From contig NZ_CP094828.1 of assembly GCF_022865125.1 (NCBI RefSeq), positions 434,001-498,000 on the forward strand: DNA of 64,000 bases, read 5' to 3'. The first letter of the stretch is position 1. Each line of letters starts with the position of its first letter. Positions 1 to 64,000 of the stretch are shown here, one piece after another. The translations under genes were made by a program, and so were the position numbers. Source of the stretch: Acuticoccus sp. I52.16.1. Lineage in GTDB: Bacteria; Pseudomonadota; Alphaproteobacteria; Rhizobiales; Amorphaceae. The notes under the pieces are model-generated. The model was not told the DNA's origin. It saw only the letters and a program-made list of their open reading frames with translations, and did not search any database.

Positions 1-575
1 AGCCCCGACGACTGCACCGCGGCGGCGCTGAAGGCGTGGCGCATGCGCTCGGGCGAGAGGCCCAGCAGCGAGCCGACGCCCGCCGCCGCGCCGAAGACGC
101 CGCAGGTGGAGGTGATGTGCCACCCCCGCGCATAGTGGCTCGGCGACACCGCGTTGCCGAGCCGGCACTCCACCTCCCCGCCCGCGACGAAGGCCGTTAG
201 CAGCCGCGCGCCGGAGTGGCCGCGCGTCTCGGCTTCGGCGAAGAGGCCGGCGGCGGGGATCGCGGCGGGGTGGATGATCGTCGCCTCGTGCGTGTCGTCG
301 AAGTCGAAGATGTTGGCGGCCATCGCGTTGATGAACGCCGCGGTCGCCGCGTCGGTCCGCTCCGGCCGGCCGACGATGCCGGCGGTGGGCGCGCCGGCAG
401 TCTCCCGCATCACGCCGAGGGTGATGTCGATCGCCCCCTCGCGGCAACCGGCCAGCATCGTGGCGAAGACGTTGACGAGGGAACGCCGCGCCTCGTGGCG
501 CACCGCCTCGGGGATGGCATCGATGGTCAGCTCGGCGGCGAACCGGGCGAGCTCGGTCTCGGGGTGGTCGGACAT
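1..575 (-). CDS. MmgE/PrpD family protein, 3' part outside window
   Basis: Start ATG at 575 follows AAAGAG at good spacing; the frame stays open to base 1, so only the first ~191 residues are visible and the C-terminus lies beyond the window. The family holds 2-methylcitrate dehydratase (PrpD), cis-aconitate decarboxylase and related lyases/epimerases acting on di- and tricarboxylates. Visible family features are the N-terminal helical segment with conserved Asn (SLVNVFA), GIVGRPER, and DFDDTHEATIIHP around residues 87-99. It begins 12 bases after the stop of a second MmgE/PrpD gene and is its paralogue, so the two may form a heteromer or act on related substrates. Substrate cannot be told from sequence. 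Confidence 0.88.
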   Translation of the reverse strand, partial: MSDHPETELARFAAELTIDAIPEAVRHEARRSLVNVFATMLAGCREGAIDITLGVMRETAGAPTAGIVGRPERTDAATAAFINAMAANIFDFDDTHEATIIHPAAIPAAGLFAEAETRGHSGARLLTAFVAGGEVECRLGNAVSPSHYARGWHITSTCGVFGAAAGVGSLLGLSPERMRHAFSAAAVQSSG

Positions 576-587
576 CGTCTCTTTCGT

Positions 588-1925
588 TCAGGCGGGGACC
601 GTCGCGGCGACAAGGTCGGCGACGTTTGGCAGGTCGTCCACCGTCCAGGCCATGGCGAGCGCCCGCTCGGCGGCGTCGGTTGAGAGGACCCGCAGCGCCT
701 GGTCGGTGAACTTGGCGGAGAGCTGGGCGTCGCTGAGCGGCCGCTCCAGGTTGCCCAGCGAATGCTCGAGGCGCTTCTCCAGACGCGTCCCGTCGGCCAG
801 TTCCACCACGAGGTGGACGCCGTCCTCGCCGATCGCCGGGTCGCTCTCGCGCACCGCCAGCTCACGCACGCGCTTCACGGCCGGGTCGGCGACCGCGTCG
901 TCGGTGTATTCCGCGAGCCCGGCGCGGCCGCGGACCAAACCGACGGCGGCGCCGTGGACGACCGAGAACTTGCCCTCCAACCCGGTCGAGATCGCCGTCT
1001 TTCCGCACAGGTCGATCACCAGCGGGGCGACCTCGAGGCGCACCGCGCGGATCGCGGCGTGGTCGATCGCGTGCTCGTCGTGCAGCTGGATCGCGGCGTC
1101 GATGGCGGGATGGTTCACGATCCCGCACGGAAACGGCTTGTAGGTGTTGTGGCGCAGATCGTACGCCGCGCCGAGCCGGTCGGTGACCTTGGAGAGGTCG
1201 CGTGCGGCGGCGAGAACGTGGGCGAAGCCGCGCGGCCCTTCCAGCGCGCGCGGGCCGCTGGTGAACCCGGCCTTCGCCAGGAGGGCCGATTCGTAGCCGT
1301 TCCGGGCGGCGTGCCCGGCGTGGAAGGGCTTCGCCATGGAGCCGAACATCTCGCGGATGCCGGAAGCCTGGGTCGCTGCGAGGCCGAACGCGCCGACCAT
1401 CTCGTCCACCGAGAGGCCGGCGAGCTTGCCGATGGCGGCCGCCGCGCCGAACACGCCGCACGTCCCGGTGCTGTGCCAGCCGGCGTCGTAGTGCGCCGGA
1501 TAGGTCGCGTTGCCGATGCGAGAGGTGACCTCGAAGCCCAGGATGAAGGCGTGCAGGACGTCCGCCCCGCTCACCGGGAGCGCGCTGGCATAGGCGAGCA
1601 GCGCCGCCGCGACGGGCGGGCTGGCGTGGATGTAGTTCTTCGGCAGCGTGTCGTCGAAGTCGTGATAGTGGCTGGTGATGCCGTTGATGAGGGCGGCCCG
1701 CGCAATGTCCATCCGCTCGCGGCGGCCGACGATCCCGGCCGTCCCCGGGCCCGACAGCGGCGCGAACACGCCCGCGGCGATGCCGGTGCCCGCCTCCGGC
1801 GCCCCGCCCAGCATACAGCCGACGATGTTGACCACCGCCCGGCGCGCCTCGCGCCGGACGTCGGCGGGGATGTCCTCCGCCCGGCTCTCGACGACGTAGC
1901 GGGCAAGCTCTCGTGTCACGCTCAC
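588..1925 (-). CDS. MmgE/PrpD family protein
   Basis: A 445-residue protein, the usual length for the MmgE/PrpD family (cytosolic lyases or epimerases of carboxylic acids). I chose the GTG at 1925 because AAAGGAGAG sits 8 bases upstream and the protein then begins at the usual family N-terminus (VSVTRELARYVVES). The frame is open further upstream, but that stretch overlaps the preceding gene and is arginine-rich shadow sequence. Seen: GIVGRRERMD, a DFDDT motif, the HAGHAARNG helix and the YKPFPCGIVNHPAIDA segment typical of the C-terminal domain. It follows the carboxymuconolactone-decarboxylase-like gene and precedes a paralogue, in the operon headed by the motif at 2522-2537. Family call firm, reaction unknown. 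Confidence 0.92.
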   Translation of the reverse strand: MSVTRELARYVVESRAEDIPADVRREARRAVVNIVGCMLGGAPEAGTGIAAGVFAPLSGPGTAGIVGRRERMDIARAALINGITSHYHDFDDTLPKNYIHASPPVAAALLAYASALPVSGADVLHAFILGFEVTSRIGNATYPAHYDAGWHSTGTCGVFGAAAAIGKLAGLSVDEMVGAFGLAATQASGIREMFGSMAKPFHAGHAARNGYESALLAKAGFTSGPRALEGPRGFAHVLAAARDLSKVTDRLGAAYDLRHNTYKPFPCGIVNHPAIDAAIQLHDEHAIDHAAIRAVRLEVAPLVIDLCGKTAISTGLEGKFSVVHGAAVGLVRGRAGLAEYTDDAVADPAVKRVRELAVRESDPAIGEDGVHLVVELADGTRLEKRLEHSLGNLERPLSDAQLSAKFTDQALRVLSTDAAERALAMAWTVDDLPNVADLVAATVPA

Positions 1926-2088
1926 AGCGCCGCTCTCCTTTGAACGTCGGTCGGCCCCGGCGGGGCCGGCTCTCCTGCACGGGCGCGCCGGCCGCCGGCG
2001 GGCAAGACGGCGCGATGCGACCGCCGTACCCCCGCGCCACCGCAGCGCCGCGCCGCCGCGTCGCCGGGGCGCGGCGGCGGACGCGCGA

Positions 2089-2469
2089 TCAGAGTTCGCC
2101 CGCGGCCTCCAGCACGCGGCGGGCGATGCGGAAGCATTCCACCCCGCACGGCACGCCGCCGTAGATGGCGATGACGTGGATGATCGCGCGGATCTCCTCT
2201 TTCGTGACGCCGTTGGAGAGGGCGCCCTTGCAGTGGGTCTCCCACTCGTGCCAGCGGCCGAGGGCGCCGAGCATCGCAAGGTTCATCATGCTGCGCGTCT
2301 TAGGCTCGATCGTCTCGTCGCCCCAGCCGAAGCCCCAGCACCACGCCGTCATCGCCTCCTGGAAAGGCCGGCTGAATTCGTCAGCCGCCGCCAGGTTCTT
2401 CTCGACGTATTCCGCGCCGAGTGTGCCCTTGCGTTTCGCCAGGCCCCTCTCGAACATTGTCTGGTCCAT
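2089..2469 (-). CDS. carboxymuconolactone decarboxylase (CMD) family protein
   Basis: A 126-residue all-helical protein of the CMD family, which includes PcaC (4-carboxymuconolactone decarboxylase) and AhpD-like proteins. The conserved core THCKGALSNGVTKEEIRAII followed by YGGVPCGVEC matches the PcaC-type helix-turn carrying the conserved His and Gly. There is no CxxC pair, so a decarboxylase or hydrolase-type role fits better than AhpD-type disulfide chemistry. Start ATG 2469 is preferred (AAGGTGG six bases upstream); an in-frame ATG at 2532 would add 21 residues but overlaps the operator-like motif. First gene of an operon with two MmgE/PrpD genes. True substrate is not shown; no pca genes are nearby. 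Confidence 0.85.
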   Translation of the reverse strand: MDQTMFERGLAKRKGTLGAEYVEKNLAAADEFSRPFQEAMTAWCWGFGWGDETIEPKTRSMMNLAMLGALGRWHEWETHCKGALSNGVTKEEIRAIIHVIAIYGGVPCGVECFRIARRVLEAAGEL

Positions 2470-2521
2470 CTTTAACCACCTTGCACGAACCTTGCCCGAC
2501 GGATCGTCGGACCACTTCGAA

Positions 2522-2537
2522 CGATCATACAATCATA
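2522..2537. promoter_or_regulatory. operator-like motif, copy 1 (GntR regulon candidate)
   Basis: CGATCATACAATCATA lies 53 bases upstream of the CMD-family gene start. The identical 16 bases occur at 8204-8219 upstream of the SDR/ABC operon, and the core ATACAATCA recurs at 10793-10803 before the dehydrogenase operon. ATACAAT resembles a half-site of the ATTGTATACAAT-type operators bound by FCD-domain GntR proteins, and such a regulator is encoded at 10819-11520. Binding is inferred. Confidence 0.6.
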
Positions 2538-2562
2538 CTGAGTGTTGGCAACCGAAATGACC

Positions 2563-2593
2563 CGGGTCGGCGGACGAAGGCCCCGCCGACCCG
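2563..2593 (-). terminator. hairpin terminator after the ABC importer operon
   Basis: Perfect 11-bp inverted repeat (CGGGTCGGCGG / CCGCCGACCCG) with a 9-base loop, 10 bases after the stop of the substrate-binding protein gene. In the minus direction it is followed only by a weak T-containing stretch (CATTTCGG), so termination may be partial. It separates the importer operon from the CMD-PrpD operon, which has its own operator-like motif. Confidence 0.6.
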
Positions 2594-2602
2594 GCGCTCG
2601 CG

Positions 2603-3817
2603 TCAGTTGCTCGGCCAATGCGGCTGCGCGACCGCCAGATCATCGGGGAAGATCGTCACCGGAACGCCGTCCTGCCACTGGATGATCGTCAGGCTCGCCC
2701 CCTCGCGACGGCCCTTCTCGTCGAAGCTGAGGGTGCCACCGGGATAATATCGCGAGGGCCCGCCGTCGAGGTTGCGCAGCGCCTCGCCGAGCGCCTCGCG
2801 GTCGCGGCTGCACGCCTCCTCCAGCGCGGCCTTGAAGATCCACATGTCACCGTAGGTGGAGATCGCGTTCTGCGTCATCCACGGCTCGCCATACGTGTCC
2901 TCGAGCCGTGCGATCAGCTCCTCCTGCCCCTTGGCGCCCCAGTTGGCGACCGCCGACATCACCCCCTCCAGCAGCGAGGCGTCCATGACGTTCAGCACCT
3001 CGGGCTCTGCAATCGCGATGCCGAACGAGATGGTCGGCACCTTGACGCGGAACTCCTGCATCTTCTGCAGGATCAGGTTGGCGTCGGAGATGACGGTCGG
3101 CAGGAAGAACAGGAGGTCCGGCCGGCTGGTCCGCACCCGCTGCACCAGCGACGAGGCGTCGGCCAGCGGCGGCGTGAACGTCTCCTCCATGACGACTTCG
3201 AGGCCGAGATCGTCCAGCAGGCCGCCCTTCATGCGCTCCACGGAGGAGAGCGAGGCGGCGGTATTGTCGGTGATGATCGCCACCGTCTTGGGCCGCGTGC
3301 CGGTCTCCGCCTCGGCCAGATCCATGATGATCGGCAGCGCGATGGAGGCCTGCGCCCCCGCCGTCGCCGAGGTCTGGAACACGTTCTCGAACCCGCGCTC
3401 GGTGATGAGGTCGGAATAAGAGAGCGTCAGGATGGGGAGCTTGGCGCGCTCCGTCACCTCGGTCACGGCGAGCGTGAAGGAGCTGAGATAGGAGCCCGTC
3501 GCGCCGACGAGGTCCGGATAGTCCGCCACCATGCGCTGCGCGGCGTTGGCCGCCTTCTCGACCGAATCGCCGCTGTCGATCAGCACCAGCTCCAGCGGCG
3601 CGCCGTCCAGGCACTCGACGCCGCCGGCGGCATTGACGTCCTGGACGCCCAATTCGGCCCCCATCTGCATCACCTGCCCCGGACGGGCGTAGATGCCGGA
3701 GACGGGCGCGATCAGCCCGATCTGCACCGGCGCCGCGTCCTGCGCCATCGCCCCCGGCGCGGCGGCCAGCAGCCCCAGTGCGAGACCCGCACCGGCTCGT
3801 TGCATCATGTTCGTCAT
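2603..3817 (-). CDS. ABC transporter substrate-binding protein (Leu/amide-binding type)
   Basis: A 404-residue periplasmic binding protein of the type I (LivJ/UrtA/AmiC-like) fold, delivering its ligand to the adjacent LivH, LivMG and LivF proteins. Start ATG 3817 has GGGAGG five bases upstream; residues 1-23 form a Sec signal peptide ending AMA-QD. Seen: the opening strand VQIGLIAPVSGIYARPG, INAAGG-like VNAAGGVECLDG, the second-domain motif GATGSYLSSFTLAVTEV and a C-terminal YGDMWIFKAALEEA helix. It is the last gene of the SDR-livH-livMG-livF operon and is followed by a hairpin. The ligand is probably an organic acid or amino-acid-like compound handled by the SDR and neighbouring enzymes; this is inferred from context only. 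Confidence 0.9.
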   Translation of the reverse strand: MTNMMQRAGAGLALGLLAAAPGAMAQDAAPVQIGLIAPVSGIYARPGQVMQMGAELGVQDVNAAGGVECLDGAPLELVLIDSGDSVEKAANAAQRMVADYPDLVGATGSYLSSFTLAVTEVTERAKLPILTLSYSDLITERGFENVFQTSATAGAQASIALPIIMDLAEAETGTRPKTVAIITDNTAASLSSVERMKGGLLDDLGLEVVMEETFTPPLADASSLVQRVRTSRPDLLFFLPTVISDANLILQKMQEFRVKVPTISFGIAIAEPEVLNVMDASLLEGVMSAVANWGAKGQEELIARLEDTYGEPWMTQNAISTYGDMWIFKAALEEACSRDREALGEALRNLDGGPSRYYPGGTLSFDEKGRREGASLTIIQWQDGVPVTIFPDDLAVAQPHWPSN

Positions 3818-3873
3818 GTCGTCCTCCCGTTTCGTTGTTCGCTCGGACTGGGCGACCGGGTCTCGGGCCCGGT

Positions 3874-4573
<700 letters not shown>

Positions 4574-4581
<8 letters not shown>

Positions 4582-6337
4582 GGGCGGCCCACTTGGCTCC
4601 GAGATAGGCTTCGATGACGCGAGGGTCCTTGGTGATCTCGGCCGGGAGGCCCTCGGTCAGCAGCTCGCCATGGTCGAGGACCAGGAAGCGGTCGACGAGC
4701 TGCACCATCGCCTGCATCGTGTGCTCGATGATCACCACCGTGAGGCCGCCGGCGGCGAGATCGCGGATGACGTCGACGACCTCCTTGGCCTCGTCCGCGC
4801 CGAGGCCCGCCAGCGTCTCGTCGAGGAGCACCAGCTCCGGCTGCCCGGCGACGGCGCGGGCCAGCTCCATCAGCCGCAGCTCCTTGGTGGTGAGCGCCGA
4901 GGCGAGACGGCCGGCGATGGGGGTGAGGCCCACTCGTGCCACCGCCTCACGGGCGATGCGCTCGGCATCCTCCTCACCGGCGGCGCGCACGTAGGCGCCG
5001 ACCTTCACGTTCTGCGCCACCGTCCAGCGTTTGAACGGGCGCATGATCTGGAAGGTGCGCCCGATGCCGGCCTCGCAGGCGGTGTGCGGCGCCACGCCGG
5101 TCACGTCCCGGCCATGGAACAGGACTTCGCCGCGCGTCGGCTTCTGGAAGCCGTTGAGAAGGTTGAAGAGCGTCGTCTTTCCGGCGCCGTTGGGGCCGAT
5201 GATGCCGAGGATCTCGCCCTTGCGCACGGTGAACGAGACGTCCTCCACCGCCTTCAGCCCGCCGAAGCTCTTGGAGATGTTGCGAACCTCGAGCACCACC
5301 TCCTCGGACACCATGTGTCCGCTGCGCGCGGGCGGAACGCGCGCGACCTCGGGCGCGGGCGCGGGCGGTGCGGACGGCGCCTCCACGCGCCGCCGGCGCC
5401 CGCCGAAAAGGTCCCGCGCCTTCCAGAACACCCCCTCGGGCGCCACGATGATGAGGACGATGATCGCCACGCCGTAGACCACGCCCTGGATCCCCGGCAG
5501 CACCGAGCCCAGCTCCGCATGCAGCGTCTCGGCGATGGGGATGAGGAAGGCGGCGCCGATGATCGGCCCCCACACGGTCCCCACCCCGCCGAACATCGCC
5601 ACGGTGAGCGCCTGCGCAGAGACGAGCATGCCGAACGCCGAGTTAGGCGTGATGACGAGGATGACCACCGCGTAGAACGAGCCGACCGCACCCGCGATCG
5701 CGCCGGAGACGGCGATGGCGCGCAGCTTCCACGCCAGCACGTTGACGCCGGCCGCGTCCGCCGCCGCCTCGTTCTGCTTGATCGCCTGCAACGACATGCC
5801 GAAGCGCGTGCGCTCCACACAGCGGCTGACGATCACCACGATGGCGAGGAGCGCCAGCGCCAGCGCGGTGTACACCCGCCCGTCGGAGAACTGCATGTAG
5901 AGGGCGGGACGGTCGAGCACCCGCGGAACCGTCAGCTCCGGGTAGCCGAGCCACTGGAAGACGTAGAGCATCGCCAGCGGGTAGGCGAGCATGGAAAGCG
6001 CGAAGTAGTGGCCGCGCAGGCGGAAGGTCGGCAGCCCGATGAGGACGCCCGCCGCCGCGCCGATCAGCGCCGACACCGGCAGCATGATCCACGGCGAGAG
6101 GCCGAGTTCACGCTGTGCCAGCACGGTCGCGAACGAGCCGAGGCCGAAGAACGCCGCATGACCGAAGGAGACGAGCCCGGTGTAGCCCGACAGCATGTTC
6201 CACGAGAGACCGAAGCTCGCCCACACCAGGACCAGCGTGATGATGAGCTGGTAATAGGAGTTGGTGACGACCAGCGAGATCGCCAGATAGACCGCCGCGA
6301 AGACGAAGAACGGCAGGAGAGAGCGCCAGAACCCCAT
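4574..6337 (-). CDS. fused ABC permease-ATPase (LivM-LivG fusion)
   Basis: A single uninterrupted 587-residue frame joins a LivM-type permease (residues ~1-325; about nine hydrophobic segments, LSGYTGLVSFGHAAFFGLGS motif) to a LivG-type ATPase (from ~residue 342). The two halves are linked by an arginine then proline/alanine-rich stretch (RRRRVEAPSAPPAPAPE). ATPase motifs: GPNGAGKTT Walker A, LVLLDET Walker B, and VIIEHTM with the switch His. The ABC signature reads LTTKELRLMELA rather than LSGG, as often in LivG-like ATPases. The start ATG shares one base with the LivH stop (TGATG). An in-frame ATG at 5314 opens the ATPase half but has no strong ribosome binding site, so separate translation seems unlikely. 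Confidence 0.93.
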
Positions 6338-7299
6338 CACGTGCGCTCCCACACCCGGCCGAAGAAGCCCTGCGGCCGCAGGATCACGATCAGCAGGAAG
6401 AAGACGAAGATCGTCGCGTTCTGCAGCTGTGTCGGCAGGACGAGCACCGAGAGCTGCTGCACCAGGCCGATGGTCATCCCGCCCCAGAAGGCGCCGATGA
6501 CGCTGCCGATGCCGCCCAGCACCACGCCGGCATACATGACGATGACGTATTCGAGCCCGACGAACGGATGGAACGGGTAGTTGGTGGCGAGGAGCCCGCC
6601 GGCGACCGCGGTGATCGCGGTCCCGAGCGCGAAGGCGATGCGGTGCGAGCGGTCGACGTTGATGCCCATGTAGGTGGAGGCTTCCGGATTGTCGGCCGCC
6701 GCGCGCAGCGATTTGCCGAGCCGCGTGCGCGTGATCGCCAGCCACAGCGCGACGATGACGCCGACCGAGACCACCGCCGAGACGACCCGCGCCTTGTTGA
6801 GGAAGATCGCCACGGGGTCCGCCCAGAGCGGCGCCACCATGAACGCTTCGCTGGCGAGCGGCGTGCGCAGCGACATCAGCTGCGCGCCGAAGAGGATCAT
6901 CGCGCCGTTCTGCAGGACGAGGGCGATGCCGAGCGTCAGGATGAGCTGCGCGTAATGGCCCTCGGCCTCCATGTCGGAGGTGCGGATGCCGGTCACCTGG
7001 CGGATCAGCACCTTGTGCACCGCCCAGCCGAAGCAGAAGAGCAGCGGCCCGGCGAGCGCGACCGCCACATAGGGGCCGACGATGCCGCCGAAGAGGCTCT
7101 GCACGCCGAAGCTGCCGAATATGAAGAAGGCGGCGTACATGCCCAGCATCATGAAATCGCCCTGAGCGAAGTTGATGACGCGCATGATGCCGAAGATCAG
7201 CGCCAGGCCGACGCACATCAGCCCGTAGATGGCGCCGATGAGAAGCCCGGCGACCAAGGCCTGCAGCACACTCTCGATCAGGATTTGCGTGTCGGTCAT
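6337..7299 (-). CDS. livH: branched-chain amino-acid type ABC permease LivH
   Basis: A 320-residue inner-membrane permease of the LivH family with about eight hydrophobic helices. Diagnostic motifs are IYGLMCVGLALIFGIMRVIN near the N-terminus, FAQGDFMMLGMY, and the EAA-like cytoplasmic loop region RLGKSLRAAADNPEASTYMGIN. GAGGTG sits just before the ATG at 7299. Its stop overlaps the start of the fused LivMG by one base, so both permease halves are made in fixed ratio. It follows the SDR gene by 85 bases and is presumed co-transcribed with it. Confidence 0.95.
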   Translation of the reverse strand: MTDTQILIESVLQALVAGLLIGAIYGLMCVGLALIFGIMRVINFAQGDFMMLGMYAAFFIFGSFGVQSLFGGIVGPYVAVALAGPLLFCFGWAVHKVLIRQVTGIRTSDMEAEGHYAQLILTLGIALVLQNGAMILFGAQLMSLRTPLASEAFMVAPLWADPVAIFLNKARVVSAVVSVGVIVALWLAITRTRLGKSLRAAADNPEASTYMGINVDRSHRIAFALGTAITAVAGGLLATNYPFHPFVGLEYVIVMYAGVVLGGIGSVIGAFWGGMTIGLVQQLSVLVLPTQLQNATIFVFFLLIVILRPQGFFGRVWERT

Positions 7300-7384
7300 C
7301 GCACCTCGCGGCGTCAGGGACTTGTCGGGAAGCGTGCAGGGCGCCGGTGGCCTAGCGGGGCGCCGGCGGTGCGGCGCGGAGGGC

Positions 7385-8134
7385 TCAGGCAGCCTTGATG
7401 GTGACGCCCGCGTCGACCTTCAGCGTGACGCCGGTGATGCTGCGGGCGGCGTCCGAGGCGAGGAAGACCGCCGCCTCGCCGATCTCGCCCGCGGTGGGCA
7501 GGCGCCCGAGCATCGACTTCTGCGCCCGCGCGGCCCAGCCGGCTTCGTCGATCACCGCGCTGGCGCCGGGGGTCGGCACCGGGCCGGGCGCCAGTGCGTT
7601 GACGCGGATGTCGTGGGGGCCCAGCTCGTCCGCCTGCTGGCGCGTGAGAGCGTCGATGGCGCCCTTGATGGAGCTGTAGACGCCGCCGTTCTTGATCGCC
7701 ATCGACACCGCGATGGACGACAGGTTGATGATCGCCCCGCCGCCGCGCGCGACGAGATGCGGCGTCGCCGCCTGCAAGCACCAGTAAACGCCCTTGATCC
7801 CGACATCGAGCATGTGGGCGGCGATATCGGGCGGGAAGTCGACCATGGGCGCGTAGTGGAAGCGCACGGCGTTGTTGACGAGGATGTCGAGCCCCCCGCA
7901 CCGTTCGGCGTGCGCGTCGATCGCAGTCATGACGGCGGCGCGGTCGGCAACGTCCAGCGGAACCGCGCGGACGGTGTCCAGCCCCGCCTCGGCGACGCTC
8001 TGTTCCAACAGGTCGGCGTTGATGTCGGACATGGCGACGGTGGCGCCCTCACGGGCCATCGCGAGCGCGATCTCCCGCCCGATGCCGCCGGCGGCGCCGG
8101 TGACGAACGCCACCTTTCCCTCGAGCCGGGCCAT
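7385..8134 (-). CDS. SDR family NAD(P)-dependent dehydrogenase
   Basis: A 249-residue classical short-chain dehydrogenase. Cofactor motif TGAAGGIG at residues ~11-18, the acidic residue in MSDIN suggests NAD(H) preference, NNA motif (ILVNNAV), Ser in INLSS, catalytic YSSIK and a C-terminal Val-Asp-Ala-Gly segment. Start ATG 8134 has a strong GGGGAGG. It heads the ABC importer operon, so it probably oxidises the hydroxyl group of the imported compound. The upstream region holds the regulon motif at 8204-8219. Substrate unknown. Confidence 0.92.
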   Translation of the reverse strand: MARLEGKVAFVTGAAGGIGREIALAMAREGATVAMSDINADLLEQSVAEAGLDTVRAVPLDVADRAAVMTAIDAHAERCGGLDILVNNAVRFHYAPMVDFPPDIAAHMLDVGIKGVYWCLQAATPHLVARGGGAIINLSSIAVSMAIKNGGVYSSIKGAIDALTRQQADELGPHDIRVNALAPGPVPTPGASAVIDEAGWAARAQKSMLGRLPTAGEIGEAAVFLASDAARSITGVTLKVDAGVTIKAA

Positions 8135-8515
8135 AGTTCCTCCCCTGTATCGCGCCGTTTTCGGCGTCTCGTCGGTGGGTTGCGACCCATCCGAATTCAC
8201 AGTCGATCATACAATCATAGCAATGATCGTGCAAACGATTTGCATCAAGCGGGCAAAGATTCGGCACAATTCTTCGCGTGATCTCGATCCGGCGAGATAT
8301 GCGGTCGCCAGTATTTCAGCCAGTTAGCCTGCAAGAGGTGCCCGGATAGACGCGTGCCTGTTCCCGCACGGCTGCCGGTCATTTTTTCGGACGATCGGCG
8401 CGCTGCGCGGGTGCCCTGTCGGACGCGCCGCAGACCTGACCGCGACGCGACACCGTTCTCTGCCGTGCCCGCCGGTGGCCCCGCGCCGTGGGCCCGGCGC
8501 CGGCGGGCCGCCGCG
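8135..8515. other. promoter region of the SDR/ABC operon, no gene
   Basis: About 380 bases without a convincing coding frame. Bases ~8200-8330 are clearly AT-richer than their surroundings, consistent with a promoter reading to the minus strand; the operator-like motif lies at its start. The segment from 8350 to 8515 is GC-rich and shows nothing recognisable; it is the downstream flank of the metallo-hydrolase gene. Confidence 0.5.
8204..8219. promoter_or_regulatory. operator-like motif, copy 2
   Basis: CGATCATACAATCATA, identical over 16 bases to the copy at 2522-2537, 70 bases upstream of the SDR start codon. It is probably the binding site of the GntR regulator encoded at 10819-11520, or of another shared regulator. 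The direct repeat ATCATA-CA-ATCATA within it is notable. Confidence 0.62.
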
Positions 8516-9313
8516 CTACGTCGGGTCGGCGTCGAGCCGGACCACGATGCCTTCGAGGCCCGGTGCGGCCGCCGGATAGCGCTCCAGGATCAGGGGGTCA
8601 TGCCCCGGAATCACCGCCGACGCGTCGCTCGCCAACGCGTAGAGCCGGTTGTACCCCTCCAGCGTATCCTCGAGGCTGTGCATGATCGGGAAAGCGCGCG
8701 CCTGTTCCATGTTGGCGTAGAAGTGGCTGGCGTCGGACGCGATCACCATCCACCCCCGCCGCGTGAACACCCGCACCACCTGCAGGCCCTTGCTGTGCCC
8801 GCCGACGTGGTGAACCGTGATGCCGGGCGCGACCTCGCCCTCCCCGTCGTGGAAGGTGACGCGCCCGGCGAAGACCTTGCGCACCATCGCCACCACGTCC
8901 TCTTCCTCGAACGGGACGCGCAGTGCCTGGTGGCACATGCAGCGCCCCGTCGCGTAGCCCATCTCGATGTCCTGCAGATGGTACTGCGCGGCCGGGAACA
9001 GGTTGTAGTTGCCGCAGTGGTCGAAGTGCATGTGCGAGACGATGACGTCCTTCACCGCCGACGGGTCGACGCCGATCGCCTTCAGCCCCTCGCCCGGCGA
9101 GCGCAGGAACTCACGGCTGCGCTTGGCCCCCATCGCCTCGTCGTAGCCGGTGTCGACCACGAAGGTGCGCCCGTTGCCGCGGATCACCCAGACGAAATAA
9201 TCCAGCGGCATCGGCCCGTCGTGGGCGTCCCCGCCGAAGAAGTTGTGCGCCCGCGTCGCTGCCGCATTGTGCCCGTAGCGGACGGCGAAGACCTCATATG
9301 GCTCGATGCTCAT
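8516..9313 (-). CDS. metallo-beta-lactamase fold hydrolase (N-acyl homoserine lactonase-like)
   Basis: A 265-residue metallo-beta-lactamase superfamily protein. The zinc motif HMHFDH is at residues 94-99; further ligands are the His of HHVGGHSKG and the Asp of IASDASHF, with the last His in VIPGHDP. Overall layout is that of the AiiA/AttM group of lactonases. GAGGGA precedes the ATG at 9313. It is the third gene of an operon with a 3-HIBADH-like dehydrogenase and a cupin, so a role in opening a lactone intermediate of a catabolic pathway is at least as likely as quorum quenching. That choice is inference. Confidence 0.87.
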   Translation of the reverse strand: MSIEPYEVFAVRYGHNAAATRAHNFFGGDAHDGPMPLDYFVWVIRGNGRTFVVDTGYDEAMGAKRSREFLRSPGEGLKAIGVDPSAVKDVIVSHMHFDHCGNYNLFPAAQYHLQDIEMGYATGRCMCHQALRVPFEEEDVVAMVRKVFAGRVTFHDGEGEVAPGITVHHVGGHSKGLQVVRVFTRRGWMVIASDASHFYANMEQARAFPIMHSLEDTLEGYNRLYALASDASAVIPGHDPLILERYPAAAPGLEGIVVRLDADPT

Positions 9314-9330
9314 CGTGTCCCTCGCCGGCG

Positions 9331-9726
9331 CTAGGCGCCGTACTCCTCGTCGGTCACATGCTCCAGCCATTCGACGACGTTGCCGCCCACCCCCTCCTGC
9401 ATCGAGATGTGCGTCATCATCGAGTTGGGGCCGGCACCGTGCCAGTGCTTTTCGCCCGGCGCGATCCACACCACATCGCCGGCGCGGATCTCCTCGATCG
9501 CCTCGCCCCACTTCTGGATGCGGCCCGTGCCGGAGGTGACGTACAGCGTCTGGCCCATCGGGTGGGTGTGCCAGGCGGTGCGCGAGCCGGGCTCGAACTG
9601 CACCAGGTTCGACTTCAAGAGCGCCGGTTCCGGCGTCTCGATGATCGGGTCCTGCCAGACGTTGCCGGTGAAGGCGTGCGCCGGGGCCTTGCGCGTCGGC
9701 AGCGCGCCGCAGCGTCGAATTTCCAT
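9331..9726 (-). CDS. cupin domain protein
   Basis: A 131-residue single-domain cupin. Metal-binding motifs are seen: TAWHTHPMGQTLYV (motif 1 with both His and Gln) and [11 protein letters not shown] (motif 2 His). Start ATG 9726 has GGGAGG five bases upstream. It is a close paralogue of the cupin at 25788-26183 (shared [24 protein letters not shown] and a C-terminal WLE-V-D-Y). Such cupins often sit next to CMD proteins or are fused to them; here one CMD gene lies in the same presumed regulon. Enzymatic activity unknown (isomerase, decarboxylase or small dioxygenase possible). Confidence 0.9.
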   Translation of the reverse strand: MEIRRCGALPTRKAPAHAFTGNVWQDPIIETPEPALLKSNLVQFEPGSRTAWHTHPMGQTLYVTSGTGRIQKWGEAIEEIRAGDVVWIAPGEKHWHGAGPNSMMTHISMQEGVGGNVVEWLEHVTDEEYGA

Positions 9727-9783
9727 GGGATCCTCCCGTGTTGTCCGCCGGTTTCTCCGGCGTTGTCGTGCGTCAGGGGTGGG

Positions 9784-10689
9784 TCAGGCCTTGGCGGCCG
9801 CGCCCTTCAGCTCCACGCCGGCGGCGGCCTCCTGCAACGTCACCACGCGGGTGAAGTCGCTATCGGCCCCCAGCGTGTCCTCGGCCTGCTGCCAGAGGTC
9901 GGCCACCACCTCGCAGCCTGCGAGCGACAGGCCCATGGCGCGCGCCTCCTTGATGAAGAGCTGCACATCCTTGTTCATCAGCCCGGTGGAGAAGCCGTAA
10001 TCGAAGGTCCGCGGCAGGATCGACTGCGGGAACTTCTGCATGGTCGCCGTATTGCGACCGCTGCCGGCGTTGATGACGTCGATCATCACGTCCGGCGCGA
10101 TGCCGGCCTTGGCCCCCATCGCCACCGCCTCGCAGCTGAGGGCCATCGCGGCGGCGGAGAGGCAGTTGTTGACGAGCTTCATCACCTGCGCCAGCCCCGG
10201 AGCCTCGCCGATGTAGAAGGGCTTGCCGATCGCCTTCAGCTGCGGTTGCAGCGCCTCGAAGTCCGCCGCCGGGCCGGAGAACATCACCGCCAGCGTCCCG
10301 GCCGCGGCGCCGCCGACACCGCCGGAAACGGGCGAATCCAGCCAGTCGACGCCGCGCTCGGCCATCCGCGTGCCGAGGTCGGCCGCCATCTTCGGGCCCG
10401 TGGTGGAGAGGTCGACGACGCGTTTCACCGCGGTGCCGCCGGCGAGCCCGTCCTCGCCCATCGCCACACGCTCGACGATCGGCGGCGTGGGGAGCGACAG
10501 GAAGACGGTGGTCGCCCGGTCGGCGACGTCCTTGGCGGAGGTCGCACCCGCGGCGCCGCGGGCGAGGAACGGCGCGATCGCCGCCTCGCGCTGGTCGTAG
10601 ACGATGAGCGGCGTGCCGGCGTCGATGAGCCGCCCAGCCATGGGAAGGCCCATGTTGCCGAGGCCGATGAAGCCAAATGTTTCGCTCAC
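9784..10689 (-). CDS. 3-hydroxyisobutyrate dehydrogenase-family NAD(P)-dependent oxidoreductase
   Basis: A 301-residue beta-hydroxyacid dehydrogenase. Rossmann motif GLGNMG (residues 9-14), substrate-binding DSPVSGG at 118-124 and catalytic Lys171 in KLVNN are all present. Members oxidise 3-hydroxy acids such as 3-hydroxyisobutyrate, tartronate semialdehyde (reverse) or 6-phosphogluconate-like acids. GTG start with GGGAGG at optimal spacing. First gene of the operon with cupin and lactonase-like hydrolase, about 100 bases after the third copy of the regulon motif. The exact hydroxy acid is not known. Confidence 0.93.
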   Translation of the reverse strand: MSETFGFIGLGNMGLPMAGRLIDAGTPLIVYDQREAAIAPFLARGAAGATSAKDVADRATTVFLSLPTPPIVERVAMGEDGLAGGTAVKRVVDLSTTGPKMAADLGTRMAERGVDWLDSPVSGGVGGAAAGTLAVMFSGPAADFEALQPQLKAIGKPFYIGEAPGLAQVMKLVNNCLSAAAMALSCEAVAMGAKAGIAPDVMIDVINAGSGRNTATMQKFPQSILPRTFDYGFSTGLMNKDVQLFIKEARAMGLSLAGCEVVADLWQQAEDTLGADSDFTRVVTLQEAAAGVELKGAAAKA

Positions 10690-10792
10690 GATGTCCTCCC
10701 GGAGGGCGCTCGGCGCCGTCGCGTTCTCGGGGGAGGTCCGTTGCCGCGCCCCCCGCTTGTTTTGCCGGAAGCTTAGCGAAGCGCGAGCCGTA

Positions 10793-10803
10793 ATACAATC
10801 ACA
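10793..10803. promoter_or_regulatory. operator-like motif, copy 3
   Basis: ATACAATCACA, sharing the core ATACAATCA with the 16-base motifs at 2522 and 8204. It is upstream of the dehydrogenase-cupin-hydrolase operon and just downstream of the GntR gene. The match outside the core is poor, so this is the weakest of the three copies. Confidence 0.45.
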
Positions 10804-10818
10804 ACAAACGGCGTCGCG

Positions 10819-11520
10819 TCAGGATTTGCGCTTGCTCTCGCGCGTGTCGATCGAGAAGGTGTGCATCGCGGCGGCGGCGGCCCGGCGGACGTGGTGCTTG
10901 GCCAGGGACTTGGCCTTCTCCGCGTCGCGCGCCTCCAGGGCGTCGACGAGTGCGGCCAGCTCGGACATGCTGTCGTCCCAGCGGTTCGGGGCCTGGAGCG
11001 ATTGGGCGCGCAGCAGCATCGTGCGCGAGTTCATCATGAAGAGCGCCTTGCCGAGGGCCTCGTTGCCGGTGCCGGCGATCAGGCAGCCGTAGAAATTGTT
11101 CTTCAGCATCACGCGCTTGGCGGTCCCCTCGTAGCCGCGCAGCTCTTCCAGCGCGGTCCGCAGCGCCTTGCGGTCGCGGTCGGAGGCATGCTCGGCGAAG
11201 AGTTCGGCGGCGAGCCCCTCCAGCACCTCGCGCACCTGGTAGACGCTGATCGCCTGGGCGGCGGTGATGCGCGCGACCACCGGGCCCTTGTGGGCGATCA
11301 CCTCGATCAGCCCCTCCGATTCCAGCTGGCGCAGCGCCTCGCGCACCAGGGTGCGGCTGACGCCGGTCATCTCGCACAGATCCCGCTCGGGCATACGCTC
11401 GCCCGGCCGGAATTTCCCCATCGCGATCGACTGGCGGATGCTCTCGGTCACGCTGTGGCGCAGCGTGGCGGCCGAGCGCGGAACCAGAAAGGCCTGATCG
11501 CTCACCTCGGCTTCGCTCAT
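10819..11520 (-). CDS. GntR family transcriptional regulator (FCD domain)
   Basis: A 233-residue cytoplasmic regulator. N-terminal winged helix (about residues 20-85: RPGERMPERDLCEMTGVSRTLVREALRQLESEGL) and an all-helical FCD effector domain ending in the HHVRRAAAAAM helix; this domain usually binds carboxylates with a metal. It lies upstream of and in the same direction as three operons that share the ATACAATCA motif, and is the obvious candidate to control them. Ligand unknown. Confidence 0.93.
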   Translation of the reverse strand: MSEAEVSDQAFLVPRSAATLRHSVTESIRQSIAMGKFRPGERMPERDLCEMTGVSRTLVREALRQLESEGLIEVIAHKGPVVARITAAQAISVYQVREVLEGLAAELFAEHASDRDRKALRTALEELRGYEGTAKRVMLKNNFYGCLIAGTGNEALGKALFMMNSRTMLLRAQSLQAPNRWDDSMSELAALVDALEARDAEKAKSLAKHHVRRAAAAAMHTFSIDTRESKRKS

Positions 11521-11879
11521 GTCGACAATCCTCGCGTCACTGCCGCGCGGGTCGCCGCGCGAGCGGCACGCCGGGATGCGACATCCTGAAGTTGGTCCTT
11601 GGTTTTATCCGCCAGCCGCCGCGCCAAGTCCAGCAAGGACGATTGAATGACGATATGACAGTCGGCATGTTAGCCGCCCCTGCGTGGGGTCGCGATATGA
11701 CCATCGTCCCGGTCTCGCCCCTCGGCCTCGGTGCGCCGCACCGCGGCCACACACGGCGGCGCGCCGCGGTGCAAAAGCCCGCGCCCGGCGTCGCGATGCG
11801 TTGCATCGTTCGTGCCGATGCTGTCGTCTGAGGCCAAACCTCTCTGCCTTGCCACGCCCAAGCTTCAGGAGCGAAACGA
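11521..11879. other. divergent intergenic region between GntR and ialB-like gene
   Basis: About 360 bases between two divergently transcribed genes. It must hold both promoters; a less GC-rich patch at ~11580-11680 is the likeliest site. Short open frames here (for example 11592-11831) lack ribosome binding sites and family-like sequence. No copy of the ATACAATCA motif was found. Confidence 0.45.
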
Positions 11880-12398
11880 ATGGGTCCAGGAACGTTCTGC
11901 CGCATCGCCTTCGCGGCAGGTCTCGCGCTGGGGGCCGCCGCGCCGGCCGCCACGGCCCAGACGCCGAGCTCGCTCAGCGAGACCTACGGCGACTGGGTCG
12001 TGCGGTGCGAGAGCGCCGAGGAGAACCGCCGCTGCTGGATGCAACAGACGCTGACCCGCCAGCCGGGCGGGGAACGCGTCCTCCAGCTCGAGCTGACCGA
12101 GGTGGACGGCGTGATCCGCGCCGTCTTCCTCACCCCCTTCGGCCTCGACGTCGCCAAAGGTGCCGTCCTGGCGGCCGACGGAACCGACCTCGGCACCTTC
12201 CCCTTCCACACCTGCCTGCCGGCCGGATGCCTCGTCCAGTTCGAGCCGCCCCAGCCCCTGCTCGACGCGCTGCGCCGGGGCGATACTCTGACCGCCACTT
12301 TCCAGGTCGCCCAATCGGGAGAGTCGCTGGCGCTGGAGCTTTCGCTCAACGGTTTCTCCGCCGCCCACAAGCGCCTCGAAGGCTTCGCCTCGAACTGA
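11880..12398 (+). CDS. invasion-associated locus B (IalB) family protein
   Basis: A 172-residue exported protein. Residues 1-26 form a signal peptide (ATA-QT cleavage). The mature part matches the IalB family: ETYGDWVVRC near the start, Cys-containing RRCWMQQ, TPFGLDVAKG and the paired cysteines in CLPAGC. CAGGAG lies seven bases before the ATG. IalB-like proteins are widespread in Hyphomicrobiales, most of them non-pathogenic, and the name should not be read as virulence. Monocistronic; the following hutF has its own weak start context. Confidence 0.9.
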   Translation: MGPGTFCRIAFAAGLALGAAAPAATAQTPSSLSETYGDWVVRCESAEENRRCWMQQTLTRQPGGERVLQLELTEVDGVIRAVFLTPFGLDVAKGAVLAADGTDLGTFPFHTCLPAGCLVQFEPPQPLLDALRRGDTLTATFQVAQSGESLALELSLNGFSAAHKRLEGFASN

Positions 12399-12465
12399 CG
12401 CCCGCCCCCGCTTGCCGCCGGCCGGGCCGCGCCATATCCCTCATGCGGCGAACCGGGGCGAGCAC

Positions 12466-13827
12466 ATGGAAACCATCTGGGCCGGCGACGCCCTCCTCGA
12501 CGACGGCTGGGCACGCGGCGTCGCCCTCACCCTCGACGGCGGACGAATCACCGCGGTCGAACGCGGCGTTCCGGAGACGGGGCGCCGCGTCGAGGTCCTG
12601 CTGCCTGCGCCGACCAACCTGCACAGCCACGCCTTCCAGCGCGCCATGGCCGGGCTCACCGAGTTTCGCGGTCCCGACCCGTCCGACAGTTTCTGGACGT
12701 GGCGGCAGCTCATGTTCCGCTTCCTCGACCGCCTCACTCCCGACCACGTCGAGGCCATCGCGGCGTTCGTGCAGATGGAGATGCTCGAGGCCGGCTACGG
12801 CGCCGGTGTCGAGTTCCACTATCTCCACCACGCCCCCGGCGGCACGCCCTACGCGAACCTCGGCGAGATGAGCGCGCGCATCGCCGCCGCGGCGACGACC
12901 TCCGGCATCGGCCTGACGCTCCTGCCGGTACTCTACCAGCAAGGCGGCTGCGACGGCCGGCCGCTGGCCCCCGGCCAGATCCGTTTCGGCAACGCGATCG
13001 ACGCGTTCGCCGCACTCATGGAAGCCGCCGGCACCTCGGTCGCCGCACTGCCGCCCGATGCGCGCCTCGGGCTTGCCGTCCACTCCCTGCGCGCCGTGGC
13101 GCCGGACCCGATGCGCCAGGTGCTGGAGCGCTTCGGCGACGGCCCCATCCACATGCACCTTGCCGAGCAGGTGCCCGAGGTGGTGGAGGTGGAGGCCGCC
13201 CTCGGCGCCCGTCCGGTGCGCTGGGCGCTCGACAACCTGCCGCTCGACCCGCGCTGGTGCCTCATCCACTGCACGCAGATGGAGCCGGCCGAGACCCTCG
13301 GCCTCGCCGCGACCGGCGCCGTCGCCGGGCTCTGCCCCATCACCGAGAGCAACCTGGGCGACGGCATCTTCGATGGCGTGCGCTACCTGGCCGCCGGCGG
13401 GCGCATCGGCGTCGGCTCCGACAGCAATATCCGCATCGCGCTCGCCGAGGAACTGCGCACGCTGGAGCACTCGCAGCGGCTGAAGCATCGCGGCCGCGCC
13501 ATGTTGGCCGAGCCGTCCCGCTCCACCGGGCGCCGTCTCTGGGAGGAGGTCGCCGCGGGGGGCGCCCAGGCCGCCGGGCGCGACTGCGGCCGCATCGCCC
13601 CGGGCGCCCTCGCCGACCTCGTCGCGCTCGACGGCTCCGGCGTCGACCTCGCCGGCCTCTCCGGCGACATGCGCATCGACGCCTTCGTCTTCGCCGCCAT
13701 GGACCGCTGCGTCGCCGACGTGTGGTCCGCCGGCCGCCACATGGTCACCGAGGGACGCCACGTCCGCCGGGAGGCGATCACGACCGCCTACCGCCGTGCC
13801 CTCACCGACTTGCGCGAGGCGGTCTGA
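12466..13827 (+). CDS. hutF: formimidoylglutamate deiminase
   Basis: A 453-residue amidohydrolase that deiminates N-formimidoyl-L-glutamate to N-formyl-L-glutamate and ammonia in the five-step histidine degradation route. Metal-binding residues are visible: HSH (His53, His55) in NLHSHAFQRA, HMHLAEQ, the His of LIHCTQM, and the Asp of GVGSDSN. Further hutF signature segments are WRQLMFRF and LPVLYQQGG. The ATG at 12466 was chosen since the family starts there; the frame is open a little further upstream. No other hut genes are in the window, so the rest of the pathway must be elsewhere. Confidence 0.94.
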   Translation: METIWAGDALLDDGWARGVALTLDGGRITAVERGVPETGRRVEVLLPAPTNLHSHAFQRAMAGLTEFRGPDPSDSFWTWRQLMFRFLDRLTPDHVEAIAAFVQMEMLEAGYGAGVEFHYLHHAPGGTPYANLGEMSARIAAAATTSGIGLTLLPVLYQQGGCDGRPLAPGQIRFGNAIDAFAALMEAAGTSVAALPPDARLGLAVHSLRAVAPDPMRQVLERFGDGPIHMHLAEQVPEVVEVEAALGARPVRWALDNLPLDPRWCLIHCTQMEPAETLGLAATGAVAGLCPITESNLGDGIFDGVRYLAAGGRIGVGSDSNIRIALAEELRTLEHSQRLKHRGRAMLAEPSRSTGRRLWEEVAAGGAQAAGRDCGRIAPGALADLVALDGSGVDLAGLSGDMRIDAFVFAAMDRCVADVWSAGRHMVTEGRHVRREAITTAYRRALTDLREAV

Positions 13828-13830
13828 AGC

Positions 13831-14462
13831 TCAGCCGAACATCGTATTCGGGATGAACAGCGCGATCTGCGGAAAGAGCACGATCAGCACCAGGCAGACG
13901 ATCATCGCCACCAGGAACGGCCACACACCGCGAAAGACCGTCGCGAGCGGAACGCCCCCGCCACGCCCTTCACCACGAAGACGTTGAGCCCGACCGGCGG
14001 GGTGATCATCCCCATCTCGATGACGATGACGGCGAGAGCGCCGAACCAGATCGGATCGAAGCCCAGCGCCTTGGTCATCGGGAAGACGATCGGGATCGTC
14101 ACCACCAGCACCGACAACCCGTCGAGGAACATCCCCAGGACCACGTATGCCGCGACGATGGCGAACAGCGTGCCGTAGGCTCCGAGGCCCAGCCCCGCCA
14201 GACCTTCGCCGAGCGCGGCCGGGATGTGCGTGATCGCGAAGAACGGGTTCAACACGCTAGCACCGATGACGATCGCATAGAGCATCGCCGTGGTGCGCAC
14301 GGTCTCCAGCATCGCCTTGCGGAAGGCCGCCCAGGCCAGCACCCCGCCGATCAGCGCGAAGACGACGACGAGCGCCGCCCCGACCCCCGCGGCCTCCACC
14401 GGCGTGAACGCGCCGACGTAGATGCCGCCGATGGAAAGGACGATCACCCCGATCAGCGGCAT
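13831..14462 (-). pseudogene. TRAP transporter large permease (DctM) remnant, truncated and frameshifted
   Basis: Only the C-terminal half of a DctM-type permease is left: FTPVEAAGVGAALVV, VLGMFLDGLSVLVVTIPI and EMGMITPPVGLNVFVVKG are clear family motifs. Around 13958 the frame shifts by an extra base or two in a G run; after it the proper C-terminus (VPLATVFRGVWPFLVA, then a last hydrophobic helix) continues in another frame to a stop at 13831. About 230 N-terminal residues are missing, replaced directly by a fragment of an unrelated oxidoreductase. No DctP or DctQ partner adjoins it. A non-functional relic. Confidence 0.85.
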
Positions 14463-14811
14463 GGCCCGGCCCGAACACCGCCTTCGCGGCACCCGCCTCA
14501 TGCGCCGCCGGCATGCACTCGGCCGTCAACGGCTCGATTCCCTTCACCGACACCGGGCGCAGCATCTTCACGGTCGACGCGTCGCCGACCGCCGATCCCG
14601 CCACGGCCGGCCGCATGTCCCGCGCGAAGAGGCGTGCCGCGGCCTCCTCGGCGTCGGCGCCGGCGAGGAGGAGCGGGACGCGGTGCCGTTTGGGACGCAC
14701 CGGCGCCATGATCGCGACGTCCACATGGCGCCCGCCCCTGTCTGCGCGCATGTCGGCCGCCCGGTCGCCGATCGCGCCCGATGCGCCGGTGTCCCGATTG
14801 TCCGTGTCCAT
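14463..14811 (-). pseudogene. fragment of a DUF1932-type NAD(P)-dependent oxidoreductase
   Basis: About 110 residues match the C-terminal domain of 6-phosphogluconate/3-HIBADH-like oxidoreductases with DUF1932: RHVDVAIMAPVRPKR, then VGDASTVKM, VKGIEPLTAEC and the helix PAAHEAG. The N-terminal Rossmann domain is absent and the C-terminal end runs directly into the DctM remnant. The segment upstream to ~14880 shows no coding sequence. This seems to be one side of a deletion that joined two genes. Confidence 0.7.
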
Positions 14812-14963
14812 CCGCGCTCTCCCCGTGCCCCGCCGAGGATAGCGTCGCGGCGCCGGCTTCGCCGCATGCTATAGCTCGATCTTATGACGCCTCGTGCGCT
14901 TCTGAATTGGCTTGCGCCGCGGCGGACGGCATCTGATCGCAAACCACGCACCGGAGACGCCCG

Positions 14964-15704
14964 ATGTCAGACGCTCCCACCAAGTCCGCCCTCGTCGTCA
15001 GCGCGCACGCGGCCGACTTCGTCTGGCGCTGCGGCGGCGCCATCGCCCTGCATGCCGCGAAGGGTTACCGGGTGACGGTGGTGTGCCTGTCGTTCGGCGA
15101 GCGCGGCGAGTCGGCCAAGCTGTGGAAGGAGCCGGGGATGACGTTGTAGCGCGTCAAGGACGTGCGCCGGGCCGAGGCCGAGCGCGCAGCCGAGGCGCTC
15201 GGCGTCCACGACCTCGTCGCGATGGACCTCGGCGACTATCCGCTACGCCTCGGCGACGACGACAAGAACCGCCTGGTCGACATCATCCGGGCCGTGCAGC
15301 CGGCGTTCATGCTGTCCCACTCGAAGTACGATCCGTACAACACCGACCATATGTACACCACCGAGGTCGTCCTCGAGTGCCGCATGGTCGCCCAGGCCTG
15401 GGGCCACAATCCGGGGCAGACGGTGCTGGGCGCGCCGCAGCTCTACCTGTTCGAGCCGCACCAGACCGAGCAGATGGGCTGGAAGCCCGACACCTTCCTC
15501 GACATCACCCCTGTGTGGGATCGCAAACGCGCCGCCATCGAGTGCATGGAAGGCCAGGAGCACCTCTGGGACTACTACACCCGCGTCGCCGAGAACCGCG
15601 CCAACCACTTCCGCCGCAACTCCGGCGGCCAGTCCGGCGGTCGCGCGGCGAAGTACGCCGAGGGCTTCCAGTCAATCTTCCCGCGGACCGTCGACGAGCT
15701 GTGA
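14964..15704 (+). pseudogene. galB: 4-oxalomesaconate hydratase (GalB-like), interrupted by an in-frame amber codon
   Basis: The full frame of about 246 codons encodes a PIG-L/LmbE-fold zinc protein very like GalB, which hydrates 4-oxalomesaconate in gallate/protocatechuate 4,5-cleavage catabolism. Motifs before the stop: SAHAADFVWRCGGAIALHA and LSFGERGESAKLW. After it: LSHSKYDPYNTDH, FEPHQTEQMGWKPD, GQEHLWDYYTRVA and AEGFQSIFPR. A TAG at 15147-15149 (codon 62) interrupts it. A single G-to-T change from GAG (Glu) would explain it. GGAG precedes the ATG at 14964. Reinitiation at the GTG of 15162 would lose the N-terminal zinc motif, so the gene is probably inactive unless the stop is suppressed or a sequencing error. 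Confidence 0.85.
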
Positions 15705-15816
15705 CCCGGCGGTTGCCCCCGCACTTTGTCATGGGTTCGCCCGCTTGCAGCAGTATGGTCGATGCTGACGCGCCCTATCCCGCGCGTCGCTTCTCGAACC
15801 ATTCGGAGTTCACTCG

Positions 15817-16209
15817 ATGATGATACCCGTCTTCGTCCAGAGTCTCGTCCTGTCACTGCTGCGCGTCATGGCCGGGCTGCTGGTGCTGCAGCACGGCACC
15901 GCCAAGGTGTTGAACTTCCCCACCAGCCCCATGAACGAGACCGCGTTGACGAGCATGAGCGGCATCGCCGGCATCATCGAGCTGGTGTGCGGCGCGTTGG
16001 TGGTGGTCGGCCTGTTCACGCGGCCGGCGGCGTTCCTGCTGTCGGGCATGTGCGCGGTCGCCTATTTCATGGTCCACGCGCCGCAGAACTTCTTCCCGCT
16101 GCTCAACGGCGGCGAGCTGACCGCGCTCTACGCCTTCACCTTCCTCTACCTCGCGGTCGCCGGCGGCGGGCCGATCGCGCTGGAGCGGATCGTCGGGCGG
16201 CGGGCCTGA
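15817..16209 (+). CDS. DoxX family membrane protein
   Basis: A 130-residue inner-membrane protein with four hydrophobic helices. The DoxX pattern is present: LRVMAGLLVLQHGTAKVL in helix 1, then GIAGIIELVCGALVVVGLFTRPAA and a C-terminal FLYLAVAGGGP. GGAG lies eight bases before the ATG. Members are linked to redox or thiol stress, and many occur beside dioxygenases; here an extradiol dioxygenase gene follows within 60 bases in the same direction. Function in this operon is unknown. Confidence 0.88.
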   Translation: MMIPVFVQSLVLSLLRVMAGLLVLQHGTAKVLNFPTSPMNETALTSMSGIAGIIELVCGALVVVGLFTRPAAFLLSGMCAVAYFMVHAPQNFFPLLNGGELTALYAFTFLYLAVAGGGPIALERIVGRRA

Positions 16210-16267
16210 GACGACGGCGGTGCCGCCGCGCGGCGGCACCGCCCCCACACCGACACGCGGAGGTCCC

Positions 16268-17239
16268 ATGCGCGAACACTGCCATGACATCGCCCATCTC
16301 GGCCACGTCGAGATGTACACCGACCGCTACGAGGAGAGCCTCGCCTTCTTCACCGACGTCTACGGTCTGACGCTGTCGGCGGAGGCCGACGGCTCGGCCT
16401 ATCTGCGCGCCTGGGACGACTACGAGTTCGCCACCTTGAAGCTGACGCGCCACACGACCACCGGCGTCGGCCATATCGGCTACCGCACCGCCTCGCCGGA
16501 GGCGCTTCGGCGACGCGTCGCCGCGATCGAGGCGTCGGGCTACACCATCATCGGCTGGGTCGACGGCGATGCCGGCCACGGCCCCGCCTTCCGCTTCGAG
16601 GATCCGTTCGGCCACGTCTTCGAGATCTATTACGAGACGCGCTGGTTCCGCCCGAAGGCAGAGGCGGAGCGCGCGGCGCTGAAGAACACCGCCTCCGCCT
16701 TCCGCGGCGCCGCGCCCCGCCGGCTCGACCACCTCAACCTCCTCGCCGATGACGTCGCCGAGTTTCGCCTCTTCATGGAGACCTGCCTCGGCAGCCGCGT
16801 CACCGAGATGATCCAGCTCGACAACGGGCGCATCGGCGGCTGCTGGTTCACCGTCAACAACAAGACCTACGACCTCGCCTGCACCGAGGAGCACGGCAAG
16901 GGCCACGGCCGGCTGCACCACGTGACCTACGCCGCCGACCAGCGCGAGGACATCCTGCGCGCCGCCGACCTCTTCCTGCAGAACGGCGTCCATATCGAGA
17001 CCGGCCCGCACAAGCACGCCATCCAGGGCACCTTCTTCCTCTACGTGTGGGAGCCGGCGGGCAACCGCATCGAACTCGCCAACGCCGGGGCACGGCTGAT
17101 CCTAGCACCCGATTGGGAGCCGGTGGTGTGGACCGAGGCCGACCGGAAGAAGGGCCAGGCCTGGGGCCTGAAGACGATCGACACCTTCCACACCCACGGC
17201 ACCCCGCCCGTCGACCCCGCCCAGACCATGGAAGCCTGA
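16268..17239 (+). CDS. type I extradiol ring-cleavage dioxygenase (catechol 2,3-dioxygenase-like, VOC fold)
   Basis: A 323-residue two-domain vicinal-oxygen-chelate protein. The Fe(II) triad of type I extradiol dioxygenases can be placed at His155 (RLDHLNLL), His218 (RLHHVTYA) and Glu269 (NRIELANAG), closely matching the positions known in catechol 2,3-dioxygenase. The N-terminal domain (HLGHVEMY, GHVFEIYYE) is the non-catalytic copy. GGAGG precedes the ATG. It sits between galB/doxX and galD. Those encode later steps of 4,5-cleavage of gallate or protocatechuate, for which the known dioxygenases are type II (LigAB/GalA); so the substrate here may differ. Confidence 0.9.
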   Translation: MREHCHDIAHLGHVEMYTDRYEESLAFFTDVYGLTLSAEADGSAYLRAWDDYEFATLKLTRHTTTGVGHIGYRTASPEALRRRVAAIEASGYTIIGWVDGDAGHGPAFRFEDPFGHVFEIYYETRWFRPKAEAERAALKNTASAFRGAAPRRLDHLNLLADDVAEFRLFMETCLGSRVTEMIQLDNGRIGGCWFTVNNKTYDLACTEEHGKGHGRLHHVTYAADQREDILRAADLFLQNGVHIETGPHKHAIQGTFFLYVWEPAGNRIELANAGARLILAPDWEPVVWTEADRKKGQAWGLKTIDTFHTHGTPPVDPAQTMEA

Positions 17240-17241
17240 CG

Positions 17242-18348
17242 ATGAGCCTCGATCCGGCGCCCCTCGCCGCGCGGGAGGGCGGCGTGAGCGACGCGATCCC
17301 CTGCCTGTGGATGCGCGGCGGCACCTCCAAGGGCGCCTATTTCCTCGCCGGCGACCTCCCCGCCGACCCGGCGGCGCGCGATGCGCTGCTCCTGCGCGTC
17401 ATGGGCTCGCCCGACCCGCGGCAGATCGACGGCATCGGCGGGGCGGATCCGCTGACCTCCAAGGTCGCGGTCCTCTCCCCCTCGACACGGGGGGACGCGG
17501 ATATCGACTACCTCTTCCTGCAGGTCTTCGTCGACGAGGCGGTGGTGTCGGACGCGCAGGGGTGCGGCAACATCCTCGCCGGCGTCGGTCCGGCGGCGAT
17601 CGAGCGCGGCCTCGTCGCGCCCGCCGGCGATACGACCCCGGTGCGCATCCACATGGTCAACACCGGCGAGGTCGCCGTCGCCACCGTCGCGACCCCCGGC
17701 GGGCGGGTGAGCTACACCGGCGCGGCACGGATCGACGGGGTCCCCGGTCGCCACGCCGCGGTGCCGCTGATGTTCGCCGACATCGCCGGCGCGATGACCG
17801 GCGCGCTGCTGCCGACCGGCCACGCGGTCGACGTGATCGACGGGATCGAGGCGACTCTGATCGACAACGGCATGCCCATCGTCGTCATGCGTGCCGCCGA
17901 CCTCGGCATCGCCGGCACCGAGACGCGCGAGACGCTCGACGCCGACACCGCGCTCAAGGCCCGGCTCGAGGCGATTCGCCTCCGGGCGGGGCCGATGATG
18001 AACCTCGGCGACGTCGCGCAGAAGTCGGTACCGAAGATGACGCTCGTCTCGCCCCCCCGCGACGGCGGGGCAATCGCGACGCGCAGCTTCATCCCGCACC
18101 GCTGCCACGCGACCATCGGCGTCTTCGCCGGCGTCTCGGTGGCGACGGCCTGCACCCTCCCCGGCACGCCCGCCGCCGGCCTCGCCGTGCCGCCGGACGA
18201 CGGGCGCTACCTGATCGAGCATCCCACCGGCGCCCTCGAGGTCCTGGTCGAAATCGGCGCGGACGGGCGTGTCGGCGGCGCCGGCCTCCTGCGCACCGCC
18301 CGTAAGCTGATGGACGGGCTGGTGTTTCCGGCACCGCCCCCCGAATAG
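17242..18348 (+). CDS. galD: 4-oxalomesaconate tautomerase (PrpF family)
   Basis: A 368-residue PrpF-fold isomerase. The family opening IPCLWMRGGTSKGAYFLA, DGIGGADPLTSKVA, the CGNILAGVGP catalytic-Cys loop, and IDNGMPIVVMRA agree with GalD, which converts the keto and enol forms of 4-oxalomesaconate ahead of GalB. ATG at 17242 lies three bases after the dioxygenase stop; a GTG at 17284 is an alternative start nearer to the usual N-terminus. It is the last gene of the plus-strand group and ends two bases from the end of the convergent CoA-transferase gene. Confidence 0.92.
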   Translation: MSLDPAPLAAREGGVSDAIPCLWMRGGTSKGAYFLAGDLPADPAARDALLLRVMGSPDPRQIDGIGGADPLTSKVAVLSPSTRGDADIDYLFLQVFVDEAVVSDAQGCGNILAGVGPAAIERGLVAPAGDTTPVRIHMVNTGEVAVATVATPGGRVSYTGAARIDGVPGRHAAVPLMFADIAGAMTGALLPTGHAVDVIDGIEATLIDNGMPIVVMRAADLGIAGTETRETLDADTALKARLEAIRLRAGPMMNLGDVAQKSVPKMTLVSPPRDGGAIATRSFIPHRCHATIGVFAGVSVATACTLPGTPAAGLAVPPDDGRYLIEHPTGALEVLVEIGADGRVGGAGLLRTARKLMDGLVFPAPPPE

Positions 18349-18349
18349 C

Positions 18350-19531
18350 TCAGGCGAGCGCCCGATCGGCCCGCAGCGCGGCGATCTCGTCCGCCGCGTA
18401 GCCGAGGCCGGCGAGGATCTCGTCGGCATCCGCGCCGAGTGCCGGCGGCGCCCGGTCCGGCGCATCGGCGAGGCCGGCGAACGCGACCGGCTGGGCAACC
18501 GAGCGCAGGCGCCCCGCGAGCCCGTCCGTCGGGCGGAAGAAATCGACCGCCGCGAGGTGCGGGTCGGCCACCAGATCCTCCAGCGTGTTCACCCGCGCAT
18601 GCGGCACGTCGAGCCGATGGAAGACCTCGATCCACTCGTCCGTGGTGCGGGCCGGTAGCGCGGCGGCGAGGATGCCGTAGAGCGTGTGCGAGTTGGCGTT
18701 GCGGCCGGCGGCGGTGGCGAACCACGCCTCGTCCGCCACCTCGCCGCGGCCGAGCTCGGCGAGCGTGCGGGTCCACTGCCCGCCGCTGTAGGGCATCGCC
18801 GCGATCCACCCGTCCTTGGTCGCATACGGGCGGCGGTTGGGGTTGAGGAGGCGGCTGTAGCCGGGCGCACCATCGGCCGCGAAGGTCGCCGCGTCGAGAT
18901 GCTCGTTGAAGAGGAAAGCGGCCAGCACCTCGAACATCGGCACCTCGATGTCGCAGCCCTCGCCGGTGCGCTCGCGCCGCATCAGCGCGGCGAGGATCGC
19001 ATAGACCACATGGAGCGCGGCGATCTTGTCGGCCGCGATGGACGGCACATAGTCCGGCGCGCGGCCCACCTTCAGCGGCAGTGCCGCGAGCCCCGCGGCC
19101 GCCTGGATGACGTCGTCGTAGGCCGCCGTCCCCGCATACGGCCCGCCGCTCCCGAAGCCGACCGCCGCGCAGTGGATCACCGCCGGGTTCGCCGCCCGCG
19201 CCGCCGCCGGGCCGAGGCCCAGCCGCTCCGCCGCCTTGGGACGCATGTTGTGCATCACCACGTCCGCCCCGGCGATCAGCTTGGTCAGCACCGCGCGGCC
19301 CGCCGGCCGGCGCAGGTCCAGCGCCAGGCTCTTCTTGTTGCGGTTGTTGTTGGCGAAGAGCGCGCCCATCCCGTCCGGCCCCGGCGCGCCGGAATGGCGG
19401 GCGAGGTCCCCGTCCGGCGCCTCGATCTTGACGACCTCGGCGCCGAGGTCGGCCAGCGTCTGGCTCGCCATCGGCCCCATGACGATGGTCGTCACGTCGA
19501 CGATGCGGATGCCGTTCAGTAGCGCCTTCAT
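18350..19531 (-). CDS. CaiB/BaiF family (class III) CoA transferase
   Basis: A 393-residue class III CoA transferase. The N-terminal GIRIVDVTTIVMGPMAS, ADLGAEVVKIE, NRNKKSLALDL and PAVIHCAAVGFG are characteristic, and the catalytic Asp is in AAYDDVIQAAAGL. These enzymes move CoA between a donor thioester and a carboxylate. GGAGG precedes ATG 19531. It is followed upstream by a three-gene TRAP transporter in the same direction, with only 25 bases between the DctM stop and this start. This suggests that the imported acid is activated as its CoA ester. Confidence 0.93.
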   Translation of the reverse strand: MKALLNGIRIVDVTTIVMGPMASQTLADLGAEVVKIEAPDGDLARHSGAPGPDGMGALFANNNRNKKSLALDLRRPAGRAVLTKLIAGADVVMHNMRPKAAERLGLGPAAARAANPAVIHCAAVGFGSGGPYAGTAAYDDVIQAAAGLAALPLKVGRAPDYVPSIAADKIAALHVVYAILAALMRRERTGEGCDIEVPMFEVLAAFLFNEHLDAATFAADGAPGYSRLLNPNRRPYATKDGWIAAMPYSGGQWTRTLAELGRGEVADEAWFATAAGRNANSHTLYGILAAALPARTTDEWIEVFHRLDVPHARVNTLEDLVADPHLAAVDFFRPTDGLAGRLRSVAQPVAFAGLADAPDRAPPALGADADEILAGLGYAADEIAALRADRALA

Positions 19532-19556
19532 GCCGCCCTCCGTGGTGGTGTGGCGC

Positions 19557-20864
19557 CTACTGGGCGAGCGAGGGCAGCCACAGGATGATCTGCGGCATCA
19601 GGACAAGCGCCAGGACGATGAAGAGGTCGGCCACCAGGAACCACATCACCCCGCGGAAGATCGTACTGGTGGAGGCGAGATCCCCCACCACCCCCTTGAT
19701 GACGAAGACGTTGAGCCCGATGGGCGGCGTGATCATGCCGATCTCCAGGAACTTCGCCAGGAGGACACCGAACCAGATAAGGTCGAACCCCGCCTCGCCG
19801 ATGATCGGCAGGAGGATGGGGAGCGTCAGCAGCATCGCGCCGATCGGCTCCAGGAACATGCCGAGCACCAGGTAGATGAGCGCGATCCCGAGGAGCAGCA
19901 CCCCGTGCGACGTGCCGAGCCCGCTGACGAAGTCGGCGATCGCGTCGCCCGCCCCGCTGTAGGCGAGGAAGCGCGTCAGCATGCTGGCGCCGATGGCGAT
20001 GATGAAGAGCGCGGCGGAGTTCACCAGCGTCTCGATCAGCGACTCTCGCACGCCGCGCCAGGACAGCGTGCGCTTCACCAGCGCGATGATGATCGCCAGC
20101 GCCGAGCCGACGGCCCCCGCCTCCGTCGGCGTGAAGATACCGGCGAAGAGCCCGCCGAAGACGCCGAACATCAAGAGGAGCACCGGCCACGTCTCGGCGA
20201 GCGCGGCGAACCGCTCGCCCCAGGTGGTGGTGGTGTCGACCGGTGCGGCGACCTTCGGGTCCAGCACCGCGCGCAGCACCACGACGGCGACGTAGCCGAA
20301 CACCGTCAGAAGCCCCGCGCCGACCCCGCCCAGGAAGAGCGAGCTGACGGGCACCTGCGCGATGATGCCGTAGAGGATCATCAGGATCGACGGCGGGATC
20401 AGCGCGCCGATGGTCCCGGCCGCCGCGACGGTGCCGGTGGCGAACCCCGCCTGATAGCGCTGGCGCATCATCTCCGGCACGGCGATCTTGCCCATCGCCG
20501 CCGCACACGCGACCGACGAGCCGGTGACTGCCGCGAACCCCGCCGCGCCGAAGATCGAGGCAACCGCGAGGCCGCCCGGCAATCGCGCCAGCCACACGCG
20601 CGCGGCGTCGAAGAGGCCCTTGGTGAGCCCGGCGTGGAAGCACAGGAAGCCCATCAGCAGGAACATCGGCACCGAGGAGAGCTGCCACGTCGCCGCGAAG
20701 CTCCACGGGATGACGCCGAGCGCGCCCCACGCCGCCCGCTCGCCGACGAGCATCCAGATCCCGCCGAACGACACGCCGATCAGCGCCGGGCCGATGGGAA
20801 AGCGCAGGACGATCAGAAACAGGAGGATCGCGATGCCGGCAAAGCCGACTTGAATGTCACTCAC
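19557..20864 (-). CDS. TRAP transporter large permease (DctM)
   Basis: A 435-residue inner-membrane protein with about 12 hydrophobic segments, the ion-coupled translocation subunit of a TRAP importer. Motifs: RFPIGPALIGVSF, GFAAVTGSSVACAAAMGKIA, GTIGALIPPSILMILYG, FTPTEAGAVGSALA and MITPPIGLNVFVIKG. The start is a GTG at 20864, 16 bases after the small-permease stop, with a poor ribosome binding site, so translational coupling is likely. The partner small permease and binding protein lie upstream. Confidence 0.94.
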   Translation of the reverse strand: MSDIQVGFAGIAILLFLIVLRFPIGPALIGVSFGGIWMLVGERAAWGALGVIPWSFAATWQLSSVPMFLLMGFLCFHAGLTKGLFDAARVWLARLPGGLAVASIFGAAGFAAVTGSSVACAAAMGKIAVPEMMRQRYQAGFATGTVAAAGTIGALIPPSILMILYGIIAQVPVSSLFLGGVGAGLLTVFGYVAVVVLRAVLDPKVAAPVDTTTTWGERFAALAETWPVLLLMFGVFGGLFAGIFTPTEAGAVGSALAIIIALVKRTLSWRGVRESLIETLVNSAALFIIAIGASMLTRFLAYSGAGDAIADFVSGLGTSHGVLLLGIALIYLVLGMFLEPIGAMLLTLPILLPIIGEAGFDLIWFGVLLAKFLEIGMITPPIGLNVFVIKGVVGDLASTSTIFRGVMWFLVADLFIVLALVLMPQIILWLPSLAQ

Positions 20865-20880
20865 AGGGTCGTCCGCCGGG

Positions 20881-21390
20881 TCAGAAGGGTGCGGTGAAGT
20901 CGGACGCGGGCCCGCCGTGCAGCGCGCGCCCCATCTTGTAGAGGAGCGTCAGCACCATGAGGCCGGCGCCGAGCGGCAGGAGGTAGTAGGCGGGCCAGGA
21001 ATCGATCCGCACGCCCTGCTCGATGATGAAGCTGCCGACATTGTATTTGCGCATCGCCTCCTCGAACCCGCGCCAGGCGAGCAGCCCGAAGACGGTCGCC
21101 GAGAACGCCGCCGAGGCGAAGTTCAGCCGCCGCTGGACGACGATCGGCATATGCTCCACCAGCACCTCGACCGAGATGTGCGCGTTGCGCCGCTCGGCGA
21201 AGGCGAGCGGGATGAAGACGATCGCCACCATGTAATATTGCGACACGATGGCGATCGTCCCCGGCAACGGCGAGGAGAAGACGAATTTGGCGACCACGTC
21301 GGCGGTGATGTGCAGCATCATCAGCGCGATGGCGGTGGCGCCGATCAGCGTCGCCATGCCGATGGTGCCGCCGAGGAGGCGCCCGATCAT
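20881..21390 (-). CDS. TRAP transporter small permease (DctQ)
   Basis: A 169-residue membrane protein with four hydrophobic helices, as expected for DctQ. Family residues are in FAERRNAHISVEVL (loop between helices 2 and 3) and the helix-3 Trp/Phe pattern. It lies between the binding-protein gene and the large-permease gene, the common gene order. It bridges the large permease and the binding protein at the membrane. Confidence 0.9.
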   Translation of the reverse strand: MIGRLLGGTIGMATLIGATAIALMMLHITADVVAKFVFSSPLPGTIAIVSQYYMVAIVFIPLAFAERRNAHISVEVLVEHMPIVVQRRLNFASAAFSATVFGLLAWRGFEEAMRKYNVGSFIIEQGVRIDSWPAYYLLPLGAGLMVLTLLYKMGRALHGGPASDFTAPF

Positions 21391-21483
21391 CGCCGCCCCT
21401 CCCCGGTCGCAGAGGGAGCGTCGCGGCCCGCCGGGCTCGTCAGGTCGAAATGGGCCACGCGCTCGTCCTCCCTCGTGGTGCGA

Positions 21484-22620
21484 CTACATCGCCCCGTAGG
21501 TCGAGGCGTCGACCTTGGAGTAGACCTCGTTCCACAGCGTCTCGGCAAACGCGTCGCGGTCGGTGTCGAGGCCCTTGCCCAGTTCCTTCCACTTCGTCAC
21601 CAGGCCCGAGATCGTCTCGATCTTCTCCGCGACGCCGTCGAGACCGTAGGTCGACACGAACTCCTCGGCGATGACGTCGACGTCCTTCTTCACGAAGTCG
21701 GCGGAGGCCTGCAACAGCTCGGCCGACGGCTCGATCACCTCGATGCCCTTCTCGCGCGAGGCGTCGAGCGCCTCGTTGGCGGCGTCGTTGTACTTCAGCG
21801 TGATGGTGGCGACGGCGTGGGCCGCGGCCTTCAGCATGAAGGCGCGCTGCTCGTCCGACAGGCTCGTCCAGGTGTCCTTGTTCATGCTGGCGGCCCCCGA
21901 CCCGGCGAAGACGCCGCCCGGAACGCCGACCGTGATCGCCTTCGTCACGTCGATGAGCTGCAGGTTGATCAGCTCCGGCGCGGAGATCATCGTGCAGTCG
22001 ACGACGCCCTGGCTCATCGCCTCGTAGATCTCGTTGCCGGGGATCGACACCTTGGTGCCGCCGAACTCCTCGGCCCAGCGGCCGAAGTTGGAGGCGCCGG
22101 AGCGGAAGGTCTTACCCTTCAGGTCCGCGACGTCACGCACCGGCTGGCCGCACAGGAGCACGTAGTCCGGCGTCGAGGCGCTGCCGAGGTAGACTTGGTT
22201 CTCCTGCGCGAACTGGGCCTGGCAGTCCTCGCAGTGGAGCATCGCATATTCGGTCAGCGCGCCGGCCATGGCGACGGCGGGCGCAGCGCCCTTTTCGCCC
22301 GTGGTGGAGAGCATCGAAAGGTCGGCCGCGAGGTTCGCCTCGGCGTACTCGGCCGGGAAATAGGGCATCAGCACGTAGCCCATGTCGGCGACACCGTCGC
22401 GGATCCCCGGAGGCGTCTCCTTCAGGTCGAGGAGCGACAGCTCGTAGAGCTTCACGCTCATGTCCGAGTTGTCCTCGACGTACTGGACGAAGTCCTTCAG
22501 CCCCTCGTTGACCGGGCCTCCGGGCGGGAAGCCGGAGGCGTAGCGCAGGGTCTGCGCCTCGGCGGTGCCGAGCGCGGTCGCGGCGAGGAGCGCCGCCAGG
22601 GAGAGTGTCGCGAGCTTCAT
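21484..22620 (-). CDS. TRAP transporter substrate-binding protein (DctP type)
   Basis: A 378-residue periplasmic protein. Signal peptide residues 1-22 (AEA-QT). ATG 22620 follows GGAGG at good spacing. DctP-family features: GGPVNEGLKDFVQYVED, PDYVLLCGQPVRDVADLKGK with the substrate-binding Arg region (FRSGASNFGRW) and EAMSQGVVDCTM. Two nearby cysteines (LHCEDCQAQF) are unusual and may form a disulfide. The ligand should be an organic acid, given the CoA transferase and SDR genes beside it; no closer call is possible. Confidence 0.93.
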   Translation of the reverse strand: MKLATLSLAALLAATALGTAEAQTLRYASGFPPGGPVNEGLKDFVQYVEDNSDMSVKLYELSLLDLKETPPGIRDGVADMGYVLMPYFPAEYAEANLAADLSMLSTTGEKGAAPAVAMAGALTEYAMLHCEDCQAQFAQENQVYLGSASTPDYVLLCGQPVRDVADLKGKTFRSGASNFGRWAEEFGGTKVSIPGNEIYEAMSQGVVDCTMISAPELINLQLIDVTKAITVGVPGGVFAGSGAASMNKDTWTSLSDEQRAFMLKAAAHAVATITLKYNDAANEALDASREKGIEVIEPSAELLQASADFVKKDVDVIAEEFVSTYGLDGVAEKIETISGLVTKWKELGKGLDTDRDAFAETLWNEVYSKVDASTYGAM

Positions 22621-22685
22621 GGTGTTCCTCCGAACGTCGTTTTTGTTGTGGGGCGGGCCCCGGCGCGCGCGCGTGCCGGGGGTCC

Positions 22686-23456
22686 TTATTTGCAGCTGAA
22701 GCCGCCGTCGACCGGCAGCGCCACGCCGGTCACGTACGAGGCTTCGTCCGAGGCGAGCCACAGGACGGCGTTGGCGGCCTCCTCGGCGCGGCACAGGCGC
22801 TTCAGCGGCACAAGGGCGATGTACTTCTCCTCGTTGGCCTTGGCCTCGGCGGCGTCGTTGTTGCGACCGACGAAGCCGGCCTTCATCGGCGTCTCGGCGA
22901 GGCCGGGGCAGACGGCGTTCACGCGCACGCCGTCCGGCGCGAAGGTCTGCGCCAGCGACTTGGTGAGGCCGACGACGGCGAACTTGCAGCTCGAATAGAC
23001 CGGGCTGAACATCGACCCGACGAGACCCGAGACCGATGCGGTGAAGACCACCGCCCCGCCGCCGCGCTTGCGCATATGGCCGATCGCCTCGCCGGCGGCG
23101 AAGGTCGCCGACTGGATGTTGAGCGTCAGCGCCTGCTGGTACTCGGCGACGTCGAGGTTCTCGACGCCGGAGGGGCCGGGAATGCCCGCGTGCGCCCACA
23201 AGATGTCGAGCCCGCCCAGCTTGTCGGCCGCCTCGTTGATGCTGTCGCGCGAACCGGTGGCGTCGCCGCAGTCGGCGACGATGGTGTGGAGCCGGCCGCC
23301 GGACGGGTCGAGGTCGCGCTTCAGCGCATCGAGCCCGGCGGCGTTGATGTCGATGGCGCACACGTCGGCGCCCTCGCGCAGGAACGCCTCGCAGCCGGCG
23401 CGGCCCATGCCGGACGCCGCCGCCGTGATCACTGCAAGTTTGGATTGAAGTCGCAA
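22686..23456 (-). CDS. SDR family oxidoreductase
   Basis: A 256-residue short-chain dehydrogenase with TAAASGMG cofactor motif, acidic residue in CAIDIN (NAD preference), WAHAG in place of NNAG, and catalytic YSSCK. No ATG is available; a TTG at 23456, eight bases after GGAG, gives the expected N-terminus (LRLQSKLAVITAAA). The open frame runs further upstream but that part looks non-coding. It is the first gene of the SDR-TRAP-CoA transferase group and lies divergent from an IclR regulator. Confidence 0.88.
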   Translation of the reverse strand: MRLQSKLAVITAAASGMGRAGCEAFLREGADVCAIDINAAGLDALKRDLDPSGGRLHTIVADCGDATGSRDSINEAADKLGGLDILWAHAGIPGPSGVENLDVAEYQQALTLNIQSATFAAGEAIGHMRKRGGGAVVFTASVSGLVGSMFSPVYSSCKFAVVGLTKSLAQTFAPDGVRVNAVCPGLAETPMKAGFVGRNNDAAEAKANEEKYIALVPLKRLCRAEEAANAVLWLASDEASYVTGVALPVDGGFSCK

Positions 23457-23672
23457 AGCCGGGTCTCCAGGGCTGGTAGCGCAGGTCGATGACACGAAGA
23501 GTGGAGAGTGGCCGAGCCCTACGTCCTGCCGCGAGCGCCGTGCCCGCAGGTTGCGCGTCGAGACGCGTCCGGCAGGTCGCCCCGCGCGGCCGTGGCCTTG
23601 TCCCGGGCGCCGCGGCGCAGCGGCTTCCCCCTCGGGTTCGCAACGACGGTGATCATCGCGCCCCCTCCCCAA

Positions 23673-23686
23673 TTCGTTATTTTGAA
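23673..23686. promoter_or_regulatory. IclR operator-like site, degenerate copy
   Basis: TTCGTTATTTTGAA; its reverse complement TTCAAAATAACGAA matches 11 of 14 bases of the palindromic site at 23822-23835. About 217 bases upstream of the SDR start, in an AT-rich patch. Role inferred. Confidence 0.4.
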
Positions 23687-23821
23687 CAAGAAAGACACGA
23701 GTGAGAATTTCGGTCAACCGCCTGATGAGCGACTCCGGCCGGTGATTGCCGGATAAATCCGGCGCGCTCTTGGCTTTCCGGTGGAAATTCGCACAATCGA
23801 CGCCGAATCCGCCGCGCGCAA

Positions 23822-23835
23822 TTCAAAATGTTGAA
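23822..23835. promoter_or_regulatory. IclR operator-like palindrome
   Basis: TTCAA-AATG-TTGAA, a perfect 5-bp inverted repeat with a four-base spacer, 79 bases upstream of the IclR-family gene. The size and AT-rich character fit IclR-type operators, and position fits autoregulation. Inferred. Confidence 0.5.
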
Positions 23836-23913
23836 CGATTTCCTCCGCACCACTCGACCGTCCCGCTCGGCAGCGTTACGGCTTGGCAGGTGCGGGGGAG
23901 CGAGGGGCGAGCA

Positions 23914-24666
23914 ATGGACGTCAAGCAGGTTTCAAACGTGGTCGATCTGCTTGAATATTTCGCGCGGCGCGGCCGCCCCGCCACGCTCGCCGAGATCGCC
24001 GACGAGTTGAGCTGGCCGCGGTCCAGCACGTTCAACATCGTCGGCACGCTCGCCAAGAAGGGCTACCTTTACGAGCCCCGCCAGCGCGGCAGCTACTACC
24101 CCAGCCCACGGTGGCACACCGTCACGCAGCTCATCAGCGACAGTGATCCCCTACCGCAGACGATGCGCGACCTGGTCGACGACGTGGGCCGCCAGACCGG
24201 CGAGACGACGGCGATCGGCTCCATCTCGGGCCTCGACGCGATCTTTCTGCATGTGTGCGAATCGCGGCATCCGGTGCGCTATTTCGCACAGGTCGGCACC
24301 AAGGTGCCGATCCATGCGAGCTCCGCCGGCCGCGCCCTGCTCTCCCAGCTCACGGCCAAGGAGCGCAACCTCCTCTACCGCAAGATCGTGTTCGACAAGT
24401 TCACCACCACGACCCCGCTCAGCATCGAACGGATCGAGAGCGACCTCGCCGCCGCGAGGGAGCGCGGCTACCACCAGAGCGATTCGGAATACATCCCCGA
24501 CCTCGCCGGCGTCGCGATGGAGGTGCCGGGGCAGAACAAGAAGCTGTCGCTCGTGGTCGCCGGTCCGACCACCCGCTGCCTCGACCGCCGGCCCGAGACC
24601 GCGCGGATCATGCACGCCGCGCTCCAGTCCCGCGGTCTCACCCGCGCCGAGGCTCCCGCCGCCTGA
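23914..24666 (+). CDS. IclR family transcriptional regulator
   Basis: A 250-residue regulator: N-terminal winged helix (residues ~5-65; TLAEIADELSWPRSSTFNIVGTL) and a C-terminal IclR effector domain (GETTAIGSISGLDAIFLHV, PIHASSAGRALLSQL, DLAGVAMEVPG). ATG 23914 follows GAGGGG; the frame is open upstream but without family similarity. Divergent from the SDR-TRAP-CoA transferase genes, which it probably controls in response to an aromatic or organic-acid ligand. Confidence 0.93.
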   Translation: MDVKQVSNVVDLLEYFARRGRPATLAEIADELSWPRSSTFNIVGTLAKKGYLYEPRQRGSYYPSPRWHTVTQLISDSDPLPQTMRDLVDDVGRQTGETTAIGSISGLDAIFLHVCESRHPVRYFAQVGTKVPIHASSAGRALLSQLTAKERNLLYRKIVFDKFTTTTPLSIERIESDLAAARERGYHQSDSEYIPDLAGVAMEVPGQNKKLSLVVAGPTTRCLDRRPETARIMHAALQSRGLTRAEAPAA

Positions 24667-24690
24667 CCCCGTGGGGGCCGTGCGGCCCGC

Positions 24691-25584
24691 CTACTCGCGG
24701 TAGCGCAGCGCCTCCAGGATGACCGCGAAGGCGGGCGAGGCCTGCCGCCGGTGCGGATAATAGAGGTAGTAGCCGGGGAATGGCGGGCTCCAATCCTCCA
24801 GCACCGAGACGAGCCGGCCCTCGCGGATATGCCCTTCGACCAAGCCGTCCGGCACGTAGCCGAGGCCGTAGCCGGCGATCGCCGCTTCGACCACCGGGCC
24901 GATGGAGTTGAAGGTGAGCTGCCCGTCCACCCGCACGCGGAATTCGCGGGAGTCCTTCTCGAACTCCCAGGCGTACAGGCCCCCGTGGGTGGGCAGGCGA
25001 AGGTTGATGCAGGCGTGCCGTGTCAGGTCCTGCGGCGTCTCCGGCCGGCCCCGCTGGGCGACGTAGTCCGGCGCGCCGACCACCAGCATGCGGAAGTCCG
25101 GCCCGATCCGCACCGCGATCATCCCCTCGGCGATCGATTCGCCCAGGCGCACCCCGGCGTCGAACTTCTCGGCAACGATGTCGGTCAACCCGTAGTCGGC
25201 CACGATCTCGACCTTGAGGTCGGGGTACTCGCGCAGCACCGGGGCGAGCTTGGGCCACAGCACGGTGTCGGCGGCATAGTCGCTGGTGGTGATGCGGATC
25301 GTGCCGGCGGGACGATCCTTGCGATCGAGGATGGCGGCCAGCTCCTCCTCGATCTCGGCGAGGCGCGGGGCGATGCGCTCGAGCACGATCGTCCCCTCCG
25401 CGGTCGGTGTCACTCGGCGCGTGGTGCGCGTAAGGAGGCGCAGGCCGAGGCGCGCCTCGAGCCCGCGCATCGCATGGCTCAGCGCGGATTGGGAGACGCC
25501 GATCTGCGCCGCCGCGCGGGTAAAACTCCCTTCCCGCGCCACCACCACGAACGACATCAGGTCGGCAATATTTTCGCGCAGCAT
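24691..25584 (-). CDS. LysR family transcriptional regulator
   Basis: A 297-residue regulator with an N-terminal helix-turn-helix (FTRAAAQIGVSQSALSHAMRGLEARLGLRLL) and a LysR substrate-binding domain ending LYYPHRRQASPAFAVILEALR. This C-terminus is typical of the LysR subgroup that controls aldo/keto reductase, cupin or alcohol dehydrogenase genes next door. ATG 25584 is preferred; GTG 25596 would add four residues. Divergent from the cupin gene at 25788. Paralogue of the LysR at 41363-42253. Confidence 0.93.
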   Translation of the reverse strand: MLRENIADLMSFVVVAREGSFTRAAAQIGVSQSALSHAMRGLEARLGLRLLTRTTRRVTPTAEGTIVLERIAPRLAEIEEELAAILDRKDRPAGTIRITTSDYAADTVLWPKLAPVLREYPDLKVEIVADYGLTDIVAEKFDAGVRLGESIAEGMIAVRIGPDFRMLVVGAPDYVAQRGRPETPQDLTRHACINLRLPTHGGLYAWEFEKDSREFRVRVDGQLTFNSIGPVVEAAIAGYGLGYVPDGLVEGHIREGRLVSVLEDWSPPFPGYYLYYPHRRQASPAFAVILEALRYRE

Positions 25585-25787
25585 TAATGAGCCCACGTCA
25601 TGAGACCGGGTCGATTATAGCGCTCCCGCCGCCATCGCCAGCCGCGACATATTTTCGGGTGCCGGGTGCCCCCGCCGCCGCCTCCGTTTCATGAGCCGCG
25701 TTCATGAGTGGTAGTGCGGGCGCGGCCTTAGTCCGGGTCGCGCGGCGCCTACATCCCGATCGAACGTCGTTTGAGAAAGGCCTTTCC

Positions 25788-26183
25788 ATGAAGATCACCC
25801 GCCTCGGAATGCAGCCCTCGGCCGAGGGGCCGGCGGACTGGTTCACCGGCCGCGTGCGCGTCGACCCGCTGTTCTCGGCGGAGGCGCCGGGCCGCACCTC
25901 CGGCGCCGCCGTCACCTTCGAGCCCGGCGCACGCACCGCGTGGCACACCCACCCCCTCGGCCAGACGCTGATCGTCACCCACGGCCTCGGCCGCGTGCAG
26001 CGCGACGGCGGCCCGGTGGAGGAGATCCGCCCCGGCGACGTCGTCCGGTTTCCGGCCGGCGAGAAGCACTGGCACGGCGCCTCGCCGCACGTCGCGATGA
26101 CGCACATCGCCATCCAGGAAAGCCGGGACGGATCCACGGTGAACTGGCTGGAGAAGGTGGCGGACGCCGACTACGAGGGCTGA
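25788..26183 (+). CDS. cupin domain protein
   Basis: A 131-residue cupin, paralogue of the one at 9331-9726. Metal motif [14 protein letters not shown] and second motif [11 protein letters not shown] are intact. The ATG at 25788 follows AAAGG. It is divergent from a LysR gene, which likely controls it, and its last 13 bases overlap the 3' end of the convergent TetR gene. Biochemical role unknown. Confidence 0.9.
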
Positions 26184-26905
26184 TCCGCCGCCGCCCGCCC
26201 GGCGGCGAGGAGCGCGAAGAAGGTCTCGGCATAGAGGTCGAGCGGGGCGGCGCTGCGTTCCAGCTTGGCACGCAGCACGGCCCCCTCCCAGCCGATCCAG
26301 AAGGCCCGCGCCAGATGCCGGCAATCGGCCTCGGGCGCGATCTCGCCGGCGGCCCGCGCGGCCTCCAGGCAGCGGGCGGTGCGGCTTTCCCAGTCGGCGA
26401 AGACGGCCGAGAGGCGGGCGCGGAACGGCTCCGGCAGCGCGCCGATCTCCTGTCCAAGGTTGCCCACCAGGCATCCCCGCGCGAAGCCGAAGCGCTCCAT
26501 CCCGGCCCGCGCGTCGGCGACGAAGGCGCGCAGCCGGTCGAGCGGGGCGCGGCTCTCGTCCAGGAACCAGCGGTCCAGCTTGGCGGCGAAGTAGGCCGCG
26601 TAGGAGTCGATCAGCGCCAGGCCGAACTCCGACTTGGAGCCGAAATAATGGTAGAAGGACCCCTTCGGCACCCCCACCGTGCCCAGCACCTCCTCCAGCC
26701 CCACCGCCCCGAAGCCGCGTTCGGTCAGCATCGCGACACCTGCGCGCAGCAGCCTGTCGCGTGCCTCCTCCAATCGCGCCGCGTCGCGTGGCGGGCGGCC
26801 GCGCCGACGCGCGGGCGGTGCGGCCCCGCCGGAGGTCTCCGCCGGCCGGGCGCCGGACGGGGCGCAGGCCGCCGGGCCGCCGCCGTCACCCGGGCCGTCG
26901 CTCAT
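26171..26905 (-). CDS. TetR family regulator, AcuR-like
   Basis: A 244-residue repressor with an unusual ~50-residue Gly/Pro/Ala/Arg-rich N-terminal extension before the TetR helix-turn-helix ([31 protein letters not shown]). The C-terminal part with [25 protein letters not shown] agrees with AcuR, the acrylate-responsive repressor of acuI/dddL in Rhodobacter. Its ATG overlaps the stop of the AEC permease gene (ATGA). Close by (28477-28653) is a collapsed gene that looks like acuI, supporting descent from an acuR-acuI module. Confidence 0.85.
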
Positions 26906-27831
26906 GTGAAAATCGCCTCGGCGAGGATCATCGCCACCGGCAGCGTCACCGCCGCGGCGACGGTCTGTGTGGCGACAAGGCTTGCCATCAGTGGTGCGTC
27001 GCCCCCCAGCTGCCGCGCCATCACATAGGACGAGGACGCGGTTGGCAAGGCATTGAAAAGCACCGCGATCAGCGCCGGGACGCCCGTCAGCCCCAGCGCC
27101 AGGCAGGCCATCGCGGTCAGCGTCGGCATCGCCGCGAACTTGGCGCCGGACGCGATCAGCGCCGCCCGCGGCGAGGCGCCCAGCGTGCGACGGTCCAGCG
27201 CCGCCCCTACGCACAACAGGCCCAGCGGCAGCGCCGACTGGCCGAGCGACTTCACGAAGCCCTCGATCCCCGGCGGCAGCGGCAGCCCGGCCACATGCAG
27301 CGCGATGCCGACGGCGCAGGCGATGATGAGCGGGTTGGTCACGATCGAGCGCATGGCCGTGCGCAAGCCCGCCCCCGTCGAGGCGTAGTGGGCGAAGACC
27401 AGGACGCACAGGACGTTCACCGTCGGCACGATGGTCGCGATCGCGATCGCCGCCAGCGCCGCCCCTTCGCTGCCGTAGAGCGCGATAGCCGCCGTGACGC
27501 CGACGTAGGTGTTGAACCGGATCGCCCCTTGGAAGACCGAGGTGAAGGCCGGCCCCGGCAACTCCACCGCCCGCCGCGACACGACCAGCCCCGCCCCCAC
27601 CACGAGGAGCGGCACCGCCAGCGCCACGACCATCGCCCCCACCGGCACGCCCGAGAAGTCGGCCATCGCCAGGCTGTGGACGATCAGCGCCGGCAGGAGC
27701 ACGAAGTACGCCAGCCGCTCGGCCGGGGTCCAGAAGCCCTCCGGCAGCAGCGTCGTGCGCCAGCGCAGTACATGCCCCAGGCCGATCAGCAGCGCCGTCG
27801 GCGTCAGCGCGACGAGGAGCGCACCGATCAC
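26902..27831 (-). CDS. AEC family (auxin efflux carrier-type) transporter
   Basis: A 309-residue inner-membrane carrier with about ten hydrophobic helices in two halves. AEC features: LAYFVLLPALIVHSLA, FQGAIRFNTYVG, and FNALPTASSSYVMARQLGGD near the C-terminus. GTG start at 27831, 12 bases after the AhpD-like gene. Family members export or import small organic acids such as malate. Translationally coupled to the AcuR-like regulator, so its expression may be tied to that effector. Confidence 0.9.
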   Translation of the reverse strand: MIGALLVALTPTALLIGLGHVLRWRTTLLPEGFWTPAERLAYFVLLPALIVHSLAMADFSGVPVGAMVVALAVPLLVVGAGLVVSRRAVELPGPAFTSVFQGAIRFNTYVGVTAAIALYGSEGAALAAIAIATIVPTVNVLCVLVFAHYASTGAGLRTAMRSIVTNPLIIACAVGIALHVAGLPLPPGIEGFVKSLGQSALPLGLLCVGAALDRRTLGASPRAALIASGAKFAAMPTLTAMACLALGLTGVPALIAVLFNALPTASSSYVMARQLGGDAPLMASLVATQTVAAAVTLPVAMILAEAIFT

Positions 27832-27843
27832 CGCCCGCCCGCC

Positions 27844-28422
27844 TCAGCCGCGGCCGAGGGTGTAGAACTCGGCGTTCGGCCGCATGCCGGACACGTTCGC
27901 CATCCGGTTCGACAGCGCGAAGAAGGCCGCGATGGCGGCGATGTCCCACACGTCCTCCTCGTCGAACCCGTGCGCCTTCAGCGCGTCGATGTCGGCCTCG
28001 CTCACCGCTTCGGCGCTCCGGCTCACCTTCACCGCGAAGTCGAGCATCGCCGTCTGCCGGGGGGTGATGTCGGCCTTGCGGTAGTTGATGGCGATCTGGT
28101 CGGCGATCAGCGGGTTCTTGGCGCGGATGCGCAGGATCGCGCCGTGGGCGATCACGCAATATTGGCACTGGTTGAGATTCGAGGTCGCGACCACGATCAT
28201 CTCGCGCTCGGCCTTGGTGAGGTTGCCGGGCTTGTCCATCAGCGCATCGTGGTAGGCGAAGAAGGCGCGGAACTCGTCCGGCCGATGCGCCAGCACGAGG
28301 AAAACGTTGGGGATGAAGCCGGACTTCTCCTGCACCGCCTCGATGCGCGTGCGGATATCCTCCGGCATCTGCGCGAGGCTGGGGACGGGGAAGCGGCTGA
28401 TCGGCAGGTCGTCGGCGCTCAT
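27844..28422 (-). CDS. peroxidase-related protein (AhpD/CMD fold)
   Basis: A 192-residue AhpD-fold protein. The redox pair CQYC with the following His (CQYCVIAHG) and upstream acidic residues (AEREMIVVATSNLNQ) are in place, together with the N-terminal extension SRFPVPSLAQMPEDIR that marks the uncharacterised peroxidase-related subfamily. The ribosome binding site is weak. Located between the acuI remnant and the AEC transporter, same direction. A role in peroxide or disulfide chemistry is inferred from family. Confidence 0.9.
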   Translation of the reverse strand: MSADDLPISRFPVPSLAQMPEDIRTRIEAVQEKSGFIPNVFLVLAHRPDEFRAFFAYHDALMDKPGNLTKAEREMIVVATSNLNQCQYCVIAHGAILRIRAKNPLIADQIAINYRKADITPRQTAMLDFAVKVSRSAEAVSEADIDALKAHGFDEEDVWDIAAIAAFFALSNRMANVSGMRPNAEFYTLGRG

Positions 28423-28476
28423 GGCGGGGCTCTTCGGTTCGGCGGCTCTCGGCGCGCGCGGATGGTGGGACGGCGG

Positions 28477-28653
28477 TCAGTCGACGGTGTCGTCGATCGG
28501 GACGACGAGCCGGCCGCGCACCTTGCCGGCAAGCGGGCGCTCGGCGGCGGGGATCGCCTCGGCGAGCGTGATCCGCTCGACGATGTCGCCGGCGAGGCCG
28601 CCCCAGGCCGTCTGCCCGGCCTCGCCCTTGTCGATCAGAATCGCGTCGAACAT
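28477..28653 (-). pseudogene. collapsed acuI-like (acrylyl-CoA reductase) remnant, internal in-frame deletion
   Basis: A 58-codon frame with a strong GGAGG and ATG at 28653. Residues 1-16 (MFDAILIDKGEAGQTA) look like the N-terminus of an AcuI/YhdH-type MDR oxidoreductase; residues ~17-58 look like its C-terminus (RITLAEAIPAAERPLAGK then VRGRLVVPID). The catalytic and NADPH-binding middle (~260 residues) is gone, apparently by an in-frame deletion. It cannot be an active reductase; a short protein could still be made. The call relies on recognising both ends plus the adjacent AcuR-like gene. Confidence 0.65.
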
Positions 28654-28756
28654 GGGGCCTCCTTCGACGCCGCGCGGGCGCCGGTCGCGGCGCCGGATCG
28701 CTGCCGCTCGGAAATAGACCAAGCGTCTACTAAAAGCAAAGGCCGCGTGACGGGAG

Positions 28757-29530
28757 TCAGCTCATCCACTGACCGCCGTCGACGTTGTAGGTCTGGGCGA
28801 CGATGTAGTCGGCCTCTTCGGAGGCGAGGAAGACGGCCATTCCCGTCAGGTCCGCGGGGGTGGCGAAGCGGCCGAAGGGGACACCGGCGGCCACTTCGGC
28901 CTTCTTCTGGCCGGGCGCCTTGCCTTCGTAGCGGGCGAAGAGGCCGTCGACATGGTCCCAATGCGCCCCGTCGACCACCCCGGGTGCGATGGCGTTCACG
29001 TTGATGCCGTGCGCGATGAGGTTCAGCCCGGCCGACTGGGTGAGCGAGATCACGGCCGCCTTGGTCGAGCAGTAGACCGCGACGAGCGCCTCCCCGCGCC
29101 GGCCCGCCTGGCTCGCCATGTTGATGATCTTGCCGCCCCGCCCCTGGGCGATCATCTGCCGCGCCGCCGCCTGCATGGTGAAGAGCACCCCCGCCACGTT
29201 CACCGCATAGAGCCGCTCGTAGCTCTCGCGCGTGATGTCGACGATGGGGGCGAGGTCGAACAGGGCGGCGTTGTTGACGAGGATGTCCAGCCGACCCGCC
29301 CGCGCCACCACCTCCGCGATCGCGGCGTCGATGCTCGCCTGGTCCGTCACGTCGAGCGCGACGGCGTATGCGGCCGGGCCGATCGCTGCGGCGGCCTCGG
29401 CGGCGGCGTCGAGGTCGACGTCGCCGATCGCGACGGTCGCCCCCTCGCGGGCATAGGCTTCGGCGAAGCCGCGGCCGATGCCGCGCGCGGCGCCCGTGAT
29501 CAACGCGGATCGACCCGCAAGACGTGTCAT
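28757..29530 (-). CDS. sorbitol/L-iditol 2-dehydrogenase-like SDR (SmoS type)
   Basis: A 257-residue SDR. Cofactor motif TGAARGIG, Asp in IGDVD (NAD-dependent), ILVNNAALFDLAPIV, INMASQAGRRGEALVAVY leading into the catalytic YCSTK, and the C-terminus YIVAQTYNVDGGQWMS. These stretches correspond closely to SmoS, the sorbitol dehydrogenase of Rhodobacter. ATG 29530 follows GGGGGAG. No sugar-alcohol transporter or kinase is near, so the physiological substrate is open. Confidence 0.9.
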   Translation of the reverse strand: MTRLAGRSALITGAARGIGRGFAEAYAREGATVAIGDVDLDAAAEAAAAIGPAAYAVALDVTDQASIDAAIAEVVARAGRLDILVNNAALFDLAPIVDITRESYERLYAVNVAGVLFTMQAAARQMIAQGRGGKIINMASQAGRRGEALVAVYCSTKAAVISLTQSAGLNLIAHGINVNAIAPGVVDGAHWDHVDGLFARYEGKAPGQKKAEVAAGVPFGRFATPADLTGMAVFLASEEADYIVAQTYNVDGGQWMS

Positions 29531-29761
29531 CTCACTCCCCCGTGCTGGGCGCGACGTCCGGCGGTCGCGGCCGTGTCGCCATCGCTCGCGTGGCCCGGCG
29601 GGCACGCCGCGCCGGCGCGGCGGCCGACGATGTCCGGCGGCATGACGACACGCGACAGTAGCAGCATCATCCGAAAGGCGCCGCGATTATCGTCCCGCCG
29701 GCACCGGCAGGTCCCGTCGCCGCATCCCGTTGCGCGGCGGCCGGCGACGGCCCGTCACGGC

Positions 29762-30697
29762 TTAGAGCACGGTCTTCGGCAGCATGACGTGGATGCCCTT
29801 GTTGCCGTCGACCAGCTGGGTGACGCGCACGTCCGCCGCGACGGAGCACAGCATGTAGGCCTGGTTGCGCGTCAGCGAGGTGCGCTCGCAGATGCGCTCC
29901 ACCATCTGCAGCACGGCCTCCTTGGCGGCATCGTCGAGGTCTTCGTCGAGGCCGATCGAAATGAGGTGCGTCGCGTTCTCGGCGAACGGCGTGGCGTAGC
30001 CGAGGTCCTTGCGCACGCTCAGCCGGAACGTGGCCGTCACGCCGGTCTCCAGCGCGGTGATGCAGACCTCGCCGTCGCCCTGCACCCCGTGCCCGTCTCC
30101 GGCGTAGAACAGCGCCCCCTCGTTGAAGACGGGCAGGTAGAGCGTCGTCCCCGGCTTCAGCTCCTTGTTGTCCATGTTGCCGCCGAACGCGCGGGGTACC
30201 GGCGAGCCGCAACGCCCCCAGGCCGGCGGCGGCGCCACGCCGATGATACCGCAGAAGGGATCGAGCGGGATCTCGGTCCCCCACGGCATCACCATCACCT
30301 GCCGCGCACGGTCGATCGCCGGATGGATCGTCTCGTATTCGGTGAACGCCTCGGGCGCGGTGCCCAGCAGCGGCAGGATCGCCATGAACCCCCAGTCCAT
30401 CGTCACCTCCGTCGCCAGGATGTCCACCTGCAGGACGTCGCCCGGCATCGCGCCGTCCACGTAGACCGGCCCGGTGACGAAGTGCGGCCCGGAGCCCTGG
30501 GTCAGCTTCTCCATCGCCTCGAGGTAGGCCGGCGGCACGATCGAGCGGTCGGCGGGGAGGGATTCCGGTCCGCCGGCGGGGAAGGAATGGATCGTCACCT
30601 CGTCGCCGGAGGCGACCGTGGCCACCGGCGGCGTCGTCGCGTCGAAATAGCCCCATGACATGGCGTCATAGGTGCCGGGGATCTCGTGGCTCGCCAT
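29762..30697 (-). CDS. acetamidase/formamidase family protein
   Basis: A 311-residue amidohydrolase of the FmdA/AmdA family, releasing ammonia from formamide or acetamide. Family features: YFDATTPPVATVASGDEV near the N-terminus, TGPVYVDGAMPGDVLQV, PWGTEIPLDPFCGIIGVAP and AGDGHGVQGDGEVC with the conserved His and acids. ATG 30697 follows AGAGGATG; an in-frame ATG at 30718 is possible. Together with the amidase-importer-AmiCR unit at 33-41 kb it points to amide use as nitrogen source. Divergent from the sensor-kinase gene. Confidence 0.9.
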   Translation of the reverse strand: MASHEIPGTYDAMSWGYFDATTPPVATVASGDEVTIHSFPAGGPESLPADRSIVPPAYLEAMEKLTQGSGPHFVTGPVYVDGAMPGDVLQVDILATEVTMDWGFMAILPLLGTAPEAFTEYETIHPAIDRARQVMVMPWGTEIPLDPFCGIIGVAPPPAWGRCGSPVPRAFGGNMDNKELKPGTTLYLPVFNEGALFYAGDGHGVQGDGEVCITALETGVTATFRLSVRKDLGYATPFAENATHLISIGLDEDLDDAAKEAVLQMVERICERTSLTRNQAYMLCSVAADVRVTQLVDGNKGIHVMLPKTVL

Positions 30698-30967
30698 CGC
30701 GTCATCCTCTTTCGTCATGCTCGGCCCGACGCCGCGACGGGCGCCGGACGCTCGGCCTCACTATGAGCGCCGAGGCCGCGTCCGGCCACGCGCTCGCCGC
30801 CCGCCGGCGCCCGAATTGTAGGCGGTTCCTGTGAAGGATGTGGGCACCGGCGGCCGCGGCACCGGCGCGCGGGCCGCCCGGTGCGCGACGCTGTCGCGCG
30901 CGGTCGCACAAGCGTGGTAGCGATGCGGTATATTACCGGGTCGCGGTGCCCGGGAACGAGGTTTCGC

Positions 30968-32557
30968 ATGGGCCCAGTCGAGGATCGGCCGGTGTCGTTG
31001 ACCACTGCGCCGGCGCGCGGTGCGCACGCCCGCATCGCCGTCCTGGTCGTTGCCGGGTTCGCGCTCGCCGTCGCCCTCGCGGCGCCCCACTCGCGCACCG
31101 TCCTGGTGGGGAGCGAGCCGCTCCTGCCCGCCTACGCCGCCGCCCTCTTCATCAATGAGCTCATCACCTTCACCCTGCTGGCCGGCATCTTCCTCGTCGA
31201 GCGGTCGCGCGCGGTTCTGGTGCTGGCGTCCGGCTACCTCTTCGGCAGCCTGACGATCGTCCCCTGGGTGCTCTCCTTTCCGGGCGTGTTCCCCCTCATC
31301 GGGCTCGACGCGGGATTGCAGGGGACGGCACTCGTTGCCGCCGTCCGCCGGGTCGGCTTCCCCGCCTTCGTCCTCGCCTACGCGTTGCTGCGCGAGCGAG
31401 CGTCGGCGCCGCCCGGCCGGGGACGCCGGTCGATCGTCGCCGCGATCGCCGTCGTGGCGGCATCCGTCGCGGCGATCACGGCGCTCGTCGTCTGGGCACA
31501 GCACGCGCTGCCGCCGCTGATGCGCGACACGCGCCACGTCACGCTGCTGTGGCAGGTGGTGCCGGCGGCGGCGCTGCTCCTCTATGCGGGCGCGTTCGCC
31601 GCCCTGTGGCGCGGCCGGCCGACGATCCTCGACCTCTGGCTCATGGTGGTGGTCGTCACCCTCGCCTTCGAGGTCGCGCTCCTCTCCTATGTCAGCGGCG
31701 GGGTTCGGCTCAGCGTCGGCTGGTGGGTCGGCCGGCTGTGTGGGCTCGCCTCCGCGAGCACGGTGCTGGTGGTGCTGCTCTCGTCGACCACGGCGCTCTA
31801 CGCCCGCCTCGCCCGGTCCCTCGTCGAGGAGCGGCACGCGCGCGCCAACCGGCTCGTCGCCATGGAAGCGCTGTCGGCGGCGATCGCGCACGAGGTCAAC
31901 CAGCCGCTGGCGAGCATGGTCACCAATGCCAACGCGGGCCTGCGGTGGCTGCACCGCACCCCGCCCGATCATTCCGAGGTCACCGCGGCGCTGGAGCGCA
32001 TCGTCGCCGACGGCCATCGCACCGGCGCGCTGGTGCGCAACATCCGTGCCCTCTTCCGGGACGACACCGGCGACGACGGCCCCGTCGCCCCCAACGCCGT
32101 CATCCGCGACGTGGTGGCGGCGCGCGGCGACGATGCGCACCTGGCGCGTATCGCCATCGCGCTCGAGCTTCGCGAGGTGCCGCCGGTGCGGGCAAACCGC
32201 GTCCACCTGCAACTCGTCGTCGGCAACCTTCTCGCCAACGCGATCGACGCGGCCGCCTCGGGCGGGAGCCGCGGCGGCGGCATCACGATCTCCACCGCGT
32301 TGTCGACCGCCGGAGAGGTCGAGGTCGCCGTCGCCGACACCGGACCGGGGATCGAGCCCGGCATCCGGGCGCGCATGTTCGACCCGTTCGTCACCACCAA
32401 GCCGGACGGAATGGGGATGGGGCTGATGATCTGCCGCTCGATCGTCGAAGCGGCGGGCGGGTGGATCGCTGCCGACGACAATCGCCCACACGGCACCGTC
32501 GTACGCTTTGCGCTGCCGCCGGCGGCCGTGCCCGGCGCGGAAGGGAGGGCGGCATGA
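30968..32557 (+). CDS. membrane-bound sensor histidine kinase (MASE4-like sensor)
   Basis: A 529-residue kinase. The N-terminal ~290 residues have about eight hydrophobic helices resembling a MASE4 sensor (FPGVFPLIGLDAGLQGTALV, GFPAFVLAYALL). The H box AIAHEVNQPLASM has phospho-acceptor His308; the N box is LLANAIDAA, G1 is DTGPGIEPGI, and G2 is GMGMGLMICRSI. ATG 30968 follows GAGG. The stop overlaps the start of the response-regulator gene (ATGA), a strict pair. No PAS domain is visible; the signal is sensed in or near the membrane. Confidence 0.92.
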   Translation: MGPVEDRPVSLTTAPARGAHARIAVLVVAGFALAVALAAPHSRTVLVGSEPLLPAYAAALFINELITFTLLAGIFLVERSRAVLVLASGYLFGSLTIVPWVLSFPGVFPLIGLDAGLQGTALVAAVRRVGFPAFVLAYALLRERASAPPGRGRRSIVAAIAVVAASVAAITALVVWAQHALPPLMRDTRHVTLLWQVVPAAALLLYAGAFAALWRGRPTILDLWLMVVVVTLAFEVALLSYVSGGVRLSVGWWVGRLCGLASASTVLVVLLSSTTALYARLARSLVEERHARANRLVAMEALSAAIAHEVNQPLASMVTNANAGLRWLHRTPPDHSEVTAALERIVADGHRTGALVRNIRALFRDDTGDDGPVAPNAVIRDVVAARGDDAHLARIAIALELREVPPVRANRVHLQLVVGNLLANAIDAAASGGSRGGGITISTALSTAGEVEVAVADTGPGIEPGIRARMFDPFVTTKPDGMGMGLMICRSIVEAAGGWIAADDNRPHGTVVRFALPPAAVPGAEGRAA

Positions 32558-33171
32558 TCGCAGGCGGCACCATGGTCTGCATCGTCGACGACGACCCCTC
32601 GCTGCGCGACGCGCTCGCCAGCCTGCTCCGCTCGGTCGGCCACACCGTCGCCCCGTTCGCCTCGACGGAGGACTTCCTCGCCGCCCCGTGGCGCGACGCG
32701 GCGGGCTGCCTGGTGCTCGACGTGCGCCTCCCCGGCACCAGCGGCCTGGAGCTGCAACGCCGGCTGCGCGAGCGCGGCCCAGACCTGCCGGTCGTGTTCA
32801 TCACCGGCCACGGCGACATCCCGATGTCCGTCGCGGCGATGAAGCAGGGGGCGATCGAGTTCCTGACCAAGCCGTTCCGCGACCAGGACCTGATCGACGC
32901 GGTGAACCGCGGCATCGCGCTCGACCGCGAGCGCAGGGCACGGCTCGCCACGTCCGCGGACCTGCGCGCCCGCTACGACGCGCTGACCCCGCGCGAACGC
33001 GAGGTGATGGGCCTCGTCGCGCAGGGGCGGATGAACAAGGAGATCGCCTTCGCCCTCGGCCTCAGCGAGATCACGGTCAAGGTCCACCGCGGGCACATGA
33101 TGCGCAAGATGAAGGCCCGCTCGCTGCCCGACCTCGTGCGCATGGCCGACCATATCGACCCGCCGGCCTGA
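32554..33171 (+). CDS. FixJ/NarL-type response regulator
   Basis: A 205-residue regulator. Receiver domain with acidic pocket Asp12-14 (VDDDPS), phospho-acceptor Asp56 (LVLDVRLPG), Thr of ITGHGDIP and Lys of FLTKPFR; C-terminal LuxR-type helix-turn-helix (LTPREREVMGLVAQGRMNKE). It overlaps the kinase gene by four bases with its own GGAGG. Targets unknown; the divergent acetamidase/formamidase gene or the importer operon downstream are candidates by position. Confidence 0.94.
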   Translation: MIAGGTMVCIVDDDPSLRDALASLLRSVGHTVAPFASTEDFLAAPWRDAAGCLVLDVRLPGTSGLELQRRLRERGPDLPVVFITGHGDIPMSVAAMKQGAIEFLTKPFRDQDLIDAVNRGIALDRERRARLATSADLRARYDALTPREREVMGLVAQGRMNKEIAFALGLSEITVKVHRGHMMRKMKARSLPDLVRMADHIDPPA

Positions 33172-33228
33172 CCCCGTTCCGCCTGCCCCCGTCCGCACGC
33201 GCTCCGTCGATGATCCTCTCGACGGCGC

Positions 33229-33939
33229 TCAGATACGCAGGTGCTCCAGGACGCGCGCCTCGGTGCCCGGGCCGTTGGCCCCCGCATCGTCGATCCGGCC
33301 GAGCTTCATCACCGCCCAGCGGTCGGCGATGCCGAGGGCGAAGGCGAGGTGCTGCTCGACGATGAGGATCGTCGTCCCCTCCGCCCGCTCGTCCTTCAGC
33401 GCGGCGGCGATGCGCTCGATCACCGTCGGCTGCAGGCCCTCGGAGATCTCGTCGATCAACAGGAGGTCCGGCTCGGTCATCATGGCGCGGGCGATGACGA
33501 GCATCTTCTGCTCGCCGCCCGAGAGCGTGCCCGCCTTCTGCGCCAGCCGGTCGGCGAGGAAGGGGAAGTGGCCGTAGACGCGCTCCAGCCCCGCCGCCAG
33601 CGCGCGGTCGGTCGGCAGCGCGAGGCGCAGGTTGTCGCGGATCGTCAGGTCCTGGAAGAGCGGCTGTTCCTGCGGCGCATAGGCGACGCGCGTATCCGCC
33701 ATCGCCTTCGGGCCGCGCCGCGTGACCTCGGCGCCGTCCAGCAGGATCTGGCCGCGACGGGCGGGTCGCAGGCCGACGATCGTCTTCAGCAGCGTCGTCT
33801 TGCCCATGCCGTTCTTGCCCATCAGGGCGAAGATCTCGCCGGGACGCACGTCGAGCGACAGGTCGTTGATGATGTCGACGTTGCCGTAGCCGCTGGTGAC
33901 CCCCTCCAGCGCCAACTTGGCGGTGATGACCTCAGCCAT
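33229..33939 (-). CDS. ABC transporter ATPase, LivF/UrtE type
   Basis: A 236-residue ATPase. Walker A is GKNGMGKTT, signature LSGGEQKML, Walker B LLLIDEI, and the switch position is Gln/His (VEQHLAFAL). GKNGMGKTT in place of GPNGAGKTT is characteristic of UrtE-like ATPases of urea/amide importers. Its ATG overlaps the end of the fused permease-ATPase by eight bases. Last gene of the nitrilase-importer operon. Confidence 0.93.
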   Translation of the reverse strand: MAEVITAKLALEGVTSGYGNVDIINDLSLDVRPGEIFALMGKNGMGKTTLLKTIVGLRPARRGQILLDGAEVTRRGPKAMADTRVAYAPQEQPLFQDLTIRDNLRLALPTDRALAAGLERVYGHFPFLADRLAQKAGTLSGGEQKMLVIARAMMTEPDLLLIDEISEGLQPTVIERIAAALKDERAEGTTILIVEQHLAFALGIADRWAVMKLGRIDDAGANGPGTEARVLEHLRI

Positions 33940-35713
33940 GGGCGCCTCCGGAATAGATCTGCTTGACGATGTCGGCGTTGACCGCCTCCTCCACGGTGCC
34001 GTCCACTACCAGGCGCCCCTGGTGCAGGACGACGATGCGGCTCGAAATCTCGCGCACGAAGTCGAGGTCGTGCTCGACGAGGATCGCCGCCATGCCGCGC
34101 TCGGCCGTCAGCGTCTTGAGGACGGTGCCGATCGTGGCACGCTCGGTCTTGGTGAGCCCGGCGGTCGGCTCGTCGAGCAGGATGAGCTGCGGCTCGAGCG
34201 AGACCACCATGGCCAGCTCCAGGCTCTGCTTCTGCCCGTGCGACAGGAGCGAGACCGGGGTGGCCAGCATGTGGTCGAGCCCGGTCAGGCGCAGAATGTC
34301 GATCGCCGGTTGCGGCAGCTCCAGCGTGTCGGCCCTCGCAACGAGGCTCGGCGCCCGGTGGGAGACGCGCGCCATCCTGAGGCACGCGGCGACGTCGAGA
34401 TCCTCGAAGACGCTCGCCACCTGGAACTTGCGGCCGATGCCGCGGGCGACGATCTCGTCCGGCAGCATCCCGGCGATGGAAGTGCCGTCGATCCGCACCG
34501 TACCGCCGCTCGCGGCCGCGCCGTCGGTCATGCAGCGCATCAGCGTCGTCTTGCCCGCGCCGTTGGGGCCGACGAGGGAGACCAGTTCGCCCGGCTCCAC
34601 GGTGAGGGTGACGTCGTCCAGCACCTTCTGGCTGCCGTAGGACTTCTCGACCTTGGTCATCTCGAGGAGCGGCGCGGTGCCGGTCCGCGCGAGCCGCGCC
34701 GATTCCACCGCCACGAGGGTCGGCGCAGGCGCGGCCTTGCGCCAGGCCTTCAGCGGCGCGACCACGGCCGCGAGACCGCCGGGCAGGACGATGATGACGA
34801 GCACGAAGAGCGTGCCGATGAAGAGCTGCCACAGGAACGGCAGGTCGCCCGACAGCTCCGCCGACAGGTAGCCGATGCCGACCGCCCCCAGGACCGGGCC
34901 GACGATGGTGCCCCGCCCGCCGAGCGCGGTCCACACCACCAGCTCGGTGCCGAAGACGAACCCGGCGTTCTCCGGCGCTACCACCCCGGAGGCGTTGGCG
35001 TAGAGGAAGCCGGCGAGCCCGGTGGCCCCCGCCAGCACCGCCGTCAGCAGGATCTTGATGCGCTGCGTGCCGATGCCGAGATAGGCGCAGCGCATCTCGT
35101 TGTTGCGGATCGCCGTCAGCAGCCGGCCGGCGTCGGATCGCACGAAGACGAGGGCCGCGACCGTCATGACGACGAGGACCACACCGACGAGACGGAAATA
35201 CCCCTCCAGCGACAGCGCCATCCCCCAATAGCCGACGAGGCCGGAGGACGAACCCGTCCACGTGCCGCCCGAATAGATGAGCTGGGTGATCACGATCGGC
35301 ACCACCAGCGAGATGATGGTGGCGTAGAAGGCCGAGGAGCCGGGGTAGAAGGTGAGCCAGCCGACCGCCGCGCCGACCAGCGTCGGGACGACGATGGCCG
35401 CCAGCAGCCCCAGCGCGAGATAGGGCGCGGAATCGCCCAGGTGGGTGAGGATCATTGCCGTGGCGTAGGCGCCGACGCCGAAGAACGCCGCCTGACCGAA
35501 CGTCAGGATGCCGGTAAAGCCCCACAGGAGGTCCACCGTGATCGCCAGCATGGCGAAGATCATCGCCCGCGTCAGCACGTTGAGGGCGAAGCGGTCGAGC
35601 ATGGAGGGGCCGAGCAGCATCACCGCGACGGCGGCGAGCGCGAGGACGATCAGCAGCGCGCCGCGGCCGCGTCGCCGGGCGGGCGCGGCGCCGGAGATGG
35701 CGACATCAGGCAC
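33932..35713 (-). CDS. fused ABC permease-ATPase (LivM-LivG / UrtC-UrtD type)
   Basis: One 593-residue frame: permease half (residues ~1-320; LWGFTGILTFGQAAFFGVGAY and GGRGTIVGPVLGAVG motifs) followed by an ATPase half from ~residue 349. ATPase motifs: GPNGAGKTT Walker A, LLSHGQKQSLELA signature, LILLDEP Walker B, LVEHDLDFV switch His. The signature LSHGQKQ resembles UrtD. This is the second permease-ATPase fusion in the window, independent in sequence from the one at 4574-6337. It overlaps the upstream permease gene by eight bases. Confidence 0.93.
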   Translation of the reverse strand: MPDVAISGAAPARRRGRGALLIVLALAAVAVMLLGPSMLDRFALNVLTRAMIFAMLAITVDLLWGFTGILTFGQAAFFGVGAYATAMILTHLGDSAPYLALGLLAAIVVPTLVGAAVGWLTFYPGSSAFYATIISLVVPIVITQLIYSGGTWTGSSSGLVGYWGMALSLEGYFRLVGVVLVVMTVAALVFVRSDAGRLLTAIRNNEMRCAYLGIGTQRIKILLTAVLAGATGLAGFLYANASGVVAPENAGFVFGTELVVWTALGGRGTIVGPVLGAVGIGYLSAELSGDLPFLWQLFIGTLFVLVIIVLPGGLAAVVAPLKAWRKAAPAPTLVAVESARLARTGTAPLLEMTKVEKSYGSQKVLDDVTLTVEPGELVSLVGPNGAGKTTLMRCMTDGAAASGGTVRIDGTSIAGMLPDEIVARGIGRKFQVASVFEDLDVAACLRMARVSHRAPSLVARADTLELPQPAIDILRLTGLDHMLATPVSLLSHGQKQSLELAMVVSLEPQLILLDEPTAGLTKTERATIGTVLKTLTAERGMAAILVEHDLDFVREISSRIVVLHQGRLVVDGTVEEAVNADIVKQIYSGGAHG

Positions 35714-36539
35714 GGGAGAACCCTTTCGGCGAGAGGCGCAGGATGAGCGCGGCGAGGACGGCGATGGTGACGCCGCCGAGGATGGGGCTGACGAAGGTGG
35801 AGACGATCACCTGCATGCCGCCCAGGACGAGGCACGCCAGCGCCAGCGCCCCGAACGACTGCCCCGCCACCATCACCAGCATGAACGAGCCGACGAGCCA
35901 GGCGACGCCCATGTTGGGGTCGACACTGGTGAGCGGCGTCAGCAGCACCCCCGCGAGGCCGGCGAGCCCGGTGCCGATCATGAATGTCACGGTGCGGATC
36001 TTGGCGGTGTCGAGCCCCAGGATGCGCGCCAGCGTCTCGTTCATGATGACCGCGCGGGCCGACAGGCCGAGGCGCGTGCCCTCCATGAGGTAGGCGAAGC
36101 CGAGCCCCAGAAGGATCGCCGCCCCCAGCGCGAAGAGGCGATAGGCCGAATAGGAGGTGCCGAAGACGTCCATCGTCCCCGGAATGAGGCTCTCGGTGAA
36201 CTGCACGTCGCGGCCGAAGACGAGCGTGATGAGCTGGCCGATGACGATGCCGAGCCCCCAGGTGGCGAGGATCGCATCGAGCGGGCGCGCGTAGAGCGGG
36301 CGGACGATGAAGCGCTCGGTGAGGATGCCCAGGACGCCGCCGACGACGAACGCGATCGGGAGCGCCGCCCACGGGCTGAGGCCCATCTCGGCCGTCGCCA
36401 CCGCGCAGTAGCCTCCGACGGTGAGCCAGGCACCGTGCGCGAAGTTGATGATCTTGAGGACGCCGAAGATCGTCAGAAGGCCGGTGGCGACGATGAACAG
36501 GACGGCCGAGCTGGTCACCATGTCGAGGAAGAGAGTCAT
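35706..36539 (-). CDS. ABC transporter permease, LivH/UrtB type
   Basis: A 277-residue membrane permease. Motifs: LLTIFGVLKIINFAHGAWLTVGGY in the N-terminal helices and the cytoplasmic LGLSARAVIMNETLARILGL. ATG 36539 is preferred because GTGGAG lies six bases upstream; a GTG at 36551 would overlap that site. It pairs with the permease half of the following fusion protein to form the translocation channel. Confidence 0.93.
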   Translation of the reverse strand: MTLFLDMVTSSAVLFIVATGLLTIFGVLKIINFAHGAWLTVGGYCAVATAEMGLSPWAALPIAFVVGGVLGILTERFIVRPLYARPLDAILATWGLGIVIGQLITLVFGRDVQFTESLIPGTMDVFGTSYSAYRLFALGAAILLGLGFAYLMEGTRLGLSARAVIMNETLARILGLDTAKIRTVTFMIGTGLAGLAGVLLTPLTSVDPNMGVAWLVGSFMLVMVAGQSFGALALACLVLGGMQVIVSTFVSPILGGVTIAVLAALILRLSPKGFSRA

Positions 36540-36616
36540 GGCAGTCTCCACGCGGCGGGAAAGCGGGGTGGCGGGCGCAAACGGCGGGACCGGAGCCCCG
36601 CCGCGACGGGTTCAGG

Positions 36617-37759
36617 TCAAAGGTTCGGGCACTGCTCGCCGGGGTCGACGTTCTCGAACGAGGAGACGACCTTCACCGAGCCGTCGGCCTGCACCTCGCC
36701 GAGGTACATCGTCAGCGGCGCGTGGTGCTGCTTGGACATCGCGATCGTCCCGCGCGGGCCGGTGAACGAGACCTCGCCGAGCGCGTCCAGCACGGCGCGC
36801 GGATCGGTCGACCCGGCCTTCTCGACGGCTTCCTTATAGAGGTAGACGCCTTCGTACTGCGGGACCGAGAGGTCGTTGGGGGTGCGCAGGTCCTCGCCGA
36901 ACTTCTCTTCCATGGCGGCGAGGAAGCTCTTGTTCTCGTCCGAGGCGATGCCGGTGATGTAGGACGCGGAGATGAGGATGCCCTCCGCGTCTCCGCCCAT
37001 CGATTTCGCCGTCCCCTCGTCGACCGCGAGGTTGGCGTAGGGGACCGTCACGCCCGCGCCGCGCAGCTGCTTGGTAAGCGTCACGTTGGGCGCGCCGCCG
37101 GCGGTGGAGGTGATCAGCGCGTCGGCGCCGGAGTTCTTGAGCTGCGAGATGATGGCGGTCCAGTCCGTCCCGTCCATCGGCAGGTACTCCTCGCCGACGA
37201 CCTCGCCGCCGTTCTCGCCGATATAGGCCTCCGCGAAATCGAGCATGCCGCGGCCGAAGGCGTAGTCGCTGCCGATGAGGAAGAACTTCGTCGCCCCGTC
37301 CGCCATCAGGTAGTCGACCACCGGGGGCACCTGCTGCTCGGGCACCCAGGCGTTGACGTAGAGGAACGGGTTGCAGGAGCGCCCCTCGTAGAACGAGGTG
37401 TAGATGTAGGGGATGCGCCCGCGCTGCACGATCGGCAGGCCCGCGTTGCGTGCCGCGCTCGTCTCCATCGAGATGAGGACGTCCACCTCGTCGCGGAAGA
37501 CCAGCGCGTCGAACGCCTTCTGCGCCCCCACCGCGCCCGACCCGTCGTCCGCGACGACGAGTTCCAGCGGCCGGCCGAGCACGCCGCCGCCGGCGTTGAT
37601 CTCCTCGACCGCCAGCTCGGCGGCCTGCACCACGGACGGGGCGACGACGCTGTTGGCGCCGGACAGGCCCACCGGCACGCCGATCTTGATCGGCTCCTCG
37701 GCGTGCGCCGCGCCGGCGAGGAGAGTGGCCGCCAGGACGGCGGCGATCTTGGTGTTCAT
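36617..37759 (-). CDS. ABC substrate-binding protein, urea/short-chain amide type
   Basis: A 380-residue periplasmic binding protein with signal peptide (residues 1-20, AHA-EE). Fold type I features: IKIGVPVGLSGANSVV, ELAVEEINAGGGVLGRPLEL, AFGRGMLDFAEAYIGENGG and TSTAGGAPNVTLTKQ. It resembles UrtA/AmiC-group proteins. Located between the nitrilase-family amidase gene and the permeases, so it most likely captures the amide, carbamoyl or related compound that the amidase cleaves. Confidence 0.92.
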   Translation of the reverse strand: MNTKIAAVLAATLLAGAAHAEEPIKIGVPVGLSGANSVVAPSVVQAAELAVEEINAGGGVLGRPLELVVADDGSGAVGAQKAFDALVFRDEVDVLISMETSAARNAGLPIVQRGRIPYIYTSFYEGRSCNPFLYVNAWVPEQQVPPVVDYLMADGATKFFLIGSDYAFGRGMLDFAEAYIGENGGEVVGEEYLPMDGTDWTAIISQLKNSGADALITSTAGGAPNVTLTKQLRGAGVTVPYANLAVDEGTAKSMGGDAEGILISASYITGIASDENKSFLAAMEEKFGEDLRTPNDLSVPQYEGVYLYKEAVEKAGSTDPRAVLDALGEVSFTGPRGTIAMSKQHHAPLTMYLGEVQADGSVKVVSSFENVDPGEQCPNL

Positions 37760-37847
37760 ATTGTCAGCTCCTGCTTCAGGACGAGCGAAGGTGAGGCCAC
37801 GAAGGCCCCGATCGACGGGGGTCGCGCGAGGGCGCCGAGGCGCCGGG

Positions 37848-38702
37848 TCAGCGGTAGACGTCGCGACGTCTGTCCGCGTGGACGTGGTTGTGGGCGTTGA
37901 TCTGCCGGACCGTGGCGATGCTGGTCAGATCCACCTCGGCGAGAAGCGTCTCCGCCTCGCTGCGGTGAGCCGGGCCGGCGAGCGGCCAGCCGTCGGGACC
38001 GAGGATGAGGCTCTGGCCGATGAACGGCTGCCCCCGCTCCACTCCCACCCTGTCCGCGCAGGCGATGTAGATGCCGTTGGAGTGGGCCGCCGCCTTGTGC
38101 AGCGTGTTGGCCATCGCCTCCACCGCGGGGTCCTGGCTCGGCATCGGCACCCAGTTGGTCGGAATGCAGACGATCTGGGCCCCCGCATCGGCCAGCGTGC
38201 GGAAGGTCTCCGGGAACCAGCCGTCGTAGCAGACGGCGATGCCGATCTTGCCGAGCGGCGTGTCGAACACCGGGAGGCCCACGTCGCCGGGGGCAAAGAA
38301 CAGCGTCTCCTTGTCCCACAAATGGAGCTTGCGGTAGCGGCCGATGAAGCCGTCCGGCCCGGTCAGCAGCGCGCCGTTGTAGACCCGCCCCTCCGCCGCC
38401 TCGGCGATGCCCGAGACGATGTGGATGCCGAGCCGCCGCGCCAGCGCCACCAGGAAGGCCGCGGCCTTGCCCTCCGGCACCGGGCCGGCGAGCCGGGCGA
38501 GTTCCTCGTCACTCTCGAAGACGTAGCCGCTGGGGGCGAGCTCCGGCAGCACGACGAGGCTCGCCCCTCGCGCGGCCGCCGCCTCGACGTTCGTTTCGAT
38601 GGTCGCCAGGTTGGCGTCCACCTCGCCGATTTTCGGCTCGAACTGGATGCAGGCGACCGTGTAGCGGCCGGGCCGGGGCCCGGAACCGGGGTCGGAGGGC
38701 AT
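37848..38702 (-). CDS. nitrilase-superfamily carbon-nitrogen hydrolase (amidase)
   Basis: A 284-residue cytoplasmic hydrolase with the catalytic triad Glu54 (LPELAPSG), Lys125 (YRKLHLWD) and Cys158 (AVCYDGWFPE). It should hydrolyse an amide or N-carbamoyl compound to an acid plus ammonia; the CYDGWFPE sequence suggests an amidase rather than a true nitrilase. ATG 38702 has GGAG eight bases upstream. First gene after the terminator-bearing leader, and thus the direct target of AmiR antitermination. It takes the position that AmiE has in the Pseudomonas ami operon. Substrate not determined. Confidence 0.92.
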   Translation of the reverse strand: MPSDPGSGPRPGRYTVACIQFEPKIGEVDANLATIETNVEAAAARGASLVVLPELAPSGYVFESDEELARLAGPVPEGKAAAFLVALARRLGIHIVSGIAEAAEGRVYNGALLTGPDGFIGRYRKLHLWDKETLFFAPGDVGLPVFDTPLGKIGIAVCYDGWFPETFRTLADAGAQIVCIPTNWVPMPSQDPAVEAMANTLHKAAAHSNGIYIACADRVGVERGQPFIGQSLILGPDGWPLAGPAHRSEAETLLAEVDLTSIATVRQINAHNHVHADRRRDVYR

Positions 38703-38720
38703 GATGGGTCTCCAAAACGC

Positions 38721-38760
38721 AAAAAGCCCCTGACGCGGCGTGAACCGCAGGTCAGGGGCT
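38721..38760 (-). terminator. leader terminator (attenuator) before the amidase operon
   Basis: On the minus strand AGCCCCTGAC pairs perfectly with GTCAGGGGCT (38751-38760 with 38725-38734). The 16-base interior can add a GCGG/CCGC stem, and a T run follows (TTTT, then GCGTTTT). It lies between amiR and the amidase start, 19 bases before the start codon. By default it would stop transcription ahead of the amidase. A small alternative hairpin GGCT-TCGT-AGCC (38757-38768) shares the first bases of its 5' arm and could compete with it. Confidence 0.88.
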
Positions 38761-38778
38761 ACGAAGCCTTGATGTGAA

Positions 38779-38810
38779 GACGGCAACCTTGCCGCCGAGC
38801 ATCGCTGCTC
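38779..38810 (-). promoter_or_regulatory. tandem ANTAR-target hairpins in the leader RNA
   Basis: Read on the minus strand: GAGC-AGCGAT-GCTC (38797-38810), directly followed by GGCGGC-AAGGTT-GCCGTC (38779-38796, one G-U pair). Both loops are six bases with A at position 1 and G at position 4, the known signature of the two-hairpin RNA bound by ANTAR antiterminators. They sit downstream of the amiR gene and upstream of the terminator at 38721-38760, the canonical order. The signature is known from literature; binding here is inferred. Confidence 0.82.
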
Positions 38811-38874
38811 TTGTGGCGCGAAAGTTGGCACGGCTCGAATTGAGGCTCAAGCCGAACTTTCGACCAAACGCTGC

Positions 38875-39528
38875 CTATTCTTTCGGCGCGCCCGCTTTGA
38901 CCTCCGCACCGCGGCGCAAGCCCAGCCGCGCCATCGTCTCGTACGCGGTGACGATCTCTTCGGCGATGGCGCTGAGGGGGATGCGCTCGGCCGTCGCCTG
39001 GTCGCGCAGGAGTCGGTAGGCGGCGTCCTCGGCCATCCCCTGCTCGTCCATCAGGACGCGGATCGCCCGGTCGACCATGCGCCGGCCCTTCAGCGTGTCC
39101 TCCAGCTTGCGGATCTTGCCGTTGAGCCGCCCTTCGGTGCGGTGGCGGTACCGCGCCAGGGTGAACTGCGTCAGGATCCCCAGCGGGCGCAGCGGCTTGC
39201 TCATCACGCCGTGGGCGTTGAGGTCGTAGATCGACTTCAGCGTCGTCGGGCTCTCGTACGTGACGATGGCGATGACGGCGACGTCGTGCCCCTCGAGGAG
39301 CTGCACCATGTCGCCCACCGCCACCTCGTCGACACCGACGAGGATGGTGTCGATCCCGTCCGGCAGCACCAGCGGCGGCGGCCAGGCATGGCCGACCGCG
39401 CAGCCGAGGCGCTTCAGGTGCGCGCCGAGCAGCTGGCCGTCCTCGTCTTGCGGGTGGATCAGCAGCGCGCGGGCGCGGCGCAATTCGTCGAGGATGCGCC
39501 GCGCGCCCCGCCCTTGGCTATCGTTCAT
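38875..39528 (-). CDS. amiR: ANTAR-domain RNA-binding antiterminator, AmiR-like
   Basis: A 217-residue protein. The N-terminal half is a pseudo-receiver fold without a convincing phospho-acceptor pattern (ALLIHPQDEDGQLLGAHLK, ILVGVDEVAVGDM). A coiled-coil helix (RLNGKIRKLEDTLKGRRMVDRA) leads into the ANTAR domain (residues ~150-200: QGMAEDAAYRLLRDQA), which binds RNA as a dimer. ATG 39528 follows GAGGGGAG. By analogy with AmiR of Pseudomonas, it is held inactive by AmiC until an amide binds AmiC, then it prevents termination in the leader of the amidase operon. Confidence 0.92.
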   Translation of the reverse strand: MNDSQGRGARRILDELRRARALLIHPQDEDGQLLGAHLKRLGCAVGHAWPPPLVLPDGIDTILVGVDEVAVGDMVQLLEGHDVAVIAIVTYESPTTLKSIYDLNAHGVMSKPLRPLGILTQFTLARYRHRTEGRLNGKIRKLEDTLKGRRMVDRAIRVLMDEQGMAEDAAYRLLRDQATAERIPLSAIAEEIVTAYETMARLGLRRGAEVKAGAPKE

Positions 39529-39622
39529 GCCGCTCCCCTCGCCGGCTGCCCCGTGTATCGCAGAGGCATCCGCCGTGCCGCGGCGGCACGGGTCGGCGAG
39601 CGGGTCGTCGGGTCCATCGCGC

Positions 39623-40768
39623 TCACGCCCAGGACTCCAGCGCGCGCTCTTCGATGCGGGTCGCGGCAAGGTAGGGGTCCGGGCGGACGGCGACGCGGCT
39701 CTCCCAGACGATATCGAACAAGCCCTGCGCGTTGGCCACACCGATGCGCGGGGTGAGCCACAGGTGGCGCGTGTCGGCGTCGACGCGCACGCGGCCCTCG
39801 GGCGTGTCGAACTCGTCGCCCAGGGGGTCGAGCGCGATGCGGCGCGGGTCGGCGGCACCGACGCGGGCGAGCGCGCGGGCGAACATGTGGACCTGCATGT
39901 AGGCCGCCTCGGACCAGATGCTGGTGGTCGCCTCGGCTCCGAAGCGTGCCTTGAACGCTTCGACGAAGGCGCGGTTGGCGGCGTTGTCGACCGTCTGCAC
40001 GTAGGTCGCGGCGAGGATGTGGCCGGTACAGGCCGCCGCGCCGATGGTGGCGATCTCCGTCTCGGCCATGGTGAGGCTCGCGATCGGCTGGCGCGCGCGG
40101 TCGAACCCGGCCGCGTCGTAGAGGCGATAGAACGCCTGCGCGGAGGTGCCGATGATTGTGGAGAAGACCGCATCCGGCGCCGCGGTGCGGATCTTCGGGA
40201 TGATGTCCTCCAGCGCGTCCGCCCCCGCCTCCAACGGCACGTAGGTCTCGCCGACGACCTCGCCGCCGCGCGCCTCGATCAGCTCCTGCATGATGCGGTT
40301 GGACTCGCGCGGGAAGATGTAGTCCGAGCCGACGAAGTAGATGCGTCCGCCGTGATGGCGGATCAGGTAATCGGCCAGCGGCAGGCACGTCTGGTTCACG
40401 GTGGCGCCGCAGTAGAGGACGTTCTCGCAATACTCGAACCCCTCGTACATCGAGGGGTAGAACAACAGCCCGTTGTGCCGCTCGACGATCGGCAGCACCG
40501 TCTTGCGGCTCGCCGACATGGAGCAGCCGAAGATGATGTCGAGATCGTCTTCGGCGAGCATGCGGCGGGCGAGTGCCAGATAGTCGGCGTTGCGGGCACC
40601 GGGATCGTACACGGTCGGCACGATGGGGCGGCCGAGAATGCCGCCGGCGGCGTTGATCTCGGCGATGGCGAGCTCGGTGCCGCGCAGGTGCTCGGTTTCG
40701 GTGACGACGGTGGTGCCGCTCCTAGAGAACAAGACGCCGACGCGCCAACCATCCGAATCAGGGCTCAC
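39623..40768 (-). CDS. amiC: amide sensor / negative regulator AmiC-like
   Basis: A 381-residue type I binding protein with no signal peptide, so cytoplasmic, as expected for AmiC and unlike transport binding proteins. AmiC-like segments: GVLFSRSGTTVVTETEHLRG, VERHNGLLFYPSMYEGFEY, FVGSDYIFPRESNRIM and FSTIIGTSAQAFYRLY. GTG start at 40768 with GGGAGGGG. It precedes amiR by 94 bases and should sequester it in the absence of amide. It is distinct from the exported binding protein at 36617-37759. Confidence 0.92.
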   Translation of the reverse strand: MSPDSDGWRVGVLFSRSGTTVVTETEHLRGTELAIAEINAAGGILGRPIVPTVYDPGARNADYLALARRMLAEDDLDIIFGCSMSASRKTVLPIVERHNGLLFYPSMYEGFEYCENVLYCGATVNQTCLPLADYLIRHHGGRIYFVGSDYIFPRESNRIMQELIEARGGEVVGETYVPLEAGADALEDIIPKIRTAAPDAVFSTIIGTSAQAFYRLYDAAGFDRARQPIASLTMAETEIATIGAAACTGHILAATYVQTVDNAANRAFVEAFKARFGAEATTSIWSEAAYMQVHMFARALARVGAADPRRIALDPLGDEFDTPEGRVRVDADTRHLWLTPRIGVANAQGLFDIVWESRVAVRPDPYLAATRIEERALESWA

Positions 40769-41362
40769 GTCCCCTCCCTACCGTCACTCCACGAAGCGCG
40801 CGATGCTATGGGCCCACCTGCGCCGCGACAAGGCACGGCCCCCGCCGGGCCGACCTGCCGCGCCGCTCGCAGCGGCCGTCGCGCGCGGTTCGCGCCGTCG
40901 GGGGCAGATGGCACGCCATCCGTGGATCCGGGCATCGAATTGAATAGCTATCGTTCGGTGCAAAATTTCGACCATACGGCGAAGGGCGCGCCGCCGGGCG
41001 GGCCCGTCGCCGATCCGGACGCGCGCTGAACGCCGATCCGGTGAGCGCCCGCTTCGTGCAGACGATCCAGAGCGGCATGTCGATCCTGGCGCGCGATGGG
41101 GCGAACCGCGAGGATCTCGTTGCGGTCGCCGAAGTGGCGATGGCCGCCTGGGACGCGCACTTGTCCGCCGCCGGCGCACCGGGCCGGCCGCCGACGCGAC
41201 CCGGATAAGGCCGGCGCCGGCCCCTTCTGCCCGCTCGGGTGTCGAGGCTACCGTCGACGATCGGCTCTACGCGTCCGGATTTGTCGTCCACGCCGATCAA
41301 CGTCAGCGAGACTGGGACGGGTCGGCCGGGAAGAGGCTCTGCGGCCGCGGGGGGCTGCGCCG
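40769..41362. other. intergenic region upstream of amiC
   Basis: About 590 bases with no certain gene. A less GC-rich patch at ~40935-40980 should contain the amiC promoter (minus strand) or the end of a decayed gene. One short plus-strand frame at 41041-41208 is listed separately. Bases 41210-41362 show nothing recognisable. Confidence 0.45.
41041..41208 (+). CDS. possible small protein or gene remnant
   Basis: A 55-codon frame from a GTG. Its first 40 residues have a protein-like, amphipathic composition (FVQTIQSGMSILARDGAN, then EDLVAVAEVAMAAWDAHL) and look like a helical segment of a larger family, but I could not place it. No clear ribosome binding site (CCGATCCG). The frame is open upstream without a start, so it may be the tail of a decayed gene. 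Low confidence. Confidence 0.25.
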   Translation: MSARFVQTIQSGMSILARDGANREDLVAVAEVAMAAWDAHLSAAGAPGRPPTRPG

Positions 41363-42253
41363 TCAGCGGTGGCGCAGGTTCTCGACCAGCAGGCGGAAGG
41401 CGAGGCCGTGCTGCCGGCGGCTCGGATAATAGATGTGATAGCCCTCCCAGGTGGGCCACCAGTCCGCCAGCACCGGCAGGAGCCGACCGGCGGTCAGGTG
41501 CGCCTCCACCTGATCGAGCGGCACGAAGACGAGGCCGATGCCATCGAGCGCGGACGCCACGCGCAGGGCGAGACTGTTGAACACCGCCGGCCCCTCGATC
41601 CGCACGCGGCGCGTCTCGCCGTCCTTCTCCAGCGGCCAGGTGAAAATCTCGCCGCGCGTCGGCAGACGCGAGCGCACGCAGCGGTGCACGGTCAGCGCGT
41701 CCGGGTCGGTGGGCATCGGGTAGCGTTCGAAGTAGGCCGGCGCGCCGACCACCGCCATCGTCACGTCGGCGCTGATGCGCACCGCGATCATGTCCCGCGC
41801 AACCTGATTGCCGAGGCGCACCCCCGCGTCGAACCGGTCGGCGACGATGTCGATCATGCCGCCGTCGACGATGATCTCAACCTCCACGTCCGGATATTCC
41901 AGCGCGAACGCGGCGAGGCGGGGTTGCAGCACCCGCACGGCCGGATGCTCGCCGGCGCTGATGCGGATGGTACCGCGCGGGGTGTCGCGGATCTCGTTCA
42001 GCTCGTCGAGAGCGTCCTGCATCTCCCCGAACTGCGGGCCGAGGCGGGCGAGCAGGCGCGCCCCCGCCTCCGTCGGCGCGACGCTGCGGGTGGAGCGGGT
42101 CAGGAGACGCACGCCGAGCGCCTCCTCCAGGTTGCGGATCGTCTGGCTCAGCGCCGACTGCGACATTCCGAGTTCCGCCGCCGCGTTGGTGAAGCTGCGG
42201 TGCCGCGCGACGACGGTGAAGGCGAACAGGTCGTTGAAGACGCGGCGGTCCAT
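41363..42253 (-). CDS. LysR family transcriptional regulator
   Basis: A 296-residue regulator: N-terminal helix-turn-helix (FTNAAAELGMSQSALSQTIRNLEEALGVRLL) and a substrate-binding domain ending YHIYYPSRRQHGLAFRLLVENLR. Same subgroup as the LysR at 24691, with which it shares the C-terminal YYP-RRQ motif. Members commonly sit divergent from an aldo/keto reductase; here a collapsed one lies 133 bases away at 42387-42566. The regulator may thus have lost its main local target. Confidence 0.93.
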   Translation of the reverse strand: MDRRVFNDLFAFTVVARHRSFTNAAAELGMSQSALSQTIRNLEEALGVRLLTRSTRSVAPTEAGARLLARLGPQFGEMQDALDELNEIRDTPRGTIRISAGEHPAVRVLQPRLAAFALEYPDVEVEIIVDGGMIDIVADRFDAGVRLGNQVARDMIAVRISADVTMAVVGAPAYFERYPMPTDPDALTVHRCVRSRLPTRGEIFTWPLEKDGETRRVRIEGPAVFNSLALRVASALDGIGLVFVPLDQVEAHLTAGRLLPVLADWWPTWEGYHIYYPSRRQHGLAFRLLVENLRHR

Positions 42254-42386
42254 TATGCCTGCATTTCGATAAAGCCAATCTCATTTTGAAGGGTAATCGC
42301 TGAGTGGCGCGGCGTCCATCTGAGGTCGGCGCCCCGGTGTCGTGGGGCGCTGCGCGCAGGCGCAGTCCGTTCGAAAGGAAGTATCC

Positions 42387-42566
42387 GTGCAGTCACGTAC
42401 GCTCGGCACCCTCGACGTTTCGGCCCTCGGGCTCGGTTGCATGTCGATGAGTGCGCTTTACGGACCGCCGGGCGATCACGCCGAGATGATCGACGCGACC
42501 GCCGCGCGGATCCCGCTGGTGGGCGAGCGCCTGCCCGAGGCCGTCTTGGAGATGACCGGGCTCTGA
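42387..42566 (+). pseudogene. collapsed aldo/keto reductase remnant, internal in-frame deletion
   Basis: A 59-codon frame with a GTG start and AAAGGAAG at good spacing. The first ~31 residues (SRTLGTLDVSALGLGCMSMS, then ALYGPPGDHAEMID) are the N-terminus of an aldo/keto reductase. The last ~25 (AARIPLVGERLPEAVLEMTGL) look like its C-terminus, so ~270 residues including the Tyr-Lys-Asp-His active site have been removed in frame. Divergent from the LysR gene. Not an active reductase; may still be translated. Confidence 0.72.
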
Positions 42567-42654
42567 CCCGCGCCGCCGGCGGCGGCCACCCCGCCCCCGG
42601 CATCGACCCACCACCCCCGCGCGCCCGCCGCGCCCGACGATGGATCGACCCCCG

Positions 42655-43116
42655 ATGACCCCACCTCGCCCCCTGCCGCTCGCCGCCCTGCTGGTGGGCC
42701 TGACCCTCGCCACCGCCGCGCGTGCCGAGCCCAACCGCGTCGAGTTCCCCGACGATCTCGACGCATTGGAGCACTACACCACCGTCACGCGCCGCGACGT
42801 CACCGAGTTCATGTACACCTCCCGCGCCGCGCTCGACGCGATCCGGGCCGGCGGCGAGATCCCGGACGGGACGCAGATCATCCTGCAGGACTGGCGCGAG
42901 GGCGAGGTCTACCGTCTCTTCGTGATGCAGAAGGGGGACGGCTGGGGCGCGGACTATGCCGCCGCCACCCGCACCGACGACTGGCAATTCCAGTGGTTCT
43001 GGCCGGACGGGTCGGTCAACATGGACGAAAACACCGCCCGCTGCCGCGCCTGCCATGCCGCGCGCGAGGGCCGCGACTTCATGTTCACCTACAACGATGC
43101 CCGGCGGTATGAGTGA
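42655..43116 (+). CDS. cytochrome P460 family protein
   Basis: A 153-residue exported c-type haem protein. Signal peptide residues 1-24 (ARA-EP). The haem motif is CRACH (Cys130, Cys133, His134), preceded by the family pattern FQWFWPDGSVNMDENTARC. Cytochromes P460 oxidise hydroxylamine or bind nitric oxide; the cross-linking Lys of the founding member cannot be placed safely here. ATG 42655 was chosen over 42640 since it gives a cleaner signal peptide. Its stop region overlaps the start of the next membrane-protein gene by eight bases, so the two are co-translated. Confidence 0.87.
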   Translation: MTPPRPLPLAALLVGLTLATAARAEPNRVEFPDDLDALEHYTTVTRRDVTEFMYTSRAALDAIRAGGEIPDGTQIILQDWREGEVYRLFVMQKGDGWGADYAAATRTDDWQFQWFWPDGSVNMDENTARCRACHAAREGRDFMFTYNDARRYE

Positions 43117-43813
43117 GCGGGCGGCCCGGCTGAGGCCCCTGCCGCGCCTCTCCCTCGACCTCGCGGCGGCCGCCTTCCTGCTGATGGCGTTCGCCTACTG
43201 GTGGCTCGGCAACCTCGCCCACGAACTCTTCGGCACGACCTTCTTCCTCGTCCTGGTGCGCCATGTCGCCAACAACCGGGCATGGTGGGGCGCCGTCCGC
43301 CGCGGCCGCTACGACGCGCGCCGCACCGCGAGCCTCGTGCTGACGCTCCTGCTCGCGGTGGCGATGGCGGTGCTGCTGGCGACCAGCCTCGCCATTTCGC
43401 GCACGGTGTTCGCCGTCCTGCCGCTGCCGGACGCATTCAGCCTGCGCGAGGCGCACTGGTTCGCCGCCTACTGGGTCGTCGCCCTCGTCGGCCTGCATCT
43501 CGGCCTCAACTGGCCGAAGGTCTCGCGCCTCCTCAAGCGGGTGACCGGCCTGTCGCTCGCCGCAAGGGGGTGGCGCGTGGCGGGGATGGTGCTGGCGGCC
43601 GGTATCGCCGTGCTGGGGGTGGGCAGCGGGTCGGCGCTCGGCCTGTGGCCGCGCCTGGCCTTCCGCTACTCGCTCGTGATGTGGGACTTCAACGCCGCGC
43701 TGCTGCCCTTCTTCGGCCATTGGCTCGCCGTCGTCGGTCTGTTCGCGGTCGCGGGCCACATGGCGATGCGCCTCGTCGAGGTCGCCGGGGCCGCCGCGGC
43801 GCGACGGGAATAG
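43109..43813 (+). CDS. DUF4405-type membrane protein (cytochrome b-like)
   Basis: A 234-residue membrane protein with about six hydrophobic helices. The DUF4405-like signature is HELFGTTFFLVLVRHVANN, with two His on one helix, plus His in GLHLGLNWPKV; these His could bind haem b. ATG 43109 overlaps the end of the P460 gene. I infer that it passes electrons between the quinone pool and the periplasmic P460 protein, which would make the pair a small respiratory or detoxifying unit. Confidence 0.75.
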   Translation: MSERAARLRPLPRLSLDLAAAAFLLMAFAYWWLGNLAHELFGTTFFLVLVRHVANNRAWWGAVRRGRYDARRTASLVLTLLLAVAMAVLLATSLAISRTVFAVLPLPDAFSLREAHWFAAYWVVALVGLHLGLNWPKVSRLLKRVTGLSLAARGWRVAGMVLAAGIAVLGVGSGSALGLWPRLAFRYSLVMWDFNAALLPFFGHWLAVVGLFAVAGHMAMRLVEVAGAAAARRE

Positions 43814-43952
43814 GGCGCCGCGGTGGACCGCGGCCGGCCGTTGCCGGCGCATTGTCACAGGGCGCGTGACAGCGGCGCAAACTTGGCCAATAGATGCGCC
43901 AGGGAGTAAATAGCGCCGCCCTTAAGCGGCCGCATCGAGAGGGCCCTTCACT

Positions 43953-44909
43953 ATGCGTCAGACCATCCGCCACGCGTTCGTCGCCATGGCGACACTCGCC
44001 ATGTTCGGCGCCACGGCACCGGCCAAGGCCCAGGACTTCATCGGCATTCTCACGGGGGGCACGTCGGGCGTCTACTACCCGCTCGGCGTCGCGATCTCGA
44101 ACGTCTACTCGCAGGAGATCGAGGGGGCGCGCCCGTCGGTCCAGTCGACCAAGGCCTCGGTCGAGAACCTCAACCTTTTGCAACAGGGCCGCGGCGAACT
44201 GGCCTTCACCCTCGGCGACAGCCTGGCGCTGGCCTGGGAAGGTGACGCCGATGCCGGCTTCCCGCGCAAGCTCGACAAGCTGCGTGGCCTCGCCGCGATC
44301 TACCCCAACTACGTGCAGATCGTCGCCTCCGAGGAGTCCGGCATCACCACGCTGGAGGATCTCAAGGGCAAGCGCCTCTCCGTCGGTGCGCCGAAGTCGG
44401 GCACCGAGCTGAACGCGCGCAAGATCCTCGAGGCCGCGGGCATGAGCTACGACGACCTCGCCAAGGTCGAGTACCTGCCGTTCGCCGAGTCTGTGGAGCT
44501 GATCAAGAACCGCCAGCTGGACGCGACGCTCCAGTCCGCCGGCCTCGGCGTGGCCTCGATCCGTGACCTTGCCACCAGCCTGCCGATCACCGTCGTGCCG
44601 ATCCCGGCCGAGGTGACGGACGCGGCCGGCGCGCCGTTCGTGAAGCAGACGATCCCGGCCGGCACCTACGACGGCCAGGACGCCGACGTCGAGACCGCCG
44701 CGGTGCTCAACTACCTCGTCACGCACGACGGCGTGTCGGACGACCTCGCCTACGCGATGACGAAGGCGCTGTTCGAGAACCTGGACGACCTCGTCGCCGC
44801 GCATGCCGCCGCCAAGGCGATCAAGCTGGAAGGCGCGGCCGAGGGCATGCCCGTGCCGATGCATCCGGGCGCGGAGCGCTACCTGAAGGAGGTCGGCGTC
44901 CTAAACTGA
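43953..44909 (+). CDS. TAXI family TRAP transporter solute receptor
   Basis: A 318-residue periplasmic receptor with signal peptide (residues 1-26, AKA-QD). TAXI motifs are clear: ILTGGTSGVYYPLGVAIS, GELAFTLGDSLALAW, LRGLAAIYPNYVQIVA and LKGKRLSVGAPKSGTELNAR. Followed 98 bases later by a fused TRAP permease and then DUF1850, the normal partners of TAXI receptors. Substrate is not deducible; glutamate-like or aromatic acids are typical for the family. Confidence 0.94.
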   Translation: MRQTIRHAFVAMATLAMFGATAPAKAQDFIGILTGGTSGVYYPLGVAISNVYSQEIEGARPSVQSTKASVENLNLLQQGRGELAFTLGDSLALAWEGDADAGFPRKLDKLRGLAAIYPNYVQIVASEESGITTLEDLKGKRLSVGAPKSGTELNARKILEAAGMSYDDLAKVEYLPFAESVELIKNRQLDATLQSAGLGVASIRDLATSLPITVVPIPAEVTDAAGAPFVKQTIPAGTYDGQDADVETAAVLNYLVTHDGVSDDLAYAMTKALFENLDDLVAAHAAAKAIKLEGAAEGMPVPMHPGAERYLKEVGVLN

Positions 44910-45007
44910 CGCCGCAGCCTCCCCGATAGAGCCACCGGCGGTCCGGCGAACCGGGCCGCCTCACACGCGACCTCAACCGCACCCGCGCGGGCACAGAGGG
45001 CTCCCGA

Positions 45008-47302
45008 ATGGACGACCGGACCCCCCACCCGGAGCTGGCCGGCCAAGCCGAACTCCAAAATCCGGAGCATGGTCTGCCGGAGAGCTTCGGCGCCGGCTGG
45101 CCCGGCCGCATCCTCTTCTGGATCGCCGTCGCCTTCTCCACCTTCCAGATCGTGACCGCGTTCGGCGTGCCGCTCGACCGGCCGCTGCTGAACGGCGCGC
45201 TGGGCGTCGCGGTGACGCCGATGCGGCTCGCCTGGGTGGTGCTGGCGCTCGGCGGGCTGGGGCTGGCGGTACGGGCGGCGCGGGGGCGGCCGTTCGCCGA
45301 GGGCCTCGTCGCCCTCCTCGCGCTCGGCGCCGTGGCGGTGCTGATCGACGCCTTTTCCGGCACGCTGCCGAGCCAGGTGGTGCGGGCGCTGCACGTGGGC
45401 TTCCTCGGCCTGGTGGCGGGCGGAATGCTCGCCAACCACCGCGCCCGGACGGGCTTCGGCCGCACGATCGGCTGGGTCTTCGGCGCGGCGGCGTTCGGCG
45501 TCGGCCTCTATCAGTGGGCCTTCTACGAACCGCTGCTGATCCGCGCCGGATACCCGACCACGCTCGACCTCGTCGTCGGCTCGGCGGCGATCGTCCTCCT
45601 CTTCGCCTTCGTGTGGCGCGTGATGGGGCCGGCGCTCGTCATCGTCGCGGGGATCTTCCTCGCCTACTGCCTGTTCGGCCAGTATCTGCCGGCGCCGTTC
45701 AACCACCGCGGCTACCCGTTCGAGCAGGTGGTCGAGCATATGGCCTACGGCACCGAAGGCATCTACGGCGTCGCGACCTACGTGTCGGCGACGTACATCT
45801 TCCTCTTCATCCTGTTCGGCGCCTTCCTGGAGCGCGCCGGCATGATCGGCCTCTTCACCGACATCGCGATGGGCCTGTTCGGCGGCGCACGCGGCGGGCC
45901 GGCGAAGGTCGCGGTGTTCTCCTCGGCGCTGATGGGGACGATCTCGGGCTCGGGCGTCGCCAACGTGGTGTCGACCGGGCAGTTCACCATCCCGCTGATG
46001 AAGCGGTTCGGCTACCGTGCCGGGTTCGCCGGCGGTGTCGAGGCCACGGCCTCGATGGGCGGGCAGATCATGCCGCCGGTGATGGGCGCGGTCGCCTTCA
46101 TCATGGCCGAGACGCTGGACGTCGCCTACGTCGAGATCGTCAAGGCGGCGATCATTCCGGCCGTGCTCTACTACGCCTCCGCCTTCCTGGCGGTGCACCT
46201 GGAGGCCGGCAAGCGTGGCCTCGCGGGCCTGCCCAAGGCCGAACTCCCCAATGCCGGCCGCGCGATCGCCGAGAAGTGGCACCTCATCCTGCCGCTGGCC
46301 GCGCTCGTCTACCTCCTGTTCTCGGGCTACACGCCGCTCTTCGCCGGCTCGGTCGGCCTGGCGCTGACGGCGCTGCTGATCCTCGCCGGATCGGCCGCGC
46401 TGGGGATCACGGCGCAGGCGGTGCGTCTTCTCTTCTGGGTCGCCATCGGGCTGCTGGCGGCGACCGCACTGTGGCTGGGGGTGACGCTGGTGCTCGGCCT
46501 CGTCATCGTCGCGGCTGCGCTCAGCCTCCTCTACCGCGGCGGACGCGAGACGCTGATCACCTGCCGCGCTGCGCTGGCGGACGGCGCCCGCCAAGCGCTC
46601 CCGGTCGGCCTCGCCTGCGCCTCGGTCGGCATCGTCATCGGCACCATGACGCTGACGGGCATCGGCACGATCTTCGGCTCGTGGGTGGTGTCGGTCGGCG
46701 AAAGCTCGCTGATCCTGTCGCTGGTGCTGACGATGATCGTCAGTCTGATCCTCGGCATGGGGATCCCGACCATCCCGAACTACATCATCACATCCTCGCT
46801 CGCCGCGCCCGCGCTGCTCGACCTCGGGGTGCCGCTGATCGTCTCCCACATGTTCGTCTTCTACTTCGGCATCATGGCGGACCTGACGCCGCCGGTGGCG
46901 CTCGCCTGCTTCGCCGCCTCGCCGATCGCCAAGGAGTCGGGCTTCAAGATCTCGATCCAGGCGATGAAGATCGCGCTGCCGGGCTTCGTGATCCCCTACA
47001 TGGCGGTCTACGACCCGGCGCTGATGGTGCAGGCCGTCGGCGGCGCATCGGGCGCCTTCTTCGCGCTCGACGTCGCCTACATGGTGCTGAAGGCGGCGCT
47101 GGCGGTGGGCATGTGGGGCGTGGCGGCGATCGGCTACCTGCGCGGCCCGCTCGCAGCGTGGGAGCGCCTGCTGGCGGTGGCGGCGGCGGCCTCGCTCGTG
47201 ATCGCCAGTCCGGTGACCGACCCGATCGGCTTCGCCCTCGTCGCGCTGGTGGTGGGGATCCATTGGTGGCGCACGGGACGCGCGACCCCGGCCCGGGCGT
47301 GA
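45008..47302 (+). CDS. TRAP transporter fused permease (small and large subunits in one chain)
   Basis: A 764-residue membrane protein with many hydrophobic helices (about 18-20). The N-terminal third corresponds to DctQ and the rest to DctM. Motifs: GPAKVAVFSSALMGTISGSG, ASMGGQIMPPVMGAVAFIMA, ILGMGIPTIPNYIITSSLAAP and ADLTPPVALACFAASPIAKE. GAGGG precedes the ATG. Works with the TAXI receptor encoded upstream; the second TAXI permease at 61152-63263 is a paralogue. Confidence 0.95.
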   Translation: MDDRTPHPELAGQAELQNPEHGLPESFGAGWPGRILFWIAVAFSTFQIVTAFGVPLDRPLLNGALGVAVTPMRLAWVVLALGGLGLAVRAARGRPFAEGLVALLALGAVAVLIDAFSGTLPSQVVRALHVGFLGLVAGGMLANHRARTGFGRTIGWVFGAAAFGVGLYQWAFYEPLLIRAGYPTTLDLVVGSAAIVLLFAFVWRVMGPALVIVAGIFLAYCLFGQYLPAPFNHRGYPFEQVVEHMAYGTEGIYGVATYVSATYIFLFILFGAFLERAGMIGLFTDIAMGLFGGARGGPAKVAVFSSALMGTISGSGVANVVSTGQFTIPLMKRFGYRAGFAGGVEATASMGGQIMPPVMGAVAFIMAETLDVAYVEIVKAAIIPAVLYYASAFLAVHLEAGKRGLAGLPKAELPNAGRAIAEKWHLILPLAALVYLLFSGYTPLFAGSVGLALTALLILAGSAALGITAQAVRLLFWVAIGLLAATALWLGVTLVLGLVIVAAALSLLYRGGRETLITCRAALADGARQALPVGLACASVGIVIGTMTLTGIGTIFGSWVVSVGESSLILSLVLTMIVSLILGMGIPTIPNYIITSSLAAPALLDLGVPLIVSHMFVFYFGIMADLTPPVALACFAASPIAKESGFKISIQAMKIALPGFVIPYMAVYDPALMVQAVGGASGAFFALDVAYMVLKAALAVGMWGVAAIGYLRGPLAAWERLLAVAAAASLVIASPVTDPIGFALVALVVGIHWWRTGRATPARA

Positions 47303-47312
47303 GGTCCGGCGC

Positions 47313-47684
47313 GTGAGCCTTTGTCTCCTCGCCGCGGCGCTCACCGTGCCGCTGACGGGCGACACGGTGACGCTCGCCTGGTCACACTCGGTGGAGCACG
47401 TGCGCTGGGAGGAGACCTGGCGCGACACGCCGGAGGGTCTCGTCCTCGTCGAGGCGCGGGTCAAGGGCTCGGGCGCGGGCATGGACCCGCCCCCGGAGGC
47501 ACACCTCGAGGACGGGTTCTGGGCCTGGACGCCGGCGATCCCGCCGCTGGCCGAGGTGGTGCTGCGCCGCTCGGGCGCGACGGCCGACTGGGAGTTGTGC
47601 CACGACGGCGCCTGCCGCTCGATGGCCGCGCTCCTGCCGCCCGAGGCAGACCCGGTGACCTTGGCGCCCTGCCCCGCGGGCTGA
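47313..47684 (+). CDS. DUF1850 domain protein
   Basis: A 123-residue protein starting from GTG at 47313, ten bases after the TRAP permease stop. The DUF1850 pattern is seen in VTLAWSHSVEHVRWEETWRD and the charged/aromatic tail of the domain. DUF1850 genes are almost always next to TAXI-type TRAP permeases, so a helper or accessory role in that transporter is likely. The N-terminal segment is hydrophobic and may act as an export signal. It ends 13 bases before the convergent small membrane protein. Confidence 0.82.
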   Translation: MSLCLLAAALTVPLTGDTVTLAWSHSVEHVRWEETWRDTPEGLVLVEARVKGSGAGMDPPPEAHLEDGFWAWTPAIPPLAEVVLRRSGATADWELCHDGACRSMAALLPPEADPVTLAPCPAG

Positions 47685-47697
47685 ACCCGCGGCGCTC

Positions 47698-47856
47698 TCA
47701 GCCGCTCGCGAAGCGGATCACCCACTCGATGGCGTCGACGCTGAGGGCGCTGGTGACGGCGAACATGCCGATGAAGGCGAGCAGCGCGCCGCCCACCAGC
47801 ACCGCGCCGCCGACGAGCGACATTCCGAGCAACTTGCCGATCAGGTCCCAACGCAT
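47698..47856 (-). CDS. small single-domain membrane protein, hypothetical
   Basis: A 52-residue protein with ATG at 47856 and AGAGG seven bases upstream. Residues ~8-42 are strongly hydrophobic (MSLVGGAVLVGGALLAFIGM, then FAVTSALSV), probably one or two membrane helices. No family recognised. It stands alone between the convergent DUF1850 gene and the SDR gene. Composition and ribosome binding site favour a real gene, but the length leaves doubt. Confidence 0.55.
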   Translation of the reverse strand: MRWDLIGKLLGMSLVGGAVLVGGALLAFIGMFAVTSALSVDAIEWVIRFASG

Positions 47857-48005
47857 CGAGGGCCTCTGCAACCAACGCGACAGACCTCTATCTAGGTGGC
47901 CCGTCCCGATTGCGCGGGGGCACAGGGGCAGAATGCCCCGCCGCACACCGCGGCACTGCCATGCGTGCGCGACGAGGCCGCCCCGGCTCGCAGCGCCCGG
48001 CCGGC

Positions 48006-48749
48006 TCAGCTGAAGAGAGTGCCGCCGTTGATGTCGATGTTGGCGCCGGTGATGAAGGCGGCCTCGTCGGACGCGAGGTAGGCGACCGCGTTGGCGACGT
48101 CGCGCGAGGTTCCCTGGCGCTTCAGCGGTGTCGCGGCCTCCACCTTCACGCGGACTTCGGGCTGGGTGTGGATGTTGTGGAAGTCGGTGTCGATCATGCC
48201 GGGACACAGGGCATTGACGCGGATCCGGGGGCCGAGCTCCTTGGCGAGGCCGCGCGTCATCGTCGCGACGGCGCCCTTGGAGGTGGCGTAGGCGACCGCG
48301 CCCGGTCCGCCGCCGTCGCGCGCCGCCTGGCTGGCGATGTTGATGATGGCGCCGCTCGTCATGTGCGGCAGGACGGCCTTGATCATGTGAAAGGTGCTGG
48401 TGAGGTTGAGGTCCATGACCGCGTTCCAATGGTCGAGCGTCATCTCGGCCATCGTCTTGCGGGCGATCAGGCCGCCGGCGTTGTTGACCAGAATGTCGAT
48501 CGCGCCGAACGTCTCGTGGGTACGGCGCACCAGTTCGGCCGCGTCTTCGGCGCGGGTGAGGTCGCCCGCGAGGGCGAACGCCTCGCCGCCGGCGGCCTTG
48601 ATCTCGGCCACCGTCTCGTCGGCGCCCTGGCTGCTGGCGAAGTAGTTCACGGCGACTTTGACGCCGGCCTCGGCCAGCCGCACGGCGCAGGCACGCCCGA
48701 TGTCTCGCCCGGCGCCCGTGACGATCGCGGTTTTTCCGTTCAACGACAT
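48006..48749 (-). CDS. SDR family oxidoreductase (3-ketoacyl-ACP reductase-like)
   Basis: A 247-residue SDR with TGAGRDIG cofactor motif, ILVNNAG, INIASQAA Ser region, catalytic YATSK and the C-terminal INGGTLFS. VAVNYFASSQGAD lacks an acidic residue at the usual NAD-selecting point, suggesting NADP. ATG 48749 follows AGGAGA. It is divergent from a GntR gene and shares the TACTAGTA site with the TRAP operon downstream of that gene. A role as dehydrogenase of the TRAP-imported hydroxy or sugar acid is inferred. Confidence 0.92.
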   Translation of the reverse strand: MSLNGKTAIVTGAGRDIGRACAVRLAEAGVKVAVNYFASSQGADETVAEIKAAGGEAFALAGDLTRAEDAAELVRRTHETFGAIDILVNNAGGLIARKTMAEMTLDHWNAVMDLNLTSTFHMIKAVLPHMTSGAIINIASQAARDGGGPGAVAYATSKGAVATMTRGLAKELGPRIRVNALCPGMIDTDFHNIHTQPEVRVKVEAATPLKRQGTSRDVANAVAYLASDEAAFITGANIDINGGTLFS

Positions 48750-48842
48750 GATGGTGGTCTCCTTTTGGGCCCGGGCCGGGCGGATGATGGCGGTCCGTGC
48801 GCCGGCCGCCGCTGTCGCCGCTTGCCGTGCGGCTGTTCGGGC

Positions 48843-48850
48843 TACTAGTA
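48843..48850. promoter_or_regulatory. TACTAGTA operator-like site, copy 1
   Basis: TACTAGTATTCCA between the divergent SDR and GntR genes, 94 bases upstream of the SDR start. The same TACTAGTA-N-TCCA sequence recurs at 49756 before the TRAP binding-protein gene. The perfect 8-bp palindrome and AT-rich character in a GC-rich genome suggest the GntR operator. Confidence 0.55.
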
Positions 48851-49001
48851 TTCCAGATGCGCAGGTACAACAAGCGGCGGTCGGCATTCCAAGTTGGACA
48901 GCCGGCCAGAGTCTGGCACATGCCGAGGGCCGCGACGGCGCCCGCGCCGGAGCGGACGGCACGAGGTGGGCGCCGCGCGACAGGGGACGAGGGATTCATT
49001 G

Positions 49002-49691
49002 ATGACGCAAACGGCCGCTCTCCAGGGGCGCACCAGCGTGGAACACATCGTCGACAGCCTCTACGGCGAGATCATCAAGCTGCGCCTGCTCCCCGGCGAC
49101 AAGATTTCCGAGGCGGAGATCGCGCAGCGGTTCGGCGTATCGCGTCAGCCGGTGCGGGACGCGTTCAACCGGCTGGCGCTGCTCGACCTGGTCCAGGTGC
49201 GGCCGCAGCGCGCGACCACGGTGAAGCGCTTCTCCGCCAAGGCGATTCAGAAATCCCGCTTCATCCGCGCCGCGGTCGAGGCGGAGGTGCTGCGCCGCGC
49301 CGCCGCGGCGTGCGACGAGGCCGGCGGCTTGCGCCTCGACGCGGCGCTCGCCCAGCAGCGCGATGCCCTCCGGCACACCGACTACGAGTCGTTCGCGCGG
49401 CTGGACTACGAATTCCATAAGATATTGTGCGAAATCGGTCAGGTTTCATACGCCTACGACGTGATCTCGGTCGAGAAGGCGAAGGTCGATCGCTTGTGCA
49501 TCCTCAGCCTCACCAACGAGGCGCGGATGCCCCAGTTAATCATCGACCATGAAGACATGGCCAAGGCGGTCAAAGCCGGCAACGTCGACTGGGCAGTGGC
49601 GGTCGGTATGCTGCATCTGACCCGGCTCGATACGACGATCGAGGCCGTGCGCCAGACCAATGCGGACTTCTTCGAGGCGGACGAAGACTGA
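49002..49691 (+). CDS. GntR family transcriptional regulator (FCD domain)
   Basis: A 229-residue regulator with winged helix (LLPGDKISEAEIAQRFGVSR then QPVRDAFNRL) and FCD domain (LDYEFHKILCEIG; metal-binding pattern with HEDMAKAV and the final H in MLHLTRLDTT). ATG 49002 follows GAGGG. Lies between the divergent SDR and a TRAP operon, both preceded by a TACTAGTA site, so it likely controls both. Ligand is probably a sugar acid or similar carboxylate. Confidence 0.93.
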   Translation: MTQTAALQGRTSVEHIVDSLYGEIIKLRLLPGDKISEAEIAQRFGVSRQPVRDAFNRLALLDLVQVRPQRATTVKRFSAKAIQKSRFIRAAVEAEVLRRAAAACDEAGGLRLDAALAQQRDALRHTDYESFARLDYEFHKILCEIGQVSYAYDVISVEKAKVDRLCILSLTNEARMPQLIIDHEDMAKAVKAGNVDWAVAVGMLHLTRLDTTIEAVRQTNADFFEADED

Positions 49692-49755
49692 TCCGGCGAC
49701 CGGACGCCGGAGCGTCGCCGATACAGCCGCGAGTTGACAACTGCCCGAACTAGCA

Positions 49756-49763
49756 TACTAGTA
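49756..49763. promoter_or_regulatory. TACTAGTA operator-like site, copy 2
   Basis: TACTAGTAATCCA, 79 bases upstream of the DctP-type gene start and just after the end of the GntR gene. Shares TACTAGTA-N-TCCA with copy 1 at 48843. Candidate GntR binding site over the TRAP promoter. Confidence 0.55.
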
Positions 49764-49841
49764 ATCCATTGTGATGGACGGAATGACGGCCATCCGGCCC
49801 GCTTCACCGGCGGGCGACACAATCATAATCGGAGGAATGGA

Positions 49842-50837
49842 ATGGCTTTGCTGCACCGCTTCAAGGCGCACACCCTCGGCACTCTCGCCGGCTCTGCGCT
49901 CCTCGCGCTCACCGCGTCCGCGAGCGCTGCCGACATGCGCGGCTGGAACATCCACGTCGAGGACTACCCGGTGTCGATCGCCATGGAAGCGTTCGTCGAC
50001 GAGGTCGAAGAGCGCACCGACGGCGCCATCACCGGCCGCGTCTACCACAACGGCGTGCTCGGCGATCAGCCCGACGCGATCGAGCAGGTGCGCCTCGGCG
50101 TGATCGACTTCGGCGTCTTCAGCCTCGGCCCCATGGGCCAGGCCGTGAACGCCACCAACGTCGTCTCGCTCCCCTTCATCTTCAAGAGCATCCCGCAGAT
50201 GCACCGCCTGATGGACGGCGAGGTCGGCGAGGCGATCGGCGAAGGGATGCGCGAACGCGGCATCGTCGCCCTCGGCTGGTACGACGCGGGCGCCCGCTCC
50301 TTCTACAACTCGGTCCGCCCGATCAACACGCCGGCCGACGTCGACGGCCTGAAGATCCGCGTCATGAGCAACGACCTCTTCGTCAAGATGGTCGAGTCGA
50401 TGGACGGGAACGCGACGCCGATGGCCTTCGGCGAAGTCTACCAGTCGATCAAGACCGGCGTCGTCGACGGGGCGGAGAACAACCCGCCGTCCTACGAATC
50501 GACGAACCACTACGAGGTCGCGAAATATTACTCGCTCACCGAGCACCTCATCATCCCCGAGTGCCTGTGCATGAGCCTGAAGACCTGGGACAAGCTGACG
50601 CCGGACCAGCAGACCATCCTGAAGGAGGCCGGCCGCGCCAGCGCCGAGTTGCAGCGCGGGCTGTGGGCCGAGCGCGAGGCGGCCAGCATGGAAACCGTCA
50701 AAGCCGGCGGCACCGAGGTCAACACCATCGCCGACAAGGCCCCCTTCCAGGAGGCGATGGCACCGGTCTACGAGGCCTTCCTCGCCGCCAATCCCGACCT
50801 GTCGGACCTCGTCGAGATGATGCGCAGCGCCGACTGA
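49842..50837 (+). CDS. TRAP transporter substrate-binding protein (DctP type)
   Basis: A 331-residue periplasmic receptor. Signal peptide residues 1-29 (ASA-AD). DctP features: AMEAFVDEVEERTDGAITGR, LGDQPDAIEQVRLGVIDFG, SVRPINTPADVDGLKIRVM with the carboxylate-binding Arg, and YQSIKTGVVDGAENNPPSY. GGAGG precedes ATG 49842. First gene of the DctP-DctQ-DctM operon behind the GntR regulator. Confidence 0.94.
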   Translation: MALLHRFKAHTLGTLAGSALLALTASASAADMRGWNIHVEDYPVSIAMEAFVDEVEERTDGAITGRVYHNGVLGDQPDAIEQVRLGVIDFGVFSLGPMGQAVNATNVVSLPFIFKSIPQMHRLMDGEVGEAIGEGMRERGIVALGWYDAGARSFYNSVRPINTPADVDGLKIRVMSNDLFVKMVESMDGNATPMAFGEVYQSIKTGVVDGAENNPPSYESTNHYEVAKYYSLTEHLIIPECLCMSLKTWDKLTPDQQTILKEAGRASAELQRGLWAEREAASMETVKAGGTEVNTIADKAPFQEAMAPVYEAFLAANPDLSDLVEMMRSAD

Positions 50838-50912
50838 CCGTCGCGTTTCGCCGGGCGCCCGCCGCTGGCCGGCCGGGCGCCCCACGCTGTCGCCCACCCG
50901 GATATCGCGACC

Positions 50913-51443
50913 ATGTCCCCTTCTTCCCGGACCGACGGGCTTGTCGACCGCGCGCTGGACGGCGTGCGGTGGCTGTGCCTCGCCCTCGCCTCGCTCGCCC
51001 TCGTCACCCTCGTCATCACCTTCGGCTGGCTCGTCTTCGGGCGCTATGTCCTCAACGCGACGCCCACCTGGGTCGAGCAGCTGGCGCTCCTGCTGATCTG
51101 CTACATCGTCTTCCTCGGCGCCGCCGCGGGGGTCCGTGAGAACACCCACATCGGCGTCACCCTCTTTCGCGATCTCACCCCGCCGGTGGTGCAGAAGGTG
51201 CTGATCATCCTCGTCGACGTCGTGATGGCGGCGTTCGGCGCGGTGATGCTGAGCGCCGGAATCACGCTGATGATCTTCGGCTGGGATACGCGCCTTCCCA
51301 TGCTGAACCTGCCCGAGAGCGTACGCACGCTGGCGATCACCTCCTGCGGCGCGCTCGTCTTCCTCTTCGCGGGCCTGCGCGCGGTGCAGCGCCTGGTGCG
51401 GTTCCGGTCGTTCGACCCGGCTCCGCCGGCAACGGAGCACTGA
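50913..51443 (+). CDS. TRAP transporter small permease (DctQ)
   Basis: A 176-residue membrane protein with four hydrophobic helices; typical DctQ segments are FGRYVLNATPTWVEQLALLL and GVRENTHIGVTLF. It ends two bases before the large permease start. Structural partner of DctM in an organic-acid importer. Confidence 0.92.
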   Translation: MSPSSRTDGLVDRALDGVRWLCLALASLALVTLVITFGWLVFGRYVLNATPTWVEQLALLLICYIVFLGAAAGVRENTHIGVTLFRDLTPPVVQKVLIILVDVVMAAFGAVMLSAGITLMIFGWDTRLPMLNLPESVRTLAITSCGALVFLFAGLRAVQRLVRFRSFDPAPPATEH

Positions 51444-51445
51444 CC

Positions 51446-52726
51446 TTGGGGCTTCTCCTCCTCCTCGGAACCTTCGCCCTCGGCATCGTCATCGGCATGC
51501 CGGTCGCCTTCGCGATGGGCATCGCCGCCGCCACGGCCTTCTTCTACGAAGGCTTCCCCATGCTGATCACCTTCCAGCGCGCCACCTCCGGCGTGACGGT
51601 GTTCTCGCTGCTGGCGATCCCCTTCTTCATCTTCGCCGGCGAGATCATGCTGCGCGGCGGCATCGCGCAGCGCCTCGTGCGCCTGGCGTCCGCCCTCGTC
51701 GGCCACATGAAGGGCGGCCTGGCGATGGTGAACATCTTCTCCTCGATGCTGTTCGGCGGCATCTCCGGCTCCGCCATCGCCGACATTTCCGCCCTCGGCT
51801 CCCTCCTCGTCCCGGTGATGAAGGAGCGCGGCTACCGGGCGGACTATGCGGTCAACGTCACGGTCACGTCGTCGATCGCGGGGATCGTGATCCCGCCCAG
51901 CCACAACATGATCATCTTCGCGGTGGCGGCCGGCGGCGGGATCTCGGTGTCGAAGCTCTTTCTCGCCGGCGTGCTGCCGGGCATCCTCATGTGCGTCAGC
52001 CTCGCGGTGGCGGCGTGGATCATCGCCATCAAGCACAACTACCCGGCCGAGCCCTTTCCGGGCTGGCGGGCGGTGGCGCGGGCGGCGGCGGACGCGCTCC
52101 CCGGCTTCTTCACCGCGGTCATCATCGTCGGTGGGACGCTGTCGGGCGTCTTCACGGTCACCGAATCGGGGGCCTTCGGCGCGATCTACGCGCTGGTGCT
52201 GACGACCTTCTACTACCGCAGCCTCACCGTCTCGGGCTTCGTGGCGTCGGTCGTCGGCTCGGTGCGCACCACCGCGATGGTCATGATCCTCATCGCCTTC
52301 GCCAGCTCGTTCGCCTACCTGCTGGCCCTCTACCAGGTGCCGGCGGCGCTGAGCGACCTGCTGCTGACCGTGTCCGACAACCCCATCATCATCCTGCTCA
52401 TGATCAACGTCATCCTGCTGATCCTGGGGATGATCATGGACATGGCGGCGCTCATCCTGATCTGCACGCCGATCTTCCTGCCGATCGCCAAGGGTCTCGG
52501 CATGGACCCGACGCAGTTCGGCATCATGCTGCTGATCAACCTCGGCCTCGGCCTGTGTACCCCGCCGGTCGGAACCTGCCTCTTCGTCGGCTGCGCGGTG
52601 GGCCGCATCAAGATCGAGGACGCGCTGAAGACGATCTGGCCGTTCTACCTCGCCATCCTCGTGGCGCTGTTCCTCGTCACCTACGTCCCGGCGATCTCGC
52701 TCTGGCTGCCGTCGCTGTACGACTGA
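51446..52726 (+). CDS. TRAP transporter large permease (DctM)
   Basis: A 426-residue, about 12-helix permease. Motifs: GIVIGMPVAFAMGIAAATAF, MLFGGISGSAIADISALGSL, SSIAGIVIPPSHNMIIFAVA, FTVTESGAFGAIYAL and TPPVGTCLFVGCAVG. Start is a TTG at 51446, two bases after the DctQ stop and with a poor ribosome binding site of its own, so translation is coupled. Followed by a perfect hairpin at 52738-52765. Confidence 0.94.
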   Translation: MGLLLLLGTFALGIVIGMPVAFAMGIAAATAFFYEGFPMLITFQRATSGVTVFSLLAIPFFIFAGEIMLRGGIAQRLVRLASALVGHMKGGLAMVNIFSSMLFGGISGSAIADISALGSLLVPVMKERGYRADYAVNVTVTSSIAGIVIPPSHNMIIFAVAAGGGISVSKLFLAGVLPGILMCVSLAVAAWIIAIKHNYPAEPFPGWRAVARAAADALPGFFTAVIIVGGTLSGVFTVTESGAFGAIYALVLTTFYYRSLTVSGFVASVVGSVRTTAMVMILIAFASSFAYLLALYQVPAALSDLLLTVSDNPIIILLMINVILLILGMIMDMAALILICTPIFLPIAKGLGMDPTQFGIMLLINLGLGLCTPPVGTCLFVGCAVGRIKIEDALKTIWPFYLAILVALFLVTYVPAISLWLPSLYD

Positions 52727-52737
52727 CGTGCCGGGAT

Positions 52738-52765
52738 CGGGAGGCCGGCCGTCACCGGCCTCCCG
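52738..52765. terminator. bidirectional hairpin between convergent genes
   Basis: Perfect 11-bp inverted repeat CGGGAGGCCGG / CCGGCCTCCCG with the six-base loop CCGTCA, placed between the end of the TRAP operon (plus) and the end of the AhpD-like gene (minus). No T run on either side, so the termination strength is uncertain. Confidence 0.55.
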
Positions 52766-52776
52766 GCTCCGGCGTC

Positions 52777-53346
52777 TCAGGCGGCCTTCGCGCCCGCCTT
52801 GGTCCAGGCGAACTTCTGCATCGGCGCGTCGACCGGGGTCTCGGCGATGTGGTTGGTGTAGTTGCTCATCACCTTCTGTGCGATGCCGAGGATGACGTCG
52901 AGCACCTGCCGCTGCCCGTAGCCGGCATCGTAGAAGGCCTGAAGCTCTTCGTCGGTCGGGTTGCCGCGGCTCTCGACCATCGCCAGCGTGAAGGTCCGCA
53001 GCGCCTCCAGCTTCTCGCTCGGCAGCGGTGTCTCGTCGCGCAGCGCGGTGGAGATCTCGTCGCTCACGCCCATCATCTTGGCGATCCCGGTGTGGGCCGG
53101 CACGCAGTAGTGACAGGAATGGTAGACGTTGATGGTCTGCCACACGACGGTCTTCTCCTCGGCGTCGAAGGCCGTCGCCTCGGCGAAGAGCCGGTGCAGC
53201 ACCTGATAGCCTTCGAGCAGCGCGGGCGAGCCGGCCATCACCGAGTGCAGCCCCGGCAGCCGGCCGAACGCCTTGCGGGACCGCTCGATCAGCGGCAGCG
53301 AGCCCTCCGGCGCGGTCGCCTCGTCGTATCGGTCGAGCTTTGTCAT
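52777..53346 (-). CDS. carboxymuconolactone decarboxylase/AhpD family protein
   Basis: A 189-residue AhpD-fold protein with the redox pair and His in SCHYCVPAHTGIAKMMG and the upstream acidic helix (FDAEEKTVVWQTINVYHSC). ATG 53346 follows AGGAGA. It is divergent from a TetR gene, with two palindromic operators between the starts; together these form a classical self-contained repressor/target pair. Likely function is peroxide or electrophile detoxification. Confidence 0.92.
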   Translation of the reverse strand: MTKLDRYDEATAPEGSLPLIERSRKAFGRLPGLHSVMAGSPALLEGYQVLHRLFAEATAFDAEEKTVVWQTINVYHSCHYCVPAHTGIAKMMGVSDEISTALRDETPLPSEKLEALRTFTLAMVESRGNPTDEELQAFYDAGYGQRQVLDVILGIAQKVMSNYTNHIAETPVDAPMQKFAWTKAGAKAA

Positions 53347-53387
53347 GGTCGTCTCCTGAAACTTGGGTGGGGGAGACATCACCATTA

Positions 53388-53426
53388 TTGAGCGATCGCT
53401 CAAATCACGGTTGAGTGATCGCTCAA
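53388..53426. promoter_or_regulatory. twin palindromic TetR operators
   Basis: TTGAGCGATCGCTCAA (53388-53403, perfect 16-bp palindrome) and TTGAGTGATCGCTCAA (53411-53426, one asymmetric base), 23 bases apart centre to centre, about two helical turns. The whole block is framed by ATTATTGAGCGATC and its inverse. It lies between the divergent AhpD-like and TetR genes and surely is the repressor's target. Confidence 0.85.
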
Positions 53427-53478
53427 TAATTTCACCACGGGGCTGTCGAGCCCGCGTCCGATCGACTACCTTCGCCCC

Positions 53479-54126
53479 ATGGCACGCACCGCTTCCTATG
53501 ACCGCGACCAGGCGCTGGACGCCGCGATGACGCTGTTCTGGCTCAAGGGCTATCACGCGACGTCGCTGAAGGATCTCGAAGGCGCGCTGAAGATGAAGCC
53601 CGGCTCGATCTACGCCGCCTTCCAGAGCAAGGAGGCGCTGTTCCGGGCGACGCTCGAGCGATACTGCGCGCGCATGGCCAAGGACCTCGACGCCTTGCTG
53701 GACGCGGCGGCCTCGCCGCTGGAGGCCCTGCGCGGCCACCTCGTCTCGCTCGCCAACCTCGCACCGGGCGATCGCCCGTCGAGCGCCTGCATGCTGGTGA
53801 AGTCGCTGCTCGAGGTCTCGCAGGACGAGGACCTTCGCGCGGCCGTCAAGGACCACCTCGACACGATCCAGGCCCGCCTCGCCGACGCGGTCCGCCGGGC
53901 ACAGGCCGCCGGCGAGATCCCGCCCGATGCCGACGCCGAGCGGATCGCACGCCGCCTCCAGGTCTATATTTTCGGCCTGAAGGTGCAGGCGCAGCGCGAG
54001 ACCGACCCCGCCCGCATGGCGGAGCTGTGCCGGGACCTCGCCGACGAGCTGGGCCGGATCGAGGGGCCGCCCGCCTCCCGCCCGCCGCCGCGCGAGCGCC
54101 AGCCCGGCCGGGCCGGCGGCGCATGA
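53479..54126 (+). CDS. TetR/AcrR family transcriptional regulator
   Basis: A 215-residue repressor. Helix-turn-helix at residues ~8-55 (ALDAAMTLFWLKGYHATSLK, then MKPGSIYAAFQSKEALF), followed by a ligand-binding domain with SSACMLVKSLLEVSQDED, a Cys that is conserved in several redox- or electrophile-sensing members. Arg/Pro-rich tail. Divergent from the AhpD-like gene it presumably represses through the sites at 53388-53426. Its stop codon overlaps the A run of the convergent terminator. Confidence 0.93.
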   Translation: MARTASYDRDQALDAAMTLFWLKGYHATSLKDLEGALKMKPGSIYAAFQSKEALFRATLERYCARMAKDLDALLDAAASPLEALRGHLVSLANLAPGDRPSSACMLVKSLLEVSQDEDLRAAVKDHLDTIQARLADAVRRAQAAGEIPPDADAERIARRLQVYIFGLKVQAQRETDPARMAELCRDLADELGRIEGPPASRPPPRERQPGRAGGA

Positions 54127-54156
54127 AAAAGCCCGCGCACCGGAAGGTACGCGGGC
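54126..54156 (-). terminator. intrinsic terminator of the molybdenum hydroxylase operon
   Basis: On the minus strand GCCCGCG-T-ACC, loop TTCC, GGT-G-CGCGGGC (7 + 3 bp with one mismatch), followed directly by TTTTT. It lies 43 bases after the large-subunit stop. It also reads as the end of the convergent TetR gene. Confidence 0.82.
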
Positions 54157-54198
54157 AGTCTCGCGGGAGGAGGCGGGGAACCGGTCGCAGCTCCCGGC

Positions 54199-56532
54199 TC
54201 AGGCGAGCGTGTCGCCGAAGGGCATGTCCCGCAGCCGCTTGCCGGTGGCATTGAACACCGCGTTCGCCAGCGCCGGGGCGAACGGTGGCACCCCCGGCTC
54301 GCCCACGCCCGCGGCATGCACCGAGAACGGGTTCGCCACGATGTGGACCGACACGTCGGCGGGGAAGTTGTCGGCCCGCACGACGTCGTAGTCGTAGAAG
54401 TTGTTCTGCATCACACGACCGTTCTCGTAGGTGATGCCGCTGAACAGCGCCAGCGTCATGCCCATGACCGCGGCGCCCTCCATCTGCGAGCGGATCCGCT
54501 CCGGATTGGCCGCGAAACCGCAGTCGACCGCGAAGTGCGTCTCCGGCACCGTGATCCGCCCGTCGACGATCTTGGTGCGCACCGCGCAGCCGATGTAGGT
54601 CACGAAGCTGCGGTGGACGGCGAGGCCGATGCCCTCCCCCTCCGGCAGCGCCCTGCCCCAACCGATCGCGTCGGCGGCGACCTCCAGCGCATGGGACAGC
54701 CGGCCGGTGTCGATCGGATAGTTGTCGTAGACCTCGCCGTAGTTCCAGAAGTCCTCGGGGAAGCCTTCGGCCTTCGGATCGAGCTTGCGCGCCGGGCCGA
54801 TCAGCTCCAGGAGCACCTCCTTCTGGTCCCGCCCCAGCTCGTCGGCGAGCTCGGCGGCGAAGGATTGCACCGCGAACGCCCGCGGCACGTTCGAGACCGA
54901 GCGGAACCAGCCGATGCGGGTGTGGGCGAAGGCCTCGCCGTTGTCGGCCCGCACGTTGGCGATGTCGAACGGCATATCGACGTGGCCCATCCCCGCCTCG
55001 ATGGGGAACTGATGCCCCGAATCGGGCGCGAAGGTCGACAGGATCGACGGTGCGACCGAGTTGTGCTTCCACCCCGTCACCTTGCCGGCCGCATCGAGCG
55101 CCACCTCGATCCGCTCCACCGAGGTGGTGTGGTAGAACGAGTGCTTGACGTCGTCCTCGCGGGTCCACTGCACGCGCACCGGCGCACCCACCATGCGCGA
55201 CAGCAGCGCCGCCTCGATGACGAAGTCGCACTTGGACTTGCGGCCGAAGCCGCCGCCCAGGAGCGTCACATGCACGGTGACGTCGTCCGGGCTCATCTTG
55301 AGCGCGGCGGCAACGTCGGTCCGGGTGCCGTAGGGGCTCTGGACCGGCGCCCAGATCTCCACCTTGCCGTCCTTGACCGAGGCGATGGCGACCGGCGGCT
55401 CCATCGGAATATGCGCCATGTGCGCCTGGGAATATTCGGCGGCGAAGGTCTTGGCGGCGTTGGCGAAGGCGGCGTCGACGTCGCCTTTCTCGCGCATCAC
55501 CTTGCCGGGCTTGGCGGCGGTCTCGCGCATGGCCTGTGTGAAGGCGGCGCTGTCATAGTCGCCGTTCTTGCCGTCGTCCCACTCGATCTCGAGGAGGTCG
55601 CGGCCCTGGATCGCAGCCCAGGTGTTCCCGGCGATCACCGCGATCCCGCCCAGCGGCGCGAACTTGGCCGGCGGGGTCGAGCCCTCGAGGCCCAGCACCG
55701 TCTCGACCCCCGGCACCTGGCGCGCGGCGCTGTCGTCGTAGCGCAGCGGCCGACCGCCGACGACGGGCGGGCGGGCGATCGCGGCGAACTTCATACCCGG
55801 CAGCGTCACGTCGGCGCCGTAGACGGCCTTGCCGGTGGTGATGTCGAACAGGTCGACGATCGGCACGTTGCCCTTGCCGATGTAGCGGAACTCGCTCTCG
55901 TCGCGGAAGGTCAGCTCGTCGAACGAGGGAACCGAGACATACGGCATGTCCGGCTGCTGCTCTTGCGTCAGCCGCTCGGCCAGCTCGCCGAAGCCCGCAC
56001 GGCGACCGCTCGGCGCATGCGTCACCTCGTGGACGCCGGTGTTCACCTCCGCCATCGGCACGTCCCAGGTGGCGGCGGCGGCCTTCTCCAGCATGAAGCG
56101 CATCGTGGCGCCCATCTGCCGCATCGACTGGATGTGGTGGCGCATGGAGCGCGACCCGTCGGTGTCCTGGTTGCCGTACTTGGGCTCGTCGCCCGGTGCC
56201 TGGACGATCTTCACCTTCTCCCAGTCGGCGCCCATCTCGTCGGCCAGGACCATCGGCAGCGAGGTGCGCGAGCCGGTGCCCATCTCGGAGCGGTGCGCGA
56301 CGATGGTGACGGTACCGTCCGCGTCGATGGTGACGAACACGGACGGGTCGGTCACGAGGCCGTGCGGCATGTCCTCGCCACCGGTCTTGTAGGGGGCGAA
56401 GGCGCGCGCGGGCCCGGCGAAGGCGGCGAGCGCGAAACCGCCGGCGGCGATACCCAGGAAGCGGCGACGGCTGACGTCGAAGATCCGCGGCCGCGCCGGG
56501 ATCTCGTTCGGGTCGTCGAGGAAATGGCGCAT
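54199..56532 (-). CDS. molybdopterin-dependent hydroxylase large subunit (IorB/aldehyde dehydrogenase-like)
   Basis: A 777-residue xanthine-oxidase-family large subunit. Residues 21-27 (SRRRFLG) plus a hydrophobic stretch are a twin-arginine export signal, so the folded Mo enzyme acts in the periplasm. Family motifs: RSEMGTGSRTSLPMVLADEM, GGGFGRKSKCDF, FAHTRIGWFRSVSNVPRAFA, and the C-terminal GVGEPGVPPFAPALANAVF with the catalytic Glu. This layout matches isoquinoline 1-oxidoreductase/membrane-linked aldehyde dehydrogenases. The Fe-S subunit gene is three bases upstream. No cytochrome c subunit adjoins. Substrate open. Confidence 0.93.
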   Translation of the reverse strand: MRHFLDDPNEIPARPRIFDVSRRRFLGIAAGGFALAAFAGPARAFAPYKTGGEDMPHGLVTDPSVFVTIDADGTVTIVAHRSEMGTGSRTSLPMVLADEMGADWEKVKIVQAPGDEPKYGNQDTDGSRSMRHHIQSMRQMGATMRFMLEKAAAATWDVPMAEVNTGVHEVTHAPSGRRAGFGELAERLTQEQQPDMPYVSVPSFDELTFRDESEFRYIGKGNVPIVDLFDITTGKAVYGADVTLPGMKFAAIARPPVVGGRPLRYDDSAARQVPGVETVLGLEGSTPPAKFAPLGGIAVIAGNTWAAIQGRDLLEIEWDDGKNGDYDSAAFTQAMRETAAKPGKVMREKGDVDAAFANAAKTFAAEYSQAHMAHIPMEPPVAIASVKDGKVEIWAPVQSPYGTRTDVAAALKMSPDDVTVHVTLLGGGFGRKSKCDFVIEAALLSRMVGAPVRVQWTREDDVKHSFYHTTSVERIEVALDAAGKVTGWKHNSVAPSILSTFAPDSGHQFPIEAGMGHVDMPFDIANVRADNGEAFAHTRIGWFRSVSNVPRAFAVQSFAAELADELGRDQKEVLLELIGPARKLDPKAEGFPEDFWNYGEVYDNYPIDTGRLSHALEVAADAIGWGRALPEGEGIGLAVHRSFVTYIGCAVRTKIVDGRITVPETHFAVDCGFAANPERIRSQMEGAAVMGMTLALFSGITYENGRVMQNNFYDYDVVRADNFPADVSVHIVANPFSVHAAGVGEPGVPPFAPALANAVFNATGKRLRDMPFGDTLA

Positions 56533-56535
56533 GAC

Positions 56536-56988
56536 TCAGGCCCCCGTGGATGCTTGGCGCACGGCCGCGACGATGCGCTGGTAGCACCCGCAGCGGCACA
56601 CGTTCCCGGACATCGAGGCGTAGATCTCCTCGTCGGACGGGTTCGGCGTCTCGTTCAACAGGCTGACCGCCTGCATGATCTGCCCGGCCTGGCAGAAGCC
56701 GCATTGCGGCACGTTCAGCTCGCGCCAGGCGACCTGCACCGGGTGGCTGCCGTCCTCCGAGAGGCCCTCGATGGTGGTGACCGCGGCCCCCTCCACCGCC
56801 TCCAGCGAGGTCACGCAGCTGCGGGTCGCCACCCCGTCGACGTGGACGGTGCAGGCGCCGCACAATCCCGCGCCGCAGCCATACTTCGACCCCGTCAGGC
56901 CGACGATGTCGCGGATGGCCCACAGCAGCGGCATGTCCGGCGGCGCGTCGATCTCGGTCTCGACGCCGTTGAGTGTGATGGTCGCCAT
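56536..56988 (-). CDS. (2Fe-2S)-binding small subunit of the molybdenum hydroxylase (IorA-like)
   Basis: A 150-residue protein with two 2Fe-2S clusters: plant-ferredoxin type cysteines in [17 protein letters not shown] with a later Cys in RSCVTSL, and the helical-domain set [10 protein letters not shown] and CRCGCYQRI. It passes electrons from the Mo site of the large subunit. No export signal; it is presumably carried across with the Tat-signal-bearing partner. Start context lies just below the strong hairpin at 57027-57050, so it begins a separate transcription unit or is produced by read-through. Confidence 0.95.
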
Positions 56989-57021
56989 CTGGTTTCCCCC
57001 TGTCGTTGTTGTCGGGACCCG

Positions 57022-57050
57022 AAAAAGGCCGCGGCGCCGGCGCCGCGGCC
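57022..57050 (-). terminator. strong intrinsic terminator after the PQQ dehydrogenase operon
   Basis: Bases 57027-57050 form a perfect 24-base palindrome (12-bp arms, GC only), so the RNA hairpin would have a tetraloop at most. On the minus strand it is followed by TTTTT. It lies five bases after the stop of the Asp-tailed protein gene and separates that operon from the molybdenum hydroxylase genes. Confidence 0.88.
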
Positions 57051-57055
57051 TTCGA

Positions 57056-57541
57056 TCAATCGTCGTCGTCGTCGTCCTCGAAGGTTCGCACCACCAGCGC
57101 GATGCGGAAGGCGTCGTCCTTGCGCCCGGCGAGGAAGACCGACGTCGGCGGCTTGCCCGTCACCGCCGAGCGGGGCTCGTCGTAGACCACCCGCACGAGA
57201 TGCGTGACGTCGAGGTTCACCGCGTGCCGGCCGTCGGCGAGGAGAGCGTCCAGCTTGTGCGGGTCGAAGGGCTCGATCGCGACGCTGCGCACCTTGCGGC
57301 CCAGGCCGCTGCGGATCTGGAAGGCGACGATCCGTTTCTTGATCTTGCCCGCGTCCTTCCAGAACACCATCGCTTCGAACGTGTCGTAGTCCCGCCCCTC
57401 GATGGCCCGCGTCACGGTGCGCGCCAGCTCGTCCTCCGTCCGTGGCAGGTCCGCCGGGGCCGCAATTCCATGCGTCGCGGACAGCACGATGAGCCCTGCG
57501 ACGAAAGCGATCCCGGCCGCGAGGCTGCCGACGGGGCGCAT
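57056..57541 (-). CDS. exported protein with poly-Asp C-terminus, unknown family
   Basis: A 161-residue protein with a signal peptide or anchor (residues 1-~27, ending GIAAPADLP). Mature part contains [39 protein letters not shown] and ends [12 protein letters not shown], six consecutive Asp. The Asp tail could bind metal ions or a basic partner. ATG 57541 shares one base with the stop of the PQQ dehydrogenase gene, so the two are co-translated; a helper or metal-delivery role for that enzyme is possible but speculative. I do not recognise a family. Confidence 0.75.
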
Positions 57542-59280
57542 CACGCGTCGTCCAGCGCGAAGACCCACACGACGCCACCCTGCGGCACCTCCGGCACGCG
57601 GCCCTCGGGCAACATGTCCTCGAGGAGCGCGCGCATCCGCTCCGAATCGACGCCCCAGCCCGACTGCACCGCGATATATTGCTTGCCGTCCACCTCGAAC
57701 GAGGACGGAACGCCGGTGATGCCGGAGTTGGTCGGGAATTCCCAGACGAGGTCACCGGTCTCGGCGTCGAAGGCGTGGAACTTGCGGTCCTGGGTTCCGC
57801 CGGTGAAGACCAGCCCGCCCTTCGTGGTCAGGATCGGGCCCCAGTAGGCCGTATCCATGAAGGAGTGCTCCCAGGCCAGCTCTCCCTTGGCGAGGTCCCA
57901 CGCCTGCAACTTGCCGATCGGCACCGGCTGCGAGGTGTCGACGCTCTCGTGGAAGCGCAGCGAGGAGAGGATCACGTCGAGCGGGACGCCGATCCACAGT
58001 TCGCCCGGCTCGCGGGCCTCCATCGGCGCGCCGCCCAGCTCGGAGCACAGGTTCTCGTGCGAGGGGATGTAGAAGAGGCCGGTGTCGGGGCTGTAGGCCT
58101 CCGGCGGCCAATCCTTGCCGCCCCACAGGCTGGGACAGAAGGTGACCGTCTTGTCCGTGCCCGGCGTCTTGGACGGGTCGTAGCTCGGCCGGCCGCTCTC
58201 GTCGAGGCCGGTGAACACGTTCTGCCGCACGAACGGCTGGCCGGAGACGAACTTGATCGGCCCCTCCGGCGAGCGGGCCATCTCCCACAGGTAGCCGTTG
58301 CGCCCGGCGTGGACGAGACCCTTCACCGGCTGGCCGTCCTTCTCGTAGTCGATCAGGAGCGGTGCGGAGACTTCGTCCCAGTCCCAGGCGTCGTTCCAGT
58401 GGTACTGGTGGTGGCCGATGATCTCGCCGTTTTGCATGTCGATGGCGACGACGGAGGTCGTATAGAGGTTGTCGCCGGGCCGGGTGTCGGGCATCCACGG
58501 GCCGCCGTTGCCGGTGCCGAAGTAGGCGATCTTGCCCTCCGGATCGTAGTTGCCCTGCATCCAGATCGAGCCGCCGCCGGTCTTCCAGGCGTCGCCCTTC
58601 CAGGTCTCGGAGCCGGGCTCGCCAGGCTCGGGCACGGTGTAGGTCTTCCACGCCTCGGCACCGGTCTCGGCGTCGAGCGCGGTGATGTAGCCGCGGATGC
58701 CGAACTCGCCGCCCGAGACGCCGACGACCACCTTGCCGTCCGCCACCAGCGGCGACAGCGTGGAGTAGTAGCCGTCGGTGTAGTCGCCGATCTCGGTCTC
58801 CCAGACGACCTCGCCCGTCGTCGCGTCCAGCGCGACGACATAGGCGTCGACCGTCGCCATGTAGACCTTGTCGCCGTAGAGGCCGACGCCGCGATTGGTC
58901 GGGTGCAGCTGGAAGAGGTCGTCCGGCAGCGCGCGCACATAGCGCCACAGCTCCTTGCCGGTCGCCGCCTCGAAGGCGAGGATCTGGTTCTGCGGGGTGG
59001 AGACGAACATCATGCCGTCGTTGACGACCGGGGCGGCCTGGTGCCCCTCGGTGACCCCGGTGGAATAGGTCCAGACCGGGCGCAGGCGGGAGACGTTGTC
59101 GGGCGTGATCTCATCGAGCGGGCTGTAGCCCCACCCGGCGTAGTTGCCGCGGAACTGCAACCAGTTGCCTGGCTCCGGGTTGCTGAGCCGCTGGTCGGTG
59201 ACGGCATTGTAGGTCTGTGCGCTCGCGGCGCCGGACAGAGCCCATCCGGCGGCGGCGACGATCGAAAGCAATCGCCTCAT
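57541..59280 (-). CDS. PQQ-dependent alcohol/methanol-type dehydrogenase
   Basis: A 579-residue periplasmic quinoprotein with signal peptide (residues 1-21, ASA-QT) and eight-bladed propeller W-motifs (for example LDAETGAEAW and FDAETGDLVWEF). By alignment to methanol dehydrogenases the metal/catalytic set is Glu192 (GGEFGIRG), Asn258 (GTGNGGPW), catalytic Asp300 and an extra Asp302 (WDWDEVSAP). The extra Asp marks lanthanide-dependent XoxF/PedH-type enzymes. The vicinal Cys-Cys of classical enzymes is absent (FQLHPTNRG at that place). ATG 59280 follows GGAGG. Its likely electron acceptor is the Rieske protein encoded just upstream, as no cytochrome c gene is near. Confidence 0.92.
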   Translation of the reverse strand: MRRLLSIVAAAGWALSGAASAQTYNAVTDQRLSNPEPGNWLQFRGNYAGWGYSPLDEITPDNVSRLRPVWTYSTGVTEGHQAAPVVNDGMMFVSTPQNQILAFEAATGKELWRYVRALPDDLFQLHPTNRGVGLYGDKVYMATVDAYVVALDATTGEVVWETEIGDYTDGYYSTLSPLVADGKVVVGVSGGEFGIRGYITALDAETGAEAWKTYTVPEPGEPGSETWKGDAWKTGGGSIWMQGNYDPEGKIAYFGTGNGGPWMPDTRPGDNLYTTSVVAIDMQNGEIIGHHQYHWNDAWDWDEVSAPLLIDYEKDGQPVKGLVHAGRNGYLWEMARSPEGPIKFVSGQPFVRQNVFTGLDESGRPSYDPSKTPGTDKTVTFCPSLWGGKDWPPEAYSPDTGLFYIPSHENLCSELGGAPMEAREPGELWIGVPLDVILSSLRFHESVDTSQPVPIGKLQAWDLAKGELAWEHSFMDTAYWGPILTTKGGLVFTGGTQDRKFHAFDAETGDLVWEFPTNSGITGVPSSFEVDGKQYIAVQSGWGVDSERMRALLEDMLPEGRVPEVPQGGVVWVFALDDA

Positions 59281-59385
59281 GCGTTCCTCCAAATCCTTGG
59301 CCGCGCGTCGTGATCGGCGCGCGTTATCGGGAGCAACGCTATTGCGTTGCCCAATGGGTCGGGGCGATGAAACGCGGCTCCGGCC

Positions 59386-59988
59386 TCAGGTCTTGGCACC
59401 GCCCGGTTTGGCGGTGAAACCGTCGGTCGCGACGACGTAGCCGTCGGCGTCGATGGTGACGGGCACCATCGGCAGTTGCCGGCGCGCGGGGCCGCCGCGA
59501 ACCTCGCCGCTCTCGAGCGCGGCGAATTCGGACAAATGACAGAAGCATTTGAAATGGCGGGTCTCGGGGACCCAGTTGGCGATGGTGCACCCCTGGTGGG
59601 TGCAGATCGCCGAGTAGACGAGCACGCCGTCGGCCGACATCGCGCGGGTGTCCTCGGACATCTCGCCTTCGTCGAGACGCACCACGACGATGCGGTTGAG
59701 GCGGTATCGGCTGCGCTCGACCTCGGCCACCGGGTCGAACGGGAAGGCCTCGACCCCCTGCGCACCGGGCGTCAGCATGTCCGCCGACAGGAGCTTTCCC
59801 TTGTCCGGGCCGTCGCGCAGCAGGATGCGGTCCCCGGCCTGGAGCGGCATTCGATCGGGCTTGCCGCCGGCCGCCAGAGCGGCCCCGCCGGGCATGAGGG
59901 CGGACGCTGAAAGTGCCGTACCGCCGACGACGAGGGTGCGCCTCGTCGGACCGTGGGATCCAGGTCCCCGGTCGGGCTTTTCAACCAC
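59386..59988 (-). CDS. exported Rieske (2Fe-2S) protein
   Basis: A 200-residue Rieske protein. Box 1 is CTHQGC (Cys129, His131, Cys134) and box 2 is CFCHLSEF (Cys148, Cys150, His151), including both disulfide cysteines found in bc1-type proteins. An N-terminal twin-arginine-like segment (TRRTLVVGGTALSASAL) implies export or membrane anchoring. GTG 59988 is preferred because GGAGGAG lies six bases upstream; GTG 60003 would overlap it. Immediately upstream of the PQQ dehydrogenase gene, so probably its redox partner. No cytochrome b or c1 gene is present, so it is not part of a bc1 operon. Confidence 0.9.
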   Translation of the reverse strand: MVEKPDRGPGSHGPTRRTLVVGGTALSASALMPGGAALAAGGKPDRMPLQAGDRILLRDGPDKGKLLSADMLTPGAQGVEAFPFDPVAEVERSRYRLNRIVVVRLDEGEMSEDTRAMSADGVLVYSAICTHQGCTIANWVPETRHFKCFCHLSEFAALESGEVRGGPARRQLPMVPVTIDADGYVVATDGFTAKPGGAKT

Positions 59989-60003
59989 AGGCCTCTCCTC
60001 CAC

Positions 60004-60300
60004 GCGTTTATCAGGCCGCGGCGCGCCGGTGCCGCGTCCGGCGTCGTTCCGCCGGTGCCTTTTGTTATTGGCTCAGAGGTTAAACCTGCACCATGGCAAC
60101 TCGAAGGCACATTATTCTTATTATTAGTCAGGTTCCGTGCAGCACTTTGGTCGCAAGCCGTGCTTGACCCAAAGGTTTACTGACCCGCCGGACTTCACCT
60201 TCGCCGCCCGCTCCCGGACGCGCGATCGCCGACCGGCCATAGCGCGATCCTATGGCCCGGAGGCACGCCTCCACCGCCCACCGTTCGCCGGCGGAGACCG
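60004..60300. other. promoter region of the Rieske/PQQ dehydrogenase operon
   Basis: Just under 300 bases with no supported gene. Bases ~60060-60180 are strikingly AT-richer (for example CACATTATTCTTATTATTAG) than the rest of the window, fitting a promoter for the minus-strand operon. No clear operator palindrome was found. The part next to the GntR stop is GC-rich and featureless. Confidence 0.5.
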
Positions 60301-61062
60301 CTAGGCCTGCCGTCGCAGCGTGATTTCGTAGCAGAAGGACGGCGACGGCAGCGTGCTGATCGCCACCAGCGAGCAGGTGTCCTGCATGTCGATGTAGCGG
60401 CGTGTCAGCTTCAGCGCGCTCTCGCCCGGTTCGGCGCACAGCACGGTGGCCATCGCCTGCGACAGGTTCGTCGCCACGATGCTCTGGCGGATCTCCTTGG
60501 TGATCACCCCGTGGCGCTTCTCCAGGAGCGTGTAGACGAGGTTGCCGTAGGCGGGCACCTCGTCGGCGATGTCGCCGTATTCGTGCGCGATGTAGACGTC
60601 GGTCCACGCGACCGGCACGTCCTGACCCAGCACGTGGCGCGTCTGACCGACGCGAACCCAGCGCCGGCCCGGCCGGTTGTCCAGCTCGGCGGCGAACTCC
60701 TCGTCGGCGATCATCGGCTCGATGTGGTGGACCTTGCGCACCGTCGGGCCGGCGAAGTTCATCAGGTCGCCCGCGGCGTGCATCGAGTGGACGTAGATCG
60801 GGGCGATCTCCGTCGCCATCACCCGCGTCGCCGCGCCCTGGTGACGGTGGACCAGGCCCAGCCCCTGGAGCTGCGACAACGCCGTGCGGACGGTCGCCCG
60901 GCTGACCTTGAACCGACGGCACAGCTCCGCCTCGGGCGGCAGCGCGTCGCCGATGGCATACGCACCGCGCCGGAAGGCCTCGATCATGTCCTGCGCGACC
61001 TGGTCCGACCGCCTCATCTTGGTTCCCGTGCCTCCCGAGCTCGTCGCCACCAGTCTTGACAT
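60301..61062 (-). CDS. GntR family regulator with UTRA domain (HutC/FarR type)
   Basis: A 253-residue regulator. Winged helix at ~residues 20-85 (ALPPEAELCRRFKVSRATVR, TALSQLQGLGLV) and a UTRA ligand domain (YIAHEYGDIADEV, NLVYTLLEKRHGVITKEIRQ, ALKLTRRYIDM). The ATG at 61062 has no strong ribosome binding site; ATG 61017 is an alternative that removes 15 residues. Divergent from the TAXI TRAP operon with the operator at 61088-61112 between them, so it should repress that operon and itself. Confidence 0.92.
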   Translation of the reverse strand: MSRLVATSSGGTGTKMRRSDQVAQDMIEAFRRGAYAIGDALPPEAELCRRFKVSRATVRTALSQLQGLGLVHRHQGAATRVMATEIAPIYVHSMHAAGDLMNFAGPTVRKVHHIEPMIADEEFAAELDNRPGRRWVRVGQTRHVLGQDVPVAWTDVYIAHEYGDIADEVPAYGNLVYTLLEKRHGVITKEIRQSIVATNLSQAMATVLCAEPGESALKLTRRYIDMQDTCSLVAISTLPSPSFCYEITLRRQA

Positions 61063-61087
61063 AGGAGCGCGGCGGCCTCTAGTGTCC

Positions 61088-61112
61088 GAACAAGAAAACT
61101 TGTTCGAACAAG
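61088..61112. promoter_or_regulatory. GntR/HutC-type operator with three half-sites
   Basis: GAACAAG-AAAA-CTTGTTC-GAACAAG. The right part is a perfect 14-bp palindrome CTTGTTCGAACAAG (61099-61112); the left and centre half-sites form a second inverted repeat with a four-base spacer. It sits 26 bases from the GntR start and 40 bases from the TRAP start, so bound protein would block both promoters. Confidence 0.78.
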
Positions 61113-61151
61113 TTCCGGCGCCACGCCATCGGTACGACCCTGGGAGGGGAG

Positions 61152-63263
61152 ATGCAGACCACTCGTCACGGCTCGGACTCCGTCGCCGGAGACGCCACGG
61201 CGGGCGGCGCCGTCGAACAGGCGAGCCAGTACGATTCGGAGGGAGACGACCGCCGGCTCGGTCGCACGCTGACGCGCCTCGTCGTCGTCGCCTCGTGCCT
61301 CTACGCGCTGTTCCACCTCGCGGTGCTGAACTTCTGGGCGATCGACGAGTGGATGTACCGCGTCCTGCACGTCAATCTCGGCGCGATCATCGCCTTCGTC
61401 ACCCTGCGCGGCTTTCGCTTCGAGCGGATCGACCGGATCTACCCCTGGGACATCCTCCTCGCGCTCGCCGCCCTGGGGTGCACGATCTACGTCGGCGTCA
61501 ACCTCGACATGCTGCTGATGCGCGCCGGGGTGATCACCACACCGGGCGACTTCGCCTGCGGTGTGATCGGCACGATCGTCGTCCTGGAGTTCGCGCGGCG
61601 CACGTCGGGACTGATCCTGCCGCTGATCGCGCTGGTCTTCATTTCCTACATCTTCCTCGGCCCGCTGCTCCCAGGCATCCTGCACCATAGCGGGTTTCAG
61701 ACGGCGAACGCCTTCTCCTTCCTCTACAGCCAGGACGCGATCTTCGGCCTGACGGTGGCCGCCTCGTCGCGCTACATCATCATCTTCGTGGCGTTCGCGG
61801 TGTTCCTCCAGGCCTCGGGCGTGGGCGAGTATTTCATGCGCGTGGCCATGGCCTGCTTCGGGCAGATGCGCGGCGGGCCCGGCAAGGTCTCCGTCTTCTC
61901 CGGCCTCTTCTTCGGAACGATCTCGGGTTCGGCCGTCGCCAACGTCGTCGCGTCCGGCACGTTCACGATCCCGCTGATGCGCCGCCTCGGCTACAGCAAG
62001 GAGGACGCCGGCGCCATCGAGGCGACCTCGTCCTCCGGTGGCCAGCTCGTCCCGCCGGTGATGGGCGCCGGCGCCTTCATCATGGCCGAGATCACGGGCA
62101 TCCCCTATGCCGAGATCATCCTCGCCGCGGCGCTGCCGTGCCTCCTCTTCTACGCCGCGGTGTTCGTCAACGTGGACAAGCACGCCCAGCGCAACGCCAT
62201 CCACGGCATGGCCCGCCGGGACCTGCCCCGCTTCGCCTCGCTTCGGGGCGACGTCTTCCTGCTGCTGCCGCTCTACGTCCTGCTGTACCTCCTGCTCACC
62301 GGCTACTCCATCATCGCCGCCGGCACTTGGGGCCTGGTGTCGACCGTGCTGGTGATGCTGGGGCGGGAGCTGCGGCTGCACTCGGCCGTCCTCGTCGTGC
62401 CGCTGGTGCTCTACACGGTGGCGCCGCTCTCCGGGGTCGCGGTCAACATGGCGAGCCTCTTCGCCAGTCTCGTCAGCGCGGCGGTGATGGTGGTCGCGGC
62501 GGTGGCGACGGGGCGGGGCTCGTGGCGGGTCGCGCCGGTGCTGGCGCGCACCTGCGTCACCGGCCTGTCCGACACGACGCGCAAGTCGCTGCAGCTCATC
62601 GCGGTGATGGCGTGCGCGGGCATCGTGGTCGGCGTGCTCGGGCTGACGGGGCTCAGCGGCCGCTTCTCCTCCGTACTGTTGGATATCGCCGGCGAAAGCA
62701 CCTTCGTCGCCTTCATCCTGGCGATGCTCATCTCCATCATCCTGGGGATGGGCATGCCGACGACGGCGGCCTATGCGATCGCCGCGTCCGTCGTCGCGCC
62801 GGCGTTGCAGCAGATGGGCGTCGCCCCGCTGGCGGCGCACATGTTCGTCTTCTACTGCGCGGTGATCTCGGCGATCACGCCACCGGTAGCGATCGCGGCA
62901 TTCGCGGCTTCCGCGCTCTCCGGCGGCAAACCGTGGGCGACGTCGGTGCGGGCGATGCGCTTCGGTCTCGCGGCCTTCCTGCTGCCCTACATGTTCTACA
63001 CCAGCCCCGAGATCCTGCTCCTCGGCGGGTGGGGCGGCACCCTCGCCGTGTTCGCTTTGGCGCTCGTCGCCGTCTACCTCTTCGCCACCGCCAGCGAGGC
63101 GTACCTGTTCGGGCCGATCGGCCCGGTGGAGCGGGCGATCGCACTCGCGGCCGGCGTCCTGCTGCTGACGGCGAACCTTGCCACCGACGCCGCCGGCCTC
63201 GCCCTCGCGGCCGGCCTCGTCGTCTGGTGCCGCCATCGCGCCGGCGCCGCCCGATTGGCCTGA
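61152..63263 (+). CDS. TRAP transporter fused permease (TAXI type)
   Basis: A 703-residue membrane protein combining DctQ-like and DctM-like parts, with about 18 hydrophobic helices after a ~40-residue hydrophilic N-terminus. Motifs: GPGKVSVFSGLFFGTISGSA, SSGGQLVPPVMGAGAFIMAE, ILGMGMPTTAAYAIAASVVA and SAITPPVAIAAFAASALSGG. GGGAGGGGAG directly precedes the ATG. The TAXI receptor gene follows 38 bases later, reversing the gene order of the system at 43953-47302. No DUF1850 gene is visible before the window ends. Confidence 0.95.
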   Translation: MQTTRHGSDSVAGDATAGGAVEQASQYDSEGDDRRLGRTLTRLVVVASCLYALFHLAVLNFWAIDEWMYRVLHVNLGAIIAFVTLRGFRFERIDRIYPWDILLALAALGCTIYVGVNLDMLLMRAGVITTPGDFACGVIGTIVVLEFARRTSGLILPLIALVFISYIFLGPLLPGILHHSGFQTANAFSFLYSQDAIFGLTVAASSRYIIIFVAFAVFLQASGVGEYFMRVAMACFGQMRGGPGKVSVFSGLFFGTISGSAVANVVASGTFTIPLMRRLGYSKEDAGAIEATSSSGGQLVPPVMGAGAFIMAEITGIPYAEIILAAALPCLLFYAAVFVNVDKHAQRNAIHGMARRDLPRFASLRGDVFLLLPLYVLLYLLLTGYSIIAAGTWGLVSTVLVMLGRELRLHSAVLVVPLVLYTVAPLSGVAVNMASLFASLVSAAVMVVAAVATGRGSWRVAPVLARTCVTGLSDTTRKSLQLIAVMACAGIVVGVLGLTGLSGRFSSVLLDIAGESTFVAFILAMLISIILGMGMPTTAAYAIAASVVAPALQQMGVAPLAAHMFVFYCAVISAITPPVAIAAFAASALSGGKPWATSVRAMRFGLAAFLLPYMFYTSPEILLLGGWGGTLAVFALALVAVYLFATASEAYLFGPIGPVERAIALAAGVLLLTANLATDAAGLALAAGLVVWCRHRAGAARLA

Positions 63264-63301
63264 TCAAGAGCCAAGACCAACCCACGAGAAGGAGGACACC
63301 C

Positions 63302-64000
63302 ATGACCACACTGAAACGGCGTCTCACCATCGGTGCCGCGGCCGCCGCCCTGCTCGCCCTCGCCGTTCCGGCAAGTGCGCAGGACCGGCCCAGCTCCATG
63401 ACCATCGGCACCGCCTCCCCCGGCGGCGTCTACGCGGTCTACGGCGAGGGTCTCGCCAAGATCATCACCGACGCGGTCGGAATTCCGACCTCCACCCGCC
63501 AGACGCAGGGACCGCCGCAGAACCTCATCCTGCTCAACGGCGGGCAGACCGAGATCGGCCTCACCACCTCCGGCCCCGCCTTCGAGGCGATGGAGGGCAC
63601 CTCAGAGCTGGCGCCCGGCGTCGAGTACGAGGGGCTGCGCGCGCTCGTCGCCATGTATCCGACCCCGTTCCAGATGATTGCGCTGAAGTCGAGCGGCATC
63701 GGCGCTCTGGAAGACCTCGACGGCAAGCGCGTCGGCTCCGGACCGCGCGCCGGGACCGGCGGCACCTACTGGGTGCGTTGGCTGGAATCGATGGGGATCG
63801 ACGCCAACCTGCAGTACGGCAGCTCCAGCGACCAGTCGAGCCAGCTCGCCGACGGGCGCCTCGACGCCTTCATCCTCGCCGGCGGCATTCCGCATCCCTC
63901 CTTCTCCGAACTGGAGACGACCCAGGACGTGACGATCTTCGGGATGGACGAGGCGACGCGCGACAAGATCCTGGAGGCCAACCCGTCGGCCGTCGCCTTC
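63302..64000 (+). CDS. TAXI family TRAP transporter solute receptor, 3' part outside window
   Basis: The first 233 codons of a TAXI receptor. Signal peptide residues 1-26 (ASA-QD), then MTIGTASPGGVYAVYGEGLA, QGPPQNLILLNGGQTEIGL and LEDLDGKRVGSGPRAGTGG. ATG 63302 has AGGAGG at good spacing. The frame is open at base 64000. Partner of the permease encoded directly upstream. Confidence 0.94.
   Translation, partial: MTTLKRRLTIGAAAAALLALAVPASAQDRPSSMTIGTASPGGVYAVYGEGLAKIITDAVGIPTSTRQTQGPPQNLILLNGGQTEIGLTTSGPAFEAMEGTSELAPGVEYEGLRALVAMYPTPFQMIALKSSGIGALEDLDGKRVGSGPRAGTGGTYWVRWLESMGIDANLQYGSSSDQSSQLADGRLDAFILAGGIPHPSFSELETTQDVTIFGMDEATRDKILEANPSAVAF

What the first reader, a model, noticed from the sequence alone, without database searches (positions are those of the whole stretch)
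38721..40768. AmiC/AmiR with a complete ANTAR antitermination leader controlling an amidase-importer operon
Seen: a signal-less AmiC-like protein, an ANTAR protein, then a leader with two back-to-back hexaloop hairpins. These are GAGC-AGCGAT-GCTC and GGCGGC-AAGGTT-GCCGTC, both with A1 and G4 in the loop. Behind them is a terminator (AGCCCCTGAC/GTCAGGGGCT plus T run) just before the amidase start. Known: ANTAR proteins bind such twin hairpins and prevent termination. Inferred: amide binding to AmiC frees AmiR, which opens the whole amidase-ABC operon (33.2-38.7 kb). In Pseudomonas the ami genes lie downstream of amiE; here the sensor pair is placed in front of a nitrilase-type enzyme and a high-affinity importer, and no P1-P2 linker exists. 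A small GGCT-TCGT-AGCC hairpin that shares the terminator arm may be the switch element.
Basis: partly seen in the sequence, partly recalled or inferred. Interest (0 to 1): 0.82.

Follow-up and report, generated by a model that had tools for sequence, protein, structure and literature searches.

The report
Amide-sensing RNA switch before amidase operon
A bacterium related to Acuticoccus seems to switch on an amide-degrading and importing operon through an RNA-binding protein that blocks a transcription stop signal; this is a known kind of switch, but its RNA loops and the protein residue thought to gauge them differ together from the textbook version, which offers a natural test of how such proteins recognise RNA.

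Summary
The sequence elements are real: an AmiC-AmiR pair, a leader with hairpins and an intrinsic terminator, then a nitrilase-type enzyme and a urea/amide-type ABC importer. Across 25 aligned orthologous leaders the terminator-exclusive ANTAR hairpin (P2) is the small GGC-UUCGUA-GCC hairpin (38757-38768), which shares AGCC with the terminator's 5' arm and keeps loop G4 in 23 of 23 clear six-base loops (two Paracoccus leaders found later have C). The GGCGGC hairpin is P1, 10 nt upstream, so a normal linker exists. The GAGC hairpin is an extra one near the predicted 5' end; its G4 is kept in 3 of 20. Twin A1/G4 loops alone are not rarer than chance; P1 + P2 + terminator is. This arrangement was found in 21 of 397 sampled genomes of the order and is annotated in Rhizobium, so the operon is not new. 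The new part: nearly all loops can be closed to tetraloops by a 1-6 base pair, and AmiR has Thr where EutV needs Met172, proposed in print to keep tetraloops out. The Thr group may be one lineage, so the link is suggestive only. Verdict: new variant of a known kind.

The parts
39623..40768 (-). amiC: cytoplasmic amide/urea-type sensor, negative regulator of AmiR (by analogy)
   Evidence: Peripla_BP_5, 427 bits; AmiC 1qnl/1pea best match
38875..39528 (-). amiR: pseudo-receiver + ANTAR antiterminator; Thr at the position of EutV Met172
38845..38850 (-). candidate -35 (TTGAGC)
   Evidence: a TTGnnn hexamer 16-18 nt before a -10-like hexamer was picked in 25 of 25 leaders as best score within a set distance range, no random control
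38822..38827 (-). candidate -10 (CAACTT), ends 61 nt before the terminator stem
   Evidence: 57-61 nt in 25 of 25, stem starts as called (off by some bases in L006 and L034)
38797..38810 (-). H1: extra hairpin GAGC-AGCGAU-GCUC near the predicted 5' end of the leader RNA
   Evidence: stem paired in 20 of 20 core leaders, loop G4 in 3 of 20
38779..38796 (-). H2 = P1: GGCGGC-AAGGUU-GCCGUC
   Evidence: compensatory changes; loop position 4 G 13 / A 12 of 25
38769..38778 (-). P1-P2 linker UUCACAUCAA; ACAU in most leaders
38757..38768 (-). H3 = P2: GGC-UUCGUA-GCC, shares AGCC (38757-38760) with the terminator's 5' arm
38725..38760 (-). intrinsic terminator stem-loop (10-bp outer stem)
38721..38725 (-). 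U-tract of the terminator
37848..38702 (-). nitrilase-superfamily hydrolase (amidase-type; substrate unknown), first gene of the presumed operon
36617..37759 (-). substrate-binding protein, UrtA-like
   Evidence: below the curated NCBIfam cut-off
35706..36551 (-). permease, UrtB-like
   Evidence: below the curated NCBIfam cut-off
33932..35713 (-). permease-ATPase fusion (UrtC-UrtD-like)
   Evidence: below the curated NCBIfam cut-off
33229..33939 (-). ATPase, UrtE-like
   Evidence: below the curated NCBIfam cut-off

Best explanation
It is an AmiC/AmiR-controlled transcription-antitermination leader. A promoter between amiR and the leader (inferred) makes a short RNA whose hairpins H1 and H2 form at once and whose default 3' end is an intrinsic terminator just before the nitrilase start codon. 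Without inducer AmiC holds AmiR (inferred from the Pseudomonas system). With an amide- or urea-like ligand AmiR is freed, binds hairpin H2 (P1) and then H3 (P2), and holds H3 closed. H3 uses the AGCC that the terminator needs next to its U-tract, so RNA polymerase reads on into the nitrilase and ABC importer genes. H1 is an added hairpin, probably an extra AmiR loading site or a 5'-end stabiliser. Shown here: protein identities, conservation and covariation of H1, H2 and the terminator, conservation of H3, overlap of H3 with the terminator base, constant gene order. Inferred: ligand, binding, readthrough, promoter, operon extent, role of H1.
For: AmiC and AmiR are the best structural matches. 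In 25 of 25 aligned leaders a terminator with U-run follows (the L006 stem was mis-set there and corrected by hand), with H3 at its 5' arm. Pairing: 98.8% of cells over H1+H2+H3 in 20 leaders, slid versions at most 57.7%; 98.2% over H2+H3 in 25 leaders, slid at most 67.2%, four pairs with changes on both sides, 0 of 500 shuffles as many; 97.4% with H1+H2+terminator, slid at most 52.4%. H3 loop position 4 is G in 23 of 23 clear six-base loops. Covariance model R1 built from 20 leaders gave 17 matches with E up to 3.1e-4 in 297 genomes, all 17 next to amiR places; 5 were not in the training set; one lies in this genome. R1 also matched further leaders not used in it: L077, L090, L151 (E about 5e-9), L152, L153 (E about 1e-4). 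The terminated fold is favoured over the H3-forced fold by 3.3-9.8 kcal/mol in 8 of 8 leaders tried out of 25.
Against: No expression, binding or induction data. Shuffle controls are not uniformly in favour: the number of pairs with double changes was reached in 106 of 500 shuffles and 32 of 500, and the number of pair types in 500, 178 and 492 of 500. H3 itself barely varies (one double change, in L008/L043), so its pairing is shown more by conservation than by covariation. H3 lacks the A1 of the published consensus. AmiR lacks Met172 and Asn173, both in the RNA contact set of EutV (alignment; PMC8934654). The -10 is weak. L040 and L042 have larger H3 loops; L006, L152 and L153 have no clear H2 hexaloop, and L152/L153 have C at H3 position 4. 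AmiC has Ser where P. aeruginosa AmiC has Tyr83, so the ligand may differ (that this residue lines the amide site is recalled).
Confidence: 0.85

Rival explanations
1. One reading: H1 and H2 are P1 and P2, back to back without a linker, and the terminator is opened through them.
For: In the window both have A1 and G4; tandem hexaloops look like the published motif.
Against: G4 kept in 3 of 20 H1 and 13 of 25 H2 loops; neither overlaps the terminator (38751-38760); by eye H1 is not a hexaloop hairpin in L005-L008 and L043, where H3 and the terminator stay and H2 stays in all but L006.
Confidence: 0.08
2. The leader is an N-terminal extension of the nitrilase gene (GTG start at 38831) and the hairpins are by-products of coding sequence.
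For: The frame is open through the leader in the window and in 11 others of 24 leaders with a start found.
Against: In 12 of 24, among them the near relatives L002, L003 and L076, a stop lies inside the leader in that frame (the starts of L006, L008 and L043 are doubtful). Compensatory pair changes. A GGAG-like motif stands 3-14 nt before a start codon in 19 of 20 core leaders (the pattern required it, L042 gave none).
Confidence: 0.02
3. H3/terminator is a plain attenuator or the terminator of the amiR transcript, and control of the operon is at the promoter (for example through the inverted repeat at 38819-38862) rather than by AmiR binding RNA.
For: An 8-bp perfect inverted repeat flanks the candidate promoter.
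Against: By eye the repeat is not in the leaders of L002 or L003, whereas the H3-type hairpin with terminator is in 25 of 25 and an H2 hexaloop in 24 of 25 leaders next to amiR.
Confidence: 0.05

Closest known systems
Pseudomonas aeruginosa AmiC/AmiR and the amiE leader
   Same: AmiC-type sensor, pseudo-receiver ANTAR protein AmiR, leader terminator before an amide hydrolase gene (PMC3369931 passages).
   Different: Published text gives A1/G4 loops for the amiE leader (passages; the leader itself was not seen); here P2 is U1/G4/A6. P. aeruginosa AmiR has Met at the EutV-172 position, the window's has Thr.
EutV and the eut leaders of Enterococcus faecalis
   Same: Two small hairpins, the second inside the terminator's 5' arm, linker of 5-12 nt (PMC3369931, PMC8934654, passages and parts read).
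   Different: EutV is a phosphorylated response regulator; Met172 is essential there (M172A abolishes binding, PMC8934654) and is Thr here; here three hairpins, whose loops can be closed by a 1-6 pair.
AmiC-AmiR (Met172 type) leaders before UrtA-type importers in Hyphomicrobiales
   Same: P1 + GGC-nnnnnn-GCC + terminator downstream of amiR.
   Different: P1 loops with A1 are complementary at 1-6 in 2 of 10 by the scan, against 25 of 25 for Thr types; no nitrilase homologue at the window's level of similarity next to them.

Membership tests
AmiC (amide-binding negative regulator) | Periplasmic-binding fold closest to AmiC, no signal peptide | tested here: met
   1qnl_A/1pea best; ORF begins VSPDSDGWRVGVLFSRSG with no hydrophobic leader (by eye)
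AmiC (amide-binding negative regulator) | Binds amide and releases AmiR | not testable with these tools
   needs binding assays
AmiR | AmiR_N pseudo-receiver plus ANTAR domain | tested here: met
   AmiR_N 104 bits, ANTAR 53 bits; 1qo0_D over residues 9-193
ANTAR target RNA (dual hexaloop) | Two hairpins of at least 3 bp with 6-nt loops and a short linker | tested here: met
   H2 and H3 in the window; a third (H1) upstream. Over the family L006, L152, L153 lack a clear H2 hexaloop and L040, L042 have larger H3 loops
ANTAR target RNA (dual hexaloop) | A at loop position 1 of both hairpins | tested here: not met
   P1 A in 22 of 25; P2 U in 23 of 24 six-base loops as aligned, the other being L042 in a shifted register
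ANTAR target RNA (dual hexaloop) | G at loop position 4 of both hairpins | tested here: inconclusive
   Met in the window (both). Over the family P2 23 of 23 clear six-base loops of 25 leaders (C in L152, L153), P1 13 of 25, the rest A
ANTAR target RNA (dual hexaloop) | P2 overlaps an intrinsic terminator | tested here: met
   38757-38760 shared; terminator in 25 of 25 leaders
ANTAR target RNA (dual hexaloop) | ANTAR protein binds it and raises readthrough | not testable with these tools
   needs binding and transcription assays
ANTAR RNA-contact set of EutV | E160, Y164, R168, M172, N173, R175, R177 | tested here: not met
   alignment: E160, Y164, R168 and R175 kept; M172 is Thr, N173 Ala, R177 Pro
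Rfam families | A match above gathering score in the leader | tested here: not met
   window 32000-43000, E up to 5, two matches, none in the leader; 15 loci, 0 matches at gathering score

The most novel reading that the evidence does not exclude
This AmiR lineage has changed its RNA code from open hexaloops to tetraloops closed by a 1-6 base pair, and the change is coupled to loss of the methionine plug (EutV Met172 to Thr). It would be a natural confirmation of the published proposal that Met172 measures loop size. The three-hairpin leader would then be a relay of three loading sites for an AmiR dimer that reads one loop at a time.
Probability: 0.3. Interest if true: 0.66.

Novelty: new variant of a known kind. 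Interest (0 to 1): 0.47.

Why it matters
If the coupled change is real, ANTAR proteins do not all read A1/G4 hexaloops, and searches built on that rule would underrate a branch of nitrogen-scavenging operons in Rhizobium relatives. It also turns an untested structural proposal (Met172 as a loop-size gauge) into a simple swap experiment with natural protein-RNA pairs. The operon control as such is ordinary for this family.

Tried and rejected
Rfam search for an ANTAR model: no match in the leader. The conserved ACAU of the linker pairing with AUGU of the H3 loop: possible in some leaders (L076, L004) but not in L001, L003, L032 or L041, so dropped (by eye). A Pseudomonas-type amiE leader was sought through the aliphatic-amidase family (24 of 299 genomes over the cut-off); by eye on the 330 nt upstream only L093 of 24 showed a clear leader terminator, so there was no comparison set, and the P. 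aeruginosa leader is cited from passages only. The second AmiC/AmiR pair of this genome (L052) shows no such leader within about 330 nt downstream of amiR. A regulon: R1 found one site in this genome (strict filters, 12 candidates scored per genome, so weak sites may be missed). The 8 weak R1 matches (E 0.0175-0.1) were not examined and are treated as chance; whether other genomes of that sample hold a nitrilase-type leader without an R1 match was not checked. Scan: it mispicked P2 in L009 and L057 and read L040 in another register; of 20 Met-type P2 loops left after dropping L009 and L057, 8 were closed at 1-6 (10 of 22 with both read by eye); three Met-type rows with G at P1 position 1 (L070-L072) are outside the count of 10; near-copies (L054-L056, L070-L072, L068/L069, L012/L013) are in these counts. 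One search carried a mistyped second pair; only its first pair (H2 1-6) is used, and the A1 counts were redone. Rows dropped before counts: L031 (same as L002), L075, L082, L083 (re-fetched copies), L123-L147 (R1 places; the 17 strong ones repeat loci already held, the 8 weak ones were not looked at); L025-L030 (other ANTAR types) left out of tree and tally; L044 left out of the tree because its amiR match is split. L152 and L153, found after the alignment, also stand before nitrilase homologues and are not among the 25. Of 257 plasmid records with a match 19 stretches were fetched.
Full report
What is there. On the minus strand the window carries amiC (39623-40768), amiR (38875-39528), a leader, a nitrilase-superfamily gene (37848-38702) and UrtA/B/CD/E-like importer genes (33229-37759) (the NCBIfam matches are below their curated cut-offs). 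AmiC and AmiR have P. aeruginosa AmiC and AmiR as best PDB matches. The nearest named relative found is Acuticoccus mangrovi (91% identity in AmiR, the one locus that call returned).

Leader anatomy. RNA 5' to 3': candidate promoter (-35 38850-38845, -10 38827-38822); H1 38810-38797; H2 38796-38779; 10-nt linker; H3 38768-38757; terminator 38760-38725; U-tract 38725-38721; GGAG and ATG at 38702. H3 and the terminator share AGCC (38757-38760). If H3 is held, the rest of the terminator stem ends three to four bases short of the U-tract (L001 fold).

More than chance. Tandem A1/G4 hexaloops alone occur three times on the two strands of the window, against a mean of 0.95 per simulated 64-kb strand. 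The composite of P1, embedded P2 and terminator occurs once, against 0 in 20 simulated strands. The 85-nt leader folds better than 200 of 200 shuffles; the part before the terminator's 3' arm does so less clearly, 7 of 200 shuffles being as good.

Orthologous leaders. AmiR homologues were sought by protein in 101 relatives (42 with a match), 397 genomes of the order (37 at E up to 1e-20), 385 of the class (6), 398 of the phylum (13) and in plasmids (257 records; 60 rows listed each, 19 stretches fetched). These sets overlap. Twenty-five leaders between amiR and a nitrilase homologue were aligned: 22 genome loci from 11 families by handle and 3 plasmid loci, Rhizobium leguminosarum, Sinorhizobium and Agrobacterium vitis. 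Twenty-one of the 397 genomes hold such a locus. A terminator follows in 25 of 25. By eye, H1 as a 4-bp hexaloop hairpin is in the 20 leaders of the core clade and not in L005-L008 or L043.

Pair counts. H1+H2+H3 in 20 leaders: 98.8% of cells paired, slid versions at most 57.7%; three pairs with changes on both sides, which 106 of 500 shuffles also reach. H2+H3 in 25 leaders: 98.2%, slid at most 67.2%; four such pairs, 0 of 500 shuffles. H1+H2+terminator in 20: 97.4%, slid at most 52.4%; five such pairs, 32 of 500. Most of the covariation lies in H1, H2 and the terminator; H3 has one double change (L008/L043).

Loop positions. H1: A1 19 of 20; position 4 A 10, U 7, G 3. H2: A1 22 of 25; position 4 G 13, A 12. 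H3: U1, G4 and A6 in 23 clear six-base loops; L040 has an 8-base loop; L042 is counted in a shifted register (so 24 of 24 for G4 as aligned) and by eye has a 7-base loop. L152 and L153 (Paracoccus), found later, have GGC-UGGCAA-GCC, that is C at position 4. The published ANTAR rule is A1 and G4 in both loops (PMC3369931, section 10 part 1 and passages). In the EutV-RNA structure G4 is the only base-specific contact and A1 makes none (PMC8934654, parts 1, 2 and 4 and passages). H3 is thus the G4-bearing, terminator-exclusive P2, and H2 is P1.

Independent check. Model R1 (20 leaders) gave matches in 25 of 297 genomes of the order. Seventeen have E up to 3.1e-4 and all lie beside amiR places; 12 were training leaders and 5 were not. 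Eight have E 0.0175-0.1 and were not examined. This genome has one match. On 26 chosen loci outside the training set R1 also matched L077, L090, L151 (E about 5e-9), L006 (1.1e-5), L152 and L153 (about 1e-4), and more weakly several Met172-type leaders.

The coupled difference. Positions 1 and 6 are complementary in H1 in 20 of 20 (A-U 19, U-A 1), in H2 in 25 of 25 as aligned (A-U 22, U-A 2, C-G 1; the C-G is L006, whose H2 is not a clear hexaloop) and in H3 in 24 of 25 as aligned (U-A); L042 by eye is also U-A closed. The double changes come from L040, from the sisters L035/L036 and from L006, so covariation of this pair rests on about three events; a slide by one column gave 73% paired and as many double changes (covariation 0.130 against 0.193). 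RNAfold closes H1 and H2 this way in the window. The AmiR of all 25 has Thr where EutV has Met172 and P. aeruginosa AmiR has Met. Over 92 AmiR-type rows the tally is Met 57, Thr 32, Gln 2, Leu 1. By the scan, P1 loops are closed at 1-6 in 25 of 25 Thr-type rows with a P1, against 2 of 10 Met-type rows with A1; P2 loops in 25 of 26 Thr-type rows (the other is L040) against 8 of 20 Met-type rows. Walshe et al. report that M172A abolishes binding and suggest that Met172 may keep smaller loops such as tetraloops out (PMC8934654, passages). The Thr group needs one change on the tree (support 75/87; 76% of bootstrap trees), so this may be one evolutionary event and the coupling is a hypothesis.

Mechanism. 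As given under best explanation. The terminated fold beats the H3-forced fold by 3.3-9.8 kcal/mol in 8 of 8 leaders tried out of 25, so a protein is needed to keep H3. The distance from the picked -10 to the terminator stem is 57-61 nt in 25 of 25 (search range 50-85, no random control, stem starts off by some bases in L006 and L034). This suggests a leader promoter separate from amiC-amiR, places H1 at the 5' end of the RNA and would remove the self-amplification of an amiE-amiC-amiR operon (inference).

Novelty. The gene order is annotated in Rhizobium and Agrobacterium plasmids. Paper searches (1 of 1 listed, 30 of 1,542, 25 of 127, 6 of 6, 13 of 13) listed no paper whose title or abstract start treats this nitrilase-type leader. 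PMC6759348, PMC5424462, PMC7496416, PMC8164766 and PMC7948467 were seen in passages only. No Rfam family matches. I rate it a new variant of a known kind. Checking changed one fact that bears on odds, the two Paracoccus leaders with C4; confidence in the best explanation was set from 0.86 to 0.85 and the plain-attenuator rival from 0.04 to 0.05.

Noticed in passing
window 38819-38826 and 38855-38862: Perfect 8-bp inverted repeat CGAAAGTT/AACTTTCG flanking the candidate leader promoter; by eye not in the leaders of L002 or L003. Possible operator of an unknown regulator.
   Followed up: partly
window genome, C1 about 4.527-4.540 Mb (L052, L112): A second AmiC/AmiR pair and, about 11.5 kb away, an aliphatic amidase (AmiE family, over the curated cut-off); no antitermination leader seen in about 330 nt after that amiR.
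   Followed up: partly
window 33932-35713: Permease and ATPase of the importer fused in one 593-aa protein (UrtC-UrtD-like); a gene of similar length sits at the same place in Rhizobium leguminosarum.
   Followed up: partly
window 30881-33171 (+): Genes that look like a histidine kinase and a response regulator (judged from the translation only) converging on the importer genes.
   Followed up: no
L006 1294-1406, L152, L153: Thr-type AmiR leaders that keep the terminator-embedded hairpin but have no recognisable P1 hexaloop; L152/L153 (Paracoccus) have C at P2 position 4.
   Followed up: partly
L010, L048, L054-L056, L058: Met172-type leaders whose P2 loop starts with G (GAUGUA), so A1 is also missing outside the nitrilase group.
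   Followed up: partly
L009 3288-3394 (-), L046 3288-3396 (-): Weak R1 matches (E 0.022 and 2.3e-4) upstream of amiC rather than after amiR; possibly a second leader in front of the regulator genes.
   Followed up: no
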